Source of the DNA: Hymenobacter sp. CRA2
Lineage (GTDB): Bacteria; Bacteroidota; Bacteroidia; Cytophagales; Hymenobacteraceae
Length of the DNA: 64,000 nt
Assembly (NCBI RefSeq): GCF_002007105.1
Contig: NZ_MVBC01000004.1
Coordinates: 1 to 64,000 of the forward strand
Direction: 5' to 3'
Shown: one piece after another, positions 1-64,000 of the stretch
Numbering within the stretch: the first letter of the stretch is position 1
How the letters are laid out: every line of letters starts with the position of its first letter
The notes under the pieces: model-generated
Databases searched by the model: none
Seen by the model: only the letters and a program-made list of their open reading frames with translations
What the model was told of the DNA's origin: nothing
Position numbers and translations under genes: made by a program

Positions 1-1
1 A

Positions 2-190
2 CCCCGGCGCAAGCGCCGCCACCCCCGCGCCTTCGACGCGCAACGCTATGCCCAACGCCACCCGGTCGAGCGGCTCTTCAGCCGCCTCAAGCAGTTCCGG
101 CGCGTGGCCACACGCTATGAAAAGCTGAATGCGCATTTCCTGGCATTCATCCACCTCGCCGCTACCGTGCTCTGGCTGCGTGACTGTTAA
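2..190 (+). mobile_element. IS5-family transposase, C-terminal fragment
   Basis: Only the last 62 codons lie in the window; the gene runs off the left edge. The peptide carries the Y(2)R(3)E(6)K signature of IS4/IS5 DDE transposases (Y, R, E and K in YAQRHPVERLFSRLK), so the third catalytic acidic residue is present. The sequence VATRYEKLNAHFLAFIHLAA after it is typical of the IS427 group. Whether the element is intact cannot be judged. The right terminal inverted repeat probably lies within about 191-216 (CCTAAGAACTGGCC), but this needs the left end for comparison. Confidence 0.85.
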
Positions 191-230
191 CACTTCCTAA
201 GAACTGGCCTAAACTCTTGATTAGTCCGGT

Positions 231-1208
231 TTACCCGCGCAGCTCCCTTGGGCTCACCCCAAACTTCTTCTTGAACGCCGTGCTGAAGTGCTGCAGGGAC
301 GAATACCCCAGCTCAAAGGCCAGCTCGCTGGCCGTTTTCTGGCCTCCGATGAGCTGGGCCTGAGCTTCGAGCAGGCGGTAATCGGCGAGGTAACCGAAGA
401 CGGTCTGGCCGAACAGCTCCTTGAAGCCTTTCTTGAGCTTGAACTCGTTCAGGCCGGCGATGCGCGCCAGCTCGGGCAGGGTAGGCGGCAGGTGCAGGTG
501 CTGAATGAGGTAGTCGCGGGCGAAGAGCAGGCGCTCCTGGTCGTACTCCGAGCGCACGAAGCGCCGGGGCTGGTGGCGCTCAAAGGCATCGGCTTGCAGG
601 GCCAGAATTTCAAGGGCTTTGGCGTGGAGGAAGAGTTTTTTGAGCGGGCCCTGCAATCGGCATTGCAGCACCTCGCGGATAGCGTGGTGCAGGGCCAGGT
701 TTAGCGTAAGGCTTTGCTCGCCCAGCACCAGCGGCTTGCCTTCGAGCATCCGCTCGGCGAAGCGGCGCAGCACGTCGTTGGCCTGCTCGCAGAGGCGCAA
801 AAACACCGGGCGGGTAAACTGCACCATGAAGGTTTCGGCCTCCAGCTCCTCGTGGCGCTGCGTGCCCTCGAAGCCGGGCGAGTACATCAGGTTGTGCTGG
901 TAAGAGCCCATGACCAGCGGGCGGCCCAGCTGCCGGTGCTCGAGAACGAGGCGCCCGCGCAGGTTGAACTGCAGGTGCACCACATCGAGCTGGGAGTACC
1001 ACTCTTGGGTGCAGCACTCGCGTAGGTGCCAGCGGGCGTGGCCCAGCCGGATGCCATCGAAGTACCAGTGGGTGAGCGTGCCGCGGCCGGCGGCAAACTC
1101 CAGTTCGCCGGTTTGCTCCACCAGCTCGGGCACGTCGAAGTCCTGAGCCACGTGCGCGTTGCGGTGGATCAGGTGCTTATCCCGGGCGTCACGGACTTCG
1201 AAGGGCAT
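231..1208 (-). CDS. AraC family transcriptional regulator
   Basis: A 325-residue regulator. The C-terminal third has the two helix-turn-helix motifs of the AraC/XylS family (LPELARIAGLNEFKLKKGF and ASELAFELGYSSLQHFSTAF), ending in the usual FGVSPRELR. The N-terminal part should be a ligand or dimerisation domain that I do not recognise. The frame is open for another 95 codons upstream, but those codons only translate a 21-bp DNA repeat (HVTxxxx heptads). I therefore chose the ATG at 1206-1208 (MPFEVRDARD), which sits 5 bases after a minus-7-like box TATCTTTA. The target is unknown. It may respond to, or act on, the adjacent repeat array; this is inference. Confidence 0.9.
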   Translation of the reverse strand: MPFEVRDARDKHLIHRNAHVAQDFDVPELVEQTGELEFAAGRGTLTHWYFDGIRLGHARWHLRECCTQEWYSQLDVVHLQFNLRGRLVLEHRQLGRPLVMGSYQHNLMYSPGFEGTQRHEELEAETFMVQFTRPVFLRLCEQANDVLRRFAERMLEGKPLVLGEQSLTLNLALHHAIREVLQCRLQGPLKKLFLHAKALEILALQADAFERHQPRRFVRSEYDQERLLFARDYLIQHLHLPPTLPELARIAGLNEFKLKKGFKELFGQTVFGYLADYRLLEAQAQLIGGQKTASELAFELGYSSLQHFSTAFKKKFGVSPRELRG

Positions 1209-1213
1209 ACTGG

Positions 1214-1221
1214 TAAAGATA
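1214..1221 (-). promoter_or_regulatory. minus-7 box (TATCTTTA) of the AraC gene
   Basis: Read on the minus strand, TATCTTTA matches the Bacteroidota TAnnTTTG element at 7 of 8 positions. It ends 5 bases before the chosen ATG, so the transcript would be leaderless or nearly so. No clear minus-33 TTG is visible; that position falls in the first unit of the repeat array. Confidence 0.55.
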
Positions 1222-1238
1222 GAAGCTGACTGCGGTGG

Positions 1239-1490
1239 GCTGACACGGCTTCGCGTAAGGGTGACAAAGCCCTGATTGCGCGCGACATGCCCTTGGCGCG
1301 GGGTGACATGGCAGTCGTCGGCGGTGACATGGCACTGAACAAGCGTGACATGACTTCCAACGGGCGTGACATGCCCTTCAAAAAGCGTGACAAGGGCTTC
1401 AACAAGGGTGACATGAACCTTGACGAAGCTGACATGAGGTTCAACAAGGGTGACATGGAGTTCAGCGAAGGTGACATGAACCCTGGAGGG
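1239..1490. repeat. Array of twelve 21-bp units with TGACATG core
   Basis: Units begin at 1239, 1260, 1281, 1302, 1323, 1344, 1365, 1386, 1407, 1428, 1449 and 1470, exactly 21 bases apart with no drift. Each starts with (G/C)GTGACATG or a close variant. The remaining 12 bases vary, although several end in TTCAACAAG. Because 21 is a multiple of three, the array reads as heptads in several frames (GDMxxxx on plus, HVTxxxx on minus), which produces spurious open frames. It lies immediately upstream of the AraC promoter. 21 bp is about two helical turns, so all cores would face the same side of the DNA. Confidence 0.9.
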
Positions 1491-1745
1491 CACGGCAGAA
1501 GCTTAAGCCGGAAGGTGCCGGGTTGCGGCTGAAGCGTCTACTGGGTTGCGGGCCGGCACGCATACCAAGGGTGAGAAATACAAGGCCGCCGACGGCAAAG
1601 CTGCAGCCTGCGGCCCCGGGCTACGTTATAGCTGCCGGAGCCTGACTTACAGCAGCCGGAATTTTGGGCCGGTGGCCCCGGCGGTGGGGACCGAACGCCG
1701 GACGTGTGCTTACTTGGCGGGCCTGTTCCTACTCATCGCCCCGCC
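1491..1745. other. Intergenic region, no gene seen
   Basis: It lies between the repeat array and the SGNH hydrolase gene. Short open frames exist on the plus strand but show no recognisable protein or consistent start. A promoter for the downstream gene is expected here, but I see no convincing TAnnTTTG box. Confidence 0.5.
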
Positions 1746-2705
1746 ATGCTCCGCCGTTCTTTTTGTCTTGCCTCGTTCGTGCTTGCCCTGGCGGCCGGCA
1801 CACCTACTCGTCACGCCGTAGCCGCGGGGCCGCCGGCCAAAAAGCCCATCGTTATTCTGTTTGTGGGCAACAGCTTCTTCCACGGTAAGTACCTGCCGGT
1901 GCTCAAGTACAATGCGGGCGCCATCAAGGATGAAAATTTCGGTCTGCCCAAGGAAGACCCGCGCTACGAGCAGTACGACCACGAGCCCGGCCCGTGGGGC
2001 GGCATTCCGGCCATCTTCAAGAAGCTCACCGACGAGGCGGGCCTGCGCTACGAAGTGCACCTGGAGTCCGTCAGCGGGCAGACGCTGCAGTTTCACTACG
2101 ACAACGCCCGCTCAGTTATCGACCGCCCGGGCTGGGATGCCGTGGTGCTGCAGGAGTACAGCACGCGCCCGTTGCCGGCGCGCCGCAGCGGCAAGCCGGA
2201 GCTGTTTCAGGAGTACGCCACCCGCATCGAGCAGCTGGTGCACGCCCGCAACCCCGCCGCCAGGGTGTACCTCTACGAAACCTGGGCCCGCGCCGACCAG
2301 ACGTACCCCACCGGGCGGCCCTATTCCGGTTTGCCCGTCGATTCGATGGGGCAGGACCTGCACGGCGGCTATTATGGCCTGGCCCGGCAGAACGGGCGCC
2401 TGGCCGGGGTAGCCCCGGCCGGCGACGCGTGGCTGCGCGCCATGCGGCAGGGCGTGGCCCTGCGCAATCCGTACAGCCCCGAAGCCGGCAAAGTGGATTT
2501 ATGGGGCGAGGACCATTACCATCCCAGCAACTGGGGCGCTTACCTCAACGCCTGCGTGCTATTCGCTGAAATCACCGGGAAGAACCCCGCCAAGCTGGGG
2601 CGCCGGGAGCAGGCCGCGGCCGATCTGGGCATTGCGCCGGCGGTAGCCGCGCAGCTACAGCGCATTGCGTACGCGCAGGTAAAAGCAGGTCGGAAAGTCA
2701 AGTAG
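1746..2705 (+). CDS. Secreted SGNH/GDSL-type hydrolase
   Basis: 319 residues. The ATG at 1746 opens a clear signal peptide (MLRRSFCLASFVLALAAG); the upstream in-frame start would only add residues before it. Block I of SGNH hydrolases is visible as ILFVGNSFFHG, with the presumed nucleophile serine in GNS. The C-terminal DHYHPSNWGAYL gives the Asp-x-x-His catalytic pair followed by the usual helix. The mature enzyme would act in the periplasm or outside the cell, probably as an esterase or deacetylase on a carbohydrate or acyl substrate that cannot be named. DUF4886-type proteins are the nearest family I recall. It is a single gene with no obvious operon partner. Confidence 0.8.
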   Translation: MLRRSFCLASFVLALAAGTPTRHAVAAGPPAKKPIVILFVGNSFFHGKYLPVLKYNAGAIKDENFGLPKEDPRYEQYDHEPGPWGGIPAIFKKLTDEAGLRYEVHLESVSGQTLQFHYDNARSVIDRPGWDAVVLQEYSTRPLPARRSGKPELFQEYATRIEQLVHARNPAARVYLYETWARADQTYPTGRPYSGLPVDSMGQDLHGGYYGLARQNGRLAGVAPAGDAWLRAMRQGVALRNPYSPEAGKVDLWGEDHYHPSNWGAYLNACVLFAEITGKNPAKLGRREQAAADLGIAPAVAAQLQRIAYAQVKAGRKVK

Positions 2706-2740
2706 CGCTTGTGGGCTCTAGCTCTGTCATCTTGATTCCC

Positions 2741-2775
2741 TGTCATCCTGAGGCGCTAGCCGAAGGGCCTTGTCC
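2741..2775. repeat. Dispersed intergenic repeat of the TCATCCTGAG type
   Basis: TGTCATCCTGAGGCGCTAGC and the following CGAAGGGCCTTGTC resemble a short repetitive sequence I have seen scattered between genes in Hymenobacter-like genomes. Only one full copy is present here. A related CGTCATTCCGAGC motif occurs at 62150. Function unknown. Confidence 0.55.
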
Positions 2776-3008
2776 CCGCAGAACGATAATCGTGAAGGCT
2801 GCATTTTCTAGTGTGGCAAGGTGCCGTGCGTACACCAGCCGAGGGATGAAAGTCAGCGAATTATGATTCTGAGGCGAAACTTCCGGCAGTCGAAAAATCC
2901 GGATTGTGTAAGTCGGGCTCCGAATGCTGTAACGTGCAGGGGCCGGGTACGGGCCACTTTTGCATCGTCGGGGTGGCAGTGGTCATCGGGCTGCTCCGGC
3001 GTGGCACC
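2776..3008. other. Intergenic region, no gene seen
   Basis: No protein-like frame. It presumably holds the promoter for the small HMA-like gene. ACTTTTGCATC near 2960 is the only weak minus-7-like stretch I can see. Confidence 0.4.
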
Positions 3009-3236
3009 ATGCTGGACCTGGAAATCTTTCGCACCACTGTTAATTGCCCTGTGGTGGCGGCCGCGCTGCGCGGGCAGCTACGGGCGCGGCTGCCTCGGGG
3101 CGCCCGCATCAGCTTTGATCTGGACGACTGCGACCGGGTGCTACGCGTGCATACGCCCGGCCAGCCGCTGGCAGTGGGGCAGGTGGTAGCCACTTTGCGC
3201 GAAAGCGGGTATTTATGCGAACCGCTTCCCGATTGA
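3009..3236 (+). CDS. Small HMA-like domain protein without CxxC
   Basis: 75 residues. The pattern (FRTTVNCPVVAAALRGQL at the N-terminus, ISFDLDDCDRVLRV in the middle, LRESGYLCEPL at the end) has the beta-alpha-beta spacing of heavy-metal-associated domains. The metal-binding CxxC is absent: only single cysteines remain at NCP, DDC and YLC. It may therefore be a structural or regulatory relative rather than a metal chaperone. The ATG at 3009 is chosen because residues encoded upstream do not fit the fold. The gene ends 12 bases before the DUF2807 gene on the same strand, so the two are probably co-transcribed. Confidence 0.65.
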   Translation: MLDLEIFRTTVNCPVVAAALRGQLRARLPRGARISFDLDDCDRVLRVHTPGQPLAVGQVVATLRESGYLCEPLPD

Positions 3237-3248
3237 TGACCGGCATTT

Positions 3249-3935
3249 ATGGCTTCGTTCAAACAACTCCGCAACATGATGAAAGCTCAAGGAAGCGGCG
3301 TGCTGGTCTGCCGCGAATACCCCGTTTCGTCCTTTACCCGCCTGCACCTGAGCACCCGCGGCACCGTGGTGCTGGTAGGCGGCGCCGAGGAGCGCATAGT
3401 GGTGGAGTGCGACGACAACCTGCTGGAGCACCTGCAGGTGGTTAATTCGGGCCGCACGCTCTACGTCACGTCGGAAAACAAGCTGCGTGCCCCGGCCTTC
3501 ACCGAGCTGCGCGTGACGGTGTACCTGCGCCAGCTCGATACGCTGCACTGCGCCTGCCAGGGCGACGTCGTCTGCGAGAATGTGCTGGTAATGCCGGCGC
3601 CGCTGGAAGTGAAAATCCTGTCGCAGGGCAACACCCGGCTACGGGTGCAGGCGCCCGCACTCAGCCTGAACATTGCCTGCGAAGGCGACGTGACACTGGC
3701 CGGCGAAGCAGGGGAGGTACAAATCAAAACCGCCGCGGCCGGCAACCTCGACGCCCGCGAGCTGCGCGCCCAGCACCTGCGGCTGCGCAACGCCTCGGCC
3801 GGCAACCTGGACCTGTACGCCGAGCAGACCATTAACCTGACGCACCTCGGCGCCGGTCACATCCACTACCGCGGCCCCGCGCGCCTCACCGATGTGCGTC
3901 AGTACGGCGCGGGCGAAATCCGGCACGTGGGCTAA
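3249..3935 (+). CDS. DUF2807 (GIN domain) protein
   Basis: 228 residues. The body is a repetitive beta-helix-like sequence with the short strands and turns of DUF2807 putative auto-transporter adhesin head domains (for example LSLNIACEGDVTLAGEAGEV and AGNLDARELRAQHLRLRNAS). Many DUF2807 proteins carry a signal peptide. This one starts MASFKQLRNMMKAQGSG, with no hydrophobic segment, so it may stay in the cytoplasm or the true start may differ. The gene lies 12 bases after the HMA-like gene. The molecular role of the family is not established. Confidence 0.8.
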   Translation: MASFKQLRNMMKAQGSGVLVCREYPVSSFTRLHLSTRGTVVLVGGAEERIVVECDDNLLEHLQVVNSGRTLYVTSENKLRAPAFTELRVTVYLRQLDTLHCACQGDVVCENVLVMPAPLEVKILSQGNTRLRVQAPALSLNIACEGDVTLAGEAGEVQIKTAAAGNLDARELRAQHLRLRNASAGNLDLYAEQTINLTHLGAGHIHYRGPARLTDVRQYGAGEIRHVG

Positions 3936-3938
3936 GCC

Positions 3939-4469
3939 TCACCCATAGATGAGCATGATTTTCTGGGCGCCGTACTGCTGGTAGCAGGCCAGCGTTTGGC
4001 GCAGCGTCTGCAAGTCCTGCCCGAGCTGCCCGCTGCTGAGGTAGCCGCGGTCCTCCGGATACGGGTTCTGGGGCATCTTGGGCAGCTGGGCCAGCAGGTC
4101 GTAGGCCATGGAGGTATCGGGGCTGAGCAGGGTGGCCTCCAGTTGCTCGGTGGTGGCTTCCCAGTTGGTGGGCGTGCGGTGGTTTATTGCGCGGTAATAG
4201 TGCGGCTCTTCGGCCAGCCGCCGCAGGAACGCGTCTACCAGGGCTATAAAGCCCCCGAGGTCCTGCCAGAATTGGGGCTCGTCCTCGTCGTCGAAGTAGC
4301 CGTAGTGCTGAAACGCCGATAAGTCCAGGCCCAGCAGCCCGGACACCTGGGCCACCTCGCTGCCTTCGCCGTAGCCGCCCACCTGCTCGAAAAAGTAGGA
4401 CAGGCCCTCGGGAAAGTCATTGGGGCAATCCAGCTCCCGGTCGGGCTGAATGAAGTAGTTCATTCCCAT
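3939..4469 (-). CDS. Hypothetical protein, acidic, soluble
   Basis: 176 residues, not recognised. It is rich in Asp, Glu, Gln and Tyr, with no signal peptide or membrane segment. It starts MGMNYFIQPDRELDCPNDFP and ends QKIMLIYG. The ATG at 4467-4469 is followed two codons later by a second ATG. The gene converges with the DUF2807 gene, 3 bases apart. Codon use matches the neighbours, which supports a real gene. No function is proposed. Confidence 0.65.
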   Translation of the reverse strand: MGMNYFIQPDRELDCPNDFPEGLSYFFEQVGGYGEGSEVAQVSGLLGLDLSAFQHYGYFDDEDEPQFWQDLGGFIALVDAFLRRLAEEPHYYRAINHRTPTNWEATTEQLEATLLSPDTSMAYDLLAQLPKMPQNPYPEDRGYLSSGQLGQDLQTLRQTLACYQQYGAQKIMLIYG

Positions 4470-4638
4470 AATGGATGCGGTGTAGGGTGACGGTGTCGAT
4501 GCGGCTCAAGTACGGCAGCGGGAAGCCGTTCGGACAAATCAGGGGAGATATTTCCGGCAGGCCCAGCCGCGGCGGCCATCCGTCGCTGCCCAAACGTATA
4601 CACCCCGCCGCACTTCTTTTTCACATTCCTCTGCTTCG

Positions 4639-5661
4639 ATGAAGTCGGCTATTCAGCACTTTCCGCCCGCGTATTTTGCCTGGGTGATGTCCACGGGCAT
4701 CATTTCCCTGGCGGCCCATTCGCTGGGCATTGACTGGCTGGCCGACAGCCTGTTTTACCTCAATGCAGTGCTGTTTCCGCTACTACTGGCCTTGCTGCTG
4801 GCCCGAGCGGTGCTGTTCTTTTCTGCCTTTCGGCAGGAGCTGACCACCCACGCCAAAGGCCCAACCTTCCTGACCGTGGTAGCCGCCGCGGCCCTGCTGG
4901 GCAATCAGTTTCTATTGCTGCGGCACAACCAGGCGCTGGCCACGGCCCTCTGGCTGCTGGCCGCCGCGTGCTGGGTGCTGCTACTTTACGGCTTCCTGCT
5001 GGGTGTGAGCCTGACCGCGGAGAAGCCGCCGCTGGGGCAGGGCTTCAACGGCAGCTGGCTGCTGCTGGCAGTCAGCACGGAGGCCTTGGCGGTGCTGGGT
5101 GCCGGGCTGGCGCCGAAGTTGGAATGGGCATCCGTAGCCACCTTTGGAGCACTGAGTCTGTTTCTGCTCGGCAGCGTCTTTTACCTCGTGCTGATGACGC
5201 TGCTGGTCTACCGCATGGCATTTAAGCCGCTGGCAGGCGAAGAGGTCGGGGCCGCGTACTGGATCAGCGTGGGCGCCAGTGCCATTACTGTGCTGGCGGG
5301 CAGCAACCTGGCCGACGGCCTGCTGCAGGTGTCGGCCTTCTCGGGGCTGCTGCCCTTCGTCAAAGCTTACTGCGTGCTGTTTTGGGCCGTAAGCACGTGG
5401 TGGCTGCCGCTGGTAGCGGCGTTGCGCATCTGGAATCACCTGAGCACCCGGCCCGCCTTTGCCTTCAGCCCGACGTACTGGGCCATGGTATTTCCACTGG
5501 GCATGTACACGGCGGCCACGCTCAAGCTGGCCCAGGTCCTGCCGCTGCCCGCGCTGCAAAGCATTGCCACGTATTTCATCTGGCTGGCCGTGGCCGCGTG
5601 GTTGCTCACGGCCGGGGGCATGCTCTGGCACTTCGCCGCAGGTGTGCGGGCCGCCAAGTAG
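4639..5661 (+). CDS. TDT/SLAC1-type transporter (TehA-like)
   Basis: 340 residues with about ten hydrophobic segments. The N-terminus FPPAYFAWVMSTGIISLAAH is characteristic of the tellurite-resistance/dicarboxylate transporter (TDT) family, which includes TehA, Mae1 and SLAC1 anion channels. It should be an inner-membrane carrier or channel for a small anion; the substrate cannot be read from the sequence. The ATG at 4639 begins MKSAIQHFPPAYFAW, which fits the family start. It is a single gene, convergent with the gene at 5668. No TehB methyltransferase is adjacent, so tellurite resistance should not be assumed. Confidence 0.85.
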   Translation: MKSAIQHFPPAYFAWVMSTGIISLAAHSLGIDWLADSLFYLNAVLFPLLLALLLARAVLFFSAFRQELTTHAKGPTFLTVVAAAALLGNQFLLLRHNQALATALWLLAAACWVLLLYGFLLGVSLTAEKPPLGQGFNGSWLLLAVSTEALAVLGAGLAPKLEWASVATFGALSLFLLGSVFYLVLMTLLVYRMAFKPLAGEEVGAAYWISVGASAITVLAGSNLADGLLQVSAFSGLLPFVKAYCVLFWAVSTWWLPLVAALRIWNHLSTRPAFAFSPTYWAMVFPLGMYTAATLKLAQVLPLPALQSIATYFIWLAVAAWLLTAGGMLWHFAAGVRAAK

Positions 5662-5667
5662 GTTGCC

Positions 5668-6123
5668 TTAGTCCACGATGAGTGCCTGCGGGGCTGCCTG
5701 CTTGATGCGGCTCAGCAGCCAGTCGGTTTGGCGGGTGGTGCGGGAGCTGCAAAACTCGCAGGTGGCTTTCAGGTCTTCGTCGCGCAGGGCCAGGGCCGCC
5801 TGGTGAATGACGGTCCAGCAGAGCTGCGCTTCCTGGGTCAGCAGCCACAGGTCGTGCAAGTCCCGAATCAGGCCCAGGCCGCCGCTGCGCGGGGGCGCAA
5901 ACAATTGCTGTTTGAGCCGGCTCGGCTCCGAGCTGCGCTTTTCGGCGTAGCGCTGCAGGTAGGGCACCAGCTTGCCGCGGTGCTCCCGCGACCAGGCCGA
6001 GAGCTTCTGGCACATCTGCTCGATGTCGGGCTCGTCGTGGTGGTGCCGGGCTACTTGCTCAAACGCCTTGGTAATTTGTTTTTCGCTGTGGTCCAGTATG
6101 CCGAGGTAGTTGCCGAGGTGCAT
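5668..6123 (-). CDS. Hypothetical protein, helical, possibly ferritin-like
   Basis: 151 residues, predicted mostly helical from composition. The first helix has HLGNYLGILDHSEKQITKAF, and a later helix contains a CEFCSS pair followed by RTTRQTDWLLSRIKQ. Glu and His are placed in a way that recalls four-helix ferritin-like bundles (DUF892 style), but I cannot line up a full metal site. It lies 98 bases downstream of the molybdopterin oxidoreductase on the same strand and may belong with it. Function unassigned. Confidence 0.6.
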   Translation of the reverse strand: MHLGNYLGILDHSEKQITKAFEQVARHHHDEPDIEQMCQKLSAWSREHRGKLVPYLQRYAEKRSSEPSRLKQQLFAPPRSGGLGLIRDLHDLWLLTQEAQLCWTVIHQAALALRDEDLKATCEFCSSRTTRQTDWLLSRIKQAAPQALIVD

Positions 6124-6221
6124 AGGAGTAGAGGCTTTGCGCTGCCTGCCTCGCAGCTATGGGGCGCGTAGCGCGGCGGACAGAAGTAAAGAGAACGGCA
6201 GAGTGCAGTACGCCGGCCGCC

Positions 6222-8525
6222 TTAGCGCGCCGCTATTTTGCGGATGCGCACGGCGGCGTACTTGAAGTGCGGCTGCTTGCTTATCGGGTCCCACTCCGTA
6301 AGGGTCAGTTCGTTGGCGGCGCGCTTGTCGGCCTCGGCGTGGTCCCAGTAGCCGTAGTGAAAGGGCATAAACACCAGGCCCGGCTCGATGCCGCCGATGC
6401 GGGCCGGCTCGGTGGCGTGGCCCCGCCGCGAGCGTACTTCCACCAGGTCGCCTTCCTCGATGCCATAGCGGGCCGCGTCTTCGGCCGAAAGCTGCACGAA
6501 GCCCTCGGGCGCGGCGTCCTGCAGGGCCCGGGCCCGGCCGGTTTTGGTGCGTGTGTGGAAGTGGTACACCACCCGGCCGGTCGTAAACCACAGCGGGTAG
6601 TCGGCATCGGGCTCCTCGTGAGGCGGCTCGTAGTCCGCCGCCTTGATGATGGCCTTGCCCTGCGGGTCGTGGGCCTTGTATTCCTCGGCCTGCCGCTCGG
6701 TACCGGTCACTAGGTCGTAGCCGTAGGTTTCGCAGTAGTCGGCGTGGGTGTTGAACTGGTGGTCGGTGTACAGGTGCGCGGCGCCGTCGGGGTACTGCTC
6801 GTTGCAGGGCCACTGAATGCCCGAGCCGCCGGTGAGCTTGGCGTAACTCATGCCCGAATAGTCGCAGGGGCGGCCCTTGCTGCACAGCTTCCAGGCTTCG
6901 AAGGCCTCCTCGGGCGTGGTCCAGGGGATAAGCGGCCGGCCATCCTGGTCCCGGAAATCCATGCGCCGGGCGTAGTCGAGGAAGATATCAAAGTCGGCGC
7001 GCGCCTCGCCCGGCGGCTCCACGGCCTTGTAGGAAATATGAACGGTGCGGTCGGTGTTGGTAAAGGTGCCCGTCTTCTCGCCCCAGATAGCCGAGGGTAG
7101 CACGATGTCGGCCAGCTGTGCGGTTTCGGTCAGAAACGCGTCCTGCACCACCACCAGCAGGTCTTCTTTCTGCAAAATCCGGCGGATGCGCGCCAGCTCC
7201 GGCATCGACACGGCCGGGTTGGTGGCCTGAATCCAGAGCAGCTTGATGGCGCCCGTTTCGCAGTAGCGCCACAGCTGCATGGCGTGGGTTGGCGGCGCCC
7301 AGTGCGGAATCTTGTCGGGGTGCACGTTCCAGAGGCGGGCCAGCTCCTCGATGTGGGCGGGGTTATTCCAGTTGCGGAAGCCGGGCAGGTCGCCGTCGGC
7401 GCCGCACTCGCGGGTGTTTTGCGAGGTCGGCTGCCCGTTCATCTGCAGAATGGCGTTGCCTTCGGTGCCAATCAGCCCCCGAATCAGGTGGATGTTGTTG
7501 ATCTGCACCGCGGCGGCAGTAGCCTGCATCGACTGGTATACGCCCTGCAGCGCCGTCGACACCAGGGTTTTGCAGGTGCCGATGATGCGCGCGGCCGCCA
7601 GCAGCTGCTCGGCCGGCACGCCGCTGAGACGCTCCACGCGCTCGGGCGTCCACTTCTCCACCGTTTTGCGCAGCTCCGCGAAGCCTTCCGTGTGCTGCTT
7701 GATGAACTCGTGGTCAAGGTGGTCGGCTTCGATGAGCAGGTTGAGCAGCCCGTTGAGCACGGCCAGGTTGGTGCCCGCCCGCGGGGCCAGGTGCACGGTG
7801 GCTTTTTCGGCCGTGTAGGTGCGGCGCGGGTCGATGACGACCAGCTGCGGCGGATTAGGCCCGGCCAGCCGGTCCAGGATGCGCGCCCAGAGCACCGTTT
7901 GCTGCGAGGCCATGTTGTGGCCCACCAGCAGCACGGCTTCGGTGGTGTCCAGGTCGGTGTAGGAGCCGGGCTGCCCATCGGAGCCAAAGGAAATCTTGAG
8001 CGCGGCGGCCGCCGTGGCGGTGCACAGGCGGGTGTTGCCGTCCATGTGCGGGGTGCCCAGGCCGGCTTTGCCCAGCACGCCCAGCGTGTAGTAGTCCTCG
8101 ATGAAAAGCTGGCCCGACGTGTAAAAACCGATGCTGCTGGCCGTATGCTGGCTGATTAGCTCCTTGGAGCGCTGCACCAGCAGGCCCATGGCCTCGTCCC
8201 AGCTGGCTTCTTCCAGCCGGCCGTTGCGCCGGATCAGCGGTTTGGTAAGCCGGGCGGGGCTGTGGTTGGCTTGCCAGCCGTGCAGGCCCTTGGGCCCCAG
8301 TCGCCCATGGTTTACGCGGTCCTCGGCGCGCCCTCGCACCCCCACGATACGGCCGTCCTTCACCCCAATATCCAGCCCGCAGCCGTTGCTGCACAGCACG
8401 CAGGCCGATTGCACCCAGTGGTCGGGCTCGGCTTCGAGGTGCTGGTCGATGCGTACGGGCCAGGGGCCGGTGTGGCCGGTACGGGGCCCCCAGATGTCGG
8501 CGATAGAGTCGCGCGTTTCCTGCAT
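6222..8525 (-). CDS. Molybdopterin oxidoreductase, NasA/NarB-like
   Basis: 767 residues. The order is an Fe4S4-type N-terminus (C42, C45, C49 in CVLCSNGCGLDIG), a large molybdopterin domain with a likely Mo-ligand cysteine near residue 166 (NTRLCTATA), and a dinucleotide-binding C-terminal domain ending LTLTEWDPISKQPHFKYAAV. This layout is closest to assimilatory nitrate reductases and related cytoplasmic molybdoenzymes, and no Tat signal is seen. The fourth cluster ligand, normally Cys in a GRLCxKG motif, is Gly77 here (HGRLGPKG). The ATG at 8523-8525 (MQETRDS) is preferred over an upstream start whose extra 27 residues are basic and unconserved-looking. No nitrite reductase or nitrate transporter is nearby, so the substrate is open. 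Confidence 0.85.
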   Translation of the reverse strand: MQETRDSIADIWGPRTGHTGPWPVRIDQHLEAEPDHWVQSACVLCSNGCGLDIGVKDGRIVGVRGRAEDRVNHGRLGPKGLHGWQANHSPARLTKPLIRRNGRLEEASWDEAMGLLVQRSKELISQHTASSIGFYTSGQLFIEDYYTLGVLGKAGLGTPHMDGNTRLCTATAAAALKISFGSDGQPGSYTDLDTTEAVLLVGHNMASQQTVLWARILDRLAGPNPPQLVVIDPRRTYTAEKATVHLAPRAGTNLAVLNGLLNLLIEADHLDHEFIKQHTEGFAELRKTVEKWTPERVERLSGVPAEQLLAAARIIGTCKTLVSTALQGVYQSMQATAAAVQINNIHLIRGLIGTEGNAILQMNGQPTSQNTRECGADGDLPGFRNWNNPAHIEELARLWNVHPDKIPHWAPPTHAMQLWRYCETGAIKLLWIQATNPAVSMPELARIRRILQKEDLLVVVQDAFLTETAQLADIVLPSAIWGEKTGTFTNTDRTVHISYKAVEPPGEARADFDIFLDYARRMDFRDQDGRPLIPWTTPEEAFEAWKLCSKGRPCDYSGMSYAKLTGGSGIQWPCNEQYPDGAAHLYTDHQFNTHADYCETYGYDLVTGTERQAEEYKAHDPQGKAIIKAADYEPPHEEPDADYPLWFTTGRVVYHFHTRTKTGRARALQDAAPEGFVQLSAEDAARYGIEEGDLVEVRSRRGHATEPARIGGIEPGLVFMPFHYGYWDHAEADKRAANELTLTEWDPISKQPHFKYAAVRIRKIAAR

Positions 8526-8684
8526 AGTGGCTGCTCGTTGGGCGGCGCTGCGGCGGCGGTTCCGGGGGCGGCAGACCAGAACGCGCACCATTGCGGGCCG
8601 CTTCAAGTGGGAAATCAGTGAACGAGGCTACTTACGCAAGCGGGTGGCTTTGGATTAAAAAGCGGTTAAAATCGGGGTGAAGCC

Positions 8685-8719
8685 AATAAAAAACGGCCGG
8701 GCTGCAGGCCCGGCCGTTT
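8685..8719 (-). terminator. Intrinsic terminator of the ankyrin gene
   Basis: A perfect 12-bp stem (AAACGGCCGGGC with GCCCGGCCGTTT) and a 5-base loop, followed on the minus strand by TTTTATT. It lies 26 bases after the ankyrin gene stop. Confidence 0.85.
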
Positions 8720-8744
8720 CGGTATGCTTTCGAATCCGAAGCAG

Positions 8745-9200
8745 TTAGCCTTTCAGCTTCTGCTCGATCAGGGCAATGATTTCTTTGTTGCCGCTGGCTT
8801 TGGCCGCGGCCAGCAGCGTGGCGCCCTGGCCATCGGCAGCCTTCACATCGGCGCCATTCTGCAGCAAAAACTCCACAATGGCTTTATGGCCTTGGCTGGC
8901 GGCAGCTAGCAGCGCCGTTTCCTGGCCCGCATCCTTGGCGTTGATCTGGGCCTTGTGCTGAAGCAGCGACTTGACAATGTTCAAATTGCCGTTGGTGGCA
9001 GCCGTAATCAGGTACGTCGTGCGGAAGCCCGGCATTACCTCAATGGGGGCGTTGGCATCGGCCCCGCCCGCGAGGAGCATCTCGGCGGCCGCGGCGTCGT
9101 TTTTCATCACGGCCTTAAACAAATCCTTGTTCGAGGTCTGGGCGGCGGCCGAGCCGAGCAGGCCCAGCGTCAGCGCAAACAGGAGTAGGTATTTTTTCAT
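8745..9200 (-). CDS. Secreted ankyrin-repeat protein
   Basis: 151 residues. The ATG at 9198-9200 begins a signal peptide (MKKYLLLFALTLGLLGSAAA, cleavage after AQ likely). About four ankyrin repeats follow, with the hallmark ETALLAAASQGHKAIVEFLL and NGADVKAADGQGATLLAAA. Ankyrin repeats bind proteins, so an exported adaptor or inhibitor role is possible, but no partner is evident. A start 15 codons upstream would place hydrophilic residues before the signal peptide and is rejected. A strong terminator follows the gene. Confidence 0.85.
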   Translation of the reverse strand: MKKYLLLFALTLGLLGSAAAQTSNKDLFKAVMKNDAAAAEMLLAGGADANAPIEVMPGFRTTYLITAATNGNLNIVKSLLQHKAQINAKDAGQETALLAAASQGHKAIVEFLLQNGADVKAADGQGATLLAAAKASGNKEIIALIEQKLKG

Positions 9201-9499
9201 CTGCAACCAGAAAATGGCGAACGGGGAAGACCGTAAAAATACCAAACGCCTTGAAGGTGTACAAGCCTTTTGGCTGCCGGTGCAGATAAGTGCCGATAGG
9301 TCAGTTACAACGGTTTGAATGGTCCCAGCCCATTACTGGCGGGTCTGCCGCCAAGCAGGAGCAGTACCACTGGTACACGCGGCCACCTGGGCTTTTTGCC
9401 GCGCCGTTTGTTTCGCGCAGCGGTACCTGATTTCAGGCGGCAGGTTGCGACCAATACGTACGGCCTCTGGCAGCGGCAGCGGGCAACGAACGGTGCCGT
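9201..9499. other. Intergenic region, no gene seen
   Basis: It lies between the ankyrin and SBF-like genes, both on the minus strand. Short frames have no protein-like features. No hairpin with a T-run is evident downstream of the SBF-like gene. Confidence 0.45.
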
Positions 9500-10546
9500 T
9501 CAGGCCGGTTTCAGGCGGGCGGCCATGCGCTGGCCCACCCGTTGCGCAATGATGCTGGCCAGGATGATTTGCAGGGCGTGGTAGAGCATCAGCGGCAGCA
9601 GCAGCGCCCCCGAGGCGACGGTGCCGGCGAAAAGGATTTTGGCCAGTACCGAGCCGTGCACCAACGACTTTTTGGAGCCGCAGAACACGGCCGTAATCTG
9701 GTCTTCGGGCGCAAAGCCCAGCAGGCGGCTCAGCAGTGTTATCAGCCCCAGTACCGACAAAAACAGGGCGACCATGCCGGCGGCCAGGCCCAGCAAATCG
9801 GCCCAGCTGTAGTCGCGGAACACGTTGCGGGCAAAGGAGTCGCAGAACGAAGTGTACACCAGCAGCAGGATGATGCTTTGGTCGAGCTTGCGCAGCTGCC
9901 CCTTGTGGGCTTCGGCCCAGGCCCCGAAACGCTTGTGCAGCAGCAGGCCCAGGCCCACGGGTACCACCACCTGCAGCACCAAGTCCAGCACCATCGGGCC
10001 CAGGTTGCCACCGCCGGAGCCTGTATGCAGAAACAGGCTCACCCACAGCGGCGTCACAATCAGGCCGATGAGGCTGGAAATGCTGGCGTTGAAGATGGCT
10101 GCCGGCAGATTACCGCCCGCCACCGATACCATCACCACCGACGTAGACACCGTGCTGGGCACCGTGCACAGGTAAAAAATGCTGCTCCAGAGCGTCAGGT
10201 TTTGTGCTTCGGAGCCGGATAGTGGTCGGAGGGCCAGGCCGATCAGCGGGAAAAGCAGGAAGGTGGAGGCCTGCACCACGAGGTGCAGCCGCCAGTTGCG
10301 CATGCCTGTGCGCAGGCTTTCGGGGCTGAGGCGCAGGCCGTAGAAAAAGAACACCAACGCCACCCCGAAGGTCAGCAGCGAGTCCCACGGCACGGGGCTG
10401 GCGTCGCTGCCGATGCCGGGGCGCAGGTAGGCGAGGGTCACGGCCAGAATCAGGCCGAGCAGAAACCAGTCGATGCCGACGCGGGCCAGCGTGGCCACGA
10501 GGCGGTGGGAAGGGGCCGCGGGGGCCGCAGGGGTAGGCATGGGCAA
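9500..10546 (-). CDS. SBF-like bile acid:sodium symporter family (YfeH-like)
   Basis: 348 residues and about ten hydrophobic segments. It matches the SBF-like family (PF13593 type, as in E. coli YfeH): FGVALVFFFYGLRLSPESL in segment 2-3, the broken-helix STVSTSVVMVSVAGGN, and FCGSKKSLVHG near the end. Family members are inner-membrane secondary transporters with the bile-acid symporter fold; physiological substrates are mostly unknown. The ATG at 10544-10546 is followed by a Pro/Ala-rich stretch before segment 1. The gene stands alone on the minus strand. Confidence 0.85.
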   Translation of the reverse strand: MPMPTPAAPAAPSHRLVATLARVGIDWFLLGLILAVTLAYLRPGIGSDASPVPWDSLLTFGVALVFFFYGLRLSPESLRTGMRNWRLHLVVQASTFLLFPLIGLALRPLSGSEAQNLTLWSSIFYLCTVPSTVSTSVVMVSVAGGNLPAAIFNASISSLIGLIVTPLWVSLFLHTGSGGGNLGPMVLDLVLQVVVPVGLGLLLHKRFGAWAEAHKGQLRKLDQSIILLLVYTSFCDSFARNVFRDYSWADLLGLAAGMVALFLSVLGLITLLSRLLGFAPEDQITAVFCGSKKSLVHGSVLAKILFAGTVASGALLLPLMLYHALQIILASIIAQRVGQRMAARLKPA

Positions 10547-10658
10547 AAAACGGCTTTTCCGGGCGCCGGTGGAGCGAACATACGCAGCTACTGGTCAAGC
10601 AACCGGGCAAGTCCGGGCAAAGTTTGTCCGCCGGGTAGGCGCGCGGCCCAGCCCAGCG

Positions 10659-10925
10659 TCAGACCAAACGGCCCGTCAGGCGCAGTACCAGCAGCCCGAA
10701 GGCCAGCAGCAACAGCAGCGAGATAAGCCAACTGGCCCAGGTGGGGCGCTCCGTCAGGGGCGGGTACAGGCCCAGCAGGCTGAAGGCCCCCAGCAGCGCC
10801 ACCAGGCTCAGCAGCCGCGGCCAGGTGCTGTTGCCGTTGATCAGGTTCAGCACCACCACTACTGCCAGCGCGGCCGAAGCCAGCCAGTACATGGGACGGG
10901 TGGTAGGCGGGGCAGGATTGGGCAT
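10659..10925 (-). CDS. Small membrane protein
   Basis: 88 residues with three hydrophobic segments (YWLASAALAVVVVLNLI, LLSLVALLGAFSLLGLY and WLISLLLLLAFGLLVL). I chose the ATG at 10923-10925 (MPNPAPPTTRPMYW) because the residues encoded further upstream are not membrane-like and look non-coding. The family is not recognised. It is followed by the SBF-like gene 112 bases downstream on the same strand, but linkage is not certain. Confidence 0.6.
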   Translation of the reverse strand: MPNPAPPTTRPMYWLASAALAVVVVLNLINGNSTWPRLLSLVALLGAFSLLGLYPPLTERPTWASWLISLLLLLAFGLLVLRLTGRLV

Positions 10926-11105
10926 ACGAAACGGACAATTAGCGGCCTGGAATGAAGAACTACGGGCGTACCCACTGGCAGTATACGCAGGCCGCGGCTG
11001 CCCCGTCGGGCCCAAGCGGCAGTGAACAGCCTTACGCCCTACCCAAGGCGCTTGAAAATTGGTGCCTGCCGGCGTCAGATACCGTGCCCGGCGCGGTGCG
11101 CCCGG

Positions 11106-11113
11106 TATCTTTG
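11106..11113 (+). promoter_or_regulatory. minus-7 box TATCTTTG before the TauE-like gene
   Basis: A perfect TAnnTTTG element ending 8 bases before the ATG at 11122, so the mRNA would have almost no leader. The matching minus-33 element is weak. Confidence 0.7.
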
Positions 11114-11121
11114 CCAGGCTT

Positions 11122-11901
11122 ATGGAGTACCTCGACGCGACGTTGGCGCTGATCTGCGCTTTTGCCTTCCTGGCCGGTTTTGTGGATTCGATTGTGGGCG
11201 GCGGCGGGCTGATTCAGCTGCCGGCCATGCTGCTGCTGCTACCCGGCGTGCCGGTGCCCACCGTGCTCGGCACGGGCAAGGTATCGTCGGCGGCGGGCAC
11301 GGCGGTAGCGCTGCGGCGCTACGCCGGGCGGGTGCCCATGCGCTGGCGGGCGGTGGGCGCGGCGGCCGTCACAGCGGGTATCTTTTCGTTTCTGGGCGCC
11401 CGGGCCGTGAGCCTGTTGCCCTCCGAGCTGCTGCGGCCGCTGGTGCTGGGCCTGCTGGTAGTTATTGCCATTTACACCTTCTGGCGCAAGGATTTTGGCG
11501 CCATCCACGCCCCACGCCTGCCCGAGCACAAAGAGCCGCTTTACGGCATTGCCATCGGCCTGGTCATCGGCTTCTACGACGGCTTTTTCGGCCCCGGCAC
11601 CGGCAGCTTTCTGCTCTTCGCCTTCGTGGGCCTGTTCGGCTACGACTTCCTGAGCGCCTCGGCTTCCTCCAAGCTCGTGAACCTGGCCACCAACCTCACC
11701 AGCCTGGCCTACTTTGCCTACACCCGCCAAATTCTCTGGCAAGTGGCCCTGCCCATGGCCGCCTGCAACATGCTCGGCTCCGCGCTCGGGGCCCGGCTGG
11801 CGCTGAAGCAGGGCGTGGGCTTCGTGCGGGTGCTGTTCCTGGTGGTGGTCTGCGCGATTATTCTAAAGCTGGGCTGGGAGACGTTTAAGCCAATGCTGTA
11901 G
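11122..11901 (+). CDS. TauE/SafE family sulfite/anion exporter-like membrane protein
   Basis: 259 residues with about eight hydrophobic segments. The first, CAFAFLAGFVDSIVGGGGLI, and the second-half IGFYDGFFGPGTGSFLLFAF are the duplicated signature of TauE/SafE (YfcA-like) permeases. It acts in the inner membrane, probably exporting a small organic or sulfur anion; the substrate is unknown. The start at 11122 (MEYLDATLAL) is fixed by the TATCTTTG box just upstream; an earlier in-frame ATG would precede that box. Single gene. Confidence 0.9.
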   Translation: MEYLDATLALICAFAFLAGFVDSIVGGGGLIQLPAMLLLLPGVPVPTVLGTGKVSSAAGTAVALRRYAGRVPMRWRAVGAAAVTAGIFSFLGARAVSLLPSELLRPLVLGLLVVIAIYTFWRKDFGAIHAPRLPEHKEPLYGIAIGLVIGFYDGFFGPGTGSFLLFAFVGLFGYDFLSASASSKLVNLATNLTSLAYFAYTRQILWQVALPMAACNMLGSALGARLALKQGVGFVRVLFLVVVCAIILKLGWETFKPML

Positions 11902-12056
11902 TCCTGGAGAGGACAGCGCAAAGCTCCTACCTCGTTCTTCCGCCGCTGACTTCCCAGGCCCGGACGACACGCTGACCACTAGCACTGGTATTTAGTGAGG
12001 CCCCGGCACCTACGAAGCTCTGTCGGGATAACCACCGGAATAATTCCCAAACTACT

Positions 12057-12386
12057 TTACACGAGGCGGCCAGTCAGCGCGGCTTGATACAGGTCGCCAA
12101 GCTTCAGCGGCTTGATGCGGTACCGGGAATAATCCAAAAACAGGTGGGGCTCGGGGTAGAAATAGTCTTCGTAGACGAAGCCGGATACATCGATACCAAA
12201 GCGAACAGCCAAGTCCTTAACCAAGTCTTCCGCTTCCATTCCGGTCACGCCCATGTCCTCTTCAACGGAAGCCTCGGTTGTAAGCACCGTCGTTTCGCAG
12301 CTGGTTTGGGCAGCAACAAACAACTGGAACGAGGACCAGCTGATTCTGGGGGCAGAGGGGAAATGCGTTTCCACGGCAAGAAGCAA
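12057..12386 (-). CDS. DUF1493 family protein
   Basis: About 109 residues. The middle, SVEEDMGVTGMEAEDLVKDL followed by AVRFGIDVSGFVYEDYFYPE, is the core of DUF1493, a small family with acyl-carrier-like helices. The end KPLKLGDLYQAALTGRLV also fits. The start is uncertain: TTG at 12386 or GTG at 12374 (VETHFPSAPR). There is no signal peptide and no neighbour of related function. The biochemical role of the family is unknown. Confidence 0.65.
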   Translation of the reverse strand: MLLAVETHFPSAPRISWSSFQLFVAAQTSCETTVLTTEASVEEDMGVTGMEAEDLVKDLAVRFGIDVSGFVYEDYFYPEPHLFLDYSRYRIKPLKLGDLYQAALTGRLV

Positions 12387-12485
12387 GGGCGCAATGCGAT
12401 ATATCGAGGCAATAGAAGTATAGAGGTAGCGCCAAGCTAAAGTTAAGCCCGCGCTTAATTTTCTCGCATGCTGCTTACTCGCAGG

Positions 12486-12977
12486 CTATTCGTCGCCGCG
12501 GCCGGGGGGCAGGCCGGGCACGGCGTTGCCTTGGCTGGCGGCTTGGCTCGGCACGCCCATTTTCTTCTCGCGGGCCTGCTGGTACTTGTTGAATTGCGCC
12601 GGCGACAACACGTCTTTCAGGAAGGTCAGGCGCGAGCTGCCGATGTCGTCGATAACGGAGTTGAGCTTGCGCAAATCGGTCTTGTACTGCACACGGGCCA
12701 CTTCCACCTGCCGGATGCTGCGCTGGTTGATTTCCAGCACTTTCACTTCCTGCTGCGGGGTGAGGCCGAGGGCCTGCTTCAGGTTTTGCGTCAGGCTCAC
12801 GGCCTGGGCCTGGATTTTGGCCTCATCGACTTTGGGCTCCGGCGCGCTGGTCGCGGCTTTCGAGCCTGCGGGGGCAGGTTTCGGCTTGGGTTTGGCGGCG
12901 GTGGTCTGAGCCAGGGCCGCCGGGGCGGTGGCCAGCAGCAGGCCGGCCAGCAACAACGTTTTGGGGAAGTTATTCAT
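12486..12977 (-). CDS. Periplasmic LTxxQ/Spy-like protein
   Basis: 163 residues. The ATG at 12975-12977 opens a signal peptide (MNNFPKTLLLAGLLLATAPA, then ALAQ). A Pro/Ala/Lys-rich linker is followed by a helical region with GLTPQQEVKVLEINQRS and FLKDVLSPAQFNKYQQAREK. These repeat the LTxxQ pattern of Spy/CpxP-type periplasmic proteins. Such proteins buffer envelope protein folding stress. The match is by pattern only, and it may simply be one of the abundant helical secreted proteins of this phylum. Confidence 0.65.
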   Translation of the reverse strand: MNNFPKTLLLAGLLLATAPAALAQTTAAKPKPKPAPAGSKAATSAPEPKVDEAKIQAQAVSLTQNLKQALGLTPQQEVKVLEINQRSIRQVEVARVQYKTDLRKLNSVIDDIGSSRLTFLKDVLSPAQFNKYQQAREKKMGVPSQAASQGNAVPGLPPGRGDE

Positions 12978-13156
12978 GGAAATCAGCATCGGCGAAGGCC
13001 CCGCCGGGTAGCGGGTACTTTGAGGCGGGGCACGAAAATAGCGTGCCAGTTTGCTCGGTGGTGCCTTAACGCAGGCGGCCGCCGGAATATTCCCCGACGG
13101 CCGGGCTTTTCCGAGGCGGCGTGTAACCTTTCGCGGTGGCTTGCATAGAAAGCAGC

Positions 13157-14215
13157 ATGAAGCAGCAATCCTCCCGCAACTCCACCTGGCTGAAGGCCGC
13201 CGGCATCGGCGCCGCCGTGGCCGCAGCCGCGCTCTGGGCCAACCGCCGTGGCTCCTATGACCTGCGCGGCCGCGTCGTGCTCATTACTGGCGGCTCGCGC
13301 GGCCTTGGCCTGGTACTGGCCCGGCAAGCCGCTGCTGAAGGGGCCAAAGTCGCCATCTGCGCCCGCGACGCCGACGAGCTGGCACGTGCCCGGCAGGAGC
13401 TGGAAGCCGACGGCGCCCGCACGGTACTCACGCTGGTGCGCGACCTGTCCGACGAAGCCGCCGTGCGCACCATGGTGACGGAAGTGCGGGAGCAGCTCGG
13501 CCCCATCGACGTGCTCATCAACAACGCTGGCATCATCACCGGGGGGCCGCTGGAGCACATGGAGCTGCGCGACTACCAGGAAACCATGGACATTCACTTC
13601 TGGGCCGCGCTGCACGCCATGTACGCCGTGCTCCCCGAAATGAAAAAGCGTCGCCAGGGCCGCATCATCAACATCGCCTCGGTAGGAGGGAAGGTGTCGG
13701 TGCCGCACTTGGCTCCGTACTGCGCCAGCAAGTTTGCGCTGGTGGGCCTGTCCGAAGGCTTCCGCGCCGAGCTGCTGCGCTACGGCGTGTACGTAACCAC
13801 CGTATGCCCGGGCCTGATGCGCACCGGCTCGGCCCGCCACGCCGTGGTGAAGGGCCAGCACGTGCTGGAGTTTGCCTGGTTTATGATTTCGGACTCCTTA
13901 CCGGCCCTCACGGTAGGCGCCGACTACGCCGCCCGGCAGATCTGGAACGCCGCCCGCCGCGGCGACGCCGAGCTGATTCTGGGCCTGCCCGCCAAAATTA
14001 TTTCGCTGCTGCACGGCGTGGCCCCCGGCACCGTGGCCAACCTGATGAGCTGGGTGAACCGCACCCTGCCCGACGCCACCGGCCCCGCCGGCGACGCGCG
14101 CCGCCGCGGGTTCGAGAGCGAGTCGCCGGTAACCAAATCGTGGGTTACGGGCCTCACGCGCAAAGCCGAGCGCGAAAACAACCAGCTTAACGACCATCCG
14201 CCGTACCCGGCTTAG
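13157..14215 (+). CDS. SDR family oxidoreductase with N-terminal membrane segment
   Basis: 352 residues. A short hydrophobic N-terminal segment (WLKAAGIGAAVAAAALWANR) precedes a classical short-chain dehydrogenase domain. The cofactor motif is TGGSRGLG (about residue 50), with NNAG in the middle and a catalytic YxxxK in PYCASKFALVGLSEG. NAD(P)-dependent oxidation or reduction of an unknown alcohol or ketone is expected, with the enzyme anchored to the membrane. I chose the ATG at 13157; GTG at 13136 is the alternative. A strong terminator follows. Confidence 0.9.
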   Translation: MKQQSSRNSTWLKAAGIGAAVAAAALWANRRGSYDLRGRVVLITGGSRGLGLVLARQAAAEGAKVAICARDADELARARQELEADGARTVLTLVRDLSDEAAVRTMVTEVREQLGPIDVLINNAGIITGGPLEHMELRDYQETMDIHFWAALHAMYAVLPEMKKRRQGRIINIASVGGKVSVPHLAPYCASKFALVGLSEGFRAELLRYGVYVTTVCPGLMRTGSARHAVVKGQHVLEFAWFMISDSLPALTVGADYAARQIWNAARRGDAELILGLPAKIISLLHGVAPGTVANLMSWVNRTLPDATGPAGDARRRGFESESPVTKSWVTGLTRKAERENNQLNDHPPYPA

Positions 14216-14260
14216 GCGTCAGGAGCCGCTTAAGTCTGCCTATCGGGCAGAAGACTTCAA

Positions 14261-14305
14261 CCTACCGCCCACCCGGCCGCGCCCGGGTGGGCGGTAGGTG
14301 TTTTT
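14261..14305 (+). terminator. Intrinsic terminator, convergent genes
   Basis: A perfect 16-bp stem (CCTACCGCCCACCCGG with its complement) and a 6-base loop, then GTGTTTTT on the plus strand. It lies between the SDR gene and the minus-strand NTF2-like gene and may serve both. Confidence 0.85.
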
Positions 14306-14763
14306 CAGAGCTTGACGGGAAACAGCTGCTCATCTACCTGCGTGCCCTGGCCGGCCACCCGGCACCAGTTGTTGCCCTGCTTGATAAACACTTCCAGACG
14401 CCGCACTTTGATGGCGACATCCTTACCAGCTACCTGCAGGCGCACATCCGCCAGCCAGTTGACTACCGCCGAGGTAGCGTTGTAGATGCGGATAATCTCG
14501 CTGCCTGGCACGACGCTCACGGACTTGAAAACCAGTTTTTCTTTCGCCTGCGCGGCCCGCCACTCCGCTTCCGAAAAGGAAATGTCGCCCTTAGGGCCCA
14601 CGGCCACCATATCACGGCAAGCTGCGGCGGGGCGGTAGCCCCCGGGCTGATGCAACAGCGTGCGGATTTGCTGCCGCTCGGCGGCGTAGCTAAGCGTGTC
14701 CATTTGGGCGTAAGCGGCGGTGGTTACCGGCAGCAGGAGGCAGCTTATCATCAGGGCTTTCAT
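14305..14763 (-). CDS. Secreted NTF2-like (DUF4440-type) protein
   Basis: 152 residues. The ATG at 14761-14763 begins a signal peptide (MKALMISCLLLPVTTAAYAQ). The rest has the alpha-then-curved-sheet pattern of SnoaL/DUF4440 domains: ERQQIRTLLHQPGG, SEIIRIYNATSAVVNWLADV, VRRLEVFIKQGNNWCRVAGQ. It would be a periplasmic protein that binds a small molecule or acts as an enzyme of unknown kind. The gene at 17936 is a more distant protein of similar type. Confidence 0.65.
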   Translation of the reverse strand: MKALMISCLLLPVTTAAYAQMDTLSYAAERQQIRTLLHQPGGYRPAAACRDMVAVGPKGDISFSEAEWRAAQAKEKLVFKSVSVVPGSEIIRIYNATSAVVNWLADVRLQVAGKDVAIKVRRLEVFIKQGNNWCRVAGQGTQVDEQLFPVKL

Positions 14764-14833
14764 ACGTATCGGGTTGGGTTGGCCCGAAGCTACTGGCCCC
14801 GTAAGCAGAGAAATAGTATAAAAACGACGACTT

Positions 14834-15655
14834 CTAAATCCGCAGATCATCCTGCAGCGTCAGCGGCGCCGCCAGAATTTCCCGCGTGATGAGCTTAGGA
14901 GTGGTGCCTGCAAACTCCTTGAAATCCCGGATCAGGTGCATCTGGTCGTAATACCCGCACTGGTGGCTGATGGAAGTCCAGGTGCTGTGGGGCTGACGCA
15001 CTTTCAGGCGGTAGGCCTGGGAGAAGCGAATGACCCGCGCAAAGAACTTGGGCGAGTAGCCCAAGACTTCCCGGCTTCGGCGCTCAAACTGCCGCAGGCT
15101 GAGGCAGGACAGGTCGGCTATTTTTTCGATGGTATCCGTCGGGTTGCCCTGGAGCATGCGCCGGATGCTGCGTTCCAAGGGACTGGCCGCGTGCTGCCCA
15201 AGTTTGCGCAGCAAGTAGCCTTCCACGATGTTTTTCAGGGCCAGCGAATGCCGCGCCTCCTGCAGTTGCTCATTCACCTGGCGTATTTCGCGGCCCAGCA
15301 CATCGGTTGCGTCGAGCGGGCGGTCGAGCAGCTCCGGCATGGGCAAGCCCAGCAGCCGAAACAGCCCGCCGGGATGAAACGCCACGGTTACGAACCGGTG
15401 GTGGGCTCCCATGGCCAACTCCACCTTGGTGGTTTGCGGGCCGATGATGACGCAGGCCGGCAGGTCCGCAAACGCCTCGTTGCCGACGCGGCTGCGGGTA
15501 GCGTCGCCGGGGTAGAAATTGAGGCTGTGCTGGGGAGTGGGCGGAAACGGCGCACTCCGGCTGTAAGCTGGGCCGGGAGGGTGTACGTCCACGGTCATAA
15601 TATGGCTCACGGCAGCGCGCAGGCACGGATGAACGGGGTAGTAGGTAGGGCTCAT
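14834..15655 (-). CDS. AraC family transcriptional regulator
   Basis: 273 residues. The N-terminal half (MSPTYYPVHPCLRAAVSHIM, and FYPGDATRSRVG further on) resembles the DUF6597-type sensor found in many Bacteroidota AraC proteins. The C-terminal half has two helix-turn-helix motifs (IEKIADLSCLSLRQFERRSR and WTSISHQCGYYDQMHLIRDF) and the FAGTTPK ending. It lies 70 bases upstream of the NTF2-like secreted protein gene on the same strand, so the two may form an operon. The target and ligand are not evident. Confidence 0.9.
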   Translation of the reverse strand: MSPTYYPVHPCLRAAVSHIMTVDVHPPGPAYSRSAPFPPTPQHSLNFYPGDATRSRVGNEAFADLPACVIIGPQTTKVELAMGAHHRFVTVAFHPGGLFRLLGLPMPELLDRPLDATDVLGREIRQVNEQLQEARHSLALKNIVEGYLLRKLGQHAASPLERSIRRMLQGNPTDTIEKIADLSCLSLRQFERRSREVLGYSPKFFARVIRFSQAYRLKVRQPHSTWTSISHQCGYYDQMHLIRDFKEFAGTTPKLITREILAAPLTLQDDLRI

Positions 15656-15904
15656 AACGCGAACCGGACTAGAAGTGCCTCCTAAAAGTAGCCGATAATC
15701 CAGTCGCTAAGGCAGTTGCTCAGCCGTCGGATAGCGGCTGTTGTCGCGGCATGCCCGCCCTGCCGCTGTAGTTGCAGGAGCCAACTACACGTAGCAGCGC
15801 AAAGAAAAACGCAACGCCCCGCGCGAAGACAACCAGCGGGGCAACTGCGCATCAGGCCTGGGCGGAAGCCCGGTAAGTGGTTGAAATAAAATTTAACCAA
15901 AAGC

Positions 15905-15933
15905 TTGGATGTTCCCAAACTTTTGCATCTTTG
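15905..15933 (+). promoter_or_regulatory. Promoter of the phhA leader
   Basis: TTG at 15905-15907, 18 bases, then CATCTTTG at 15926-15933. This fits the Bacteroidota TTG-N19-TAnnTTTG pattern with one mismatch in the minus-7 box. It ends 4 bases before the ATG of the leader peptide, so the leader ORF would start almost at the RNA 5' end. Confidence 0.6.
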
Positions 15934-15937
15934 CCGT

Positions 15938-16045
15938 ATGCTTCACCTCTGCCAGTCGCAGTATTATTATTACCGTCCCTGCCAGCCCACCGGCTTCGGC
16001 AGTGGTCGTGTATGCGCGACGGCACCCCGGAAGCAGACGATGTAA
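15938..16045 (+). CDS. Putative leader peptide with four tandem Tyr codons
   Basis: A 35-codon frame beginning MLHLCQSQYYYYRP and ending QTM, stop at 16043-16045. Codons 9-12 (15962-15973) are TAT TAT TAT TAC. It begins directly after a promoter-like element and ends 27 bases before a textbook terminator. The next gene, phenylalanine 4-hydroxylase, makes tyrosine. This is the arrangement of amino-acid attenuation control, in which scarcity of charged tRNA-Tyr would stall the ribosome and allow read-through. Seen in sequence: Tyr run, terminator and gene order. Inferred: the regulation itself. Confidence 0.6.
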   Translation: MLHLCQSQYYYYRPCQPTGFGSGRVCATAPRKQTM

Positions 16046-16110
16046 CGTCTCACCAGGAACCGCTTCATACCCGCCCCTCTCCGATAGCCGGAGAGGGGCT
16101 TTTTGTTTTT
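16002..16110 (+). promoter_or_regulatory. Putative tyrosine attenuator: terminator and candidate antiterminator
   Basis: The terminator is an 11-bp perfect stem (GCCCCTCTCCG, 16073-16083, with CGGAGAGGGGC, 16089-16099) followed by TTTTTGTTTTT. A candidate competing pairing is 16002-16014 with 16066-16078 (GTATG with CATAC, then interrupted G:C pairs), which would occupy the first bases of the terminator stem. An earlier hairpin (CTGCC 15979-15983 with GGCAG 15998-16002) could hold the upstream strand when no ribosome stalls. The terminator is certain by eye; the alternative pairings are tentative. Confidence 0.6.
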
Positions 16111-16136
16111 CACGCTTCCCCAACCTCTTGTCAGCT

Positions 16137-16883
16137 ATGACGACCCTCCAACAACACTACGACCAGTACACCGACGAAGACCGCCACGTATGGAAGCTTC
16201 TGTTTGAGCGCCAGCTCCAGGCCTTGCCTGGCCGCGCCGCGCCCGAGTTTATGGAAGGCCTGGCCCGCATCGGCTTCACGGCCGACGTGATTCCGGATTT
16301 CCGCCAAACCAACCAGGTACTGCGCCGCCTCACCGGCTGGGAAATCGTGCCCGTGCCCGGCATCGTGGACGACGCGGTGTTTTTCGGTCTGCTCGCTGCC
16401 CGCAAGTTTCCGGCGACTACCTGGCTGCGCAAGCTCTCCGAGCTGGACTACCTCGAAGAGCCCGACATGTTTCACGACGTGTTCGGCCATGTGCCGCTGC
16501 TCACCAACGCCTCCTTCAGCCGCTTCCTGCACCAGCTAGGGCACGTAGGTTCGTTGCACGCCTCCAACCCTGCCGCCGTGGAGCTGCTGGCGCGCCTCTA
16601 CTGGTTTACGGTGGAGTTTGGCCTCATCCGCGACGCGGGCAGCGGCGAGGCGCGCATCTACGGTGCGGGCATCCTGTCCTCGGCCGGCGAAACGCGCTAC
16701 AGCCTCAGCGCCGAGCCGCGGCGGCACAGCTTCAGCCCGGTGGGCGTGCTGGCTACCGCGTTTCGCAAGGACGTGTTCCAGACCGATTACTTCGTGGTCG
16801 ACTCGCTGGAGCAGCTCTACGCTACCCTGCCCGAGGTGCAGCGCCAGTTGCGCGAGGCGCCGCTAGTGGCGGAGCTGGCGTAA
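16137..16883 (+). CDS. phhA: Phenylalanine 4-monooxygenase
   Basis: 248 residues, the usual size for a bacterial single-domain enzyme. It hydroxylates phenylalanine to tyrosine using oxygen, tetrahydropterin and non-haem iron in the cytoplasm. The iron ligands are visible: H113 and H118 in MFHDVFGHVP, and E160 in YWFTVEFGLI. Other family features are PDFRQTNQVLRRLTGWEIVP and the C-terminal DVFQTDYFVVDSLEQL. The ATG at 16137 (MTTLQQHYDQYTDEDRHVWK) lies 27 bases after the T-run of the leader terminator. The frame stays open upstream, but that region is the leader. Expression is probably set by read-through of that terminator. Confidence 0.95.
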   Translation: MTTLQQHYDQYTDEDRHVWKLLFERQLQALPGRAAPEFMEGLARIGFTADVIPDFRQTNQVLRRLTGWEIVPVPGIVDDAVFFGLLAARKFPATTWLRKLSELDYLEEPDMFHDVFGHVPLLTNASFSRFLHQLGHVGSLHASNPAAVELLARLYWFTVEFGLIRDAGSGEARIYGAGILSSAGETRYSLSAEPRRHSFSPVGVLATAFRKDVFQTDYFVVDSLEQLYATLPEVQRQLREAPLVAELA

Positions 16884-16908
16884 GCAGCCGGGGTAGGCAT
16901 TCCGCGCG

Positions 16909-16965
16909 AACGGCGGTGGGCAATAGCAGGCGCGAGCCTGACTATCTTCCCGCCGCCGTTTTTTT
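16909..16965 (+). terminator. Branched intrinsic terminator after phhA
   Basis: A 12-bp outer stem with one mismatch (AACGGCGGTGGG, 16909-16920, with CCCGCCGCCGTT, 16949-16960) encloses a small CAGGC/GCCTG hairpin. A run of seven T follows at 16959-16965. Confidence 0.75.
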
Positions 16966-16976
16966 ATTGAGTTGCC

Positions 16977-17765
16977 GTGACGTTTCCCGTTCAGCTTTCC
17001 TTAGGCCCCATCGCGCTACCGGCGCACTTGCTGTTCGAAGTGCTGGCGTATTCGCTGGGCTACCGCTTTTACAGCTATTTGCGCCGTCATACCTCCGACG
17101 CCATCAGTACCGATAACCGGCTCTGGATTTTCATCGGCGCCGCTGCCGGGGCCTTGCTTGGGTCGCGGGTGCTGGGGCTGCTGGAGCACCCGCAGGAGCT
17201 GTTGCACCCGCCCGGCGGCCCGCTGTATTATTTCACCAACAAGACCATAGTCGGCGGCTTTCTGGGCGGGCTCATCGGTGTGGAGTTGACCAAGAAGCGT
17301 CTTGGCGTCACGGCCTCGTCGGGTGATTTGATGGTGTATCCGCTCATCCTCGGTATGGTGCTGGGGCGCATCGGCTGCTTCCTCTCGGGCCTCGAAGACG
17401 GCACCTACGGCACGCCCAGCCAGCTGCCCTGGGCCATGGACCTCGGCGACGGTGTGCCGCGCCACCCCACCAACCTCTACGAAATCCTGTTCTGGCTGCT
17501 GCTCGGGGCCGCGCTCTGGCTGCTGGAGCGCCGCCGGCCCTTGCCCGATGGCTGGCGCTTCCGCCTGTTTCTGGTCTCGTACCTGCTGTTTCGCCTGCTG
17601 ATTGAGTTCATCAAGCCCGCGCCGCCGCTGCCCGGGCTACTGCTCACTAGCATTCAATGGGCCTGCGTGGCCGGGCTGGGCTACTATGCGTGGCTGTGGG
17701 GCCGGGAAGCACGGACGCCGCAGCGCGGCGAGCCTGCTGCCCGCCCCGTAGCCGGAATGGAATGA
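16977..17765 (+). CDS. Prolipoprotein diacylglyceryl transferase-like protein
   Basis: 262 residues with about seven hydrophobic segments. The Lgt core is recognisable (FTNKTIVGGFLGGLIGVELT, LGMVLGRIGCFLSGLEDGTY, RHPTNLYEILFWLLLG), but the usual GRxGNFxNxE becomes GRIGCFLSGLED. It is therefore probably a paralogue group rather than the essential housekeeping Lgt, which transfers diacylglycerol to lipoprotein cysteines in the inner membrane. It starts at GTG 16977, right after the phhA terminator. Candidate lipoproteins in this window include those at 21885, 48992 and 53874. Confidence 0.8.
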   Translation: MTFPVQLSLGPIALPAHLLFEVLAYSLGYRFYSYLRRHTSDAISTDNRLWIFIGAAAGALLGSRVLGLLEHPQELLHPPGGPLYYFTNKTIVGGFLGGLIGVELTKKRLGVTASSGDLMVYPLILGMVLGRIGCFLSGLEDGTYGTPSQLPWAMDLGDGVPRHPTNLYEILFWLLLGAALWLLERRRPLPDGWRFRLFLVSYLLFRLLIEFIKPAPPLPGLLLTSIQWACVAGLGYYAWLWGREARTPQRGEPAARPVAGME

Positions 17766-17935
17766 CCCTGTGGGCGCCATGTCCATGCGCCGTTATTTTC
17801 CTGGATGCTGCGCCTGGATCAGCCAAAGCAGTCTGGGCGAGCTATTTTACCACTAGCCTCAAGACCGGAAAAGGCCGTAGCTTGCGGCGGCCCCAAGCTC
17901 GTCCGGGGCCTTTCCGCCAACCTTATCGTCGTTGT

Positions 17936-18478
17936 ATGAAGTTCGTTTCGCTGCCTGCCGCCACCTTTACCGCGCGCGGCTTGGTGCTCGTGCTCTGCTT
18001 TTGGTCCGCGCTGAGCTTCGGCCAAAGCAAGCCGTTGCCCGACAACGTGCGCCGCGCCAACCTCGAAGCGCAGGTAACGGCCATGGAGCAGGCCTTTATG
18101 CAGGCCGATTTCGAAACCTTTGCCGACTTCATGCACCCCGACGTGGTGCGCCTGGCCGGCGGCCCCGACGTGCTGGCCCAACAGCTGCGCAAAGGCATGG
18201 AGGAAATGACCACACAGGGCGGCAAGGTCAATAAAGTCACCCACGGCACGCCTTCGCGCATCGTGAGCGTCGACCGGCAGCTGCAGTGCACCGTGCCGCA
18301 GACCACCGAGTTTCAGCTCGCCAAGGATACCCGCACCGCGCAGTCAACGCTGCTGGCCGTATCTACCGACGACGGGCAGCATTGGGCCTTCCTCGATACG
18401 GCGGGCAAGGACTGGGAAACGGTGCGCCGCCTGGTGCCCAGCCTGAGCCGCGAAATCGTGCTGCCGCAGCAGAAGTAA
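17936..18478 (+). CDS. Secreted NTF2-like domain protein
   Basis: 180 residues. The ATG at 17936 begins a signal peptide (MKFVSLPAATFTARGLVLVL, then a hydrophobic stretch to FGQS). The mature part begins with a helix typical of DUF4440/SnoaL domains (AQVTAMEQAFMQADFETFAD followed by FMHPDVVRLAGG) and ends with an edge-strand pattern (HWAFLDTAGKDWETVRRLVP). It would be a periplasmic protein of unknown function. The following gene starts 35 bases downstream on the same strand. Confidence 0.65.
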   Translation: MKFVSLPAATFTARGLVLVLCFWSALSFGQSKPLPDNVRRANLEAQVTAMEQAFMQADFETFADFMHPDVVRLAGGPDVLAQQLRKGMEEMTTQGGKVNKVTHGTPSRIVSVDRQLQCTVPQTTEFQLAKDTRTAQSTLLAVSTDDGQHWAFLDTAGKDWETVRRLVPSLSREIVLPQQK

Positions 18479-18513
18479 CCCAGTGAAGATGTAGGCGCAA
18501 ACCCTGACGAGAC

Positions 18514-19362
18514 GTGCAGCGTGATAAGAACCTGTTGGTGCAGCCCGCCTTTCTGCTTGGTTTGGCCGTGCTCTTGCTGAACGACGGGTACGGGAAAGCT
18601 GCCTTTCCCGGGCTCATCACCGGCAAGCTCTCCGATGTGGCCGGGCTGCTCATCTTTCCCGTATTCGTCGCCTACGTAGTGCCGGCTGCTCAACGGGTAG
18701 CCGTGCCGCTCACCGGGCTAGCTTTTCTGCTGTGGAAAACACCGGCCGTCACGCCCCTTATCGAAGCCTTCCGCGCGTGCACAGGCTTGCCGTTGCAGCG
18801 TACCATCGACTATTCGGACTATGTAGCACTGCTTGTGCTGCCGGCCGCGCAGCAGCTGATTAGCCGAAGGAGGGCGGGGCCGGCGTGGCCCGCAGGCTGG
18901 CTGCAGCTGAGCCGGGCCGTAGTAGGGCTGGTGGCGGTTGTTGCCTTCAGCGCAACCAGCCTGCCATATGCTTCCGCACCGAGTGGTTCGGTGCTTATCG
19001 ACGAAACCTACGCCCTGAAAATGAGTCAGAAGCAGTTGTTGGCCCGACTGGCGCAAATGGGCTACCCGGCGGTATACAAGCAGGATACCGTGGCCGACCA
19101 CCCGGCTGTGCTGCGCTACTACCAAGTCGACAACGTGGCGCTTAGCCGTTGGCTGCCCGAAGCGCATGATACGTTGGCCAATATCCGCTTCCAGGTGTAT
19201 ACTCTGGCCAGCAAACCCGACAAATGCTATCTGAAGCTGCTAAATGTGACTTTTCGCGGCACGCCTAACATCGACGACTGGCGGCTGCTGAGGGCCCTGA
19301 GCCGGCGGTACGAGAAGCTATTCGAGGGCCGCGTGGTGCGCCCATTGCGCCAGCAGCCCTGA
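18514..19362 (+). CDS. Hypothetical membrane protein
   Basis: 282 residues, starting at GTG 18514 (MQRDKNLLVQPAFLLG). The first half has several hydrophobic segments and the motif AAFPGLITGKLSDVAGLLIF, which I have seen as a conserved block in uncharacterised bacterial membrane proteins. A last membrane segment (VVGLVAVVAFSATSL) is followed by an extramembrane domain of about 120 residues ending ALSRRYEKLFEGRVVR. Function unknown. It is probably co-transcribed with the upstream secreted protein gene. Confidence 0.7.
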   Translation: MQRDKNLLVQPAFLLGLAVLLLNDGYGKAAFPGLITGKLSDVAGLLIFPVFVAYVVPAAQRVAVPLTGLAFLLWKTPAVTPLIEAFRACTGLPLQRTIDYSDYVALLVLPAAQQLISRRRAGPAWPAGWLQLSRAVVGLVAVVAFSATSLPYASAPSGSVLIDETYALKMSQKQLLARLAQMGYPAVYKQDTVADHPAVLRYYQVDNVALSRWLPEAHDTLANIRFQVYTLASKPDKCYLKLLNVTFRGTPNIDDWRLLRALSRRYEKLFEGRVVRPLRQQP

Positions 19363-19487
19363 GCGCTCAGACTCGCCTTGTATCGGCGGCGCCTGTAGCG
19401 TCCAGAGCCGGCAGGCATTTCGTAGGCCGCGGAAAGTTGCTAGGTTGCGGCCGGTCCAGCTTTCCGCCGATCTACTTCTGCCGCATC

Positions 19488-20888
19488 ATGCCCGAACGCC
19501 CCTATACCTACTACGACTTCACCCTGAGCCTGTGCCCGCACTGCCTGCGTCGCGTAGAAGCCAAAATTGTCTTTCAGGACGACGCGGTATACATGCTCAA
19601 GCGCTGCCCCGAGCACGGCCGGCAGAAGGTGCTCATCGCCTCCGACGTGGAGTACTACAAGCAGATTCGCAACTACGTCAAGCAAAGCGAGGTGCCGCGG
19701 CGCTTCAACACAGCCACTCATTATGGCTGCCCCTACGACTGCGGTCTGTGTGCCGACCACGAACAGCATAGCTGCCTTACCGTGGTGGAAATCACCGACC
19801 GCTGCAACCTGACCTGCCCCACCTGCTACGCCGAAAGCAGCCCCACCAACGGCCGGCACCGCACCCTGGAGGAAGTAGAGCAGATGATTGACACCTTGGT
19901 GGCCAACGAGGGCGAGCCGGACGTGGTGCAGATCAGCGGTGGGGAGCCCACCTTGCACCCGCAGTTCTGGGAAATTCTCGACATGTGCAAGCGCAAGCCC
20001 ATCAAGCACTTGATGGTAAATACCAACGGCGTGCGCCTGGCCAAGGACGAAGAATTCGTGGCCCGGCTGGCTACCTACATGCCGGCCTTCGAGGTGTACC
20101 TGCAGTTCGATTCGTTTAAGGAAGAGGCCCTGCGCCAGATGCGCGGCCGCGACCTGCGCGCGGTGCGGCTCCAGGCTCTGGAACACCTGAACAAGTACAA
20201 CCTGAGCACCACGCTGGTGGCTACGCTGCAGAAAGGGCTCAACGACGACGAAGTCGGCCAGATCATCGACTTTGCGCTGCAGCAAAAGTGCGTGCGCGGT
20301 GTCACCTTCCAGCCCACCCAAGCGGCCGGCCGCCTCGACCACTTCGACCCCGTCACCGACCGGTTTTCGCTCACCGACGTGCGCACGGCCATTCTGGAGC
20401 AAAGCCCGGTGTTTTCGGCCGACGACCTGCTGCCTGTACCCTGCAACCCCGATGCGCTGGCCATGGCCTACGCCCTCAAGCTCGACGGCGAAGTATACCC
20501 GCTTACGCGCTATATCAAGCCCGCTGAGCTGCTGCAGAACTCGCGCAATACCATCGTGTTTGAGCGCGACCCGCGCCTGCAGGGTCACCTGATGCGCATG
20601 TTCAGCACGGCCAACACCGTCGATACTGTTACGCCGGAGCTCAACCAGCTGCTGTGCTGCCTGCCACTGGTGCAGGCGCCCACCCTGCGCTACGAAAACC
20701 TGTTCCGCGTCATCATTCTGCAGTTCATGGACGCTTGGAACTTCGACGTGCGCGCCGTGAAGAAGTCCTGCGTGCACATCGTCTCGAAGGACAACAAGAT
20801 CATCCCCTTCGAAACCATGAACATCTTCTACCGCGACCAACCCAAGCAGGAGCAGCTGGAAATGCTGCGCGACATTCCCGTGCTCTAG
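19488..20888 (+). CDS. Radical SAM enzyme of the MJ0619/Tes-like group
   Basis: 466 residues. The radical SAM cluster motif CxxxCxxC is CNLTCPTC, in TDRCNLTCPTCYAESS, with the GGEPTLHP block downstream. Before it lies a cysteine-rich N-terminus: LCPHCLRR, KRCPEHGRQ, and CPYDCGLCADHEQHSC. That arrangement is known from the archaeal MJ0619-type methyltransferase and the tetraether-lipid synthase (Tes) group; assignment to the group is by motif only. It would use S-adenosylmethionine to start radical chemistry, possibly on a lipid or membrane substrate. The ATG at 19488 (MPERPYTYYDF) is chosen. Three small membrane protein genes follow; the first begins 3 bases after the stop. Confidence 0.85.
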   Translation: MPERPYTYYDFTLSLCPHCLRRVEAKIVFQDDAVYMLKRCPEHGRQKVLIASDVEYYKQIRNYVKQSEVPRRFNTATHYGCPYDCGLCADHEQHSCLTVVEITDRCNLTCPTCYAESSPTNGRHRTLEEVEQMIDTLVANEGEPDVVQISGGEPTLHPQFWEILDMCKRKPIKHLMVNTNGVRLAKDEEFVARLATYMPAFEVYLQFDSFKEEALRQMRGRDLRAVRLQALEHLNKYNLSTTLVATLQKGLNDDEVGQIIDFALQQKCVRGVTFQPTQAAGRLDHFDPVTDRFSLTDVRTAILEQSPVFSADDLLPVPCNPDALAMAYALKLDGEVYPLTRYIKPAELLQNSRNTIVFERDPRLQGHLMRMFSTANTVDTVTPELNQLLCCLPLVQAPTLRYENLFRVIILQFMDAWNFDVRAVKKSCVHIVSKDNKIIPFETMNIFYRDQPKQEQLEMLRDIPVL

Positions 20889-20891
20889 CCC

Positions 20892-21185
20892 ATGCAGCCC
20901 ACGCCTTCGCCGCCGCGTAACTACTTTGGCCGGGTGCTGCTGGTGCACCTGATTCTGGTATTGCTGATTCACGTCGGGCGGCAGCTGTTGTTCGACGACC
21001 CGGAGCGCACCACTATTTTCTTCGTGCTGGTGCTCATCGCAGTCCTCGATGCCGTGTGCTTCTTCGTTATGCTGGTAACCGGGCGCTGGCGGCAAGGATT
21101 GGCCTACGCCGTGGCCGCGCTGCTGGTGTTCCTCATTGGCTTCGGCGACTGTGCCACGCACTTTCACCTCGGGCCCATGAACTGA
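20892..21185 (+). CDS. Small membrane protein A of the radical SAM operon
   Basis: 97 residues with three hydrophobic segments. It begins three bases after the radical SAM stop codon, so translation is probably coupled. The last segment reads YAVAALLVFLIGFGDC. The same ALLVxLIGxGxC ending occurs in the gene at 21514, and a looser version in the gene at 21268, so the three look like diverged duplicates. No family is recognised. A role as a partner, or a provider of substrate, for the radical SAM enzyme is inference from position only. Confidence 0.7.
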   Translation: MQPTPSPPRNYFGRVLLVHLILVLLIHVGRQLLFDDPERTTIFFVLVLIAVLDAVCFFVMLVTGRWRQGLAYAVAALLVFLIGFGDCATHFHLGPMN

Positions 21186-21267
21186 ACAGCGCGCAGCTCT
21201 TCAGCCGCTTACGCTTTATGAAGCATCCCACAGCCAGCATTATTGCCTCAACCTGCTGCTGATCCTG

Positions 21268-21501
21268 GTGAAGGCGGCCTTGGCGTACTACGCCAACGTG
21301 CCGGCCGGCGACGCGGCAATGGTGTTGTTCCTGTTGTTGGTGCCGCTGTGGCTGCTCAATGGAGTGGCTCTGTTCGTGAGCATGTTTCTGCTGCCGCGTT
21401 GCCGGCCTTACTTTCAGGCCTTGCTGCTGTCCACTATCCTGATTCTTGTTATCGGGCTGGGAATGTGCAGCTTTTCCCTGTCGCGCCCGAATGTCCACTA
21501 G
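21268..21501 (+). CDS. Small membrane protein B of the radical SAM operon, N-terminus uncertain
   Basis: 77 residues from GTG 21268, but that start cuts a membrane segment in half: the in-frame codons upstream read NLLLILVKAALAYYANVP and have no start codon. An ATG at 21218 in another frame (MKHPTAS) would connect if one base were added between about 21235 and 21240. The gene may therefore be longer and either frameshifted or mis-sequenced. The C-terminus STILILVIGLGMC resembles the LIGxGxC ending of proteins A and C. It lies between them on the same strand. Confidence 0.55.
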   Translation: MKAALAYYANVPAGDAAMVLFLLLVPLWLLNGVALFVSMFLLPRCRPYFQALLLSTILILVIGLGMCSFSLSRPNVH

Positions 21502-21513
21502 CAAGTCTACACT

Positions 21514-21792
21514 ATGCTTTCACCAGTCAACCGCCGTATTCTGCGCCAAAATCTGCTCATGCTGCTGGCTGGGGCCGTGGTGTTCGGGGCGTTTGCCAAG
21601 CTAAGCGGTGGGGCCAGTCTGGCTTTCTTTGGCTTGCAGATTCTGCTGCAGGCGCTGGCCAATGCCACGCTTGGGCTGCTGGACTCTTTTGGCCAGACGC
21701 AGGGTAAGGCTGCGGGGTATTGGTTGAGTGCTTTGCTGGTGCTCCTTATTGGGCCCGGGTCCTGCGCGTTGGTTGGCGTAACCCTGTATTAA
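21514..21792 (+). CDS. Small membrane protein C of the radical SAM operon
   Basis: 92 residues, starting at ATG 21514, 12 bases after gene B. It has three hydrophobic segments, the last ending GYWLSALLVLLIGPGSC. Protein A has YAVAALLVFLIGFGDC in the same place, which supports common descent. The invariant Cys near the membrane face is the most notable shared residue. It is the last gene of the unit and is followed by a hairpin at 21813. Function unknown. Confidence 0.7.
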   Translation: MLSPVNRRILRQNLLMLLAGAVVFGAFAKLSGGASLAFFGLQILLQALANATLGLLDSFGQTQGKAAGYWLSALLVLLIGPGSCALVGVTLY

Positions 21793-21802
21793 TCTGTTGT
21801 AT

Positions 21803-21839
21803 ACAAAGCAAAACGCCCGACTGCAAAGCAGCCGGGCGT
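21803..21839 (-). terminator. Intrinsic terminator, convergent genes
   Basis: A 12-bp stem with one mismatch (ACGCCCGACTGC with GCAGCCGGGCGT), a 3-base loop, then TTTTGCTTTG on the minus strand. It lies between membrane protein C and the minus-strand lipoprotein gene. Confidence 0.75.
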
Positions 21840-21884
21840 CACCTGCTGGGTGGAGCCAGCAGGACTTGGAAAAACGTGGAATGC

Positions 21885-22388
21885 TTAGTGCGCGAACGTC
21901 GTCACGTAGGTGACGGCGGCAGCACCTTCGCCTTCGCTGAACTTGAGGCGCAGCGAGTTGGCAGAGAGTTCTTCTACCGAGTAAGTACGCTCGTAGGAAG
22001 GCAGCTTCACCGTCAGGGACTTGCCATCTTCACTCAGCTGGTAAGAGCCGGACAGCTGCTGGGGCTGGTCGGCAGTGGCTTTGGTAGCACCCTCGTCCTG
22101 CACGTAGCGGCCGTCGGTGGTAAATTGGGTCAGGTTGTCGCGCTGCGTGGATTTCAGGCGGGCGAACAAGCTAACGGTAGTGGCTTCGGCAGCGCCCTCG
22201 GCTTTGCTCGAAGTGGACAAATCGGTCAGGTGCCACTGGCTGCCGGTAAGCAGTTGCTGCGGCGTCTGCTGGGCCTGCTGCGCGGCGGCTGCGGCCGTCG
22301 GCTTCGCTACATCTTCCAACTCTTTCTCACACGATGCCAGACCAACTAGGGTCAGCGCCAGGCTCAGGTAAACGGGCAGTTTCTTCAT
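21885..22388 (-). CDS. Lipocalin-like lipoprotein
   Basis: 167 residues. The ATG at 22386-22388 gives a lipoprotein signal (MKKLPVYLSLALTLVGLASC; lipobox LASC). After an Ala/Gln linker the domain LLTGSQWHLTDLSTSS, QFTTDGRYVQDEG and LSGSYQLSEDGKSLTVKL has the strand pattern of the lipocalin-like proteins common in Bacteroidota. It would sit in the outer or inner membrane facing the periplasm. Ligand unknown. Confidence 0.75.
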   Translation of the reverse strand: MKKLPVYLSLALTLVGLASCEKELEDVAKPTAAAAAQQAQQTPQQLLTGSQWHLTDLSTSSKAEGAAEATTVSLFARLKSTQRDNLTQFTTDGRYVQDEGATKATADQPQQLSGSYQLSEDGKSLTVKLPSYERTYSVEELSANSLRLKFSEGEGAAAVTYVTTFAH

Positions 22389-22604
22389 GAAAACAGGTAA
22401 GGGGTTTGGTGAAGAACTCGGGCAACTCGCCCGATTTGGCGTTTTTTGTCTTTCAGTACACAATCCAACTTCACGTCTGAGGCTAAGGTGGCTAGCCCTG
22501 CGTTGGCGTCACAATGCTAAACTACTAGGTATGGTTCGGATTATCGCGGAAAAAGTCAATAATTCAAACATTAACCTCGGAAAATTCAATACAATTTTAT
22601 ATTG

Positions 22605-22662
22605 TACTTTTGATTGTGGAGAAAATGCAAAAGCCGCTTACGCAATGCGCAGAGCGGCTTTT
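22605..22662. other. AT-rich stretch with TACTTTTG box and fpg terminator hairpin
   Basis: TACTTTTG at 22605-22612 is a perfect TAnnTTTG box on the plus strand, without a clear minus-33. Seventeen bases later a 10-bp hairpin (AAAAGCCGCT, 22629-22638, with AGCGGCTTTT, 22653-22662) begins. On the minus strand the hairpin is a good terminator for fpg. On the plus strand a very short transcript could start and stop here; this is speculative. Confidence 0.5.
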
Positions 22663-22690
22663 AGTTAGCTGTGGTTTGTAGTGATAGGAG

Positions 22691-23506
22691 CTATTCCTCT
22701 TTCTGGCAAATGGGACAGAAGTACGTAGCGCGTCCACCGACATACTTTTTTACAATTGGCTCTTGGTCGTTTGGGCAGAGCTTGTAGGCCTCCGAGCCCG
22801 TCACCGGGTATGTATCCCACTCCCGGGCATGTATAATAAAGGAGGTCGGGAAGTGGCGGTAATTGGCCTCCTGTTCGATGGCCGTCGTTAGCACTAGCCC
22901 GATAGCCGCGTGCAGGTGCCCGACCTCCGCGGGCGTAAGCGAGCAGGCCACCCGCTCGGGGTGCAGGCCGGCCTGAAACAGCACTTCATCTACTATCCAG
23001 TTGCCGAGGCCGGCGGTGAGCCGTTGGTCGAGCAACAACGGCTTGATGAGTGTTTTCCTGCGGGCCAGTGCTGCAGCTAGTTGCTCCGGCGTCAGCGCCA
23101 GCGCGTCGGGGCCCAGTTTCTTTTGCTGCTGAAACACCGCCACGCTATCGGCCAGGCGGATGCGCCCAAACTTGCGCGGATCGATGAACGCCACGCGCAG
23201 GCCGTCGGCCAGATGCAAAGCCACGCGGGTAAAACGCGGCCGGTCGTGGTCGTCGCGGTAGGCGCCCACGTCGCCGGTCATGCCAAAGTGCAGGGCCAGC
23301 ACCTGGCCTGAGGACAACTCCAGAAAACAATTCTTGCCGAGGCGGCGCGTGGCCGTCACAGTAGCACCCACCACGGCCGCGCGCAGGCGGGCTTCTGGCT
23401 CGGCCAGCACGTGAGCATCCAGTACTTCAAACTGCACAATGACCTGATGAAGCAGCAGGTCGTCGAGAAAGCGGCGGTAGGTTTCGACTTCGGGTAACTC
23501 GGGCAC
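22691..23506 (-). CDS. mutM: Formamidopyrimidine-DNA glycosylase
   Basis: 271 residues, normal length. It excises oxidised purines such as 8-oxoguanine and nicks the abasic site. The N-terminus MPELPEVETYRR supplies the catalytic proline and glutamate after removal of Met. The H2TH region includes AGLGNWIVDEVLFQAGLHPE, and the C-terminal zinc finger has CPNDQEPI and CPICQ. The start codon is GTG (23504-23506), and a TATCTTTC box lies 5 bases upstream of it. A terminator follows at 22629-22662. It stands alone on the minus strand. Confidence 0.95.
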   Translation of the reverse strand: MPELPEVETYRRFLDDLLLHQVIVQFEVLDAHVLAEPEARLRAAVVGATVTATRRLGKNCFLELSSGQVLALHFGMTGDVGAYRDDHDRPRFTRVALHLADGLRVAFIDPRKFGRIRLADSVAVFQQQKKLGPDALALTPEQLAAALARRKTLIKPLLLDQRLTAGLGNWIVDEVLFQAGLHPERVACSLTPAEVGHLHAAIGLVLTTAIEQEANYRHFPTSFIIHAREWDTYPVTGSEAYKLCPNDQEPIVKKYVGGRATYFCPICQKEE

Positions 23507-23511
23507 GAGAG

Positions 23512-23519
23512 GAAAGATA
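23512..23519 (-). promoter_or_regulatory. minus-7 box TATCTTTC of mutM
   Basis: It matches TAnnTTTG in 7 of 8 positions and lies 5 bases before the GTG start. This supports the start choice and a near-leaderless mRNA. Confidence 0.5.
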
Positions 23520-23642
23520 AAGGTGACAGGGCGCCGCTGGGCAGCGCTGGGCTACTGCATACAAAGCTGCCCAACCGCGCGGCCAAGCTCAGCCGTAGAG
23601 CAAAACCCAACTGCCAGCCAAACGTTCCCGTAGGGCCGTTGC

Positions 23643-24544
23643 CTATACCGTCAGCCGCCCTTCTACCAGTACCACGCCGGTGCCACCTATCTGCACTTGC
23701 TCCACGATGCCGTTCTGGCTCTGCACGTTCACCTGCACCGCGCCAGGCCGACCCAGCCAGTGGCCTTGTTCGGCTACGTAGGTGGTGGCCGTCAGATACC
23801 CGTGATGGTGCAGATAAGCTGCCATGGCGCCGGTAGCAGAGCCCGTTACCGGGTCTTCCAGAATGTCAGGCGGCGTGCCGAAATGGCGGGCAAAGGTGCT
23901 GCCCAGCGGCGTGGCGCCGCCCAGGCAGAATAGGTGCGGGCTGAAAAAGTCGCTGGCGGCGCGGTAGCGGGTGTACGCCGCGGCTTCTGGGGCCTGTGCC
24001 CGGCGCAAAGCGGCGTGGTCGCGCAGCAAGACCATCAGCTGCGGCGTGCCCGTGCTTACCGTTTGGATGGGCGCACCGGGCAATAAGTCGTCCAGTGTCA
24101 GGCCAAACAGAGGCAGCACCGCCGCGGGCTCGTGCAGATGGCCAAACACCGGCCGGCGCTGCGTCATGGTCACTTGCAGCGGCTGCCCGTCAGTGCCCGG
24201 CGCAATGGCTACGCTGATCGGGCCTTCCAATAATTCAAACGACAGCTGCTGCGGGCCGCCCTGCAGCGACACCACGCCCGCGTGTACCAGGGCCACCGCT
24301 GTGGCAATGGTGGGGTGGCCGGCCAGGGGAATTTCCTCGGCCGGCGTGAAGTAGCGCACGGCCACGGTGCCGCCCTGCTGGCCCGCCGCACAAAGGCCCT
24401 TTCCGACTGGTTGAACTCGCGCGCCAGCCGCTGCATCTGCTCCGGTGCCAAGTCGTCGGCCTCCAGCACTACGGCACAGGGGTTGCCACCGAGCGGCTCG
24501 GTAGTGAAAGCATCGACGAGAAGAAACGGGTAGGAACGAGGCAT
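23643..24544 (-). pseudogene. PhzF family isomerase, frameshifted
   Basis: The N-terminal part (MPRSYPFLLVDAFTTEPLGG to REFNQSERAFV) is in one frame from the ATG at 24542-24544. The rest (AAGQQGGTVAVRYFTPAEEI to GGTGVVLVEGRLTV) is in another frame ending at 23643. The two join near 24390 if a single base is added, and together they make a full PhzF-like protein of about 300 residues. It has the conserved SE near residue 45, FTPAEEIPLAGHPTIATA, and DPVTGSATGAMAAYL. PhzF proteins are cytoplasmic isomerases or epimerases of diverse small molecules. It is either truly inactivated or a one-base sequencing omission; other genes here show the same pattern. Confidence 0.85.
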
Positions 24545-24619
24545 AGAGCAGTAGAATGACGCCGCAAATAACGCCGCTGCCCTCCATACGGCGCCGATTT
24601 CGGCTGCTAAGCCAAATAA

Positions 24620-24651
24620 AAAGCCCGCCCCGGGGAATCGGAGCGGGCTTT
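24620..24651 (-). terminator. Intrinsic terminator of the peptidase gene at 24671
   Basis: A 9-bp stem (AAAGCCCGC with GCGGGCTTT), partly extendable inward, with T-rich TTTTTATTTGG following on the minus strand. Confidence 0.7.
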
Positions 24652-24670
24652 GAAAGCGAAGGGTAGGCCG

Positions 24671-25549
24671 TTACGAGGGGTCGGTCAGGCGGCCAATCTG
24701 CTGACCTTGCGGGTTATAGATGCCGCCTTGGGCACTCACGTACAGGCGGCGCTGCTGCCCGTCGATGAGCACAAACGGGAAATCGGAGCTGCCGGAAGGA
24801 GTCAGGCGGCCTACCACCGCGGCCGTGCGGTCGTTGCGGTCCATGCGCACCACGTTCAGGCCCTTGGTCACGTACAGCGGCTGATTGGGGCTGTCGCGGA
24901 AGGTGAGCTTGCCCACAATGCTGATGTTGCTCTGCGAGGCCGGCTGCGCCTGCATGGGGCGGGGCGTAATGGCCAGCGGCTGCGCCGAAGGCACGGCACT
25001 GGTGTTGCTGGTCAGAATCTGCTGGTTGGCCTGCTGCCAGCCCCGGCCGATGGCGGCCAGCCGCGTGGGGCGGCCCGGGTGCGTGCGCGAGTCGTAGTCC
25101 TGCGACACGACGGCCAAGGCCGTCTGAGATTCGGCCAGACTGGCGCCCATCTTGCGTAGCACAAAGCCCGAAAACTCATCGGCTTCCAGCTCATCGGCGG
25201 GGTTAGAGCCGCCGCCCTGCAGGGTGTGGCCGTTCAGGTGGTGGCCCATCTCGTGCGCCAGAATGCTGATGCCGGCCCAGTCGGTGTGGCCGGCGCGGTT
25301 CACGGCTGCCACAAAGTTGGGGTTATATAAAAGGTAGCGCTTGCCGCCGTACACGACGGCCGCAGCGTTGTCGACTTCGGTGGTGGCACGCAGCTCAAAG
25401 CGGGGCTTCAGGCCCACTACGTTCGTGATTTCACGCAGCACGTCGCGCTGCGGAGCCGGCTGAGCAGCCATGGCCGAACCGCCCGTCAGCAGCCCCAGGG
25501 TGAGGAGCAAACTAGCCAGCAAGCGGCGAAAGATGCGGGGGTGGTTCAT
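24671..25549 (-). CDS. Secreted M48-like metalloprotease
   Basis: 292 residues. The ATG at 25547-25549 begins a signal peptide (MNHPRIFRRLLASLLLTLGL, then a hydrophobic stretch to AMAAQ). The zinc motif HExxH is in ILAHEMGHHLNGH near residue 98, and the third ligand is probably the Glu in ADELEADEFSGFVL, as in M48 peptidases. A Pro/Gln-rich linker leads to a C-terminal region with RLYVSAQGGIYNPQGQQIG. It would act in the periplasm or at the membrane on unknown proteins. A terminator follows. Confidence 0.8.
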   Translation of the reverse strand: MNHPRIFRRLLASLLLTLGLLTGGSAMAAQPAPQRDVLREITNVVGLKPRFELRATTEVDNAAAVVYGGKRYLLYNPNFVAAVNRAGHTDWAGISILAHEMGHHLNGHTLQGGGSNPADELEADEFSGFVLRKMGASLAESQTALAVVSQDYDSRTHPGRPTRLAAIGRGWQQANQQILTSNTSAVPSAQPLAITPRPMQAQPASQSNISIVGKLTFRDSPNQPLYVTKGLNVVRMDRNDRTAAVVGRLTPSGSSDFPFVLIDGQQRRLYVSAQGGIYNPQGQQIGRLTDPS

Positions 25550-25771
25550 GAAAAAATCCTTTTGGTTCGGAGTACTGATACGCAATTTTACTGCCAAGTT
25601 TGGCAACGCAAGCTTGCTGGCAGAAGCTATTAGTATAACGCCGGAAGGCGTGTTTTTCGTTTAAATGCCGCCTCGATTTGTCGAGGGGAATTCTGCTGTG
25701 CGCTGACTTGTTGCAGCTTTACCGCAAGCCAAACGGCCGGTTTTTCGCGGACAAATCCAACGCCCAGCTTC

Positions 25772-27841
25772 ATGAAGCAGCTTACGCAACTTGCCTTGTT
25801 AATGATGTGCGTATTGGGCGGCCTTGCGGCTCAGGCCCAGGAAGCCTGCATGTTGGTGCCCTTGCCGCTGGCCCAGCGCACGGCCGCTGCTACGCTGGTG
25901 GTCGAAGCCCGCGTAACGGCGCAGCAGGTCGTGGAAAATGCTGGCGGCAACATTTTTACCCTCAACCGGCTGGAAGTATACAAGGTCTTCAGCGGGCAGC
26001 TACCCGCCGGCGTGCAAGTGACGGAGCCCGGCGGTACTCTGGGGCTGCGGCGCGAAGTAGTATCTGCTACAGCTAATCTGGCCGTTGGGCAGCAAGGGCT
26101 GTTCCTGCTCGAGCCCGACCCGGTCGGGCCGGACCGCAGCGCCTTCCGGCTGGTGGCGGGCCCGCAGGGGCTGATTCGCTACGATACCGGCGACCGTACC
26201 GCCGCCGATCCGTTTGGCAAGTACCGCTCCATCGAGAATGAGTTGTACCCGGCCGTGGAGCGGGCGACGGGCCGGGCCGGCCGGCAGCTAAAGGCCAACG
26301 CCTCGCTGGATGCCGCCCCGGTAGCCGCACGCGCCAACGCGCCCGTTATCAATGGCTTTTTGCCCGCCAGCCTGCCGGCCGGTACCGGCGCTGTGCTTAC
26401 CATCAACGGCTCCGGTTTTGGGGCCACGCGCGGGGCCGGGCGGGTAGAATTTCCCAACGCCGACGCGGGTGGTTCGTCCTACATAGCAGCCAACAGCACC
26501 GATTACGTGCTGTGGGCCGATACCCAGATTCAAGTGCGGGTGCCTTCCGGTGCCGGCTCGGGCGCCTTTCGGGTCACAACCGACGCTGCCGCAACTACCA
26601 CTAGTCCCAGCGCGCTGGCCGTTGTTTATGCTTACAGCAACATCGATACGCCTCCCGCGCGAGCCCGTTTGGTGAATGACGACGGGCAGGGCGGCTATAC
26701 GCTGAACTACGACGCCGACTTTGCCGCCAACACGGCCGCGCGGGGCGCTTTCGAGCGGGCCCTCAACAGCTGGAACGCGGCCACACGCCTGCCCATGCGC
26801 ATCGGTGCGCTGGCTACCAACAGTGTAATCAGCAACGATGGCACCAACATCGTCCGCTTTGACGCTGGCGCTACCTTGCCGACCAACGTGCTGGGGCGTA
26901 CGACTTCCTACTACCAAGGCTGCATTCCGGGTGGCAGCGGCCCGGCGTTTTGGAAGGTCTCCGAAATCGACTTCAATTTTGCCCGCCCCAATGCGGGTTC
27001 CGGTGGCGTCAACTGGAACTTCGGGCCGCAGGCGCCTACCTCCGCCCAGTACGACTTCGAGAGCGTGGCGCTGCACGAACAGGGCCACGCTCACCAGCTA
27101 GGCCACATCATCCGCCCCACGGCCGTGATGCACTACGCTATTGCCAACGGGCAGCTGGCGCGCACGCTCAGCGCCGACAGCGACATTCCCGGCAGCCTGG
27201 CCGTCATCGATTTCAGCCTGAACAGCCTCAATCCCTGCGGCGAGGCGCTGATTCAGCTGCTGAACGTGGTGCTGCCCGTCGAGTTGGTCGGCTTCGCGGG
27301 CCGCTACGAGTCGGCCCTGCCTGGCGTACGCCTGAGCTGGACTACGGCCACCGAAACGGGCAGCGCCTACTTCGCCGTGCAGGCCGCCGACGCTCCCGCC
27401 GAAGCCGCGTGGCAGGACGTAACGCGCGTACCCGCCGCCGGCAACAGTACCGCACGCCGCAGCTACGAAGCCCTCGACTCACGCCCCCTGGCTGCTGGCC
27501 AAACGCGGTATTACCGCCTGCGGCAGGCCGATGCCGATGGGCGCGAGTATTTCTCCGACGCGGTAGCCGTGACCGGAGCCGTGGCGCTGCTGGAGCTACA
27601 GACCTTCCCCAACCCCGTAGCCGACGTACTGAGCGTGCGCGGGCCAGCCACCGAACAGGCCGGCTCGCTACAGCTGACGCTGACGGATGCCGCCGGCCGC
27701 CGGGTACGCGAGCTGCGCCTGCCAGCTACCACCACGGCCGTAGAGGTGCCCGTTGCCGATCTGCGCAACGGCCTTTACCTGTTACAGTGGCGCACGGCCG
27801 GCGGGCAGGTGCTGCGCAGCCGGGTGCTGGTGCAGCACTAA
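25772..27841 (+). CDS. Metzincin-like protease with T9SS sorting domain
   Basis: 689 residues. Order: signal peptide (MKQLTQLALLMMCVLGGLAA); an N-terminal beta domain; an IPT/TIG immunoglobulin-like domain around residues 190-290 (INGFLPASLPAGTGAVLTIN); a protease domain with HEQGHAHQLGH near residue 435 and a Met-turn candidate AVMHYAI; and a C-terminal type A sorting domain (LQTFPNPVADVLSVRG to LYLLQWRT, then RVLVQH). The zinc motif HExxHxxGH is that of metzincins. The last domain marks export by the type IX system of Bacteroidota, so the enzyme should be surface-bound or released. Its stop codon overlaps that of the convergent ABC exporter gene. Confidence 0.85.
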   Translation: MKQLTQLALLMMCVLGGLAAQAQEACMLVPLPLAQRTAAATLVVEARVTAQQVVENAGGNIFTLNRLEVYKVFSGQLPAGVQVTEPGGTLGLRREVVSATANLAVGQQGLFLLEPDPVGPDRSAFRLVAGPQGLIRYDTGDRTAADPFGKYRSIENELYPAVERATGRAGRQLKANASLDAAPVAARANAPVINGFLPASLPAGTGAVLTINGSGFGATRGAGRVEFPNADAGGSSYIAANSTDYVLWADTQIQVRVPSGAGSGAFRVTTDAAATTTSPSALAVVYAYSNIDTPPARARLVNDDGQGGYTLNYDADFAANTAARGAFERALNSWNAATRLPMRIGALATNSVISNDGTNIVRFDAGATLPTNVLGRTTSYYQGCIPGGSGPAFWKVSEIDFNFARPNAGSGGVNWNFGPQAPTSAQYDFESVALHEQGHAHQLGHIIRPTAVMHYAIANGQLARTLSADSDIPGSLAVIDFSLNSLNPCGEALIQLLNVVLPVELVGFAGRYESALPGVRLSWTTATETGSAYFAVQAADAPAEAAWQDVTRVPAAGNSTARRSYEALDSRPLAAGQTRYYRLRQADADGREYFSDAVAVTGAVALLELQTFPNPVADVLSVRGPATEQAGSLQLTLTDAAGRRVRELRLPATTTAVEVPVADLRNGLYLLQWRTAGGQVLRSRVLVQH

Positions 27842-29649
27842 ACCGGCTGTTTGGCAGTCTGCGAAGCTCCGTTGGTTGCCAGCGTAGCCGGGCGGTGCCG
27901 CTCGCCAATCTGCTGGCGCCACATGGCGTAGTACAATCCTTTGCGCGCCAACAACTCGTCGTGGCGGCCGGCTTCCACAATACGGCCGCGCTCCAGCACG
28001 TAGATGCAGTCGGCGTGCAGAATGGTGCTCAGGCGGTGGGCAATGAGGATGGTAAGGTGGCGCCGCGTGGCCGACAGGTCGCGCACCGTCCGGCTGATTT
28101 CTTCCTCCGTGAGCGAATCCAAGGCGGAAGTAGCCTCATCAAATACCAGCAGCGTAGGGCGCCGCAGCAGGGCGCGGGCAATGCTCAGGCGCTGCTTTTC
28201 GCCGCCCGATACCTTCACGCCGCCTTCGCCGATGACCGTATCCAGCCCCTGCGGTGCCCGGCGCAACAGCGAATCGGCTGCCGCCTCGTGCAGGGCGCGC
28301 AGGCATTCCTCGTCCGTCGCCTGCGGGGCCACGAAGCGCAGGTTGTCGCGGATGGAGCCGGCAAACAACTGCGGGTCCTGCGTCACGAAGCCGATCTGCT
28401 CGCGCAGGGCGTCGAGGTCCAGCGCCGCGCCGGGCACGTCGTTGTAGAGGATCTGGCCCTGCGCGGGCGGGTACAGGCCCACCAGCAGCTTGACCAGCGT
28501 CGTCTTGCCCGAGCCCGACGGCCCCACGAAGGCCACCGTCTGGCCCAGCTCCGTGCGGAACGAAATACCGTCCAGGGCGGCCGTATTCGCCGTGAGATGG
28601 CGGAAGTGCACGTCGTCAAATTCCAAGGTGCGCAGCTCACCGATGGCTTTTGGGGCGGCCGGCTTTACGTCGCGCGGCGTGGCCAGAATCTGCTGGAAGT
28701 TAGCCAGCGAGGCTTCCGTTTCGCGGTAGATGTTGATGATGTTGCCCAGCTCCTGCAGCGGCCCAAAGATGGCGAAGGAGTAAATGAACAGCGAGAAAAA
28801 GTCGCCCATCGAAATGCGGTGCTGCACCACCAGAAACAGCAGCAGCAACAGGATGCCGCTGCGGAGCGTGTTCACGAAAGTGCCCTGCACGAACGACAAC
28901 GAGCGGATATAGCGCACCTTCTTCAGTTCCAGCTGCAGAATGCGCCCCGTGGTGGCATTCAGGCGCTCGGTTTCCTGCTGCGCCAGCCCCAGGCTCTTCA
29001 CCAGCTCGATGTTGCGCAGGCTTTCCGTGGTCGAGCCGGCTAGCGCCGTGGTTTCGGCCACGATGGTCTTCTGCACCACCTTGATTTTCTTGCTCAGCAG
29101 GGAGCTGACAATGCCCAGAATCGGGATGGTCAGGAAGTACGCCGGCGCAATGGGCCAGTACACCTTCAGGGCGTACCACATCACGAAGATGATGCCCACC
29201 ACGGAGGTGAAAAGGACGTTGACGAAGTTCTGGATGAGCTTCTCCACGTCGGAGCGCACCTTCTGCAGCTTGCCCAGCGTTTCGCCGCTGCGCTGGTCTT
29301 CAAAGACCTGGTAGGGCAAATCCAGCGAGTGGCTCAGCCCGTCGGAGTACATCTGCGCGCCCAGCCGCTGCGTGATGACGTTGACGAAGTAATCCTGAAA
29401 GTTCTTGGCAATGCGCGACACCATGGCCACGCCCATGGCCTGCAGAATCAGGATACCCGCGCCGCCGGCCAGAAACTGGGCAAAGCTCGGGCGCAGCGTG
29501 CTGCTAAGCGCCGGCGTAACGTGCCGGTCGATAATCTGCCGGAAGATATAAGGGTCCAGCAGAGAGAAAATCTGGTTGATGGCGGCCAGCAGCAAGGCCA
29601 GCGCCAACAACCCCCAGTACTGGCGTAGGTAGCCGAACAGCAGTTTCAT
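27838..29649 (-). CDS. ABC exporter, fused permease and ATPase
   Basis: 603 residues. The N-terminal half has six hydrophobic segments (from MKLLFGYLRQYWGLLALALL). The C-terminal half is an ABC ATPase with Walker A GPSGSGKTTLVKLL near residue 380, signature VSGGEKQRLSIARALL and Walker B LLVFDEATSALD. It resembles MsbA/LmrA-type half transporters, which dimerise in the inner membrane and export lipids or drugs; the substrate cannot be inferred. The ATG at 29647-29649 is chosen because the next 13 codons upstream add nothing family-like. The downstream end overlaps the stop of the convergent T9SS protease gene by four bases. Confidence 0.9.
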   Translation of the reverse strand: MKLLFGYLRQYWGLLALALLLAAINQIFSLLDPYIFRQIIDRHVTPALSSTLRPSFAQFLAGGAGILILQAMGVAMVSRIAKNFQDYFVNVITQRLGAQMYSDGLSHSLDLPYQVFEDQRSGETLGKLQKVRSDVEKLIQNFVNVLFTSVVGIIFVMWYALKVYWPIAPAYFLTIPILGIVSSLLSKKIKVVQKTIVAETTALAGSTTESLRNIELVKSLGLAQQETERLNATTGRILQLELKKVRYIRSLSFVQGTFVNTLRSGILLLLLFLVVQHRISMGDFFSLFIYSFAIFGPLQELGNIINIYRETEASLANFQQILATPRDVKPAAPKAIGELRTLEFDDVHFRHLTANTAALDGISFRTELGQTVAFVGPSGSGKTTLVKLLVGLYPPAQGQILYNDVPGAALDLDALREQIGFVTQDPQLFAGSIRDNLRFVAPQATDEECLRALHEAAADSLLRRAPQGLDTVIGEGGVKVSGGEKQRLSIARALLRRPTLLVFDEATSALDSLTEEEISRTVRDLSATRRHLTILIAHRLSTILHADCIYVLERGRIVEAGRHDELLARKGLYYAMWRQQIGERHRPATLATNGASQTAKQPV

Positions 29650-29723
29650 GAAGGGGTAGGAAGGGGAGAGCAGACCCCGAATAACCACCCATGCCGCAAG
29701 ATGTTTTTGCTCCGGTTAAGGGC

Positions 29724-30050
29724 TTACGCTGGCTCTTCATCGGCCATTTCCGGGCGAGCCTCCGGAGCTACATCGGCAAAGGCCTGCTGCACGGCCGCCG
29801 AAGCCGGGCTAAACACTAGCCGCATCGAGCGGCGGCCCAGGCGTTTCTGGTAGCGCATCAGCAGGTCGCGGGCGGCGGTGGGCAGGTGATGCAGGCGGCT
29901 GCAGTCAATCCAGACGCTGGTTTTGCCGCTGCGGCAGGCTTGCAGCAGGCAGCGGGCCAGGGTATCGGCCGCCGTGCCAGCCGAGGGAGCAGGGCTATCG
30001 GCCAGCAGCAGCACGTAGCGGTCGGGGAGGATTTCGTGGTAAACGTCCAT
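29724..30050 (-). CDS. STAS domain protein
   Basis: 108 residues. The core VWIDCSRLHHLPTAARDLLM has the strand-loop-helix of STAS domains (SpoIIAA-like anti-sigma antagonists), followed by a second alpha/beta unit (RSMRLVFSPASAAVQQAF). The position normally phosphorylated on Ser or Thr corresponds to the LPTAARD loop, where Thr is available. The ATG at 30048-30050 (MDVYHEILPDRY) is chosen; upstream codons are not protein-like. No anti-sigma kinase or sigma factor gene is adjacent. It lies upstream of the ABC exporter gene on the same strand (74-base gap), so co-expression is possible. Confidence 0.7.
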   Translation of the reverse strand: MDVYHEILPDRYVLLLADSPAPSAGTAADTLARCLLQACRSGKTSVWIDCSRLHHLPTAARDLLMRYQKRLGRRSMRLVFSPASAAVQQAFADVAPEARPEMADEEPA

Positions 30051-30195
30051 GGGAATGCAGAGAACGGGCCCGTAGCGGGCGCTACGGCAACCTCTCATAC
30101 GTGCAGCAACGCAAAAAGTGAAGGGCTCGGCTAGCCGGCTCGGCAGCCCCACTGACCGCACCAAGCTCCACCGTACGACGCCGCCTGATGGGGTT

Positions 30196-30233
30196 GGCAA
30201 AATCAGTATTTGTACGCCCGGCAAAATCAGTAT
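30196..30233. repeat. Direct repeat GGCAAAATCAGTAT, 24-bp period
   Basis: Two exact 14-base copies start at 30196 and 30220. Paired direct repeats spaced by about two helical turns are typical of operators for dimeric or LytTR-type regulators. They lie about 150 bases upstream of the STAS gene start (minus strand) and about 30 bases upstream of the candidate small RNA promoter (plus strand). Either could be the target. Confidence 0.6.
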
Positions 30234-30264
30234 ATGCCCAACAGTAAGCTGGAAGAGGCCGGCG

Positions 30265-30356
30265 TTACTTTGCCTCAGTGGGCTGCCTGTCAAATGCGGC
30301 AACTGACGTAGCTTCAGGTGTGGTGCTACGTCGAGACAGGCAGCCCGCTTTTTTTG
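30265..30356 (+). ncRNA. Candidate structured small RNA with intrinsic terminator
   Basis: A minus-7-like box TTACTTTG (30265-30272) is followed within 8 bases by a 12-bp perfect stem: GGGCTGCCTGTC (30280-30291) with GACAGGCAGCCC (30335-30346). This encloses a second perfect 8-bp stem, GACGTAGC (30305-30312) with GCTACGTC (30325-30332). Seven T follow at 30349-30355. There is no coding frame and no upstream plus-strand gene that the terminator could serve. The likely transcript is about 78 bases. I recognise no known RNA family. The alternative is a remnant of a palindromic repeat. Confidence 0.55.
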
Positions 30357-30409
30357 CTTCGGGCCGAGCTAGCCAGCCCAATGAAGAGGGGAGGCGCCAT
30401 CGGCGTAGA

Positions 30410-30440
30410 AAAATTTCCGCCTGAAAATCAGCGGAATTTT
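30410..30440. other. AT-rich imperfect hairpin
   Basis: AAAATTTCCGC (30410-30420) can pair with GCGGAATTTT (30431-30440) with one bulge. It lies between the candidate small RNA and the tRNA promoter. It could be a weak terminator on either strand; nothing else is seen here. Confidence 0.4.
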
Positions 30441-30471
30441 CAGTTAGAAGGACTTTTTTTAGCCTAGTGTA

Positions 30472-30501
30472 TTGCGCTGAATGATGCTTCAGCTATCTTT
30501 G
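30472..30501 (+). promoter_or_regulatory. Promoter of the tRNA-Glu pair
   Basis: TTG at 30472-30474, exactly 19 bases, then TATCTTTG at 30494-30501. This is a full match to the Bacteroidota sigma-A consensus, 40 bases before the first tRNA. Confidence 0.85.
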
Positions 30502-30541
30502 CACCATCAAACGACAACGGTAACGCGAAAGCGACTAATCT

Positions 30542-30613
30542 GGTCCGTTCGTCTAGGGGTTAGGACTGCAGATTTTCATTCTGCCAACAGGGGTTCGATT
30601 CCCCTACGGACTA
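30542..30613 (+). tRNA. tRNA-Glu (anticodon TTC), copy 1
   Basis: 72 bases. The acceptor stem is GGTCCGT with ACGGACT, the discriminator is A, and the T-arm is AGGGGTTCGATTCCCCT. The anticodon stem GCAGA/TCTGC has loop TTTTCAT, giving anticodon TTC. The 3' CCA is not encoded. It is identical to copy 2. Confidence 0.95.
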
Positions 30614-30633
30614 CTTCGCTGTCGTTTGAACCT

Positions 30634-30705
30634 GGTCCGTTCGTCTAGGGGTTAGGACTGCAGATTTTCATTCTGCCAACAGGGGTTCGATTCCCCTACG
30701 GACTA
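30634..30705 (+). tRNA. tRNA-Glu (anticodon TTC), copy 2
   Basis: Identical over all 72 bases to copy 1, separated from it by 20 bases. Both are presumably cut from one transcript driven by the promoter at 30472. The flanking sequences differ, so the duplication is limited to the tRNA itself. Confidence 0.95.
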
Positions 30706-30712
30706 CAACAAT

Positions 30713-30752
30713 GCGAAACGCCTTCGGAAACCCCGAAGGCGTTTCGCGTTTA
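30713..30752 (+). terminator. Terminator of the tRNA operon
   Basis: A perfect 15-bp stem (GCGAAACGCCTTCGG with its complement) and a 5-base loop, followed by GTTTAT, a short T-run. The hairpin is strong although the tail is modest. Confidence 0.75.
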
Positions 30753-30825
30753 TGCTCATTGGGCTCTTGGCTGCGTGGGGCCACGGCTAAGCCGGAGGAA
30801 TCTTGAAACGCAGCCCCGCTAATAA

Positions 30826-32007
<1,182 letters not shown>

Positions 32008-32028
32008 GCTTCATCTGCTTGAGTTTTG

Positions 32029-32064
32029 AAAAGCCAGCCCCGTTTCGGCGGGGCTGGCTTTTTT
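32029..32064 (+). terminator. Intrinsic terminator of gap
   Basis: A perfect 14-bp stem (AAAAGCCAGCCCCG with its complement) and a 6-base loop, ending in TTTTTT. Confidence 0.9.
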
Positions 32065-32182
32065 GTGCGCGTACGGCAAGCGCAGATAGTGCCAGACGAC
32101 GGTAATACCATCGGTCGTTGGCCAAAGTAAGCGGCACCCGTATCCTTAGCGTCCATTCGTTTATCCGTCGGCGTCTGCGGTC

Positions 32183-32190
32183 TATCTTTG
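32183..32190 (+). promoter_or_regulatory. minus-7 box TATCTTTG of the lipid kinase gene
   Basis: A perfect TAnnTTTG, 7 bases before the ATG at 32198. A TTTA at 32160-32163 may act as the minus-33 element with about 20-base spacing. Confidence 0.7.
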
Positions 32191-32197
32191 CCGTGCT

Positions 32198-33097
32198 ATG
32201 ACGCCCGACTATTCCCGCCTGTGTTTCATTTTTAACCCCATTTCGGGCACCAACCGGCGCTTCGACCTCCCTGGCCTCCTGCACCAGCGCCTGGGCAAGA
32301 GCTACGGGCTGCACTACGAAGTGTGGCCTACCGAATACGCCGGGCACGCTGAGGATCTGGCCCGCACGGCCGCGGCGCAGGGCTTCGGCATTGTGGTGGC
32401 CGTGGGTGGCGACGGTACCGTGAACGAAGTAGGGCGGGGCCTGCTGGGCACGGGCGCGGCCATGGCGGTGCTGCCCCGTGGCTCCGGCAACGGCCTGGCG
32501 CGGCACCTGGGCATTCCGCTACTGGCCGCCGCGGCCGTCGATTTGCTGCGGCAGCCGCGGGTGCTGCCCATCGACGTAGGGCGGCTGAACGGCCGGCCGT
32601 TTTTCTGCACCGCCGGGCTGGGGTTCGATGCGCACGTGAGCCGCTGCTTTGCTGAAGCAGGCACGCGCGGGCTGGCTACTTACGTGCGCGTGGCCCTGCG
32701 GGAGTACGGTCGCTACCGCCCCACGCCCGTGGACATCGAGCTGAACGGGCAGCACCTGCGTTCCAATTGCTACGTGCTGGCTTTTGCCAACGCCGCGCAG
32801 TACGGCAACAACGCCTACATTGCCCCGCTGGCCGACATCCGCGACGGGCTGCTGGACCTCTGCCTGATTGATAGTATGCCCCTGGGCCGGGCGCTGCGCG
32901 TGGCCTACGGCCTGGCCGCCGGCGACCTGCCCAACTCCGGCGCTGCCACCTACCACACCACCCGCACCGTGCGCGTGCGCACGCAGCAGCCGCTGGGCTT
33001 TCACCTCGACGGGGATTTTGCCGGCGAAGCCACCGATGTACAGGTCGTTATCGAGCCGCTGGCCCTGCCGGTGGTAGTGGGAGAGGCGTTTAAGTAA
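32198..33097 (+). CDS. YegS/BmrU-type lipid kinase
   Basis: 299 residues. It has the diacylglycerol kinase catalytic domain: FIFNPISGTNRRF at the start, the nucleotide-binding GGDGTVNEVGRGLLG near residue 70, LPRGSGNGLARHLGIP, and the C-terminal GFHLDGDFAGEATD. It phosphorylates a lipid hydroxyl such as diacylglycerol, or a ceramide-like lipid, at the inner membrane face; the exact substrate is unknown. The start at ATG 32198 agrees with the promoter box 7 bases upstream. The SUI1-like gene follows 77 bases downstream. Confidence 0.9.
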   Translation: MTPDYSRLCFIFNPISGTNRRFDLPGLLHQRLGKSYGLHYEVWPTEYAGHAEDLARTAAAQGFGIVVAVGGDGTVNEVGRGLLGTGAAMAVLPRGSGNGLARHLGIPLLAAAAVDLLRQPRVLPIDVGRLNGRPFFCTAGLGFDAHVSRCFAEAGTRGLATYVRVALREYGRYRPTPVDIELNGQHLRSNCYVLAFANAAQYGNNAYIAPLADIRDGLLDLCLIDSMPLGRALRVAYGLAAGDLPNSGAATYHTTRTVRVRTQQPLGFHLDGDFAGEATDVQVVIEPLALPVVVGEAFK

Positions 33098-33174
33098 ATT
33101 GCCAGACGGCTAACTGGCGGGCTGTTCGGAAACGATTAGCCATTTAGCCCCTTAATCGTGTAGCCCTTCAACCA

Positions 33175-33513
33175 ATGAGCAAGCAAAACCGCACGGGCGT
33201 GGTGTACTCTACCAACCCCGACTTCGAATACCAGAACAACGACGGCGCGGAAGCCACTACGCTGCCGCCCCAGCAACAGCAATTGCGCGTGCAGCTCGAT
33301 AAGAAGCAGCGCGGCGGCAAGCAGGTAACACTGGTGACCGGCTTCGTGGGCCGCGACGAGGACCTGCAGGCGCTGGGCAAGACGCTGAAGACCAAGTGCG
33401 GGGTAGGCGGTAATGCCAAAGACGGCGAAATCCTGATTCAGGGCGACTTCCGGGAAAAGGTGCTGGCGGAACTGCTCAAGCTTGGCTACAAAGCCAAAAA
33501 AGCCGGCGGCTAA
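33175..33513 (+). CDS. SUI1/eIF1-like translation factor (YciH family)
   Basis: 112 residues. The N-terminal 40 residues are polar and probably flexible. Then comes the SUI1 domain: [40 protein letters not shown] and [15 protein letters not shown]. The GxxCGxGG loop and the closing QGDxRxK motif match the eIF1/YciH family. In E. coli YciH is thought to influence initiation fidelity; the role here is inferred. Same strand as the lipid kinase. Confidence 0.9.
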
Positions 33514-33672
33514 TCCCGACACTGCCTGCTGTAGGAAATAAAACCATCTGCCCGGGCAAATAGGAACAGCTAGAGCCAACACAGACAGCTAGTAGGCAGA
33601 TGCCATTAGCGTCACGCAGCTTTGTTTGTTTACCAGTTGATCATTAGTGTCTTAGGCTGATAATAGGCGTCG

Positions 33673-34671
33673 ATGAACTTGTTTGATCGGGCTACCCGTA
33701 CGGTGGCCGCTCTAGCCCTGTTGGGCGCTCTGACGGGCAGCGGCTGTCAGTCCCACGAGGCGGTAAAAGTGCCGCTGACCATTACCACGCACAGCACGGC
33801 GGAGCACCGGCGCATTCCGGGCACGCACATGCTGCTGGCCGCCCCGCCCGAGTTCAAAGTGGATGCCGACAAGCACATGCTGCGCCTCGATGCGTTGCAG
33901 TTCGTGGAAGTGCGGGAGCTGCTCGGGATGACCTTCGACTACTACCTGGGCCAGCTGGGACGGGAACTGGCTACCCGCGAGGATTTGCCCGCCGACGCGC
34001 TGCAGCGGACCACTTTCAACGGCCACCCCGCCGTGTTTCTGACCCAGCCGCACGGGCAGCTGCCCGGCCTGGAATCGGCCCTGCTGGCCTTCGGCGACAG
34101 CAGCCGCGTGACTTTGCTCTTCGGCGTATATCCCTCGCTGCTACCCAGCGCCCGCGCCATGATCCAGAAAACTCTGCTGACAGCCAGCTACGACCCCAAG
34201 CTGCGCGTGGCGGACGAGGACCTGGCCGGCCGCTTTCAGCTCGATGTACAAGACACCGATTTCGCGCGGGTGACCCGCAACGGCCGCTGGACGGTGTACG
34301 TGCCGGGCAGCAGCCACGCGGCCGCTGCTGACAGCGGGCACAAGACTCTATTCCGCGTAACGGTGCTGCCACCCGATTCAAACAGAACCCACGTGCAGGA
34401 CATGGCGCTGTCCTTGATTCGGGAATACCGGACGTACACGCAGGTCGACAATGTGCAGGAGGCCAACACGCAGAGGAACGGGCACTACGCCTACGAAAAC
34501 GTCCTGACCTTTCGCAACACCGGCAAGGAAGGCAAGGCCCTGGTGCTGCTGATGAGCACACCCCAGGGCATCATCGTGTTCGACGGCCGGGCCTACGACC
34601 AGCCGCTGGAGCGGATGAAGCAGTTTGTGCGCGTGGCCAAAACCATCCGCGTAGCCGCGCCGGCCATCTAG
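33673..34671 (+). CDS. Hypothetical secreted protein, probable lipoprotein
   Basis: 332 residues. The N-terminus has a short basic region and a hydrophobic core ending ALTGSGCQSHEA, a plausible though not ideal lipobox. The mature part shows two similar alpha/beta blocks with no catalytic motif I can name. It ends MKQFVRVAKTIRVAAPAI. It would be anchored in the envelope facing the periplasm. It converges with kdsB (stops 7 bases apart). Function unknown. Confidence 0.7.
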   Translation: MNLFDRATRTVAALALLGALTGSGCQSHEAVKVPLTITTHSTAEHRRIPGTHMLLAAPPEFKVDADKHMLRLDALQFVEVRELLGMTFDYYLGQLGRELATREDLPADALQRTTFNGHPAVFLTQPHGQLPGLESALLAFGDSSRVTLLFGVYPSLLPSARAMIQKTLLTASYDPKLRVADEDLAGRFQLDVQDTDFARVTRNGRWTVYVPGSSHAAAADSGHKTLFRVTVLPPDSNRTHVQDMALSLIREYRTYTQVDNVQEANTQRNGHYAYENVLTFRNTGKEGKALVLLMSTPQGIIVFDGRAYDQPLERMKQFVRVAKTIRVAAPAI

Positions 34672-34678
34672 GTGCCGG

Positions 34679-35431
34679 CTAGCCGTTACCGCGGTTGGTC
34701 AGGTACGCCAGGGCCCGTTTTACATCCTCGGGCGTGTCGATGCCGATGGTTTCCACCGAGGTTTCGGCCGTGTGGATGCTGAAGCCGTGCGTAAGCCAGC
34801 GCAGCTGCTCCAGCGACTCGCCGATTTCCAGCGGAGCCGGAGCCAGCTGGGTGAGCTGCTGCAGCACGGCCGGGCGGTAGGCATACAGCCCGATGTGGCG
34901 CAGAAAGCGGTGGTGCTGCAGCCAGTCGATGGACGGATACTGGCGCAGGTAGGGGATGGGGTGACGGCTGAAGTACAGCGCCCGGCCCTGGGCATCGAGC
35001 ACCACCTTGGGCAGGTGCGGGCTGAGCAGCTCCTCCTGGCTAAGCACGGGCTTGACCAAGGTGCCGATCTGGGTTGCTTCGTCGGCAAACAGGGCCAGCA
35101 GGGCGTCGATCTGCCCGGCCTGGATAAACGGCTCGTCGCCTTGGATGTTGACCACGCAGTCGGCCGTTTGCCCAAGCTGGTGATAGGCGTCCCACACCCG
35201 GTCGGTGCCGCTGGGGTGGTTGGGGTGGGTGAGCACGGCCTCGGCGCCGAAGTCAAGCACGTGGTGCAGGATTCGCTCGTCGTCGGTGGCCACTACCACC
35301 CGGTCGAGGGAAGCTTGTTGGGCCTGCTCCACCACGCGCTGAATCATGGTTTTGCCGCCGAGGTCAATCAGGGGCTTGCCCGGCAGGCGGGTAGAGCTGT
35401 AGCGGGCCGGGATGATGGCAATGCTGTACAT
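34679..35431 (-). CDS. kdsB: 3-deoxy-manno-octulosonate cytidylyltransferase
   Basis: 250 residues. It activates KDO as CMP-KDO for the inner core of lipopolysaccharide, which marks a Gram-negative organism. The N-terminal nucleotide-binding motif IIPARYSSTRLPGKPLIDLG is complete. VVATDDERI, CVVNIQGDEPFI and IGLYAYRPAVLQQL follow in family order. The ATG at 35429-35431 (MYSIAIIPARYS) is the family start; the extra 49 upstream codons are not protein-like. It is divergent from the LysM protein gene. Confidence 0.95.
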   Translation of the reverse strand: MYSIAIIPARYSSTRLPGKPLIDLGGKTMIQRVVEQAQQASLDRVVVATDDERILHHVLDFGAEAVLTHPNHPSGTDRVWDAYHQLGQTADCVVNIQGDEPFIQAGQIDALLALFADEATQIGTLVKPVLSQEELLSPHLPKVVLDAQGRALYFSRHPIPYLRQYPSIDWLQHHRFLRHIGLYAYRPAVLQQLTQLAPAPLEIGESLEQLRWLTHGFSIHTAETSVETIGIDTPEDVKRALAYLTNRGNG

Positions 35432-35623
35432 CGGGGAGGGAAAAGCGCGCGCCAATTGGCGGGCCGGGAAATGGTTGGATTTAGTCGGGCAAAATTGGCA
35501 CGATGCTGGCCAAAATCCCGCGTCGCAGGCAACTTTCCGTATCTTTCGGCAATGTAGCGCAGTGGTTGGCAGGCCCAACCCCGTCGAGCGACGCCCGCGC
35601 TACTTGCCGTACGCCCTTCCCGT

Positions 35624-36652
35624 ATGCCCCGTTTTTCGCAGCCTGTTTCCGCTTTCCTTTTTCTGTTGTTGCCCGTCGTTGCTGGTGCCCACCACCGCCA
35701 CACCCCGCCCGATTCCATCGGCGTGGTGGTGCAGCAAGACAAGACCTACGTGCGCCACCGCGTAGTGGCCGGCGAAACGCTCTACGGGCTGGCCCGCCGC
35801 TACAAAGTATCGGTGGAGCAAATCATGGCCGCCAACCCCAGCATCAAAGGCGCTCTGGTTTCGGGCCAGATTGTGCTGGTGCCGCGCGTGCGGGCGGTGT
35901 TACCGGCCGGTACTGGCGCATCCAACGCTGCACCCAAAGCGGCGGCCGCTGCGCCGGCTGCTACCAAGGGTCTCGCCATCGATGCCGCCGGTAACAAAGT
36001 CTACAAGGTGCAGCCCGGCCAGACGCTGTTTGCCATTTCGCGCAAATTTGGCGTGGCTCCGGCCACGCTGCAGCGCTACAACCGCCTGCCCGCCGACGGC
36101 GGCGTGCGCGTAGGGCAAACGCTGATCATCGTGCCGGCCGCGGGCGGTAACGCCGCCGAGCCGGTAGCCGCGGCTCCCAAGCCCGCCCCGCCCACCGCCC
36201 GCCCCGAGCGCGACGACGAGGCCGAAAAGGAAACCAAACAGCGCGAAGCGGAACGCGAAAAGGAGCGGGAAGCGGCCAAAACCAAGGACGCCGAAACCGC
36301 CAAGGAACCAGCCTCCAGCCCCGTTGCTGCTACCGCCACGGCCGAGGAAGATACCGGCCCGACCCGCGCTAGCGAAGTGATGCGTAAGGTGAAGGAAAGC
36401 GGTGTGGCTGCCGTCATTGAGGGCGGGCGTTCCGATAAATATTTGGCCCTGCACAAAACCGCGCAGGTAGGCACCATCATTCGGGTGCTCAACATCATGA
36501 ACGGCCGCGACGTGTACGTGCGCGTCATCGGCAAGCTGCCCGATACCGGCGACAACGCCAACGTGCTGATCCGCCTCTCCCGAAACGCGGCCACCATGCT
36601 CGGCACGCCGGATCAGCGCTTCCGCGTCGAGACGTCCTACTTATCCGAATAA
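35624..36652 (+). CDS. LysM protein with C-terminal double-psi beta-barrel
   Basis: 342 residues. Signal peptide MPRFSQPVSAFLFLLLPVVA; LysM 1 (HRVVAGETLYGLARRYKVSV); an Ala/Pro linker; LysM 2 (KVQPGQTLFAISRKFGVAPA); a charged linker rich in Glu, Lys and Arg, probably a helix of about 60 residues; then a domain like the RlpA double-psi beta-barrel (HKTAQVGTIIRVLNIMNGRD to LIRLSRNAATMLG). It should bind peptidoglycan in the periplasm. Catalytic residues of a lytic transglycosylase cannot be confirmed. It is followed by a terminator. Confidence 0.85.
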   Translation: MPRFSQPVSAFLFLLLPVVAGAHHRHTPPDSIGVVVQQDKTYVRHRVVAGETLYGLARRYKVSVEQIMAANPSIKGALVSGQIVLVPRVRAVLPAGTGASNAAPKAAAAAPAATKGLAIDAAGNKVYKVQPGQTLFAISRKFGVAPATLQRYNRLPADGGVRVGQTLIIVPAAGGNAAEPVAAAPKPAPPTARPERDDEAEKETKQREAEREKEREAAKTKDAETAKEPASSPVAATATAEEDTGPTRASEVMRKVKESGVAAVIEGGRSDKYLALHKTAQVGTIIRVLNIMNGRDVYVRVIGKLPDTGDNANVLIRLSRNAATMLGTPDQRFRVETSYLSE

Positions 36653-36678
36653 CGGCTCCTGGCTGTACAAATGCTCCG

Positions 36679-36708
36679 GAAGCCCGACCTTTGTCGGGCT
36701 TCTTTTTT
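36679..36708 (+). terminator. Intrinsic terminator between LysM gene and DUF2400 gene
   Basis: A perfect 10-bp stem (GAAGCCCGAC with GTCGGGCTTC) and a 4-base loop, then six T. Only 9 bases separate the T-run from the GTG start of the next gene, leaving little room for another promoter. Confidence 0.85.
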
Positions 36709-36717
36709 GCCTTTCGC

Positions 36718-37476
36718 GTGACCCACGACCAGCTCCAAGCCCTGCTCGATGACCGGTACCACCGGTACGACCAGCCCACTTTCATTGCGCCGGACCCCAT
36801 CAGCCTGCCCCACCGGTTTACCAAGCGGCAGGACATCGAAATCAGCGGCTTGTTTGCGGCCCTGCTGGCCTGGGGCAAGCGCAGCATCATCCTCAAGAAA
36901 GGCGACGAACTGCTGGCGCGCATGGATAACGCCCCGTACGAGTTCGTGCTCCACCACCAGGACGACGACCTGCGGCGCCTGGAGCGCTTCTGCCACCGCA
37001 CTTTCTGCGACACCGATCTGCTCTATTTTATCCACTGGCTGCAGTGGTACTACCGGCAGCACGACACGCTGGAGGAAGCGTTTCTGAACGGCACCACGCA
37101 GCGCCAGCGGCTCGAAAACTTCCACAACCTATTCTTTAGTCTACCCGATGCGCCCGAGCGCACCCGCAAGCACGTGGCCACGCCCGCCCGCAACTCGGCC
37201 TGCAAGCGCGTGAATATGTACCTGCGCTGGATGGTGCGCCCCGACACCCGCGGCGTGGACTTCGGCCTCTGGACGCGCCTGTCGCCCGCCGAGCTGGTGT
37301 GCCCCCTCGACGTGCACGTGGAGCGCGTGGCCCGGCGCCTGGGCCTGCTCACCCGCAAGCAAACTGACTGGCAAGCCGCCACGGAGCTAACCGGCGCGCT
37401 GCGCGAGTTCGACCCGCAGGACCCGGTGAAGTACGATTTTGCCTTGTTTGGGCTGGGTATTGACGAGAAGTTTTAA
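36718..37476 (+). CDS. TIGR02757 (DUF2400) family protein
   Basis: 252 residues. The sequence matches a family widespread in Bacteroidota: DISLPHRF-like PISLPHRFTKRQDIEISGLF, RKHVATPARNSACKRVNMYL with NMYLRWMVRPD, and PLDVHVERVARRLGLL. The helical C-terminal part is reminiscent of HhH-type DNA glycosylases, but this is only resemblance. GTG at 36718 is chosen as start because the alternative TTG at 36691 lies inside the terminator hairpin of the previous gene. Function unknown. Confidence 0.85.
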   Translation: MTHDQLQALLDDRYHRYDQPTFIAPDPISLPHRFTKRQDIEISGLFAALLAWGKRSIILKKGDELLARMDNAPYEFVLHHQDDDLRRLERFCHRTFCDTDLLYFIHWLQWYYRQHDTLEEAFLNGTTQRQRLENFHNLFFSLPDAPERTRKHVATPARNSACKRVNMYLRWMVRPDTRGVDFGLWTRLSPAELVCPLDVHVERVARRLGLLTRKQTDWQAATELTGALREFDPQDPVKYDFALFGLGIDEKF

Positions 37477-37604
37477 GGCTGGTGCCATTGAGCTAGGCGC
37501 CGCCCTAAGATGCCACGGCAAATGCTACAGGTAGAATGCAAGGGACGTTAGCTATCAACTATAAGTTAATGACGCTGATTAGCCGGGCTTCCACCCCCTT
37601 CGTA

Positions 37605-37612
37605 TAGCTTTG
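37605..37612 (+). promoter_or_regulatory. minus-7 box TAGCTTTG upstream of mutS2
   Basis: A perfect TAnnTTTG about 100 bases before the mutS2 start, with no good minus-33. Another weaker box (AATCTTTC) lies at 37616. Confidence 0.45.
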
Positions 37613-37711
37613 CCTGAATCTTTCGGCCCGCGCGGCTGTTAAGGAAGGCTGGCACGTGCATTCGGGCCGGCCGCATTGTCTGACTACCGACTACTCAGTT
37701 CCCAATACCTT

Positions 37712-40129
37712 TTGATTTACCCCAACACCTTCGAGCAGAAAATCGGCTTCCAACAAGTGCGTGAGCGGCTCACCGAGCTGTGCCTGAGCGCCCTGGGCCG
37801 CCAATACGTGCAGAAGATGCAATTTCAGCCCCGCGCCGACGAGCTGAAAAAACTCCTGCTCCAAACCGACGAATTCCGCCAGCTGCTGAGCAGCGGCGCC
37901 GATTTTCCCAGCCAATACTACCACGACGCCGGCCCGCACCTGCTGCGCGCCCAGCTGCCCGGGGCCTTCCTGGAAGTAGCTGCGTTCTACGAGCTGAAAA
38001 TGTCCCTGCGGACCATCCGCGAGGCCCTTACGTTCTTCGTGCAGGCGCCCGAGGGGCTGTACCCCACGCTGCGCCTGCTCGGCATCGGCGTGCAGGCCGA
38101 CCGCAACCTGCTGGTTTCGCTGGACAAAGTGGTGGACGACGACGGCCACGTGCGCGACGACGCCTCGCCCTTGCTGCGGCAGCTGCGCCAGGAGCTCATC
38201 AACCGCCAGGGCATCCTGCGCCGGCAGATTGCCGACGTGCTACGCCGTGCCCGCTCCGAAGGCTGGACTCCCGAAGGTGCCGAACCCACCATTCGTGGGG
38301 GCCGCTTGGTGCTGCCGGTGCTGGCCGAGCACAAGCGTCGCGTGCGTGGCCTGATTCACGACGAATCAGCCACGGGCCAGACGGTGTATATCGAGCCGGA
38401 AGCGGTGTTCGAGCTCAACAACGACATCAAGGACCTGGAAAACGCCTGGCACCGCGAGCTGGTGCGCATCCTGATCAGTCTTACCGATCAGCTGCGTCCC
38501 CACATCCCGGATTTGCGCCGTGCTTACCAGTTCCTTGGCCTCCTGGACTTCATCCGCGCCAAAGCCCGCTTTGCCCAGCAGCTCGAAGCCGTGCTGCCCA
38601 AGCTGGGCGCCCGCCCGTTGGTGAAGTGGCAGCAGGCCCGGCACCCGCTGCTCTACCTGAACTTCAAGGAGCAGGGCCGCGAAGTCGTGCCCCTGGACTT
38701 GGAGCTGAACCCCGAGGCACGCGTGCTGGTCATTTCGGGGCCGAACGCCGGTGGTAAGTCGGTGGCACTGAAAACGGTGGGCCTGGTGCAGTACATGCTG
38801 CAGTGCGGCCTGCTTATTCCGGTGCGCGAGGACTCCGAAGCTGGCGTGTTCGACGACATCTTCCTCGACATCGGCGACGAGCAGAGCCTGGAGAACGACC
38901 TGAGCACGTACTCCTCGCACCTGACGCACATGAAGCAGTTTTTGCTGCTGGCCAACAAGCGCAGCCTCGTGCTCATCGACGAATTCGGTACCGGCACCGA
39001 GCCCGTGCTCGGCGGCGCCATTGCCGAAGCGGTGCTGTCGGAGCTGAACCGCGTGCGGGCCTTCGGCGTCATCACCACCCACTACACCAACCTGAAGAAC
39101 CTCGCCGAGCGCACCCCGGGCCTCGTCAACGGCGCCATGCGCTACGACCCGAAGCACTTGCAGCCGCTCTACCGCCTCGAAACGGGCAAGCCAGGCTCGT
39201 CTTTCGCCTTGGAAATTGCCCGCAAAATCGGCTTGCCCAAGAACATCGTGGAGCGCGCCTCCCAGCTGGTGGGCAAGGAAAAAGTGCGCTACGACCGTCT
39301 GCTGGAAGAGCTGGAAGCCGAAAAAGCCGAGCTGGAAAAGCGCACCGCCGAAGCCGAGAAAAACGAGCGGCGGATGAAAAAGCTGGCCCAGGAATACCAG
39401 GACCTGAAAAATCACCTGGAGGAAACCCGGCTGGACGTTATCCGCGAGGCCAAGCAGAAAGCCAAGCTGCTGCTCAAGGATACCAACGCCCAGATCGAGG
39501 CCACTATCCAGGAAATTCGCACCGCCAGCGCCGAGAAGGAGCAGACCAAGGCCGCCCGCCAGAAGCTCGATGCCTTCGTGCAGAAGGAGCTGAAGCAGGA
39601 GCTGCCCAAGCCCCGCGGCACCCGCGAAGTGGCCGACCCCAAGGCCCTCAAGCCCGGCGATAAAGTGGCGCTGATCGGGCAGGAAGGCTACGGTGAACTG
39701 GTGAGCCTGAAGGGCAACACCGCCGAGGTGCTGTTTGGCGGGCTGAAAACCATCGTGAAGGTAGCGCAGCTCGAAAAAGTCACGCGCTCGGAAATCCGGG
39801 AGCGGGAAAAGGAAGCTGCCCGCAAGGCCCCGGCCGCCGAAGCCCGCGCCAGCTCCGGCCTCGATGTAACTGGCCGCATGGCCGGCTTCAGCACCACGCT
39901 GGACTTGCGCGGCGAACGGGCCGAAGACGCCCTGCAGCGCATCATGAACTACGTCGACGACGCGGTGATGCTGGGCGTGCCGGAACTGAAGTTTATCCAC
40001 GGCCGCGGCAACGGCGTGCTGCGCCAGGTGGTGCGCGACTACCTGCACTCCCAGCGCAGCGTGGTGAGCGTGGCCGATGAGCACGCCGACCGCGGCGGCG
40101 ACGGCGTGACGGTGGCCGTGCTGAAGTAA
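37712..40129 (+). CDS. mutS2: Endonuclease MutS2
   Basis: 805 residues. Order: MutS-type core and lever; ATPase with Walker A ISGPNAGGKSVALKTVG near 340 and LVLIDEFGTGTEP near 420; a long coiled coil rich in Glu and Lys (about 530-640); and a C-terminal Smr nuclease domain (TLDLRGERAEDALQRIMNYV, KFIHGRGNGVLRQVVRDYL). MutS2 proteins act on branched DNA or collided ribosomes and do not take part in mismatch repair. I favour the TTG at 37712 (giving MIYPNTFEQKIGF) since family members usually begin this way. TTG at 37676 would add 12 residues. A terminator follows. Confidence 0.93.
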   Translation: MIYPNTFEQKIGFQQVRERLTELCLSALGRQYVQKMQFQPRADELKKLLLQTDEFRQLLSSGADFPSQYYHDAGPHLLRAQLPGAFLEVAAFYELKMSLRTIREALTFFVQAPEGLYPTLRLLGIGVQADRNLLVSLDKVVDDDGHVRDDASPLLRQLRQELINRQGILRRQIADVLRRARSEGWTPEGAEPTIRGGRLVLPVLAEHKRRVRGLIHDESATGQTVYIEPEAVFELNNDIKDLENAWHRELVRILISLTDQLRPHIPDLRRAYQFLGLLDFIRAKARFAQQLEAVLPKLGARPLVKWQQARHPLLYLNFKEQGREVVPLDLELNPEARVLVISGPNAGGKSVALKTVGLVQYMLQCGLLIPVREDSEAGVFDDIFLDIGDEQSLENDLSTYSSHLTHMKQFLLLANKRSLVLIDEFGTGTEPVLGGAIAEAVLSELNRVRAFGVITTHYTNLKNLAERTPGLVNGAMRYDPKHLQPLYRLETGKPGSSFALEIARKIGLPKNIVERASQLVGKEKVRYDRLLEELEAEKAELEKRTAEAEKNERRMKKLAQEYQDLKNHLEETRLDVIREAKQKAKLLLKDTNAQIEATIQEIRTASAEKEQTKAARQKLDAFVQKELKQELPKPRGTREVADPKALKPGDKVALIGQEGYGELVSLKGNTAEVLFGGLKTIVKVAQLEKVTRSEIREREKEAARKAPAAEARASSGLDVTGRMAGFSTTLDLRGERAEDALQRIMNYVDDAVMLGVPELKFIHGRGNGVLRQVVRDYLHSQRSVVSVADEHADRGGDGVTVAVLK

Positions 40130-40159
40130 AGCTCTCCTAATAAGCACTACTTCTAGTTA

Positions 40160-40195
40160 CTGCGCCGACCAGCCCCGCTGGTCGGCGCAGTATTT
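40160..40195 (+). terminator. Intrinsic terminator of mutS2
   Basis: A perfect 14-bp stem (CTGCGCCGACCAGC with its complement) and a 3-base loop, followed by TATTTATTT. Confidence 0.8.
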
Positions 40196-40251
40196 ATTTA
40201 CGGCTGCCGGTACCGTAATTTGGCCGGAGCATTGTCCCTGCTTAATCATTT

Positions 40252-40736
40252 ATGCGCGTAATTATTTCCGCTTTAGCCCTTAGCCTTGCCGTGTTGTCGG
40301 GCTGCGGCCGTGATGCTCACTTGGTTGGCAGCAAACCCGTTAGCACCATTGAGTATTATGCCCAGCCAAGCCTTGACCCACTTGCCGCACTCGTAGCGCA
40401 GCAGGCTGCCCAGGCCAAGACGCCCATCCTGTACTTTTATGCGGACTGGTGCGGCCCGTGCCGCCGGTTCCGGGAAACGCTGGCTGATAAGCAGGTGCAG
40501 GCGGCCTTGCAGAATGCTACCTCAACATTGACAAGGATACCCAAGGGCTAGCCGAGAAGTACGGGGTGCAGGCCGTGCCGACCTTCGTAAAAGTGGATAC
40601 CAGCTTAGCTCGACTAGCCCTTATCTCCGGTGACAAGTGGGATGAAGACGTGCCCGAGAATATCGCGCCGGTGATGCATAATCTGGCGGCCACTCGGACT
40701 TACGACAACCCATCGGCCTCCGCCAAAACAAACTGA
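40252..40736 (+). pseudogene. Thioredoxin-family lipoprotein, frameshifted
   Basis: The first part runs from the ATG at 40252: lipoprotein signal MRVIISALALSLAVLSGC, then LYFYADWCGPCRRFRETLAD with the redox CxxC. That frame stops at 40549-40551. A second frame from 40518 to 40736 continues the same fold (YLNIDKDTQGLAEKYGVQAV, then PTFVKVDTS with the cis-proline of thioredoxins). Adding one base just before 40518 would give one protein of about 160 residues. It would be a periplasmic membrane-anchored disulphide protein if intact. No slippery heptamer is seen at the junction, so programmed frameshifting is unlikely; mutation or a sequencing omission fits better. Confidence 0.9.
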
Positions 40737-40740
40737 GGAC

Positions 40741-40784
40741 CAACAACAAGGCCGCTTCCCAGCTGGGAAGCGGCCTTGTTGTTG
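40741..40784. terminator. 44-base perfect palindrome, bidirectional terminator
   Basis: CAACAACAAGGCCGCTTCCC continues as an exact inverted repeat through 40784, with no unpaired loop beyond the tip. It lies between the thioredoxin pseudogene and the convergent secreted protein gene. Confidence 0.8.
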
Positions 40785-40804
40785 GGGCCAGAAATACGAA
40801 AGTG

Positions 40805-41848
40805 TTACTTCTTGCCGCTGGTAATCATGGGTACTGCGGGCGAGGTGGAAACGCCCTGGCTGTTGGCCGACGAAACGCGGATGTAATACGTCGTGCCCGT
40901 CTGCAGATCCGACAGGGTGATGTTGTGCTGGGTGGTCGGCGTTTTGTCTTCCATCACGCCGCCCAGGGCCGGTGTCGCGCCGTACTCCACTTTCGTGGTG
41001 CCGGGGTTGATAGTGGCGAAGTTGACGGTGATGCTGTTCTTGGTTACCGCAATTGGCACCGGCTCACCCTTGATGACGGGCAGGCCCCCGGCCACCACAA
41101 AGTCGGTGCTCAGGCGCGGCAGCAGCTGGTAGCCCGTGGGCGTGCCCGACGGCGAGTGCTGACCGATAACCCCGACGAGGTCAAATTTGCCACTGGGGGG
41201 CGTGCTGCCCACCAAGCCGTTGTTGTCGGTGGAGGTGGCCGAAATACGGACAATCGCACCGGCCTGGCCGTTGATGAGGTAGTTCATGTTGCCGGCCAGC
41301 GACGTGGCGGGGTTGCCGCCGGTCGTAGTCAGGCGCTCCACGTCGGTGATTTTCACCAAGCGGCCTTCGTAGGCCTCGTTATACACTTTGGTCAGTTCCG
41401 AAGCGGGCACCGTGGTCATGCGCAGCTTGCGGCCCGAGCCCAGCTTTTTCACCGACACCACCGGGTCCATCTCCAGCAGGCTGTTGTAGTTTTTCAGCGT
41501 GCCGTGGGCCTCCACGCTGTCACCGGGGGCCAGGGCTTTGAGGGCGTCCAGGGTATTCGAAAACAAGGCCAGGCTGCCATCCTTGTCCTGGATGTAGCGG
41601 ATGTTGCCCAGCTCGGGACCGTTGATGACCACGCCGCGCACCGTAACGGTCGCGTTGGGCTCACCGGCACGCACGGCGGCCAGCGTCAGCGGACCACCAG
41701 GTGCCGGAGCCGCGGCGGGAGCAGCCGGTTGTTCGGCGGCCGGTTTGGTCGTCGTTGTGGTCGTGGTGCGTTTAGTAGTCGTACGCGTCTGGGCCTGAGC
41801 GCCCAGGGCACTGCCCACGAGCAGCGCTATGAAAAGTGATTTGTTCAT
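40805..41848 (-). CDS. Secreted OB-fold/fibronectin type III protein
   Basis: 347 residues. The ATG at 41846-41848 begins a signal peptide (MNKSLFIALLVGSALGAQAQ). A Thr-rich then Ala/Pro-rich low-complexity linker follows. The middle part has the pattern of OB-fold domains seen in Bacteroidota surface proteins (VRGVVINGPELGNIRYIQDK, LAPGDSVEAHGTLKNYNSLL). The C-terminal 90 residues form a fibronectin type III domain (TKVEYGATPALGG, DLQTGTTYYIRVSSANSQG). No sorting domain is seen. It probably binds nucleic acid, sugar or protein outside the cell; the target is unknown. Confidence 0.75.
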   Translation of the reverse strand: MNKSLFIALLVGSALGAQAQTRTTTKRTTTTTTTKPAAEQPAAPAAAPAPGGPLTLAAVRAGEPNATVTVRGVVINGPELGNIRYIQDKDGSLALFSNTLDALKALAPGDSVEAHGTLKNYNSLLEMDPVVSVKKLGSGRKLRMTTVPASELTKVYNEAYEGRLVKITDVERLTTTGGNPATSLAGNMNYLINGQAGAIVRISATSTDNNGLVGSTPPSGKFDLVGVIGQHSPSGTPTGYQLLPRLSTDFVVAGGLPVIKGEPVPIAVTKNSITVNFATINPGTTKVEYGATPALGGVMEDKTPTTQHNITLSDLQTGTTYYIRVSSANSQGVSTSPAVPMITSGKK

Positions 41849-41967
41849 TCGAAAGCAGGAAGTCAGCAACAGGGAGAAGTGAGCAAACTCAGTACAAATA
41901 TTTGCCCAGTTTCTGAAATTATGGCAAAATCGGCTGGGGAAAAGGCCTGTATCTACCGCCAGCCGCT

Positions 41968-43008
41968 TTAAATGATGTTTACTTCCGGGTGCAGTTCAAT
42001 TCCAAACTTTTCCCGCACCGAAGCAATGATTTCTTCGGCCAGGGCACGCACCTCGGCACCAGTGGCGCCGCCGTGATTGACGAGCACCAGCGCCTGCCGG
42101 TCGTGCACGCCGTAGCGGCCGCCTTCGCCGGCGCGGTGGCCCTTCCAGCCGCACTGCTCGATGAGCCAGCCGGCGGGCACCTTCACACCGCCGGGCACCG
42201 GGTAGCCGGGTGTTTCGGGGTATTCGGTTTTGAGTGCGTCGAACTTGGCCTGCGACACCTCGGGGTTTTTAAAGAAAGAGCCGGCGTTGCCGACCTGGGC
42301 TGGGTCGGGGAGCTTGCTGCGGCGGATGCTGATGACGGCCTGGCTGACCTGCTGCGGCGTCGGGTCCTCGGTCACGCCCATTTCCTCCAAGGTGCTGCGG
42401 ATGGCTCCGTATGAAGTATTGGCCTGCGCGCGGCGCCGGTGCAGCCGTAGCACTACGCCCGTTACGATGTACTGATTGCGCAGCGGCCCCTTGAAGACTG
42501 ACTCGCGGTAACCAAAGCCACATTCTTCGCGGGAGAAGCGCCGCAGCTGGCCACTGACCAGTTCCACGGCCTCGAGGTACTCAAAGGCATCCTGCAACTC
42601 CACGCCGTAGGCCCCAATGTTCTGCAGCGGCGCGGCGCCCACGGTGCCCGGAATCAGCGAGAGGTTTTCGATGCCGGCCAAACCCTGCGCCAGGGAATAT
42701 TCGACCAGCCCGTGCCAGGACTCACCGGCGCCGGCGCGCACCAGCACCGTATTGTCGGCGGCGTTTTCATCCAGCGTTTCGAGGCCGCGGATTTCGTTTT
42801 TCAGCACCACGCCGTCGAAGTCGCGGGTGAAGAGCAGGTTGGAGCCGCCGCCGAGGATAAGCTTGGGCGCGGCCTGCACTTCGGGCAGCCGCAGCAGCTC
42901 GCGCAGTTCGTCCACCGAGGCAAAAGCGGCAAAGAGGTGGGCCTTGGCGTCGATGCCAAAAGTATTGTAGGCGCGCAGCGAAACGTCGTGTTGAAGCAAG
43001 GCGGGCAT
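41968..43008 (-). CDS. murB: UDP-N-acetylenolpyruvoylglucosamine reductase
   Basis: 346 residues, type I MurB. It reduces UDP-GlcNAc-enolpyruvate to UDP-MurNAc with FAD and NADPH in peptidoglycan synthesis. Visible features are LRAYNTFGIDAKA at the N-terminus, the FAD-binding LGGGSNLLFTRDFDG, SLIPGTVGAAPLQNIGAYG, the catalytic serine region NAGSFFKNPEVS, and the C-terminal glutamate in HPEVNII. I chose the ATG at 43006-43008 (MPALLQHDVSLRAYN); the frame is open much further upstream but that part overlaps the sugar porter gene and is not MurB-like. A TACCTTTG box lies 22 bases upstream. Confidence 0.95.
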   Translation of the reverse strand: MPALLQHDVSLRAYNTFGIDAKAHLFAAFASVDELRELLRLPEVQAAPKLILGGGSNLLFTRDFDGVVLKNEIRGLETLDENAADNTVLVRAGAGESWHGLVEYSLAQGLAGIENLSLIPGTVGAAPLQNIGAYGVELQDAFEYLEAVELVSGQLRRFSREECGFGYRESVFKGPLRNQYIVTGVVLRLHRRRAQANTSYGAIRSTLEEMGVTEDPTPQQVSQAVISIRRSKLPDPAQVGNAGSFFKNPEVSQAKFDALKTEYPETPGYPVPGGVKVPAGWLIEQCGWKGHRAGEGGRYGVHDRQALVLVNHGGATGAEVRALAEEIIASVREKFGIELHPEVNII

Positions 43009-43030
43009 AAGTTGGGTAGCGGTCCGGCTG

Positions 43031-43038
43031 CAAAGGTA
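43031..43038 (-). promoter_or_regulatory. minus-7 box TACCTTTG of murB
   Basis: A perfect TAnnTTTG on the minus strand, 22 bases before the murB ATG. It supports the short start and independent transcription from the sugar porter. Confidence 0.6.
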
Positions 43039-43070
43039 ACGGGCTGCGCCGGCCCGCGCCCCAAAAGCAA

Positions 43071-43100
43071 CGCGCCCGCCACCGAAAGGCAGCGGGCGCG
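43071..43100 (-). terminator. Probable terminator of the sugar porter gene
   Basis: A 9-bp perfect stem (CGCGCCCGC with GCGGGCGCG) and a 12-base loop, followed on the minus strand by TTGCTTTTGG. The T-run is interrupted, so strength is uncertain. Confidence 0.5.
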
Positions 43101-43121
43101 CGATGGGAAGTCGAAAAGACT

Positions 43122-44531
43122 CTAGCGGACGCGATAACCGCGCAGGGCGTAGTAGAGCAGGTAGGCGTAGCAAAGGGCCGGCAGCACAAATGCCGCCCGT
43201 AGCCCACCGCCATAGGTAGCCACCGAACCCATCAGCAGCGGCACGATGGCGCCGCCCACGATGGCCATGATAAGGTAAGACGACCCTTGCTTGGTAAACG
43301 GACCCAGCCCTTTGATAGCCAGCGGGAAAATTACCGGCCACATGATGGAGTTCATCAGCCCGCAAAGCACCACAAACCACAGGGCGGCCTCGCCCGGGCT
43401 GGCAATGGAGGCCAGCACAAACACCACCGCCGCCGCGCACACCGCCACCAGGGCTTTCCGGTCGTTGACGCGGGCCAGCAGCGGAATGCCTACCACCCGG
43501 CCCACCAGCGAGCCAAACCAGTACGAGGCGACGAGCACCGCGCCCACCGCCTTGGTGAAGCCCGCGGAGGTATCGATGGGCGCCGGGAGCTGGCCGAACA
43601 GAATGGCAATGGCATTGGTGGCCACGTTGAGGCCGCGCACCAGCGCTTGGGTAAAGCCGCTGAGCTGGGCAATGCCTTGCGCCTCGCCATAGCGAATCAG
43701 GAACGAGCCCAAGCCCACTTCAACGCCGACATAGAGGAAAATGGCCAGTACACCCAGGCGCAAATGCGGAAAATCCAGGGCCGACAGCCGGCCGCGCGAC
43801 GACGCCAACGCTTCCGCGTTGTCTTCGTCATCGGCCTGCATACCTTCAATTTCGGGTAGGCGCAACAAGGAGAAAACGCCCGCCAGCACCGCCAGGAAAA
43901 TGGCTAGGCCCACGTAAGGCGTCTTCACCAAACTGGCTTCTTCCGCCAGACGCTGGGCATCCGGCAGGCTGGCTAGCCGCGCTTTCAGGGCCAGCGAACC
44001 GCCGAACAGAATCATGCCGCCGAGCAGGGGAGAGAGGGTGCCGCCGATGTTGTTGGCTACGCCCACAATGCTGACCCGGCTGGCGGCGCGGTTGGCCGGC
44101 CCGAGCACCGATACGTACGGATTGGCCGCCACTTGCAGCAGCGTCACGCCCGCGCCCAGCACGCTTAGCCCGAGCAGGAACATGCCGAAGGTGCGCGTGT
44201 TAGCCGCCGGCACGAAGAGCAGCGCCCCCGCGGCCATTACCAGCAGGCCCACCACGATGCCGCGCTGGTAGCCCAAACGCTTCAGCAGGTAGCCAGCCGG
44301 CAGCGACATCAGAAAATACGCCCCAAAGAAAGCAAACTGCACGCCCGACGATTGAAGGTCAGTGAGTTTGCAGACGTCCTTGAGGTAGGGCATCAGCACG
44401 TCGTTGAAGTTGGTGACGGCGCCGAACAGAAAGAACAGCGACGTCATGGCTGCCATGGGCAGCGCATAGCTGCGCGCCGGGCCGGCGGCCACGGCGGAAG
44501 CAGGGGAGGAAGAAGTGGTGGGAGCAGCCAT
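43122..44531 (-). CDS. Sugar MFS transporter, FucP/GluP type
   Basis: 469 residues with twelve hydrophobic segments. The signature of the fucose/glucose-galactose porter group is visible: SLFFLFGAVTNFNDVLMPYL in segment 1, LGAGVTLLQVAANPYVSVLG in segment 4-5, and LNSIMW-like CGLMNSIMWPVIFPLAIKGL late. It imports a sugar by proton symport in the inner membrane; glucose, galactose or fucose are all possible. The Ala/Ser-rich N-terminus precedes segment 1. A TATCTTTA box lies 30 bases upstream of the ATG. Confidence 0.92.
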   Translation of the reverse strand: MAAPTTSSSPASAVAAGPARSYALPMAAMTSLFFLFGAVTNFNDVLMPYLKDVCKLTDLQSSGVQFAFFGAYFLMSLPAGYLLKRLGYQRGIVVGLLVMAAGALLFVPAANTRTFGMFLLGLSVLGAGVTLLQVAANPYVSVLGPANRAASRVSIVGVANNIGGTLSPLLGGMILFGGSLALKARLASLPDAQRLAEEASLVKTPYVGLAIFLAVLAGVFSLLRLPEIEGMQADDEDNAEALASSRGRLSALDFPHLRLGVLAIFLYVGVEVGLGSFLIRYGEAQGIAQLSGFTQALVRGLNVATNAIAILFGQLPAPIDTSAGFTKAVGAVLVASYWFGSLVGRVVGIPLLARVNDRKALVAVCAAAVVFVLASIASPGEAALWFVVLCGLMNSIMWPVIFPLAIKGLGPFTKQGSSYLIMAIVGGAIVPLLMGSVATYGGGLRAAFVLPALCYAYLLYYALRGYRVR

Positions 44532-44561
44532 GCAGGCGGGGAGGAGATGAATACCGGGCTT

Positions 44562-44569
44562 TAAAGATA
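44562..44569 (-). promoter_or_regulatory. minus-7 box TATCTTTA of the sugar porter gene
   Basis: It matches TAnnTTTG in 7 of 8 positions and lies 30 bases upstream of the ATG at 44529-44531. No clear minus-33 TTG. Confidence 0.5.
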
Positions 44570-44928
44570 GAAAAACCGACCGCCGGACCTACTCTGGTGC
44601 TGTTGCCCGCCCGACTTACCTGTGCAGCTTCAGGGTTCCGGTGCGGCCTACGCGACCGGGTGCTCACCGCAGCCGCCGGTGTGCTCCGGTGGATTGCCAC
44701 GGGCTTGCAGGATGATTTTGCACGTGTTGAAAGTAAGCTGACTGTCATCAAGTGAGGAGAATAGATGCCGTCGGCAGAAGGACGCCGGTACGCTGCAAAT
44801 CCGAAGCCATGGTTTCAACGGTTGTATTCCCCGGCAGTGTAGCAAAACCTCCGGCTTGGCGCACCATTTTAGCTTTTTGCTCGTTTCTTTAGCCTGGAAC
44901 TCCCGCCAAACTGCCGTATTTTTACCGA
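44570..44928. other. Intergenic region between divergent genes
   Basis: No convincing gene. It holds the promoters of the sugar porter (left) and recQ (right). TATTTTTA at 44914-44921, 7 bases before the recQ ATG, is a plausible minus-7 box. No riboswitch fold is recognised. Confidence 0.45.
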
Positions 44929-47190
44929 ATGTTAGCAGCTACCGAACCCCGCACGCCTACCCAGCTCGACGCCGCCCGGCGCGTCCTGAAGCAGTACTAC
45001 GGCTACGACCAGTTCCGGCCCATGCAGCAGGACATCATCCAGAGCATCCTCGCGGGGCAGGATACCGTCGTGCTCATGCCCACGGGTGGCGGCAAATCGG
45101 TGTGCTTCCAAGTGCCGGCCATGGTGCAGGACGGCGTGTGCGTGGTCGTGTCGCCGCTCATTGCCCTGATGAAAGATCAGGTGGAGGCGCTGAAGGCCAA
45201 CGGCATTTCGGCGGCCTGCATCAACTCCAGCATCGGGCAGGCGGAGCAAAGCAGCATCGCCCGCGCCTGCCACGCCGGCCTGCTGAAGCTGCTGTACGTG
45301 TCGCCCGAGAAGCTGCTGTCACAGGGCTTCCTCAGCTTTCTGCAGCGCCTGCAGGTGAGCATGTTTGCCATCGACGAGGCGCACTGCATTTCCTCGTGGG
45401 GCCACGACTTCCGGCCGGAATACACCCAGCTGCGGGTGCTGCGCGAGCAGTTTCCGCAGGTGCCCATCATTGCCCTCACGGCCACGGCCGACCGCCTCAC
45501 CCAGCGCGACATCCAGCAGCAGCTACGCCTGACCGAGCCGAAAGTGTTCCTTTCGTCGTTCGACCGGCCCAACCTGTCGTTGAGCGTGCGCCCGGGGCAG
45601 GACCGCGTCAACGCGGTGGTGAACTTCCTGAAAACCCACGAAAACGAGGCCGGCATCGTATACTGCCTCTCGCGCAAGCAGTGCGAGACGCTGGCCGGTA
45701 AGCTCAAGGAGAAAGGCATCCGCGCTGGCTTCTACCACGCCGGCATGACCGATAAGGCCCGCTCCGACGTGCAGGAGCAATTTCTGCGCGACGATTTGCA
45801 GGTCATCTGCGCCACCGTGGCCTTCGGCATGGGCATCGACAAGAGCAACGTGCGCTGGGTCGTGCACTACAACCTGCCCAAGAACATCGAGGGCTACTAC
45901 CAGGAAATCGGCCGCGCCGGCCGCGACGGGGCGCCCGCTGAGGCCGTGCTGTTCTACAGCTACGCCGACGTGGCCCAGCTACGCGACATGATTACCAAGG
46001 ACGCCGACCCGCGCCTGGCCCAGTTGAACACCACCAAGCTGGAGCGCATGCAGCAGTTTGCCGAGGCGGCCTCCTGCCGCCGCCGCATCCTGCTGGCGTA
46101 CTTCGGCGAGGTGCTCGATAAGGACTGCGGCAACTGCGACATCTGCCGCAATCCACCCGTGACCTTTGACGGCACCGAGCTGGCGCAGAAGGCTTTGTCG
46201 GCCGTGGCGCGTACCCGCGAAGCTGCCCCCCTCACGCTCATCTGCGACGTGCTGCTGGGCCGCCGCAACCAAGCCGTTATCAGCCGCGGCTACGACCAGA
46301 TCAAGACCTTCGGCGCCGGCGCCAACCTCTCGTTTCTCGACTGGCAGAGCTACCTGCACCAGCTGCTCAACGACGGCCTGCTCTACATTGCTTACGAGCA
46401 AGGCTACGCCCTCAAGCTTACCGACCTTGGCTGGCAAGTGCTGAAGGGCGAGCGGAAGCAGAACCTGAAGCAATTCCAGGTACCGCAGAAGGCCGAAAAA
46501 GCGCCCAAAGGCCGCGCCGCCAAAGCCGCAACCGGCACCGGCCAGCGCCTCGTATCCGTCACCGACGATTTGTTCGACCGCCTGCGGCAGTTGCGCAAGA
46601 AGATTGCCGACGAGCAGGGTGTGCCTCCTTACGTGGTCTTCTCCGACACCACCTTGCAGGAAATGGCCATTGAGCGGCCGCGCACGCGCACGGCCATGCT
46701 GGCTGTATCGGGCGTGGGCATGAAGAAGTTCGAAACCTACGGCGAGCGGTTCATCGAGCTGATCAACCAACACGCCGGTGCCCCCTCGCCCGACGACGTG
46801 CCCGACCTGCCTGGCGAAGACGACACCCCGGCCGCCGCTCCCAAGAAGCGCGCCGCGCCTGGCAGCACTTACGTCGACAGCTGGAAGCTGCACCGGCAGG
46901 GCCTTTCGGTGGAGCAGATTGCCGAGCAACGCGGCCTGTCGCCGAGCACGGTAAAGTCGCACCTCGAAACGCTCTACGAAAAAGGCTACCAGCTGCGCAC
47001 CGAGGAGTTTCTGAGCCAGGACGACTTTGCCCGCATCCGCGACGCCGCCCACGAACTAGGTCCTGATTTCCGCCTGCGCGACCTGTTCGACCACCTGCGC
47101 GAGCGGTACGACTACTTCCAGTTGCGCGTGGCCCTGACTTACGATAAGCGCCTGCGCGGCGAACTGCCTAACCAGCCGCCCGCGGAATAA
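44929..47190 (+). CDS. recQ: ATP-dependent DNA helicase RecQ
   Basis: 753 residues. It unwinds DNA 3'-5' in recombination and repair. Order: helicase domain with Walker A MPTGGGKSVCF near residue 50 and DEAHCISSWGHDFRPEY near 150; a second RecA-like domain with QEIGRAGRDG; a zinc site with four cysteines around residues 380-405 (CRRR, CGNCDICR); RQC winged helix; HRDC domain about 545-615; and a C-terminal helix-turn-helix extension (SVEQIAEQRGLSPSTVKSHL, about 650-685) often found in Bacteroidota RecQ. The ATG at 44929 follows a minus-7-like TATTTTTA. Two hairpins follow the stop. Confidence 0.96.
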   Translation: MLAATEPRTPTQLDAARRVLKQYYGYDQFRPMQQDIIQSILAGQDTVVLMPTGGGKSVCFQVPAMVQDGVCVVVSPLIALMKDQVEALKANGISAACINSSIGQAEQSSIARACHAGLLKLLYVSPEKLLSQGFLSFLQRLQVSMFAIDEAHCISSWGHDFRPEYTQLRVLREQFPQVPIIALTATADRLTQRDIQQQLRLTEPKVFLSSFDRPNLSLSVRPGQDRVNAVVNFLKTHENEAGIVYCLSRKQCETLAGKLKEKGIRAGFYHAGMTDKARSDVQEQFLRDDLQVICATVAFGMGIDKSNVRWVVHYNLPKNIEGYYQEIGRAGRDGAPAEAVLFYSYADVAQLRDMITKDADPRLAQLNTTKLERMQQFAEAASCRRRILLAYFGEVLDKDCGNCDICRNPPVTFDGTELAQKALSAVARTREAAPLTLICDVLLGRRNQAVISRGYDQIKTFGAGANLSFLDWQSYLHQLLNDGLLYIAYEQGYALKLTDLGWQVLKGERKQNLKQFQVPQKAEKAPKGRAAKAATGTGQRLVSVTDDLFDRLRQLRKKIADEQGVPPYVVFSDTTLQEMAIERPRTRTAMLAVSGVGMKKFETYGERFIELINQHAGAPSPDDVPDLPGEDDTPAAAPKKRAAPGSTYVDSWKLHRQGLSVEQIAEQRGLSPSTVKSHLETLYEKGYQLRTEEFLSQDDFARIRDAAHELGPDFRLRDLFDHLRERYDYFQLRVALTYDKRLRGELPNQPPAE

Positions 47191-47244
47191 GTCTTGCATG
47201 TCGCAAGACCAAAGCCTGCTCAGTTCCTGGGCAGGCTATTTTTG
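47191..47244 (+). terminator. Double hairpin terminator of recQ
   Basis: A 7-bp hairpin (GTCTTGC/GCAAGAC, 47191-47209) starts right after the stop codon. A second (AGCCTGC..GCAGGCT, 47213-47237) is followed by ATTTTTG. The second has the properties of an intrinsic terminator. Confidence 0.75.
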
Positions 47245-47418
47245 AATGCCACTATTGTAAACAGCCTGTTAAGCGCAATAAAAAAAGGTAGAAGCACCTG
47301 CATTTTACCAGAGAAGAAATATTTTGCCATTTCTATACTCGGCGCGAAATATATGACGTTGACTCAGCACAAGTAAGCCGCGGCAAATTGCTATTTTAGG
47401 CGCACTCCTTTTCTCATC

Positions 47419-48123
47419 ATGATGATTTCCTCTGCGCCGCTCTACCGCACGCTGCAGATGCTCTTTGGCGTCGCCGTGGTGCTGTTTACTGGCCGTATGC
47501 TCGTGATGGTGCTGCCGTACCTGAACTTCGAGCCGGGCATTCATTTTCTGACCACCAAATCCGAAGCAACCAACGCCAATAGCCTCTTTCGGGTAGGCTT
47601 TTACGTGCACATCACCAGTAGCTTGCTCGTGCTGGCGGCTGGTTTGCCCCAATTCTTTCCGGTGCTGTTGCGGCGCCAACTCGCCCTGCACCGAGGGCTG
47701 GGCAAAGCGTACGTGGTGACCATTCTGGCGCTGGCTGCCCCATCGGGCCTGATCCTGGCCGCCTACGCCAACGGCGGGCTGGCGGCCAAAGCCGGCTTTA
47801 CGCTGCAGTGCGTGGTGTGGTGGCTGGCCACCTGGCAGGCTTATCGGCTGGCCCGGCAGCGGCGCTGGCAGGAGCACACCGAGTGGATGATTCGCTCCTT
47901 CGCCGTGACGCTGGCTGCCATGAGCCTGCGGCTGGAAAGCTACGGCATGTACCACTGGCTGGGCACCAAGCCCATGGAAACCTACATCACCGTCACGTGG
48001 CTGTCGTGGACCGGCAACCTGCTGCTGGCCGAAGTGCTGGTGCAGGCCGGCGCCGCCCGCCGCTTACTGCGCGACTTTTACGCCGTCGACAAGCAACCCA
48101 AACCCCAAGCCGTACCCGCATGA
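47419..48123 (+). CDS. DUF2306 membrane protein
   Basis: 234 residues with about seven hydrophobic segments. The motif LALHRGLGKAYVVTILALAA, and later RRWQEHTEWMIRSFAVTLAA, are the conserved His-containing blocks of DUF2306 proteins, which are sometimes suspected of binding haem. It is an inner-membrane protein of unknown function. Upstream, TTGACTCAGC and TATTTTAG about 40 bases before the start may be the promoter. Its stop codon overlaps the ATG of the next gene (ATGA at 48120-48123), showing translational coupling. Confidence 0.8.
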   Translation: MMISSAPLYRTLQMLFGVAVVLFTGRMLVMVLPYLNFEPGIHFLTTKSEATNANSLFRVGFYVHITSSLLVLAAGLPQFFPVLLRRQLALHRGLGKAYVVTILALAAPSGLILAAYANGGLAAKAGFTLQCVVWWLATWQAYRLARQRRWQEHTEWMIRSFAVTLAAMSLRLESYGMYHWLGTKPMETYITVTWLSWTGNLLLAEVLVQAGAARRLLRDFYAVDKQPKPQAVPA

Positions 48124-48938
48124 AAACGTCTCTACTCGGGCTGGCCACGCTCGGCTGTGCTGTCGCCCTTTGCGGCCTGATGCTGGCACCCACTCCAGGC
48201 CTGCAGGCGCATACCGTCACCTCCTACGGGGGTACGGGCCGGGCAATGGTACCCGCGGCCGCGCAGGCCTTTCTGGCCCGCCACGACTTGAAAACGCTGT
48301 GGCTGCCCGTTAAAGCCGAAGGCGAGTGGGGCGGGTATGAAGGGCCCGAGCCCGTGCAAAACGGCTTTTTCGGCGCAGATCATTACCGCATCGAGTTTGC
48401 CCTGCTCAGCGTGGTGCGCGACGCCAAGCAGCCGCAGCTGTACCACGTGAAAGGCAAAAACCGCTACAAGGGACGCATTACGCCCTTCTCCGGTACCATT
48501 ACGATTACCAAGGTTTACCAAAACCCGCCGGCCAAAGACGTGAACGACCAACCAGTGCCCCAGTACACCGTCGTGGGCCCGTTTGAGTTGCGCGAAGATG
48601 CGACTACGCCCGGCAGCGGCACGTTCAAGGGCACCGTGGCAGCCGACGTCACCGTCTGGAACGATGGCCGTGTTGAGCTCGATGTCCAGCCCAACACGGC
48701 GGCAGCCAATTGCGGTTATAAGTTTAGTGGACAGTGGGTGAGTGCCCGCACCGGCCAAGTCAAGCCCGTGCTCTGGGGCGACAACCTGAATGCCGTCAGT
48801 CGGCAGCTGTTCTCTGACTTTATGGTCGGGGAGCGGATGCCGCACGTCAATCCCAAATACGCCAAACTGGGCTGGAACCGCATCTGGGACAATGACGAGT
48901 GGTGGGCCGAAACGCCGGCCAACGCCACGGCCTTGTAA
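48120..48938 (+). CDS. Secreted protein, paralogue 1 of a tandem pair
   Basis: 272 residues. The start overlaps the DUF2306 stop codon. A signal peptide (MKTSLLGLATLGCAVALCGL) is followed by a single domain. It shares with the next gene the blocks NGFFGADHYRIEFALL, YHVKGKNRYKGRITPFSGT, FELREDATT and a C-terminal NPKYAKLGWNRIWDNDEWWA. The two are clearly duplicates. No known family is recognised, and conserved Trp, Tyr and Gly suggest a compact beta structure. A function linked to the membrane protein is inference from the operon. Confidence 0.75.
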   Translation: MKTSLLGLATLGCAVALCGLMLAPTPGLQAHTVTSYGGTGRAMVPAAAQAFLARHDLKTLWLPVKAEGEWGGYEGPEPVQNGFFGADHYRIEFALLSVVRDAKQPQLYHVKGKNRYKGRITPFSGTITITKVYQNPPAKDVNDQPVPQYTVVGPFELREDATTPGSGTFKGTVAADVTVWNDGRVELDVQPNTAAANCGYKFSGQWVSARTGQVKPVLWGDNLNAVSRQLFSDFMVGERMPHVNPKYAKLGWNRIWDNDEWWAETPANATAL

Positions 48939-48991
48939 GCCTGTTAGTTACTCCTTGTTTCGCCGCCGCAACTGCTGACGCTCCTTCTCTT

Positions 48992-49852
48992 ATGAAACCA
49001 TTCGTTTACCTGCTACTGAGCGCCGGCGTGCTGGCCGCCTGCCAGCGTACCCCCGAACCCGAGCAACCAGCTGTCAGCTCGGCGCAAGCTGCGCCCATGC
49101 CCGCCAAAGCCCCAGCCGCGGCTCCTATAGCCGCAGAGAGTGCGGTGGCTATAGCGCCCGAAATGACGGCGTTTCTCAAGCGCTACGATCTGAGCACACT
49201 CTGGACCAAAGGCAGCGACGACGGGCCCTTTGGCACGCTGAATGGGTTCTTCGGCGCTGATAAATACCGGATTGAGTTTGTCTTCACCGAGGCCACGCGC
49301 GACACCTTGCAGCCTCATGTGTACCACGTGCGCGGCAAGGACCGCTTCAAGGACTTCGTCACGCCGTTTGAAGGCACCGTAGTGCTGGAGCGCCTGGCTG
49401 ACCAGCCGCCGCTGTCGGCGGCCCTGAAGCAGGAAATTGAAGACCGGGGCTACGATTTTGGTGACGACGAGCCCTACAAGTACAGCGCCGTGGGCCACTT
49501 CGTATTGCGCGAAGACGTTGGCCGCGCCAAAGCCGGCGAATTTCGCGGCGACGTGGCGCTGGACTTCCGCGTGGACAAAGACGGTAAAATTGCCGCTTAC
49601 GCCATTGACAAAACCTTGCCCTCGCAGGGCGGCGTCGTGAAGTTTTCGGGCACCTGGACGAGCTACAGTTCCGGGCAGCGCAAGCCGCTGGTGCTGGTCG
49701 AAGACATCATGACCTACGGGCCAAGCATCTTCGAGGACTTCGTGCTGGGCGAACGGGAAGCTGACTTTAATCCCAAATACGCCAAGCTGGGTTGGAATAC
49801 TTACTGGGAAAACAAGGAATGGTGGGCCGAAACACCGACGGCTAGTCTATAA
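48992..49852 (+). CDS. Lipoprotein, paralogue 2 of a tandem pair
   Basis: 286 residues. The ATG at 48992 begins MKPFVYLLLSAGVLAACQRT, a good lipobox (LAAC), so this copy should be membrane-anchored whereas paralogue 1 appears soluble. After an Ala/Pro linker the domain repeats the blocks of paralogue 1: NGFFGADKYRIEFVFTEA, YHVRGKDRFKDFVTPFEGT, FVLREDVGRA and NPKYAKLGWNTYWENKEWWA. It lies 53 bases downstream of paralogue 1 and ends the operon with a hairpin. Function unknown. Confidence 0.75.
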   Translation: MKPFVYLLLSAGVLAACQRTPEPEQPAVSSAQAAPMPAKAPAAAPIAAESAVAIAPEMTAFLKRYDLSTLWTKGSDDGPFGTLNGFFGADKYRIEFVFTEATRDTLQPHVYHVRGKDRFKDFVTPFEGTVVLERLADQPPLSAALKQEIEDRGYDFGDDEPYKYSAVGHFVLREDVGRAKAGEFRGDVALDFRVDKDGKIAAYAIDKTLPSQGGVVKFSGTWTSYSSGQRKPLVLVEDIMTYGPSIFEDFVLGEREADFNPKYAKLGWNTYWENKEWWAETPTASL

Positions 49853-49878
49853 CCAGTTGTAGGTAAACAGGTTGTTTC

Positions 49879-49922
49879 AGCGGCCGCAGCAAGCTTCCAG
49901 GCCTGTTGCGGCCGCTTTATTA
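49879..49922 (+). terminator. Terminator of the DUF2306 operon
   Basis: A 10-bp perfect stem (AGCGGCCGCA with TGCGGCCGCT) and an 18-base loop, followed by TTATTAT. Confidence 0.65.
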
Positions 49923-50099
49923 TGCGGCATCAAGCTGAACGGTAAGGTAATTGAGGGGCGCAGGTGGCAAGGGCCGAATTATTTGGCAAAGAAGAAAAAA
50001 CTTTCTGCTAACTGAATTAGTAAAAGCCAAGAGCTGTTGCTACCTTCACGAGCCGGTAAGCCGTTGAGGGCGAATCCTGTTAGCCGGCCACCCCGCCCC

Positions 50100-50936
50100 A
50101 TGATCAATACCAACCTGAAATTCTGGCGCCGCGAACTGGGTCTGACCCAGGCCCAATTAGCGGATAAACTGAGCATCAAACGCTCCCTGATCGGGGCCTA
50201 CGAAGAAGGCCGAGCCGAGCCCAAACTCACCACCCTGGTGAAGATGGCTCGCCTGTTTGGCATTTCGCTGGATGCGCTGGTAACCACCGACTTCTCGAAG
50301 AAGCGCCAAGCGGCCGCCGTGCTGCGTCAGTTGCAGAACGTGCCCGCCCTAGAGGCCGCCGGCACCGACGGCGTAGCCGTAGCCGACCCCGAACGTAGCA
50401 AGGGCGAAAACCTGCGCGTGCTGGCCATTACGGTCGATAAAAACCAGAACGAGAACATCGAGCTGGTACCGCTGAAAGCCGCCGCCGGCTACCTGAACGG
50501 CTACGCCGACCAGGAATATATCGAAGACCTGCCCAAGTTCCGCCTGCCCATGCTGGGCCAGACGGGCACTTTCCGTGCCTTCGAAATCAGCGGCGACTCC
50601 ATGCTGCCCATTGCCTCGGGCACCGTTATCGTAGGCCGCTACGTGGCCGACTGGAACGAAGTAAAAGACGGCACGCCCTGCATCGTGGTGAGCAAGAAGG
50701 AGGGTATCGTTTTCAAGCGCGTGTTCAACCGCCTGCAGGAAGCGGCCACCCTCACGTTGCACTCGGATAACCCGGTGTATTCGCCCTACGAAATCGACGT
50801 GGACGATGTGCTGGAAATGTGGGAAGCCAAGAGCTACATCAGCAGCACCTTCCCGATTGCCGATCTGTCGCTCAACCGTCTGGCCAGCATCGTGCTGGAT
50901 CTGCAGAAGCAGGTGACGACGCTGAAGAAAGCCTAA
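50100..50936 (+). CDS. LexA-like regulator: XRE helix-turn-helix plus S24 domain
   Basis: 278 residues. The N-terminal XRE domain is LGLTQAQLADKLSIKRSLIG followed by AYEEGRAEPKLTTLVKMARL. The C-terminal domain has a LexA-type Ala-Gly in KAAAGYLNGY, the nucleophile serine in ISGDSMLPI 38 residues later, and the base lysine in GIVFKRVF 39 residues after that. This spacing fits self-cleaving repressors of the LexA/CI group. The protein may thus be inactivated by cleavage on DNA damage or another signal; cleavage is inference. The ATG at 50100 is chosen at the start of the HTH domain. No phage genes are nearby. Confidence 0.88.
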   Translation: MINTNLKFWRRELGLTQAQLADKLSIKRSLIGAYEEGRAEPKLTTLVKMARLFGISLDALVTTDFSKKRQAAAVLRQLQNVPALEAAGTDGVAVADPERSKGENLRVLAITVDKNQNENIELVPLKAAAGYLNGYADQEYIEDLPKFRLPMLGQTGTFRAFEISGDSMLPIASGTVIVGRYVADWNEVKDGTPCIVVSKKEGIVFKRVFNRLQEAATLTLHSDNPVYSPYEIDVDDVLEMWEAKSYISSTFPIADLSLNRLASIVLDLQKQVTTLKKA

Positions 50937-51210
50937 TTACGGATTTAGACGGATTAGCTTCGCTGAACTTCGTTTCGTCGGATTTCACGGATTTTGTAGA
51001 CGATTGTCGTCTGAACAATGGTGCCACGGCCTAAAGCCGTGGCACCATTGTTTTTTAGCACAAGTGCAGTTCAGCCGCTGGTATAGCTTTAATGCTCATT
51101 TCCAGGCGCGGAATAAAAGTCTCGGATCAATCAACGGGCGAATCGTCCGCAAAATCTGTGGAATTCGAAAAATTCGATGCAATCCGTGATTTAACTTTCG
51201 GCCGCCTCGG
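50937..51210. repeat. Intergenic element: inverted repeat arms around a strong terminator
   Basis: The left arm (50937-51012, read on minus) contains ACAAAATCCGTGAAATCCGA. The right arm (about 51140-51205, read on plus) contains GCAAAATCTGTGGAATTCGA, an imperfect inverted copy. Several ATCCGT words occur on both sides. Between them is a 15-bp perfect stem, CAATGGTGCCACGGC (51016-51030) with its complement (51036-51050), then six T. The hairpin is a good terminator for the LexA-like gene. The flanking arms resemble ATCCGTG repeats I associate with Bacteroidota intergenic regions. Confidence 0.6.
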
Positions 51211-51268
51211 TGCGTATGCGGGGCAGCATTGCTGGCTTCGGCCAGTCACGACCACACGCCTGACGCCT

Positions 51269-51988
51269 ATGCTCTCCTACATTTCAGCTACCGACCGTTT
51301 TCACGCCCAACCCGTTGCCTGGCTGAGTAGCTACCACTTGTTCAGCTTTGCCGGTTACTACGACCCGAAGAACATGCAGTTTGGGCCCCTGCGCGTGTTC
51401 AACGACGATACGGTGGCGGCCAACGCAGGCTTTCCACAGCACCCGCACCACGAAATGGAAATCGTGAGCATCGTGCTGGAGGGCGAAATCACGCACGAGG
51501 ACACGATGGGCAACAAAACGACCATCCCCGCGGGCGAAGTGCAGCGCATGACGGCCGGCACCGGCCTGGCCCACTCGGAATACAACAAGACGGATAAGCC
51601 GCTGAAATTCTATCAGCTTTGGTTTATCCCGAATCAAAAGGGCCTGGCTCCGAGCTACGAGCAGAAAAGCATTGACTTTTTGGGCTCGAAGAACGAGCTG
51701 ATTCCGCTCGTGTCGGGGCAGAAAGTGTTGGAGGACGTGGTATACATGAACTCCAATACCACCGTGTACTGGAGCAACCTGCGCGCTGATAAGGAGCTGG
51801 AGTTTAAGACCTTCCCCATCCGCCTGACCTTTCTCTACGTGCGCGAGGGCGCTATTTTTGTCAACGGCACCCGCCTCGGTCCCGGCGACCAGGCGCGCAT
51901 GACCGACGAAAATGTGATTCACTTCCGAGCCGAAAGCGACGCGCAATTCATCCTGATTGACCTGCCCGCCGCGGAAGCCAACTACTAG
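51269..51988 (+). CDS. Pirin family protein
   Basis: 239 residues, a two-cupin pirin. The metal-binding N-terminal cupin has GFPQHPHHEMEIVSIVLEGE and later HSEYNKTDKP. The C-terminal cupin has LYVREGAIFVNGTRLGPGD. Pirins of this size (YhaK/YhhW type) are iron proteins, some with quercetin 2,3-dioxygenase activity; the physiological role is usually unknown. The ATG at 51269 (MLSYISATDRFHAQP) matches the family start; upstream codons belong to the intergenic repeat element. Confidence 0.9.
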   Translation: MLSYISATDRFHAQPVAWLSSYHLFSFAGYYDPKNMQFGPLRVFNDDTVAANAGFPQHPHHEMEIVSIVLEGEITHEDTMGNKTTIPAGEVQRMTAGTGLAHSEYNKTDKPLKFYQLWFIPNQKGLAPSYEQKSIDFLGSKNELIPLVSGQKVLEDVVYMNSNTTVYWSNLRADKELEFKTFPIRLTFLYVREGAIFVNGTRLGPGDQARMTDENVIHFRAESDAQFILIDLPAAEANY

Positions 51989-52080
51989 GCGTAACAGCAA
52001 AACCCCGGCTAGCAGCTGCAAACGTTGGCCTCAGCTGATGATACAGTTGCTGTGAGACGACGCGGCTAGTCAGTTTCGCT

Positions 52081-52124
52081 CAAACGACAAGGGCGGCACC
52101 ACGTGGTGCCGCCCTTGTCGTTTG
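52081..52124. terminator. 44-base perfect palindrome, bidirectional terminator
   Basis: CAAACGACAAGGGCGGCACC continues as an exact inverted repeat to 52124. It lies between pirin (plus) and the esterase (minus). It has the same length and perfection as the palindrome at 40741. Confidence 0.75.
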
Positions 52125-52142
52125 CTGATGCCTCATTGTGTA

Positions 52143-53021
52143 TTACTTCTGCGCCGGCGGCTTGAACAGCAGACGAAACGCCCGCAGGGCCGCCGGGTGG
52201 TAGATGGTGGCGTGCGTTTCCGTGGGCAACGGCTCGTAGTAGCTGCGCAGCTTCGTGCGGTCGGCGGAGGCCTGCAGGGCCGCGTCGAGCTGGCGCGCAG
52301 CTTCCAAGTCGCCTTGGCTGCTGGTGGTTAGGTAGATGCTTTTCTGGGCGAAGCGGCTAGGCTGGTTCTGCAGCAGCTTTGCCGACTGGCCTGCGAGGTA
52401 CCTGTTGTTCCACCACAGGCTGGGGTCGATAGCGACGTAGGTGGAGAATAAATCGGGCTCCAGCAGCAGCGTTTCTACTACAAACAACCCGGCCAGTGAC
52501 TCGCCCACCACGGCGGTTTCGTCGGTGGTGCGGTAGCGGGTGCGCACGGCGGGCATCAGCTCTGTGCGGATGAAGCGCCGGAACGCCGCCGAGCCGCCCA
52601 CGCGAGGGGCAATTTTTCGGTCTTCGGCTACGTCGGTCGGGCCGGTCATGTCGCGCCGCCGTTCAGTGTTGGCAATACCTACGAGGATGAACGGGCGCAT
52701 CGTGCCGTTGCCCACGGATACCTGCACCAGGCCCGCCATGTGTAGAAAGTCCTCGTTCATGCCGCCGTCGGGCATGTAGAGCACCGGCATGCGTTCCGTC
52801 TTCGACTCCGTATAGCCAGGGGGTAGGTACACGTTGAGGCGCCGCGTTTCACCCAGCACCTTGGATTCTAGTGTGAACGTCTCGCCGATGACAAGTGGGG
52901 AAGCAGCCGCGGTGGTGGTAGTTGTCTGAGCTTTACCCGGTAATGCATTGCCGCAACAGCCCAGCAGGACAAACAAGGGCAGTAGATACGAATGTTTGAG
53001 TAGGCTCAGCGGATTACGCAC
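52143..53021 (-). CDS. Secreted alpha/beta hydrolase, esterase D-like
   Basis: 292 residues. The N-terminus is a signal peptide with a Cys-rich hydrophobic core (LLPLFVLLGCCGNALPG). The domain begins RRLNVYLPPGYTESKTERMP and has PDGG, the nucleophile elbow GESLAGLF and a late HATIYHPAAL with the probable catalytic histidine. This is the putative esterase family (PF00756 type) that includes enterochelin esterase IroE and esterase D. It would hydrolyse an ester in the periplasm; the substrate is unknown. The palindromic terminator lies just downstream. Confidence 0.85.
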   Translation of the reverse strand: MRNPLSLLKHSYLLPLFVLLGCCGNALPGKAQTTTTTAAASPLVIGETFTLESKVLGETRRLNVYLPPGYTESKTERMPVLYMPDGGMNEDFLHMAGLVQVSVGNGTMRPFILVGIANTERRRDMTGPTDVAEDRKIAPRVGGSAAFRRFIRTELMPAVRTRYRTTDETAVVGESLAGLFVVETLLLEPDLFSTYVAIDPSLWWNNRYLAGQSAKLLQNQPSRFAQKSIYLTTSSQGDLEAARQLDAALQASADRTKLRSYYEPLPTETHATIYHPAALRAFRLLFKPPAQK

Positions 53022-53096
53022 GCGCAGTGGGAGCTAGGTTTTGACTAGTCGAAAGTAAAGCACAACGATGAGAGCCTGCTGATAACATTGTGAGAG

Positions 53097-53729
53097 CTAG
53101 GAAAAATATTGTCTACGCAAGACTAGTGCTAATGCCAGCATCGATAGGCCAAGTGCCGCATAGGCGGGAAGGGTACTAGCCGACGAACTTTGCGTGTTGG
53201 GAAAGTGCTCGTTTCGATAAGCATTGAGCAGTGCGTACTCATTTAGCCAATTCTTAAGGTAAAGAGGCAGTTGCTGCCTTAGTTGCTCCTCGATATAAGC
53301 TTCCTGGTCCGCTGAATCTGGCTTGACACCCGGTGGGGGCGGGATAAGTATAAAACCAGGTTCGGTGAGGCTACCGGATAAACTGCACAAATCAAGAGGC
53401 ATGATGTAGCCCTCGTCGTTTAGGCCAGCATAGAAGATCCATAAACCCGGCGTGACTGTAAGCCCACAGCTGGTCATATGTTCATTTAGCCCAGTGAGGG
53501 TATCACTCTTGATAGCGCCTTTGAACAATTCAACAACTCTTACCTGATAACTGCCCCGGCTCGCAGAAATAACTTCCCCGATAAATACGTAGCTGGAGCG
53601 TTCTAATTCTGTTCGTACTTGTTGGAGCGACCATTTATCTCCCCGGGGAGGCAGGCATTCACAGGCATGAGCGTAGTATCCGTACAGCAAAAAGGTAAGG
53701 CCAAACACGAGTTGTTTACAAAACTGCAC
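53097..53729 (-). CDS. Secreted NTR/TIMP-like protein with C-terminal membrane anchor
   Basis: 210 residues. The signal peptide MQFCKQLVFGLTFLLYGYYA is followed by HACECLPPR, then SSYVFIGEVISASRGSYQVR and VVELFKGAIKSDTLTG. A Cys-x-Cys at the mature N-terminus and this strand order recall NTR/TIMP-type domains, so it may inhibit or bind a protease, but the match is by pattern. The C-terminus has one membrane segment (AALGLSMLALALVLRRQYFS). The coding sequence is AT-richer than its surroundings (28 G+C in 53521-53580, against 40 in 55081-55140), which suggests recent acquisition or weak selection. Confidence 0.7.
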   Translation of the reverse strand: MQFCKQLVFGLTFLLYGYYAHACECLPPRGDKWSLQQVRTELERSSYVFIGEVISASRGSYQVRVVELFKGAIKSDTLTGLNEHMTSCGLTVTPGLWIFYAGLNDEGYIMPLDLCSLSGSLTEPGFILIPPPPGVKPDSADQEAYIEEQLRQQLPLYLKNWLNEYALLNAYRNEHFPNTQSSSASTLPAYAALGLSMLALALVLRRQYFS

Positions 53730-53873
53730 GGAACGGTGGAGGTTGAAGAGCGGTCAGACAATTCTTAAAGAGCTTGGCCGCAGCGCGTCCCATAAAAGGG
53801 GCACTGCGGCCAAAGGGTTGAGCAAAGCGACTCGCAGACGCTCAGCTTATGGTACTACAACGAAGAGCAAGAA

Positions 53874-55733
53874 CTACATCGTGTACTTCCGCCCTTTGTT
53901 CTGCTGCTTCAGGTAAGTCATCAGCGGCTGGAAGTAATCCACCATGGCGCGGGCGGAAAGGTCTTCGCCGGTTTTCTCGCGTAGCAACTGGCGCCAGTCG
54001 GCGGAGGCGCCGGGGTACATGATGTCGCGCAGGAACTTGCCCACTTCCTTATTGCCGTAGTAGTTGGTGGCGTGCGGGTCCTGGTGCAGGATATGCTTGC
54101 TGATGTGGTCGTGGAGCTGGAACAGGATGACGTAGCTCAGCGCGTAGTCATAGTACTGGGCCGGGTCGTCGTTGATGTGCGTTTTGGTTGCCGGATCGAG
54201 GTACTGCTCGTCGCGCGCGGTGGGCGGCACGATGCCCTGGTACTGCTTGGATAGCTCCCACCAGCGGGCGTTCAGCTGGTCTTGGGAGAGGTTGTCGGCG
54301 TAGAACGAATTTTCCCACTCGCTCATCACACCCGAGGCGAAGGGGATGAACACCACGTAGTTAAGCGCCTCTTTCAGCAGCGTCTGCGTCTGGTTGGTCT
54401 GCGTCTTAGGGTCCACCAAGTTCAGGCCGGCCAGGAAGGGCTTCTGGGTGGCGGCCAGGCCCATCAGGCTGCCCATGGCTTCGTGGTAGGCGCGGTTGGC
54501 GCCGCCGCGCAGCAGCACGGGCACGTCGGGGTTGGTGTAGGTGAGGTAGTAGTAGATGTGGCCCAGCTCGTGGTGGGTCGTCTCGTACCACTCGGTGTTG
54601 GGCTCCACGCTCATCAGGCTGCGCACGTCCTGGTTCAGGTCCATGTGCCAGGCCGAGGCGTGGTTATTCTTCTTGTAGGTGGCGCCGGCCGGCAGCGGGT
54701 ACAGGCTCGATTTCTCCCAGAACACGGCGGGCAGGGCCGGGTAGCCCAGGCTTTGGTAAAAGCGCTCGGCCTGCTTTACCTGCCATTCTGCGCCTTTTTT
54801 GGCCAGAATGGGGTCGAGGTTCAGGCCCTTCACGTCCACCATGGCGCTCCAGTCCTGGCCCCAGCGGTTGGGCAGCCAGTGAGCGGGCAGGTAGTCGGGT
54901 ACCTGCTTCTGGCCGTACTTCTTCGCCAGCTCGTAGCGGGCGTAGGTGTGCAGCTCGCGGTAGAGCGGGCGCAGCTCCTCGTTGATTTTGCGCACCAGCT
55001 GCATCATCTCCTCGCGGGTCATGCCGTAGTCGGAGGCCTGGTAGCTGAAGTAATCGGGGTAGCCCAGGGCCTGCACCACCTGATTGCGCAGAGTGCGCAG
55101 GTTCAGCAGCCCCTCCTTGAGCGTGGGGCCCACCGCCTTGCTGGCTTCCCAGGCAGCCAGGCGCTTCTGCGGGTTCTTCTCCTCGCGCAGCACGCGGTCC
55201 AGGTCGTTGGTCGTCACGGCCTTGCTCTGGTACTTGTATTCGTAGCCGTAGAGCTTCTCGGTCTGCTGCGTTTCGGCCTTGATGCGGCGCTTCACCACGT
55301 CGGCCACCGTCTGGGGCGAGCCGGCGGCGTTGTACAGGGCCGTCTGCAGCTGCTTTACTTGCAGCGGCGTCAGTTCGGCCTTGTGCTCCAGCAGCTCGCG
55401 CAGACGCTTGATGTTCTCGGCACTGCCGTTGAAAGCCGCGAAGGCTTCATTGGCGCGGGCCGTAGCGGCCGAATTGGTGGTGTCGCCGGCCACGATGTGG
55501 GTATTGGAACGCCACTCCGCCTCCGACGACTGGGTGTAGAGGCGCTGGTACTGCTGGGAGTAGGCGGTGAGAAACTGCTCGGCGTCGCGTTGCCAGTTGA
55601 TGGGCACGGCGGGTTGCGTAGCCGGTTCGGCCGAGGCCGGTGGGGGAGTGGTGGAGGCCGCCGGAGCGGAGGCTTTCTGCGCGCAGCCGGCCAGCAGGGC
55701 GGCGGTGAGCAAGGGGAGAAGGTGCTTGTGCAT
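53874..55733 (-). CDS. M2-type peptidase (ACE homologue), lipoprotein
   Basis: 619 residues. The ATG at 55731-55733 gives a lipoprotein signal (MHKHLLPLLTAALLAGCAQK). The zinc motif HEXXH is in YETTHHELGHIYYYL near residue 388, with the third ligand Glu in NRAYHEAMGSLMGL, as in peptidase family M2 (angiotensin-converting enzyme). Length and the all-helical character fit. It would be a periplasmic or surface dipeptidyl carboxypeptidase; the substrate is unknown. A TACATTTG box lies about 33 bases upstream of the start. It is divergent from the SMI1/KNR4 gene. Confidence 0.9.
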   Translation of the reverse strand: MHKHLLPLLTAALLAGCAQKASAPAASTTPPPASAEPATQPAVPINWQRDAEQFLTAYSQQYQRLYTQSSEAEWRSNTHIVAGDTTNSAATARANEAFAAFNGSAENIKRLRELLEHKAELTPLQVKQLQTALYNAAGSPQTVADVVKRRIKAETQQTEKLYGYEYKYQSKAVTTNDLDRVLREEKNPQKRLAAWEASKAVGPTLKEGLLNLRTLRNQVVQALGYPDYFSYQASDYGMTREEMMQLVRKINEELRPLYRELHTYARYELAKKYGQKQVPDYLPAHWLPNRWGQDWSAMVDVKGLNLDPILAKKGAEWQVKQAERFYQSLGYPALPAVFWEKSSLYPLPAGATYKKNNHASAWHMDLNQDVRSLMSVEPNTEWYETTHHELGHIYYYLTYTNPDVPVLLRGGANRAYHEAMGSLMGLAATQKPFLAGLNLVDPKTQTNQTQTLLKEALNYVVFIPFASGVMSEWENSFYADNLSQDQLNARWWELSKQYQGIVPPTARDEQYLDPATKTHINDDPAQYYDYALSYVILFQLHDHISKHILHQDPHATNYYGNKEVGKFLRDIMYPGASADWRQLLREKTGEDLSARAMVDYFQPLMTYLKQQNKGRKYTM

Positions 55734-55766
55734 GGGATGAGACGCCGCACAGGGGAAGGGCGTAGC

Positions 55767-55774
55767 CAAATGTA
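55767..55774 (-). promoter_or_regulatory. minus-7 box TACATTTG of the M2 peptidase gene
   Basis: A perfect TAnnTTTG on the minus strand, 33 bases before the ATG. No clear minus-33 TTG at the expected distance. Confidence 0.5.
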
Positions 55775-55834
55775 GCAAAGCCGTGCGCTCTTATCTTGCG
55801 TTGGGCCGACTTCGGCCCCGCAACTAATAAGCCC

Positions 55835-56353
55835 GTGACCTACGACTTGGACCTCAGCACCTTCTGGGAAGACAGCGACTACGCTCGCAAAGCATACGTG
55901 GAAGCGCCGCCGACTCCGGAGCTGATTCGCTCCGTCGAGGCCGAGCTGGGCTACAAACTGCCCGCGTTCTACCTCTGGCTGATGCAGAGCCAGAACGGCG
56001 GCATTCCACGCAACACCTGTTTTCCCACCGCCCAGCCCACGTCCTGGGCCGACGACCACGTAGCCATTACTGGCATTGCGGGCATCGGGCGCAGCAAAAG
56101 CTACTCGCTCTGCGGCGAGCTGGGCAGCCAGTTCATGCTCGACGAGTGGGGCTACCCGCCCATCGGCGTGTGCGTGTGCGACTGTCCTTCGGCTGGCCAC
56201 GACATGATCATGCTCGACTACTCCGCCTGTGGCCCCGAAGGGGAGCCTACCGTGGTGCACGTGGATCAGGAAAGCGACTACAAAATTACCTTCCTGGCGC
56301 CTGATTTCGAGACGTTCGTGCGGGGCTTAGTCAACGAGGAAGCGTACGACTAG
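55835..56353 (+). CDS. SMI1/KNR4 (SUKH) family protein
   Basis: 172 residues. The early helix ELIRSVEAELGYKLPAFYLW is the typical opening of SUKH domains, followed by LMQSQNGGIP, FMLDEWGYPPIGVCVCDCPS and DMIMLDYSACGPEGEPTVVH. In bacteria SUKH proteins often act as immunity factors against secreted toxins, but no toxin gene is adjacent, so that role is not claimed. Start GTG 55835 (MTYDLDLSTFW) is preferred; TTG at 55796 would add 13 residues. The small HTH-free sequence has no signal peptide. Confidence 0.8.
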   Translation: MTYDLDLSTFWEDSDYARKAYVEAPPTPELIRSVEAELGYKLPAFYLWLMQSQNGGIPRNTCFPTAQPTSWADDHVAITGIAGIGRSKSYSLCGELGSQFMLDEWGYPPIGVCVCDCPSAGHDMIMLDYSACGPEGEPTVVHVDQESDYKITFLAPDFETFVRGLVNEEAYD

Positions 56354-56451
56354 CTCGGCTCCAGGAGCTGGCTCTTAGACACCAAGCGTCCGCGCTGTGA
56401 GGATCGGGTTGCGTAGGCTGCCGGGCAAGCCTTCCAAAGAAAACCTAAGGC

Positions 56452-56766
56452 CTAAGCTCGGCGCTGAACCGGCTTAGTAGATTGGGGCGAAGCGCGGCGC
56501 CAAGCCCGCAGCGCATGCGCCGTGGGAGCCAGAAAAAGCAGCATCAGCCCAGCGCCTAGTAAGTAGAGCAGTACTGGAGTGCCCGTCTGCGCCCGGCCGC
56601 CGCTGGGGTAGGCAAACGAGTGCACGCCGCGCCAGTCCAGCAGCAGCCCTAGCCCAATAAAGCTCAGCCCAACCAGCTGCCCCGTGAAAATACCCAGCAG
56701 CTGCCGCCACCGTGGTGCCCCGGCGCGGCCGCTGCCCTGCTCGCGGATTGCGGCCATCAGTCCCAT
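56452..56766 (-). CDS. Small membrane protein
   Basis: 104 residues with two hydrophobic segments (IFTGQLVGLSFIGLGLLLDW and LLYLLGAGLMLLFLAPTAHA). The start ATG at 56764-56766 is supported by a perfect TACCTTTG box 5 bases upstream. The C-terminus is basic (RAWRRASPQSTKPVQRRA). It is not recognised as a known family. It is divergent from the broken gene at 56861. Confidence 0.65.
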   Translation of the reverse strand: MGLMAAIREQGSGRAGAPRWRQLLGIFTGQLVGLSFIGLGLLLDWRGVHSFAYPSGGRAQTGTPVLLYLLGAGLMLLFLAPTAHALRAWRRASPQSTKPVQRRA

Positions 56767-56771
56767 GGAGC

Positions 56772-56779
56772 CAAAGGTA
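56772..56779 (-). promoter_or_regulatory. minus-7 box TACCTTTG of the small membrane protein gene
   Basis: A perfect TAnnTTTG, 5 bases before the ATG, so the mRNA would be leaderless. Confidence 0.65.
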
Positions 56780-56860
56780 CGCGCGGAGTTTCTGCGCGGC
56801 GCAGTTTCGGTAAGCTGGCCCGGCTGATATACTTGCATTTGCTTTGACCCCGAGCTTGCT

Positions 56861-57503
56861 ATGGGTACCAGAACCAAAGTCGGCTGCTCGGTGCGCTAGC
56901 CATTGGCTATGGCTCCGTGCATATGTGCCTGCAGCACCGCTATTCCGACGCGGTGCCGGACCGGATTCGCGCGCTGGCGCCGCAGTCGGCAGCGGCGGTG
57001 CGGGCTCTGCCGGCCGGGGCGTCCGTGCTGGTCGAAGGCACCGTTGCCGAAACCAATGCCAAGCACAACTACTCACTGGTGGCTTACGTGCTTAGCAGCG
57101 GGTTGAAGCTGTCGAAAAACGAGCCCGGCCATTGGATTGAGGACGATGACTGGGTAGCGCCCCGGTTGCAGCTGACCATTCCAGGAGGGAGCGTAATGCT
57201 GGAGCCTACGCCCTGCGCGAAACGCCGGTGGGCAAGCAAACCAAGCTGCACCACTACAGCGGCTTCGACCGCCAGGCCAAGGTATTTGCCGTGGGCACGT
57301 GTACAGCCCAGGGCACCATCCAGGCGCAGGGCCTGTACGGTGGCACCCGAAACCGGTTCCTGCTCAAGAGTACCGGCGAAACCTGGGCCACCTATTTCAC
57401 CGATTTGTTTGCCATCGGCTTGGGTACCCTCATGATTGGCCTGACGCTCTGGGCCACCGGCGGGCGAGTGGAGCCGCGCCGCAAACCCGTGTCTGCCGGC
57501 TAA
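56861..57503 (+). pseudogene. Membrane protein gene with one or two frameshifts
   Basis: Part one (RLLGALAIGYGSVHMCLQHR, then ALPAGASVLVEGTVAETNAK to LQLTIPGGSVML) is in one frame to about 57200. Part two (GAYALRETPVGKQTKLHHYS to LFAIGLGTLMIGLTLWATGG) continues from 57201 in another frame to 57503. A single added base joins them into one protein of about 200 residues with an N-terminal and a C-terminal membrane segment. The natural start ATG at 56861 (MGTRTK) is in a third frame relative to part one, so a second shift near 56880 is likely. The overall plan recalls GIDE-type membrane proteins, but this is tentative. Confidence 0.7.
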
Positions 57504-58445
57504 TTACGCGGCCGCGTCGGCTTCCTGCGTCTGCTGGCAGCAGTTCTTGAACTTCTCGCCCGAGCCGCAGGGGCACGGGTCGTTGCGCCCCAGGCGCTTG
57601 GGTGCCTTCTTCAGCAGCCGGCGCGGGTCGAAGCGGGCGAAGCGCAGACCGGGGTCTTGCCGGAAGGTGCGCGTCAGCAGTTCGTACAGCTGCGGGTGGT
57701 GTTGCTCCAGCTGCTCGGGCTTCTCGAAGAAGTATTCAAGTACCACCGCGAAAAACTCAGCGGTGCTCGTGCCGCCGTAGTCCCCGATGGTGGACTTGCC
57801 GGCCCGAATCTGCTCGATTTCCTCGTGCATTACGCGCTGCCACTCGGGCACCAGCTCCCGCGGCAGCATCAGCAGCGGGATGCCGTCGATTTGCCCGTCG
57901 GCCTCGTCCAGCAGGTGCGCAAACTCGTGGATGCCCACGTTCTGCTTGTCCTTCGCGTCGCGGAAGCCCTGCTCCAGCGCCGCCTTCGACAGGCGCATGT
58001 AGTGGTCATGCTGAAAGTTCTGCACTGAGCCGAGCAGGGTACCTTCCAGCGGGGCCACTTCTTTGCTTTCGTCGCGGGGCAGCTGCCAGGCGTCCGGAAA
58101 CACCAGCACTTCGCCCAGGTTGTTGTACTCCCAGCCGCCACGGAAACCAAAAATGGGAATCACGGCCGAGCAGGCCACCAGCAACCGCGTGGTGTCGTCG
58201 ATGCCGGTTTTGATGCCGGTAATGCGCGTCTGGCCCAGAAATAACTGCACCTGCTTTTCAAAGCGCAGTTTTTCGGTATCGGTGAGGGCGCTGTAAAAGG
58301 CGACTCGCTCCGTAAGAATGGTGCGCCAGTCCTCGGGGAAGGGCTGGGCCAGCAGCCGGGCCCGGTGGCGCCGGCCGCCCGTGGCGAAGCGGTAAATCAG
58401 AAAAACGATGCCGGCCAGCACGGCCAGGCCCAGTAAGTACTCCAT
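57504..58445 (-). CDS. MtfA-like zinc peptidase with C-terminal SEC-C motif
   Basis: 313 residues. One N-terminal membrane segment (MEYLLGLAVLAGIVFLIYRF) is followed by the MtfA/DUF980 domain: WRTILTERVAFYSALTDTEK, LVFPDAW, and the zinc motif HEFAH near residue 172 with the downstream STAEFFAVVLEYFFEKPEQL. The last 30 residues add a SEC-C zinc-binding motif (RNDPCPCGSGEKFKNCC), which E. coli MtfA lacks. In E. coli MtfA binds the Mlc repressor and controls glucose uptake; that link is not shown here. The gene abuts the broken membrane protein gene (convergent). Confidence 0.9.
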   Translation of the reverse strand: MEYLLGLAVLAGIVFLIYRFATGGRRHRARLLAQPFPEDWRTILTERVAFYSALTDTEKLRFEKQVQLFLGQTRITGIKTGIDDTTRLLVACSAVIPIFGFRGGWEYNNLGEVLVFPDAWQLPRDESKEVAPLEGTLLGSVQNFQHDHYMRLSKAALEQGFRDAKDKQNVGIHEFAHLLDEADGQIDGIPLLMLPRELVPEWQRVMHEEIEQIRAGKSTIGDYGGTSTAEFFAVVLEYFFEKPEQLEQHHPQLYELLTRTFRQDPGLRFARFDPRRLLKKAPKRLGRNDPCPCGSGEKFKNCCQQTQEADAAA

Positions 58446-58490
58446 AGTTGCCGGAGGAACGGGGGCGGAGTGGTTTGGTTGCCGACCGGC

Positions 58491-58826
58491 TCAGCAAGCT
58501 TCCGGCCCTAGGTGCGCGTGCAGCCGCTCGCGCAGCAACTCGATCAGGACCGGGTCCTGAAACTGGTACTTGTCGGGAATGCGCAGGCAGATAACGGGCT
58601 TACCCTCCAAGGCATCGGCAAACTTATCGCGCAGGCGGTCGGCGTGGCGCCGCTCCATCACAAACACCACATCGGCCCAGCCCAGGTGGCCGGCCGTGAC
58701 GCGCACCCGCGCACCGGGCTCGGTGCCCGCCGAGCGCGCCTCATAATCCGCGTGCTGGTCGAACAAGTGCTCGGCCGTGAGGCTGCGCCAGCGGTTCTGG
58801 CTGCAAATAAACAGCAGGTTACGCAT
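58491..58826 (-). CDS. Low-molecular-weight phosphotyrosine phosphatase-like protein
   Basis: 111 residues, shorter than the usual 150. The P-loop C(x)5RS is intact: LFICSQNRWRSLTAEHLF. The general-acid aspartate may lie in RIPDKYQFQDP near residue 90. This short form is known in many bacteria as a phosphotyrosine phosphatase-like protein. It would act in the cytoplasm on a phosphoprotein. It lies upstream of mtfA on the same strand (45-base gap). Confidence 0.85.
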   Translation of the reverse strand: MRNLLFICSQNRWRSLTAEHLFDQHADYEARSAGTEPGARVRVTAGHLGWADVVFVMERRHADRLRDKFADALEGKPVICLRIPDKYQFQDPVLIELLRERLHAHLGPEAC

Positions 58827-58886
58827 GGGCGGCTAAGCTAATGAGGCTACTGCTGCGGCCCTTGAGAAGGGGGCGGCCAGCATACG

Positions 58887-60299
58887 TTACCGCACTTCCG
58901 TCACGCGAACTTTCTTGCCCTTGATGCGGGCTCCGGCCATGCTGTCCTGCACGGCGCGCCCGGCCTCGCGGGGCACGGTGATGTAGCTGTAGTGGTCGAA
59001 CACCTCGATGCGGCCGATGGCTTCGCGCTCCAGGCCGGCCACGTTTACCAGCGCCCCCACCAGGTCGTGGGCGCTGACTTTCTCCTTGCGCCCCGCCGAT
59101 ACGTGCAGGGTAACGGTAGTGGGCTTGGGCGTTTTGGCAGCCGGCGGCAAGGCCGGGGCGTGCAGCGGCGTCCAGTTGATTTCTTTGGCTACGGCCCAGC
59201 GCTGCACCAGCGCCTGCTCGGTGGGAGTGGCCAGAATGTAGGCAGTGCCCTGGGCCCCGGCACGGGCCGTGCGGCCGGCGCGGTGCTGGAAGGTGTCGGC
59301 CTTTTCGGGCACCTCAAACTGGATAACCGTGTCGAGGTCGGTTACGTCGATGCCGCGGGCGGCCACGTCGGTAGCTACCAGGGCCAGGGCCGAACCGTTG
59401 CGCAGCTTCAGCAGGGCTTTGTCGCGCTCGGGCTGGGGCAGCTTGCCGTGCAGCGCCTCGGCAGCAATGCCACGGCTGCTCAGGAAGCGGGCCAGTTCCT
59501 CGCAACGCTGGCGGGTGTTGCAAAACACCAGGGCGCGGCCGGTTTCGGGCTTTTGCAGGATGTGAAACAGTGCGGCGGGTTTCTTTTCTGTGGTGCCGAC
59601 CTGACCCAGCAGCGTCAAGGACTCGGGCAGTGCCTCGGCCTGCGCATCGGCTTGCACGTGGCGCGGGCGGGTGAGGTTCTTGCGCACCAGCTCCAGCACT
59701 TTCTCGGGCATGGTAGCCGAAAACAGCAGCGTCTGGCGGCGGCGCGGCAGGCGCTGCACGATGTTGGCCAGCGCCTCCTGGAACTTCAGGTCCAGGAGCT
59801 TATCCGTTTCGTCGATGACGAGCAGCTGCAGCTTGTTTGGAATGATGGTGCGCCGGTCGAGGTGGTCGAACAGGCGGCCGGGCGTGGCCACTACCACGTG
59901 CGGGGCCTGCTTGAGGCTCTTGGTTTCTTCCTGAAAGCTGTGCCCGCCGTAGAACGCGGCTACGCGCAGGTTCGGCAGGTACTTGCCCAGGCGCTTGAGC
60001 TCGTCGCGCACTTGTAGCGCCAACTCGCGGGCCGGCACCAGCACGATAACCTGCACCGCGTCCTGCGTCACGTCGAGCTGCTGGAGCAGGGGCAGGCCGT
60101 AGGCGGCTGTTTTGCCCGAGCCGGTGGGGGCCTGGCCCGCAATGTCCTGCCCGGCCAGTACCAGCGGCACCACCTGCGCCTGAATAGCCGTGGGCTGCTG
60201 GTAGTTTAGCTCCGCCAGGGCACGCAGCAGCGGCTCGGCAAGGCCAAGGGAAGTAAAATCGGGGGCGGCAGAAGCGGCGGTAACGGGGGCGTCAGACAT
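58887..60299 (-). CDS. DEAD-box RNA helicase, DbpA-like
   Basis: 470 residues. Q motif (LNYQQPTAIQAQVVP), Walker A APTGSGKTAAYGLP, motif II written DETD (LLVIDETDKLLDLKF) rather than DEAD, SAT in LLFSATMPEKV, and motif VI HRAGRTARAG. The C-terminal 75 residues form a DbpA-type RNA-binding domain (TLHVSAGRKEKVSAHDLVGA, IEVFDHYSYITVPREAG), so a role in ribosome assembly on 23S rRNA is likely by analogy with E. coli DbpA. The ATG at 60297-60299 (MSDAPVTAAS) is chosen, with a TACCTTTA box 24 bases upstream. Confidence 0.92.
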   Translation of the reverse strand: MSDAPVTAASAAPDFTSLGLAEPLLRALAELNYQQPTAIQAQVVPLVLAGQDIAGQAPTGSGKTAAYGLPLLQQLDVTQDAVQVIVLVPARELALQVRDELKRLGKYLPNLRVAAFYGGHSFQEETKSLKQAPHVVVATPGRLFDHLDRRTIIPNKLQLLVIDETDKLLDLKFQEALANIVQRLPRRRQTLLFSATMPEKVLELVRKNLTRPRHVQADAQAEALPESLTLLGQVGTTEKKPAALFHILQKPETGRALVFCNTRQRCEELARFLSSRGIAAEALHGKLPQPERDKALLKLRNGSALALVATDVAARGIDVTDLDTVIQFEVPEKADTFQHRAGRTARAGAQGTAYILATPTEQALVQRWAVAKEINWTPLHAPALPPAAKTPKPTTVTLHVSAGRKEKVSAHDLVGALVNVAGLEREAIGRIEVFDHYSYITVPREAGRAVQDSMAGARIKGKKVRVTEVR

Positions 60300-60323
60300 C
60301 GAAGCGAAATAGCAAGCAGGGCG

Positions 60324-60331
60324 TAAAGGTA
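60324..60331 (-). promoter_or_regulatory. minus-7 box TACCTTTA of the DEAD-box gene
   Basis: It matches TAnnTTTG in 7 of 8 positions and lies 24 bases before the ATG at 60299. Confidence 0.45.
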
Positions 60332-60475
60332 CGAAACCCACCGCCGGCCCGCGGTAGCCCCGTCGGGATGGTAGCCAAATGTGGCCTTAGGGTGCAGTTG
60401 TCCTACCGATGCCGCAAGTCCGGGACTCGGTTTATGGGTCATTGGTAGTGGCTGATTGCGCCGGAGTGGTGGGCT

Positions 60476-61492
60476 TTACTGCGGGGCATCGGGCAGCTCC
60501 CGACCCTGCCGCCTGGCGCGGCGGTGCCGGGCAGGTAGCCCCGGCGCGGGCTTTTCGGCGGGCTCGGGCAGGTTCACGAGCCGGTAACGCACGCCCGAAG
60601 GCTTGGGCCGCAGCGGGTGGCCGGCGTACTGCGCATACACCTTCGTGAAGCTGGCGCCGAAGTAGAACATCATGGCCGAGTAAAACACGAACAGCAGCAG
60701 TAGTACTACCGACGAGGCCGGCCCGTAGATCGGGCCGAGGTTACGGGGCTTCAGCAGCAGGTGCAGCACCCGCTCCCCCAACTCAAACAACAGCCCGGTG
60801 AGCAGCGCCCCGCGCCACAAGGCCGTCCAGGGCACGTGCGCGTGGCTGAGGTTGCGGAAGGCCAGCCCAAACCAGGCCGTCAGAATCAGCAGCGACACGA
60901 CGTTGTTCAGCCCCTGCACCAGCAGCAGCACCAGCGTCATGCCGAAGCCAGCCACCAGGTCGCTGAACACGTGCAGGGCCGAGTCGGCCACGATGGCCGC
61001 GACGGCCAGCACGGCCGTGGAGGCCAGCGCCGAGGCCGAACGCATCCGTTCGCGCAGCACGCGGCCAAAGCGGCCCTGCTGCCGGCGCGGGCGCACCTGC
61101 CACAGGTCGTTGAGCGAGTTCTGGATGACAACGAACAGGGTGGTGGCCACAAACGTCAGAAACGCAAACCCCAGAACCGTGACCCAGCGGCTGCGCTCGA
61201 TGTTGGTCACGTTCGACACGATTTGCTCCAGCAAGCCGGCCCCGGTGGTGCCAATCAGGTCGGCAATTTTCTGCAGCAGCAGGCTCCGCACCTGGGAGGC
61301 GGGGTAGAGCGAACCGAGCACGCTGACAAACAAAATCAGAATCGGCGGCAGGGCAAACGTGGTGAAAAAGGCCGTAGCTGCCCCCAGCCGCAGCGGGTCG
61401 TGGGCCGACAGCTCGCGGCCGGCGCGGCGCAGCAGCGTAAAGAAATCGGGCCAGCGGTGGTGCAGCCGGCCGGTGGGGCGTACTTTTGTCAT
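60476..61492 (-). CDS. YihY/BrkB family membrane protein
   Basis: 338 residues with about six hydrophobic segments. Typical YihY blocks are LGAATAFFTTFALPPILILF, the periplasmic-loop NVTNIERSRWVTVLGFAFLT, NSLNDLWQVRPR, and the late GPIYGPASSVVLLLLFVFYS with MMFYFGASFTKVYAQYAG. Once called ribonuclease BN, these are inner-membrane proteins of unknown transport function. The ATG at 61490-61492 (MTKVRPTGRLHHRW) is chosen; 30 upstream codons are not conserved-looking. It is divergent from the DUF2062 gene. Confidence 0.9.
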   Translation of the reverse strand: MTKVRPTGRLHHRWPDFFTLLRRAGRELSAHDPLRLGAATAFFTTFALPPILILFVSVLGSLYPASQVRSLLLQKIADLIGTTGAGLLEQIVSNVTNIERSRWVTVLGFAFLTFVATTLFVVIQNSLNDLWQVRPRRQQGRFGRVLRERMRSASALASTAVLAVAAIVADSALHVFSDLVAGFGMTLVLLLVQGLNNVVSLLILTAWFGLAFRNLSHAHVPWTALWRGALLTGLLFELGERVLHLLLKPRNLGPIYGPASSVVLLLLFVFYSAMMFYFGASFTKVYAQYAGHPLRPKPSGVRYRLVNLPEPAEKPAPGLPARHRRARRQGRELPDAPQ

Positions 61493-61614
61493 GCCAAGCC
61501 GGAGGCGCGGCAACCCCACGGCGGGGAAGCGCGAATAGTGGTTTGAAACGCGGCGGGCCCCGGGCCTGTTATCCGCAGCCAATCGTTTGGCCCCGCGCTG
61601 TTCTTGTTGATTAG

Positions 61615-62130
61615 ATGTCGTCTGCTGCTTCTCCTGCTCCTTCCGGGTTTTTCCGCCGCCGTGTGGTCGACCCGTTGCTGAATCAATTGCGCCAAGGCTT
61701 GTCGCCGGCCAAGCTAGCCCTGACGGTAGCCCTCGGGGCTTCTTTCGGGCTGGTGCCCCTGCTGGGCGTGACCACCGTGCTCGGCACGGCCGTGGCCGTG
61801 TGGCTGCGCCTGAACGTGGGCGCGCTGCTGCTCGTCAGCCACCTGCTCAGCCCCATTCAGATCATGCTGCTGCTGCCTTTGCTGCGCTACGGCGCCAGCT
61901 TGCTGGGCGGCCCGAGCGGCAACCAGATTACGCTGGCCCGGGTGCAGTACCTGCTCAGCCACGACTGGCAGGCGGCGCTGCAGCTGTTCTGGCGCGCCGA
62001 AGTAGGGGCGCTGCTGCTGTGGCTGCTCGGCGCCATTCCCATCACGCTGGCCCTGTACGCGCTGCTGTTGCCCTTGTTCCGGCGGGTAGAGCGTCGGCAG
62101 GCCGAGAAGGCTGCCCTGGAAGCCGAATAA
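61615..62130 (+). CDS. DUF2062 membrane protein
   Basis: 171 residues. The DUF2062 core is ALTVALGASFGLVPLLGVTT, then LNVGALLLVSHLLSPIQIML. Three to four membrane segments follow, ending LLPLFRRVERRQAEKAALEA. It is an inner-membrane protein of unknown function, found in many Gram-negative bacteria, sometimes next to lipid-modifying enzymes. The ATG at 61615 (MSSAASPAPSGFF) is the only reasonable start. It is followed by a hairpin that also serves the minus-strand SseB gene. Confidence 0.85.
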   Translation: MSSAASPAPSGFFRRRVVDPLLNQLRQGLSPAKLALTVALGASFGLVPLLGVTTVLGTAVAVWLRLNVGALLLVSHLLSPIQIMLLLPLLRYGASLLGGPSGNQITLARVQYLLSHDWQAALQLFWRAEVGALLLWLLGAIPITLALYALLLPLFRRVERRQAEKAALEAE

Positions 62131-62147
62131 CGAGTGGCTCCCAAAAA

Positions 62148-62184
62148 GAACGTCATTCCGAGCTGAGGGCCTGGAATGACGTTC
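62148..62184. terminator. Hairpin with CGTCATTCC repeat motif
   Basis: A perfect 12-bp stem (GAACGTCATTCC with GGAATGACGTTC) and a 13-base loop. Toward the minus strand it is followed by TTTTTGGG, making it a terminator for sseB. The arms carry the CGTCATTCCGAGC word, related to the repeat at 2741. Confidence 0.7.
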
Positions 62185-62208
62185 TGCATTAGCGAGGCAC
62201 GAAAGCCT

Positions 62209-63216
62209 TTAGGCCTGCACGCGGCGGTAAATGGCCTCCTGCTGGCTGAAGAACTGCGTGAGCGGCTCGTTGGGGTCGGGGCTGAGACGGGCCACGTCGA
62301 TGGCGTCCTGCTGCAGGTGCGCCTGAATCACCGGGCCGAGCTCCTGCAGGAAGTCCATGTCTTCGCCATCGACGTTGAAGGCGAGTAGTAGGCGTGAAGG
62401 AGCGTCTTCGCCTTCGATGACTACCCCGGCCAAGTAAGCAGCCTCGATGTGGGCGTGCTGGGCGCAGAAATCACGCAGGGCGGTCTGCAGTTCCTCCGGC
62501 ACCTCCGCGAATGGCACCAGCTGGGCCTGCGGGCCTTGCTCAGCGCCTTCGGGTACGGAGAAGATGCGGCCCGACAGCAGATCAGCAATTTCCGGGGCTA
62601 CCAGCAGCTTGCCGAACGGCGAGAAGGGGTTGAGCACGCACTCCGCGTCGTTGATCATGCGGAAGAAGCCTTCGCCCGGCACGCGCAGGAACGATACTTC
62701 GCCCTGAATGGCACCGCCATCGTAGACGCGCGCTTCGGAGGAGAAAACCGGGATGCGGCCGTCGTGGAGCACGTGCAGCTGCACCTCGGTGCCCTCGGTC
62801 ACGGTCACTTCGCCGGGTTCGGCACCTTCCGGGGCATTGGTCAGCACGATGAGTTCGGCGTGCAGCAGCTCGTGGTAGAAGGCGAGGCGGTACTGCGGGT
62901 CCTGCGCGGCCATCAGCAGCGCATTTTCCAGGTTGTTGCTGGGCTCGAAGGGCAACGGCATCGGCTCCGGTTCCGACATGGGCGGAATCATGGGCGCCGG
63001 CGTGTGTTCGAAGCTGGGCTGCATCTCAGCCGCGCTCTTGGCCGCGAAGGCCGGGCGCTGGTAACGCGGGCCGCCGGCCGCCGGCTTGGGCGCTTCGGGT
63101 TGGGCGCTTTCGGTAGGAGCGGCGGGCGAAGCCGGTGTAGCAGGTTGCGAATTGGCAGGCGGCGTAGCGGCGGGCTCGTCGCCGGGTTTTTTCTTTAGAA
63201 AGTCGAACAGACCCAT
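62209..63216 (-). CDS. SseB family protein
   Basis: 335 residues. A Pro/Ala/Glu-rich N-terminal linker of about 85 residues precedes an SseB N-terminal domain (NNLENALLMAAQDPQYRLAF, GRIPVFSSEARVYDG, CVLNPFSPFGKLLVAPEIAD) and an SseB C-terminal domain (QTALRDFCAQHAHIEAAYLA, LLAFNVDGEDMDFLQELG). SseB was named for serine sensitivity in E. coli; its mechanism is unknown. The start MGLFDFLKKKPGDEP has no signal peptide. The hairpin at 62148 ends the transcript. Confidence 0.85.
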   Translation of the reverse strand: MGLFDFLKKKPGDEPAATPPANSQPATPASPAAPTESAQPEAPKPAAGGPRYQRPAFAAKSAAEMQPSFEHTPAPMIPPMSEPEPMPLPFEPSNNLENALLMAAQDPQYRLAFYHELLHAELIVLTNAPEGAEPGEVTVTEGTEVQLHVLHDGRIPVFSSEARVYDGGAIQGEVSFLRVPGEGFFRMINDAECVLNPFSPFGKLLVAPEIADLLSGRIFSVPEGAEQGPQAQLVPFAEVPEELQTALRDFCAQHAHIEAAYLAGVVIEGEDAPSRLLLAFNVDGEDMDFLQELGPVIQAHLQQDAIDVARLSPDPNEPLTQFFSQQEAIYRRVQA

Positions 63217-63325
63217 GATGCGGTAATCGAATGAAGATGCAAACTAATCAGGATTGGGCGAACAACCAGCCGATGAGCTGGCAAACCCAGCGGCAAGCTG
63301 CTCCAGGGCGTGAAAGAGCCCGGGT

Positions 63326-63775
63326 TTAGCGTCCGTCGGAGCCGTTGCACGGGCCCAGCAGCTCGCTGACTTCCCGGATGGTGTGCTTGGCGCCGCGGTT
63401 GCCCCAAGCCGTGTGCAAGTAATTGAGCAGGTTGGTAATCTGCGAGTCGGTGAGGTCTTCGTGGCCGGGCATCACCTGGTTGTAGCCCACGCCATTGACC
63501 ACGATGGGCCCCTGCTGCCCGCGGCGGATCAGGCAGGGCAGCTGGTTGCGGTGCTTGGCGAGGTAATCCGAGCCGGCCACCGGCGGTATCAGGCGCTTCA
63601 GCCCCTGGCCCTGCTCGCCGTGGCAGCTGGCGCAGTGCGTAGCGTACAGGCGCTGCCCCTCGTTCTGGCGGTCGGTGAAGCAGGCCGGCAAGGCCAGCGT
63701 CACGGCGGCCAGCGCGGCAACCGGGCGCAGCAATGCGGTGGTAGGGCGGAGCGAAAGGCGGAAGGGCATAGGCAC
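63326..63775 (-). CDS. Cytochrome c lipoprotein
   Basis: 149 residues. The N-terminal hydrophobic stretch ends in a lipobox (LALPACFTD). The haem-binding motif CxxCH is in LYATHCASCHGEQGQGLKR, and the distal methionine is probably in YNQVMPGHEDLTD. It is a class I monohaem cytochrome anchored in the envelope, carrying electrons in the periplasm. A second ATG two codons in (63769) is an equal start. The SCO1-like gene lies directly upstream on the same strand, 60 bases away, which suggests a respiratory oxidase assembly or electron-transfer context. Confidence 0.9.
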   Translation of the reverse strand: MPMPFRLSLRPTTALLRPVAALAAVTLALPACFTDRQNEGQRLYATHCASCHGEQGQGLKRLIPPVAGSDYLAKHRNQLPCLIRRGQQGPIVVNGVGYNQVMPGHEDLTDSQITNLLNYLHTAWGNRGAKHTIREVSELLGPCNGSDGR

Positions 63776-63835
63776 GTGGGAGGTCAGCCCCCAGACGGCG
63801 GCGTTGCAGTAGCCGGCCGGGGGCGAGCCGGCGGA

Positions 63836-64000
63836 TTACTTGGCGGCGGTGGCTTTGGCCGGGGCTACTTCCTCGAGCAGGCGCGGCAGATCCTGCAGCA
63901 GGCGGTCCACTTCCTGCGCGTTTACGCCGTCGTACATCCCCCGGATGTGGCGCTGCGGGTCCACCAGCACGAAGGCACCGCTGTGCACCGCGCCGCCGGG
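63836..64000 (-). CDS. SCO1/SenC family protein, C-terminal fragment
   Basis: The last 54 residues only; the gene enters from the right edge. VHSGAFVLVDPQRHIRGMYD has the conserved copper-ligand histidine in HS and the final strand of the thioredoxin-like SCO fold, and the tail is Ala/Lys-rich. SCO proteins deliver copper to the CuA site of cytochrome oxidase in the periplasm. The CxxxC ligands would lie outside the window. It is probably co-transcribed with the cytochrome c gene downstream. Confidence 0.8.
   Translation of the reverse strand, partial: PGGAVHSGAFVLVDPQRHIRGMYDGVNAQEVDRLLQDLPRLLEEVAPAKATAAK

Follow-up and report, generated by a model that had tools for sequence, protein, structure and literature searches.

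A putative tyrosine-codon attenuator upstream of phenylalanine hydroxylase in Hymenobacter and other Bacteroidota

The ribosome-mediated amino-acid attenuators of biosynthetic operons include the trp, his, phe, thr, leu and ilv leaders. The leader region described here, found upstream of a phenylalanine hydroxylase gene (phhA) of Hymenobacter sp. CRA2, resembles these systems in its frame rich in codons for the pathway product, in its protector, antiterminator and terminator pairings and in its position just before the gene, but differs from them in its Tyr codons, its phenylalanine hydroxylase target, its occurrence in the Bacteroidota and its probable leaderless start; it also matches no Rfam leader family. 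The his, thr and phe attenuators are mentioned in an earlier report (PMC1262725). Nearer to the present case are the putative attenuators ahead of tyrA operons, one of them in Bacteroides thetaiotaomicron (PMC1173090), as there too attenuation was proposed for genes of the tyrosine pathway; these are terminator/antiterminator predictions, the word "leader" is absent from the main text of that article and the target is not phhA. Clues to leader-peptide attenuation of amino-acid operons have also come from a member of the same phylum, Flavobacterium psychrophilum, the genes not being named in the passage concerned (PMC9723704). The uORFC-13-1 motif upstream of aroF shares with the phhA leader a short frame and a terminator before an aromatic-pathway gene; it belongs to another gene, and the passages on the motif do not mention a Tyr codon run (PMC8632094). 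Among the papers listed by searches of the open full-text literature, none dealt with a Tyr leader at phhA. As far as we have seen, the mechanism is of a known kind, while the amino acid, the gene, the phylum and the probable leaderless start are new.

The gene proposed to be regulated, phhA (16137–16883, plus strand), lies in the window, the whole stretch of 64,000 nucleotides that was analyzed, and its product, phenylalanine 4-hydroxylase (PAH; PF00351, 159.5 bits, E 1.4e-46), is the enzyme which makes tyrosine from phenylalanine. Upstream on the same strand is a leader peptide frame of 35 codons, MLHLCQSQYYYYRPCQPTGFGSGRVCATAPRKQTM, running from the ATG at 15938 to the stop codon at 16043–16045 (15938–16045) and carrying the presumed regulatory codons TAT TAT TAT TAC (four Tyr, 15962–15973). 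This is followed by an intrinsic terminator hairpin (16073–16099, plus strand; -24.1 kcal/mol) with a perfect stem of 11 bp (16073–16083 with 16089–16099) and a 5-nt loop, and then by the T tract TTTTTGTTTTT (16100–16110), with the ATG of phhA at 16137. An earlier note on this DNA had described the 35-codon frame with its four consecutive Tyr codons, a perfect 11-bp terminator with its T tract and phhA just after it, and each of these is present. The Tyr run of the leader is not a product of chance, as none of 5000 dinucleotide shuffles of the 350 nt upstream of phhA yielded a frame with four Tyr in eight codons and the run is kept in all eight genus genomes, with three to five Tyr codons. The short frame ahead of phhA, the translation of which is predicted, is conserved in the manner of a coding sequence: in a genus alignment of nine sequences the indels within the frame are all of 3 nt, and those outside it are of 1–2 nt.

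The promoter-like element reported previously upstream of the frame was also located, but the sigma-70 reading was dropped as the element is better described as a Bacteroidota -7 box. This box, CATCTTTG (15926–15933, plus strand), agrees with the Bacteroidota consensus TAnnTTTG at five of six positions. The -7 box of Flavobacterium psychrophilum was mapped at -12 to -5, in a study where leaderless mRNAs made up only 5.5% (PMC9723704). A box at this distance would place the start of transcription 0–2 nt before the leader ATG, and in the window on its A, at 15938; as the spacing was measured in F. psychrophilum, the start site at the window is one that we infer. With the 40 Pontibacter-type leaders left out, 47 of 55 leaders have, within 25 nt, a box agreeing with TAnnTTTG at five or more of the six positions; it ends 4–6 nt ahead of the leader ATG in 40 of the 55, a placement shared by only 28 of the 780 other ATGs of these regions. 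Given this position of the box, the Tyr leader is probably leaderless. In the Pontibacter type the box is apparently located further upstream, as judged by eye from 12 sequences.

The promoter region is overlapped by an inverted repeat of 12 pairs, CAAAAGCTTGG..CCAAACTTTTG (15898–15925), and a gene for an AraC-type regulator adjoins the phhA locus in divergent orientation. Both features would suit an arrangement in which phhA is controlled mainly at its promoter, for example by a regulator acting on the repeat, with the leader only fine-tuning expression. This we consider unlikely, though less so than the other alternatives discussed below, since the repeat is by eye absent from the upstream regions of the genus relatives that were compared, whereas the leader is kept, and since the leader is also kept in five relatives in which a short-chain dehydrogenase gene is its upstream neighbor.

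We are highly confident, from the comparison of leaders and the compensatory changes within them, that the region is a trp-type ribosome-mediated transcription attenuator which senses charged tRNA-Tyr and controls phhA. The tyrosine attenuator reading put forward in the earlier note is thus supported, with transcription-translation coupling, ribosome stalling and the response to tyrosine as its predicted components. The segments of the switch would all lie on the plus strand. Segment 1 (15955–15961) is the 5' arm of a protector hairpin and pairs with the 3' arm at 16014–16020; segment 2 (15992–16018) is the 5' strand of the antiterminator; segment 3 (16061–16089) is the 3' strand of the antiterminator and overlaps the terminator (3:4) in its 5' arm and loop. 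The pairing of 16002–16014 with 16066–16078 that had been suggested before is predicted as well, but it is the lower half of this longer helix. Transcription would start on the leader ATG or no more than about 2 nt away from it, with the ribosome loading on the 5' end of the message. When Tyr-tRNA is sufficient, the ribosome would clear the Tyr codons and the protector (1:2) could form behind it, leaving the terminator to end transcription close to 16110. A shortage of Tyr-tRNA would instead stall the ribosome on the Tyr codons, so that it covers segment 1, and segment 2, being freed, would pair with segment 3 while the terminator 3' arm was still to be transcribed. Termination would then fail, phhA would be transcribed and tyrosine would be made from phenylalanine.

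Compensatory changes support a switch of the trp type, in the protector and terminator within the genus and in the antiterminator among 40 Pontibacter-type leaders. Across the nine genus sequences, 92.1% of 63 protector cells are paired, a level reached by 5 of 500 shuffles, and in the window itself five of the seven protector pairs form. Two protector pairs are changed on both sides, in six cells compared to 2.9 in shuffles; it is only the number of cells that is higher, as the number of such pairs (two) is not above that in shuffles (1.7; 356 of 500). The terminator is paired in all 99 cells, with two pairs and eight cells changed on both sides, and on cells none of 500 shuffles was as high. 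Of these two changing terminator pairs, one is not used by the antiterminator, and for the other the antiterminator pair fails in four of nine sequences.

Within the genus the antiterminator does not vary and so carries no covariation, 18 of its 22 pairs being the same in all nine sequences and none being changed on both sides. In the Pontibacter-type leaders 476 of 614 antiterminator cells pair and 54 cells are changed on both sides, as against 21.3 in shuffles (none of 300 as high). In 19 Hymenobacter-type leaders 294 of 384 cells pair, and the six double changes, compared to 7.8 in shuffles, lend no support. The covarying antiterminator that the earlier note had proposed to look for is therefore seen in the Pontibacter type, and neither in the genus nor in the Hymenobacter type. 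The two types (g138 and g2, respectively) are genera of the window's family, their names having been inferred from matching records. A second comparison dealt with the duplex that the terminator 5' arm and loop form with the segment lying 3' of the Tyr codons. For 73 of 87 loci no more than 5 of 100 mononucleotide shuffles did as well (median z -2.9), and the cognate partner outperformed the mean foreign partner in 22 of 23 sequence groups. The window's own duplex is not unusual in this respect (z -0.95; 17 of 100 mononucleotide shuffles as good), and for its group the cognate partner is equalled by 7 of 22 foreign partner groups. It is on the 87-locus duplex comparison and the Pontibacter-type covariation that an antiterminator excluding the terminator is indicated.

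The effect of ribosome occupancy was predicted by folding the window leader up to the terminator loop, a stage at which the terminator 3' arm has yet to be transcribed. The mean probability of the antiterminator was 0.0 if the RNA was left uncovered from the ATG onwards and rose to 0.08, 0.70 and 0.87 as the first exposed position was moved to 15975, 15980 and 15986, respectively, so that by folding alone the predicted threshold is exposure from 15980. The antiterminator is thus predicted once the RNA is covered to about 6 nt past the last Tyr codon; with the usual ribosome footprint, stalling at either the third or the fourth of the Tyr codons would give such coverage. For the complete leader at equilibrium the terminator is favored at every ribosome position (P 0.998), at -50.0 kcal/mol as against -42.9 kcal/mol with the antiterminator forced (a gap of 7 kcal/mol), and the predicted switch must therefore be kinetic. 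Over the 87 loci, pairing of the terminator arm with upstream sequence increased by more than 0.2 in 36 when the Tyr codons were covered, and decreased to that extent in one. In most Pontibacter-type leaders such covering changes little, and no protector is predicted in their free RNA.

All eight genus genomes encode a PAH of the window type together with a paralogue of 42–47% identity. Each of the eight window-type genes has a leader with three to five Tyr codons starting 167–175 nt before the gene start, and the Tyr run is absent upstream of all eight paralogues. A covariance model of the leader (R1), for which 150 of 322–634 first-look candidates were scored per genome, gave one strong full-length match in each genus genome, directly before the window-type phhA in every case; the other matches fell on the terminator part, beginning near model position 138, or were weak full-length ones, with E 2e-4 or worse. 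No Tyr leader was seen directly upstream of the TyrA genes of four genus genomes, and plasmids gave no match.

The C-terminal part of the leader peptide, C(Q/P)P(T/S)GFGxGRVC, is conserved in the genus as well, which would be expected if the leader attenuated phhA in response to some other signal, either as an arrest peptide for phenylalanine or pterin or through general slow translation. We find this improbable. The conserved part overlaps segment 2 and the protector arm, for which reason RNA pairing can explain its conservation; leaders of other lineages retain the Tyr run and the alternative pairing with a different peptide following the run, and Tyr exceeds all other amino acids in the leader frames.

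This last point comes from a wider survey in which 207 PAH upstream regions were pooled (96 loci, partly from the best 80 of 580 matches, with 51 and 60 from further searches) and scanned for a same-strand ATG frame of 10–75 codons within 350 nt having at least four Tyr in eight codons. Such a frame occurred in 105 of the 207 regions on the same strand and in none on the reverse strand, and the next amino acids, Ala and Leu, reached 26. When regions sharing the same last 200 nt were counted once, 195 distinct regions remained, 95 of them with a Tyr leader; 20 dinucleotide shuffles of the full set gave 0.55 on average and 3 at most. A terminator, called from a folding energy of -9 kcal/mol or lower and a T tract, was present in 87 of the 95 regions with a Tyr leader and in 46 of the 100 without. 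One misplaced locus (L102), with its frame found antisense, was counted as a row without leader in both sets and left out of the tree. Tyr leaders were seen in Hymenobacter, Pontibacter, Marivirga, Roseivirga, Fulvivirga and Echinicola and also in MAG records, with seven qualifying loci from other families (L103, L109, L118, L120, L121, L122, and L129). The distribution of the leader over a 138-row PAH tree takes 14 changes to explain, compared to 44.8 in shuffles (none of 500 as low). Within the window's family 71 of 74 loci with the window PAH type carry the Tyr leader, this type being set by an E-value limit (best E at or below about 2e-77) and not as a tested clade, with the loci of 74 of the 79 family genomes covered. 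The three without it are L152, L187, and L195, of which L195 has a leader of the paralogue type. The comparison of orthologous leaders advised by the earlier note largely bears out its reading, the Tyr runs and terminators being kept in the window's family and in other lineages.

The 100 distinct regions without a qualifying frame comprise paralogues, Algoriphagus-type loci and many others. The paralogous PAH genes have a conserved leader of their own without a Tyr run, within about 190 nt upstream (L009–L016, L190, L193, L195, L200–L203, L207, L208, and L126), consisting of a short frame that reads ..NIRPxxDGVGLLCRYGS in the Hymenobacter type, a terminator, and a GGAGTCGGGCT-type stretch complementary to the 5' arm of this terminator. 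From its sequence it looks like a second attenuator for some other signal. Hymenobacter-type genomes often have two PAH genes about 1 kb apart, and in the five in which both upstream regions were compared (G378, G386, G379, G389, and G367) the Tyr leader is found at only one. Algoriphagus-type short frames such as MNPTPRTYVHHSY.. carry only one to three Tyr; these loci (L046, L058, L062, L063, L067, L081, L084, L090, L104, and L105) share a 17-codon frame, M(N/S)PTPRT(Y/F)(V/I)HHS.., upstream of PAH, several having a terminator. In some Algoriphagus-type and related loci an aroF-like reading frame was noticed upstream by eye. At gathering scores, Rfam identified only two tRNAs in the window, and L001 had no match up to E 1. 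Over five loci the only matches, to microRNA families, to MicC and, in one weak case, to Thr_leader, fell below the gathering scores; they were on L195 and L049 and were rejected.

The closest plus-strand gene found upstream of the leader in the window encodes a short-chain dehydrogenase (13136–14215, PF00106), about 1.7 kb before the leader. A terminator-like hairpin of 17 pairs (14260–14299) is located 3' of this gene, between convergent genes. As this nearest upstream gene has a terminator-like hairpin of its own, the hairpin before phhA is not needed by another gene of the window, and the previous statement that no other plus-strand gene upstream requires it holds for this stretch. In five relatives (L004–L008) the dehydrogenase gene ends about 270–290 nt before phhA, and the hairpin could serve it there. 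That the hairpin ends an upstream gene or is a stray one, with the Tyr frame a chance open frame, is nevertheless a most improbable explanation, one largely contradicted by conservation: hairpins resembling that of phhA are common in the genus genomes (short matches over the terminator part) and a terminator is present in the 46 regions without a Tyr leader counted above, but two minus-strand genes sit between dehydrogenase and leader in the window, no dehydrogenase was found within 1.5 kb upstream in L002 and L003, the leader is kept in all of these relatives, and the frequency of Tyr leaders exceeds that in shuffles about 170-fold.

The distribution of the leader was also considered together with that of TyrA. 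Of 79 family genomes with the window PAH type, 34 lack the TyrA C-terminal domain (PF20463), compared to 1 of 42 paralogue-only genomes and 3 of 29 without PAH (together 4 of 71; Fisher p 6e-8, a value not corrected for kinship). When the 38 genomes lacking PF20463 were searched with PF02153, none of the 34 passed the cut-off, with six or seven weak matches below it, and the sole paralogue-only genome did pass. All 34 TyrA-less window-type genomes have the Tyr leader, and the three window-type loci without one (L152, L187, L195) belong to genomes with TyrA. On a tree of 70 window-type PAHs the TyrA state needs 21 changes, hardly fewer than the 23.3 for shuffled labels, indicating that TyrA has varied many times; well-supported branches account for at least nine changes, on a PAH tree that is not a species tree and has 23 of 67 inner branches weak. 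TyrA is present in the genome of the window, so that phhA need not be its only source of tyrosine. On the basis of mutant fitness, PAH has been proposed to serve tyrosine synthesis together with TyrA in Echinicola vietnamensis (PMC7311316), and Tyr leaders were found in two other Echinicola species (L064, L080).

Taken further, we lean towards the view that a widespread leaderless Tyr-codon attenuator in the Bacteroidota made PAH a tyrosine-regulated biosynthetic enzyme, and that this bypass allowed the repeated loss of TyrA; here may lie a reason why TyrA became dispensable in many lineages. The leader is likely a tyrosine feedback switch for a bacterial phenylalanine hydroxylase, and as such it suggests which PAH copies are biosynthetic rather than catabolic. 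If the proposed mechanism is true, transcription and translation would be coupled closely enough in the Bacteroidota for ribosomes stalled on leaderless messages to control termination, and the phhA leader offers a ready test of both this coupling and leaderless initiation in the phylum.
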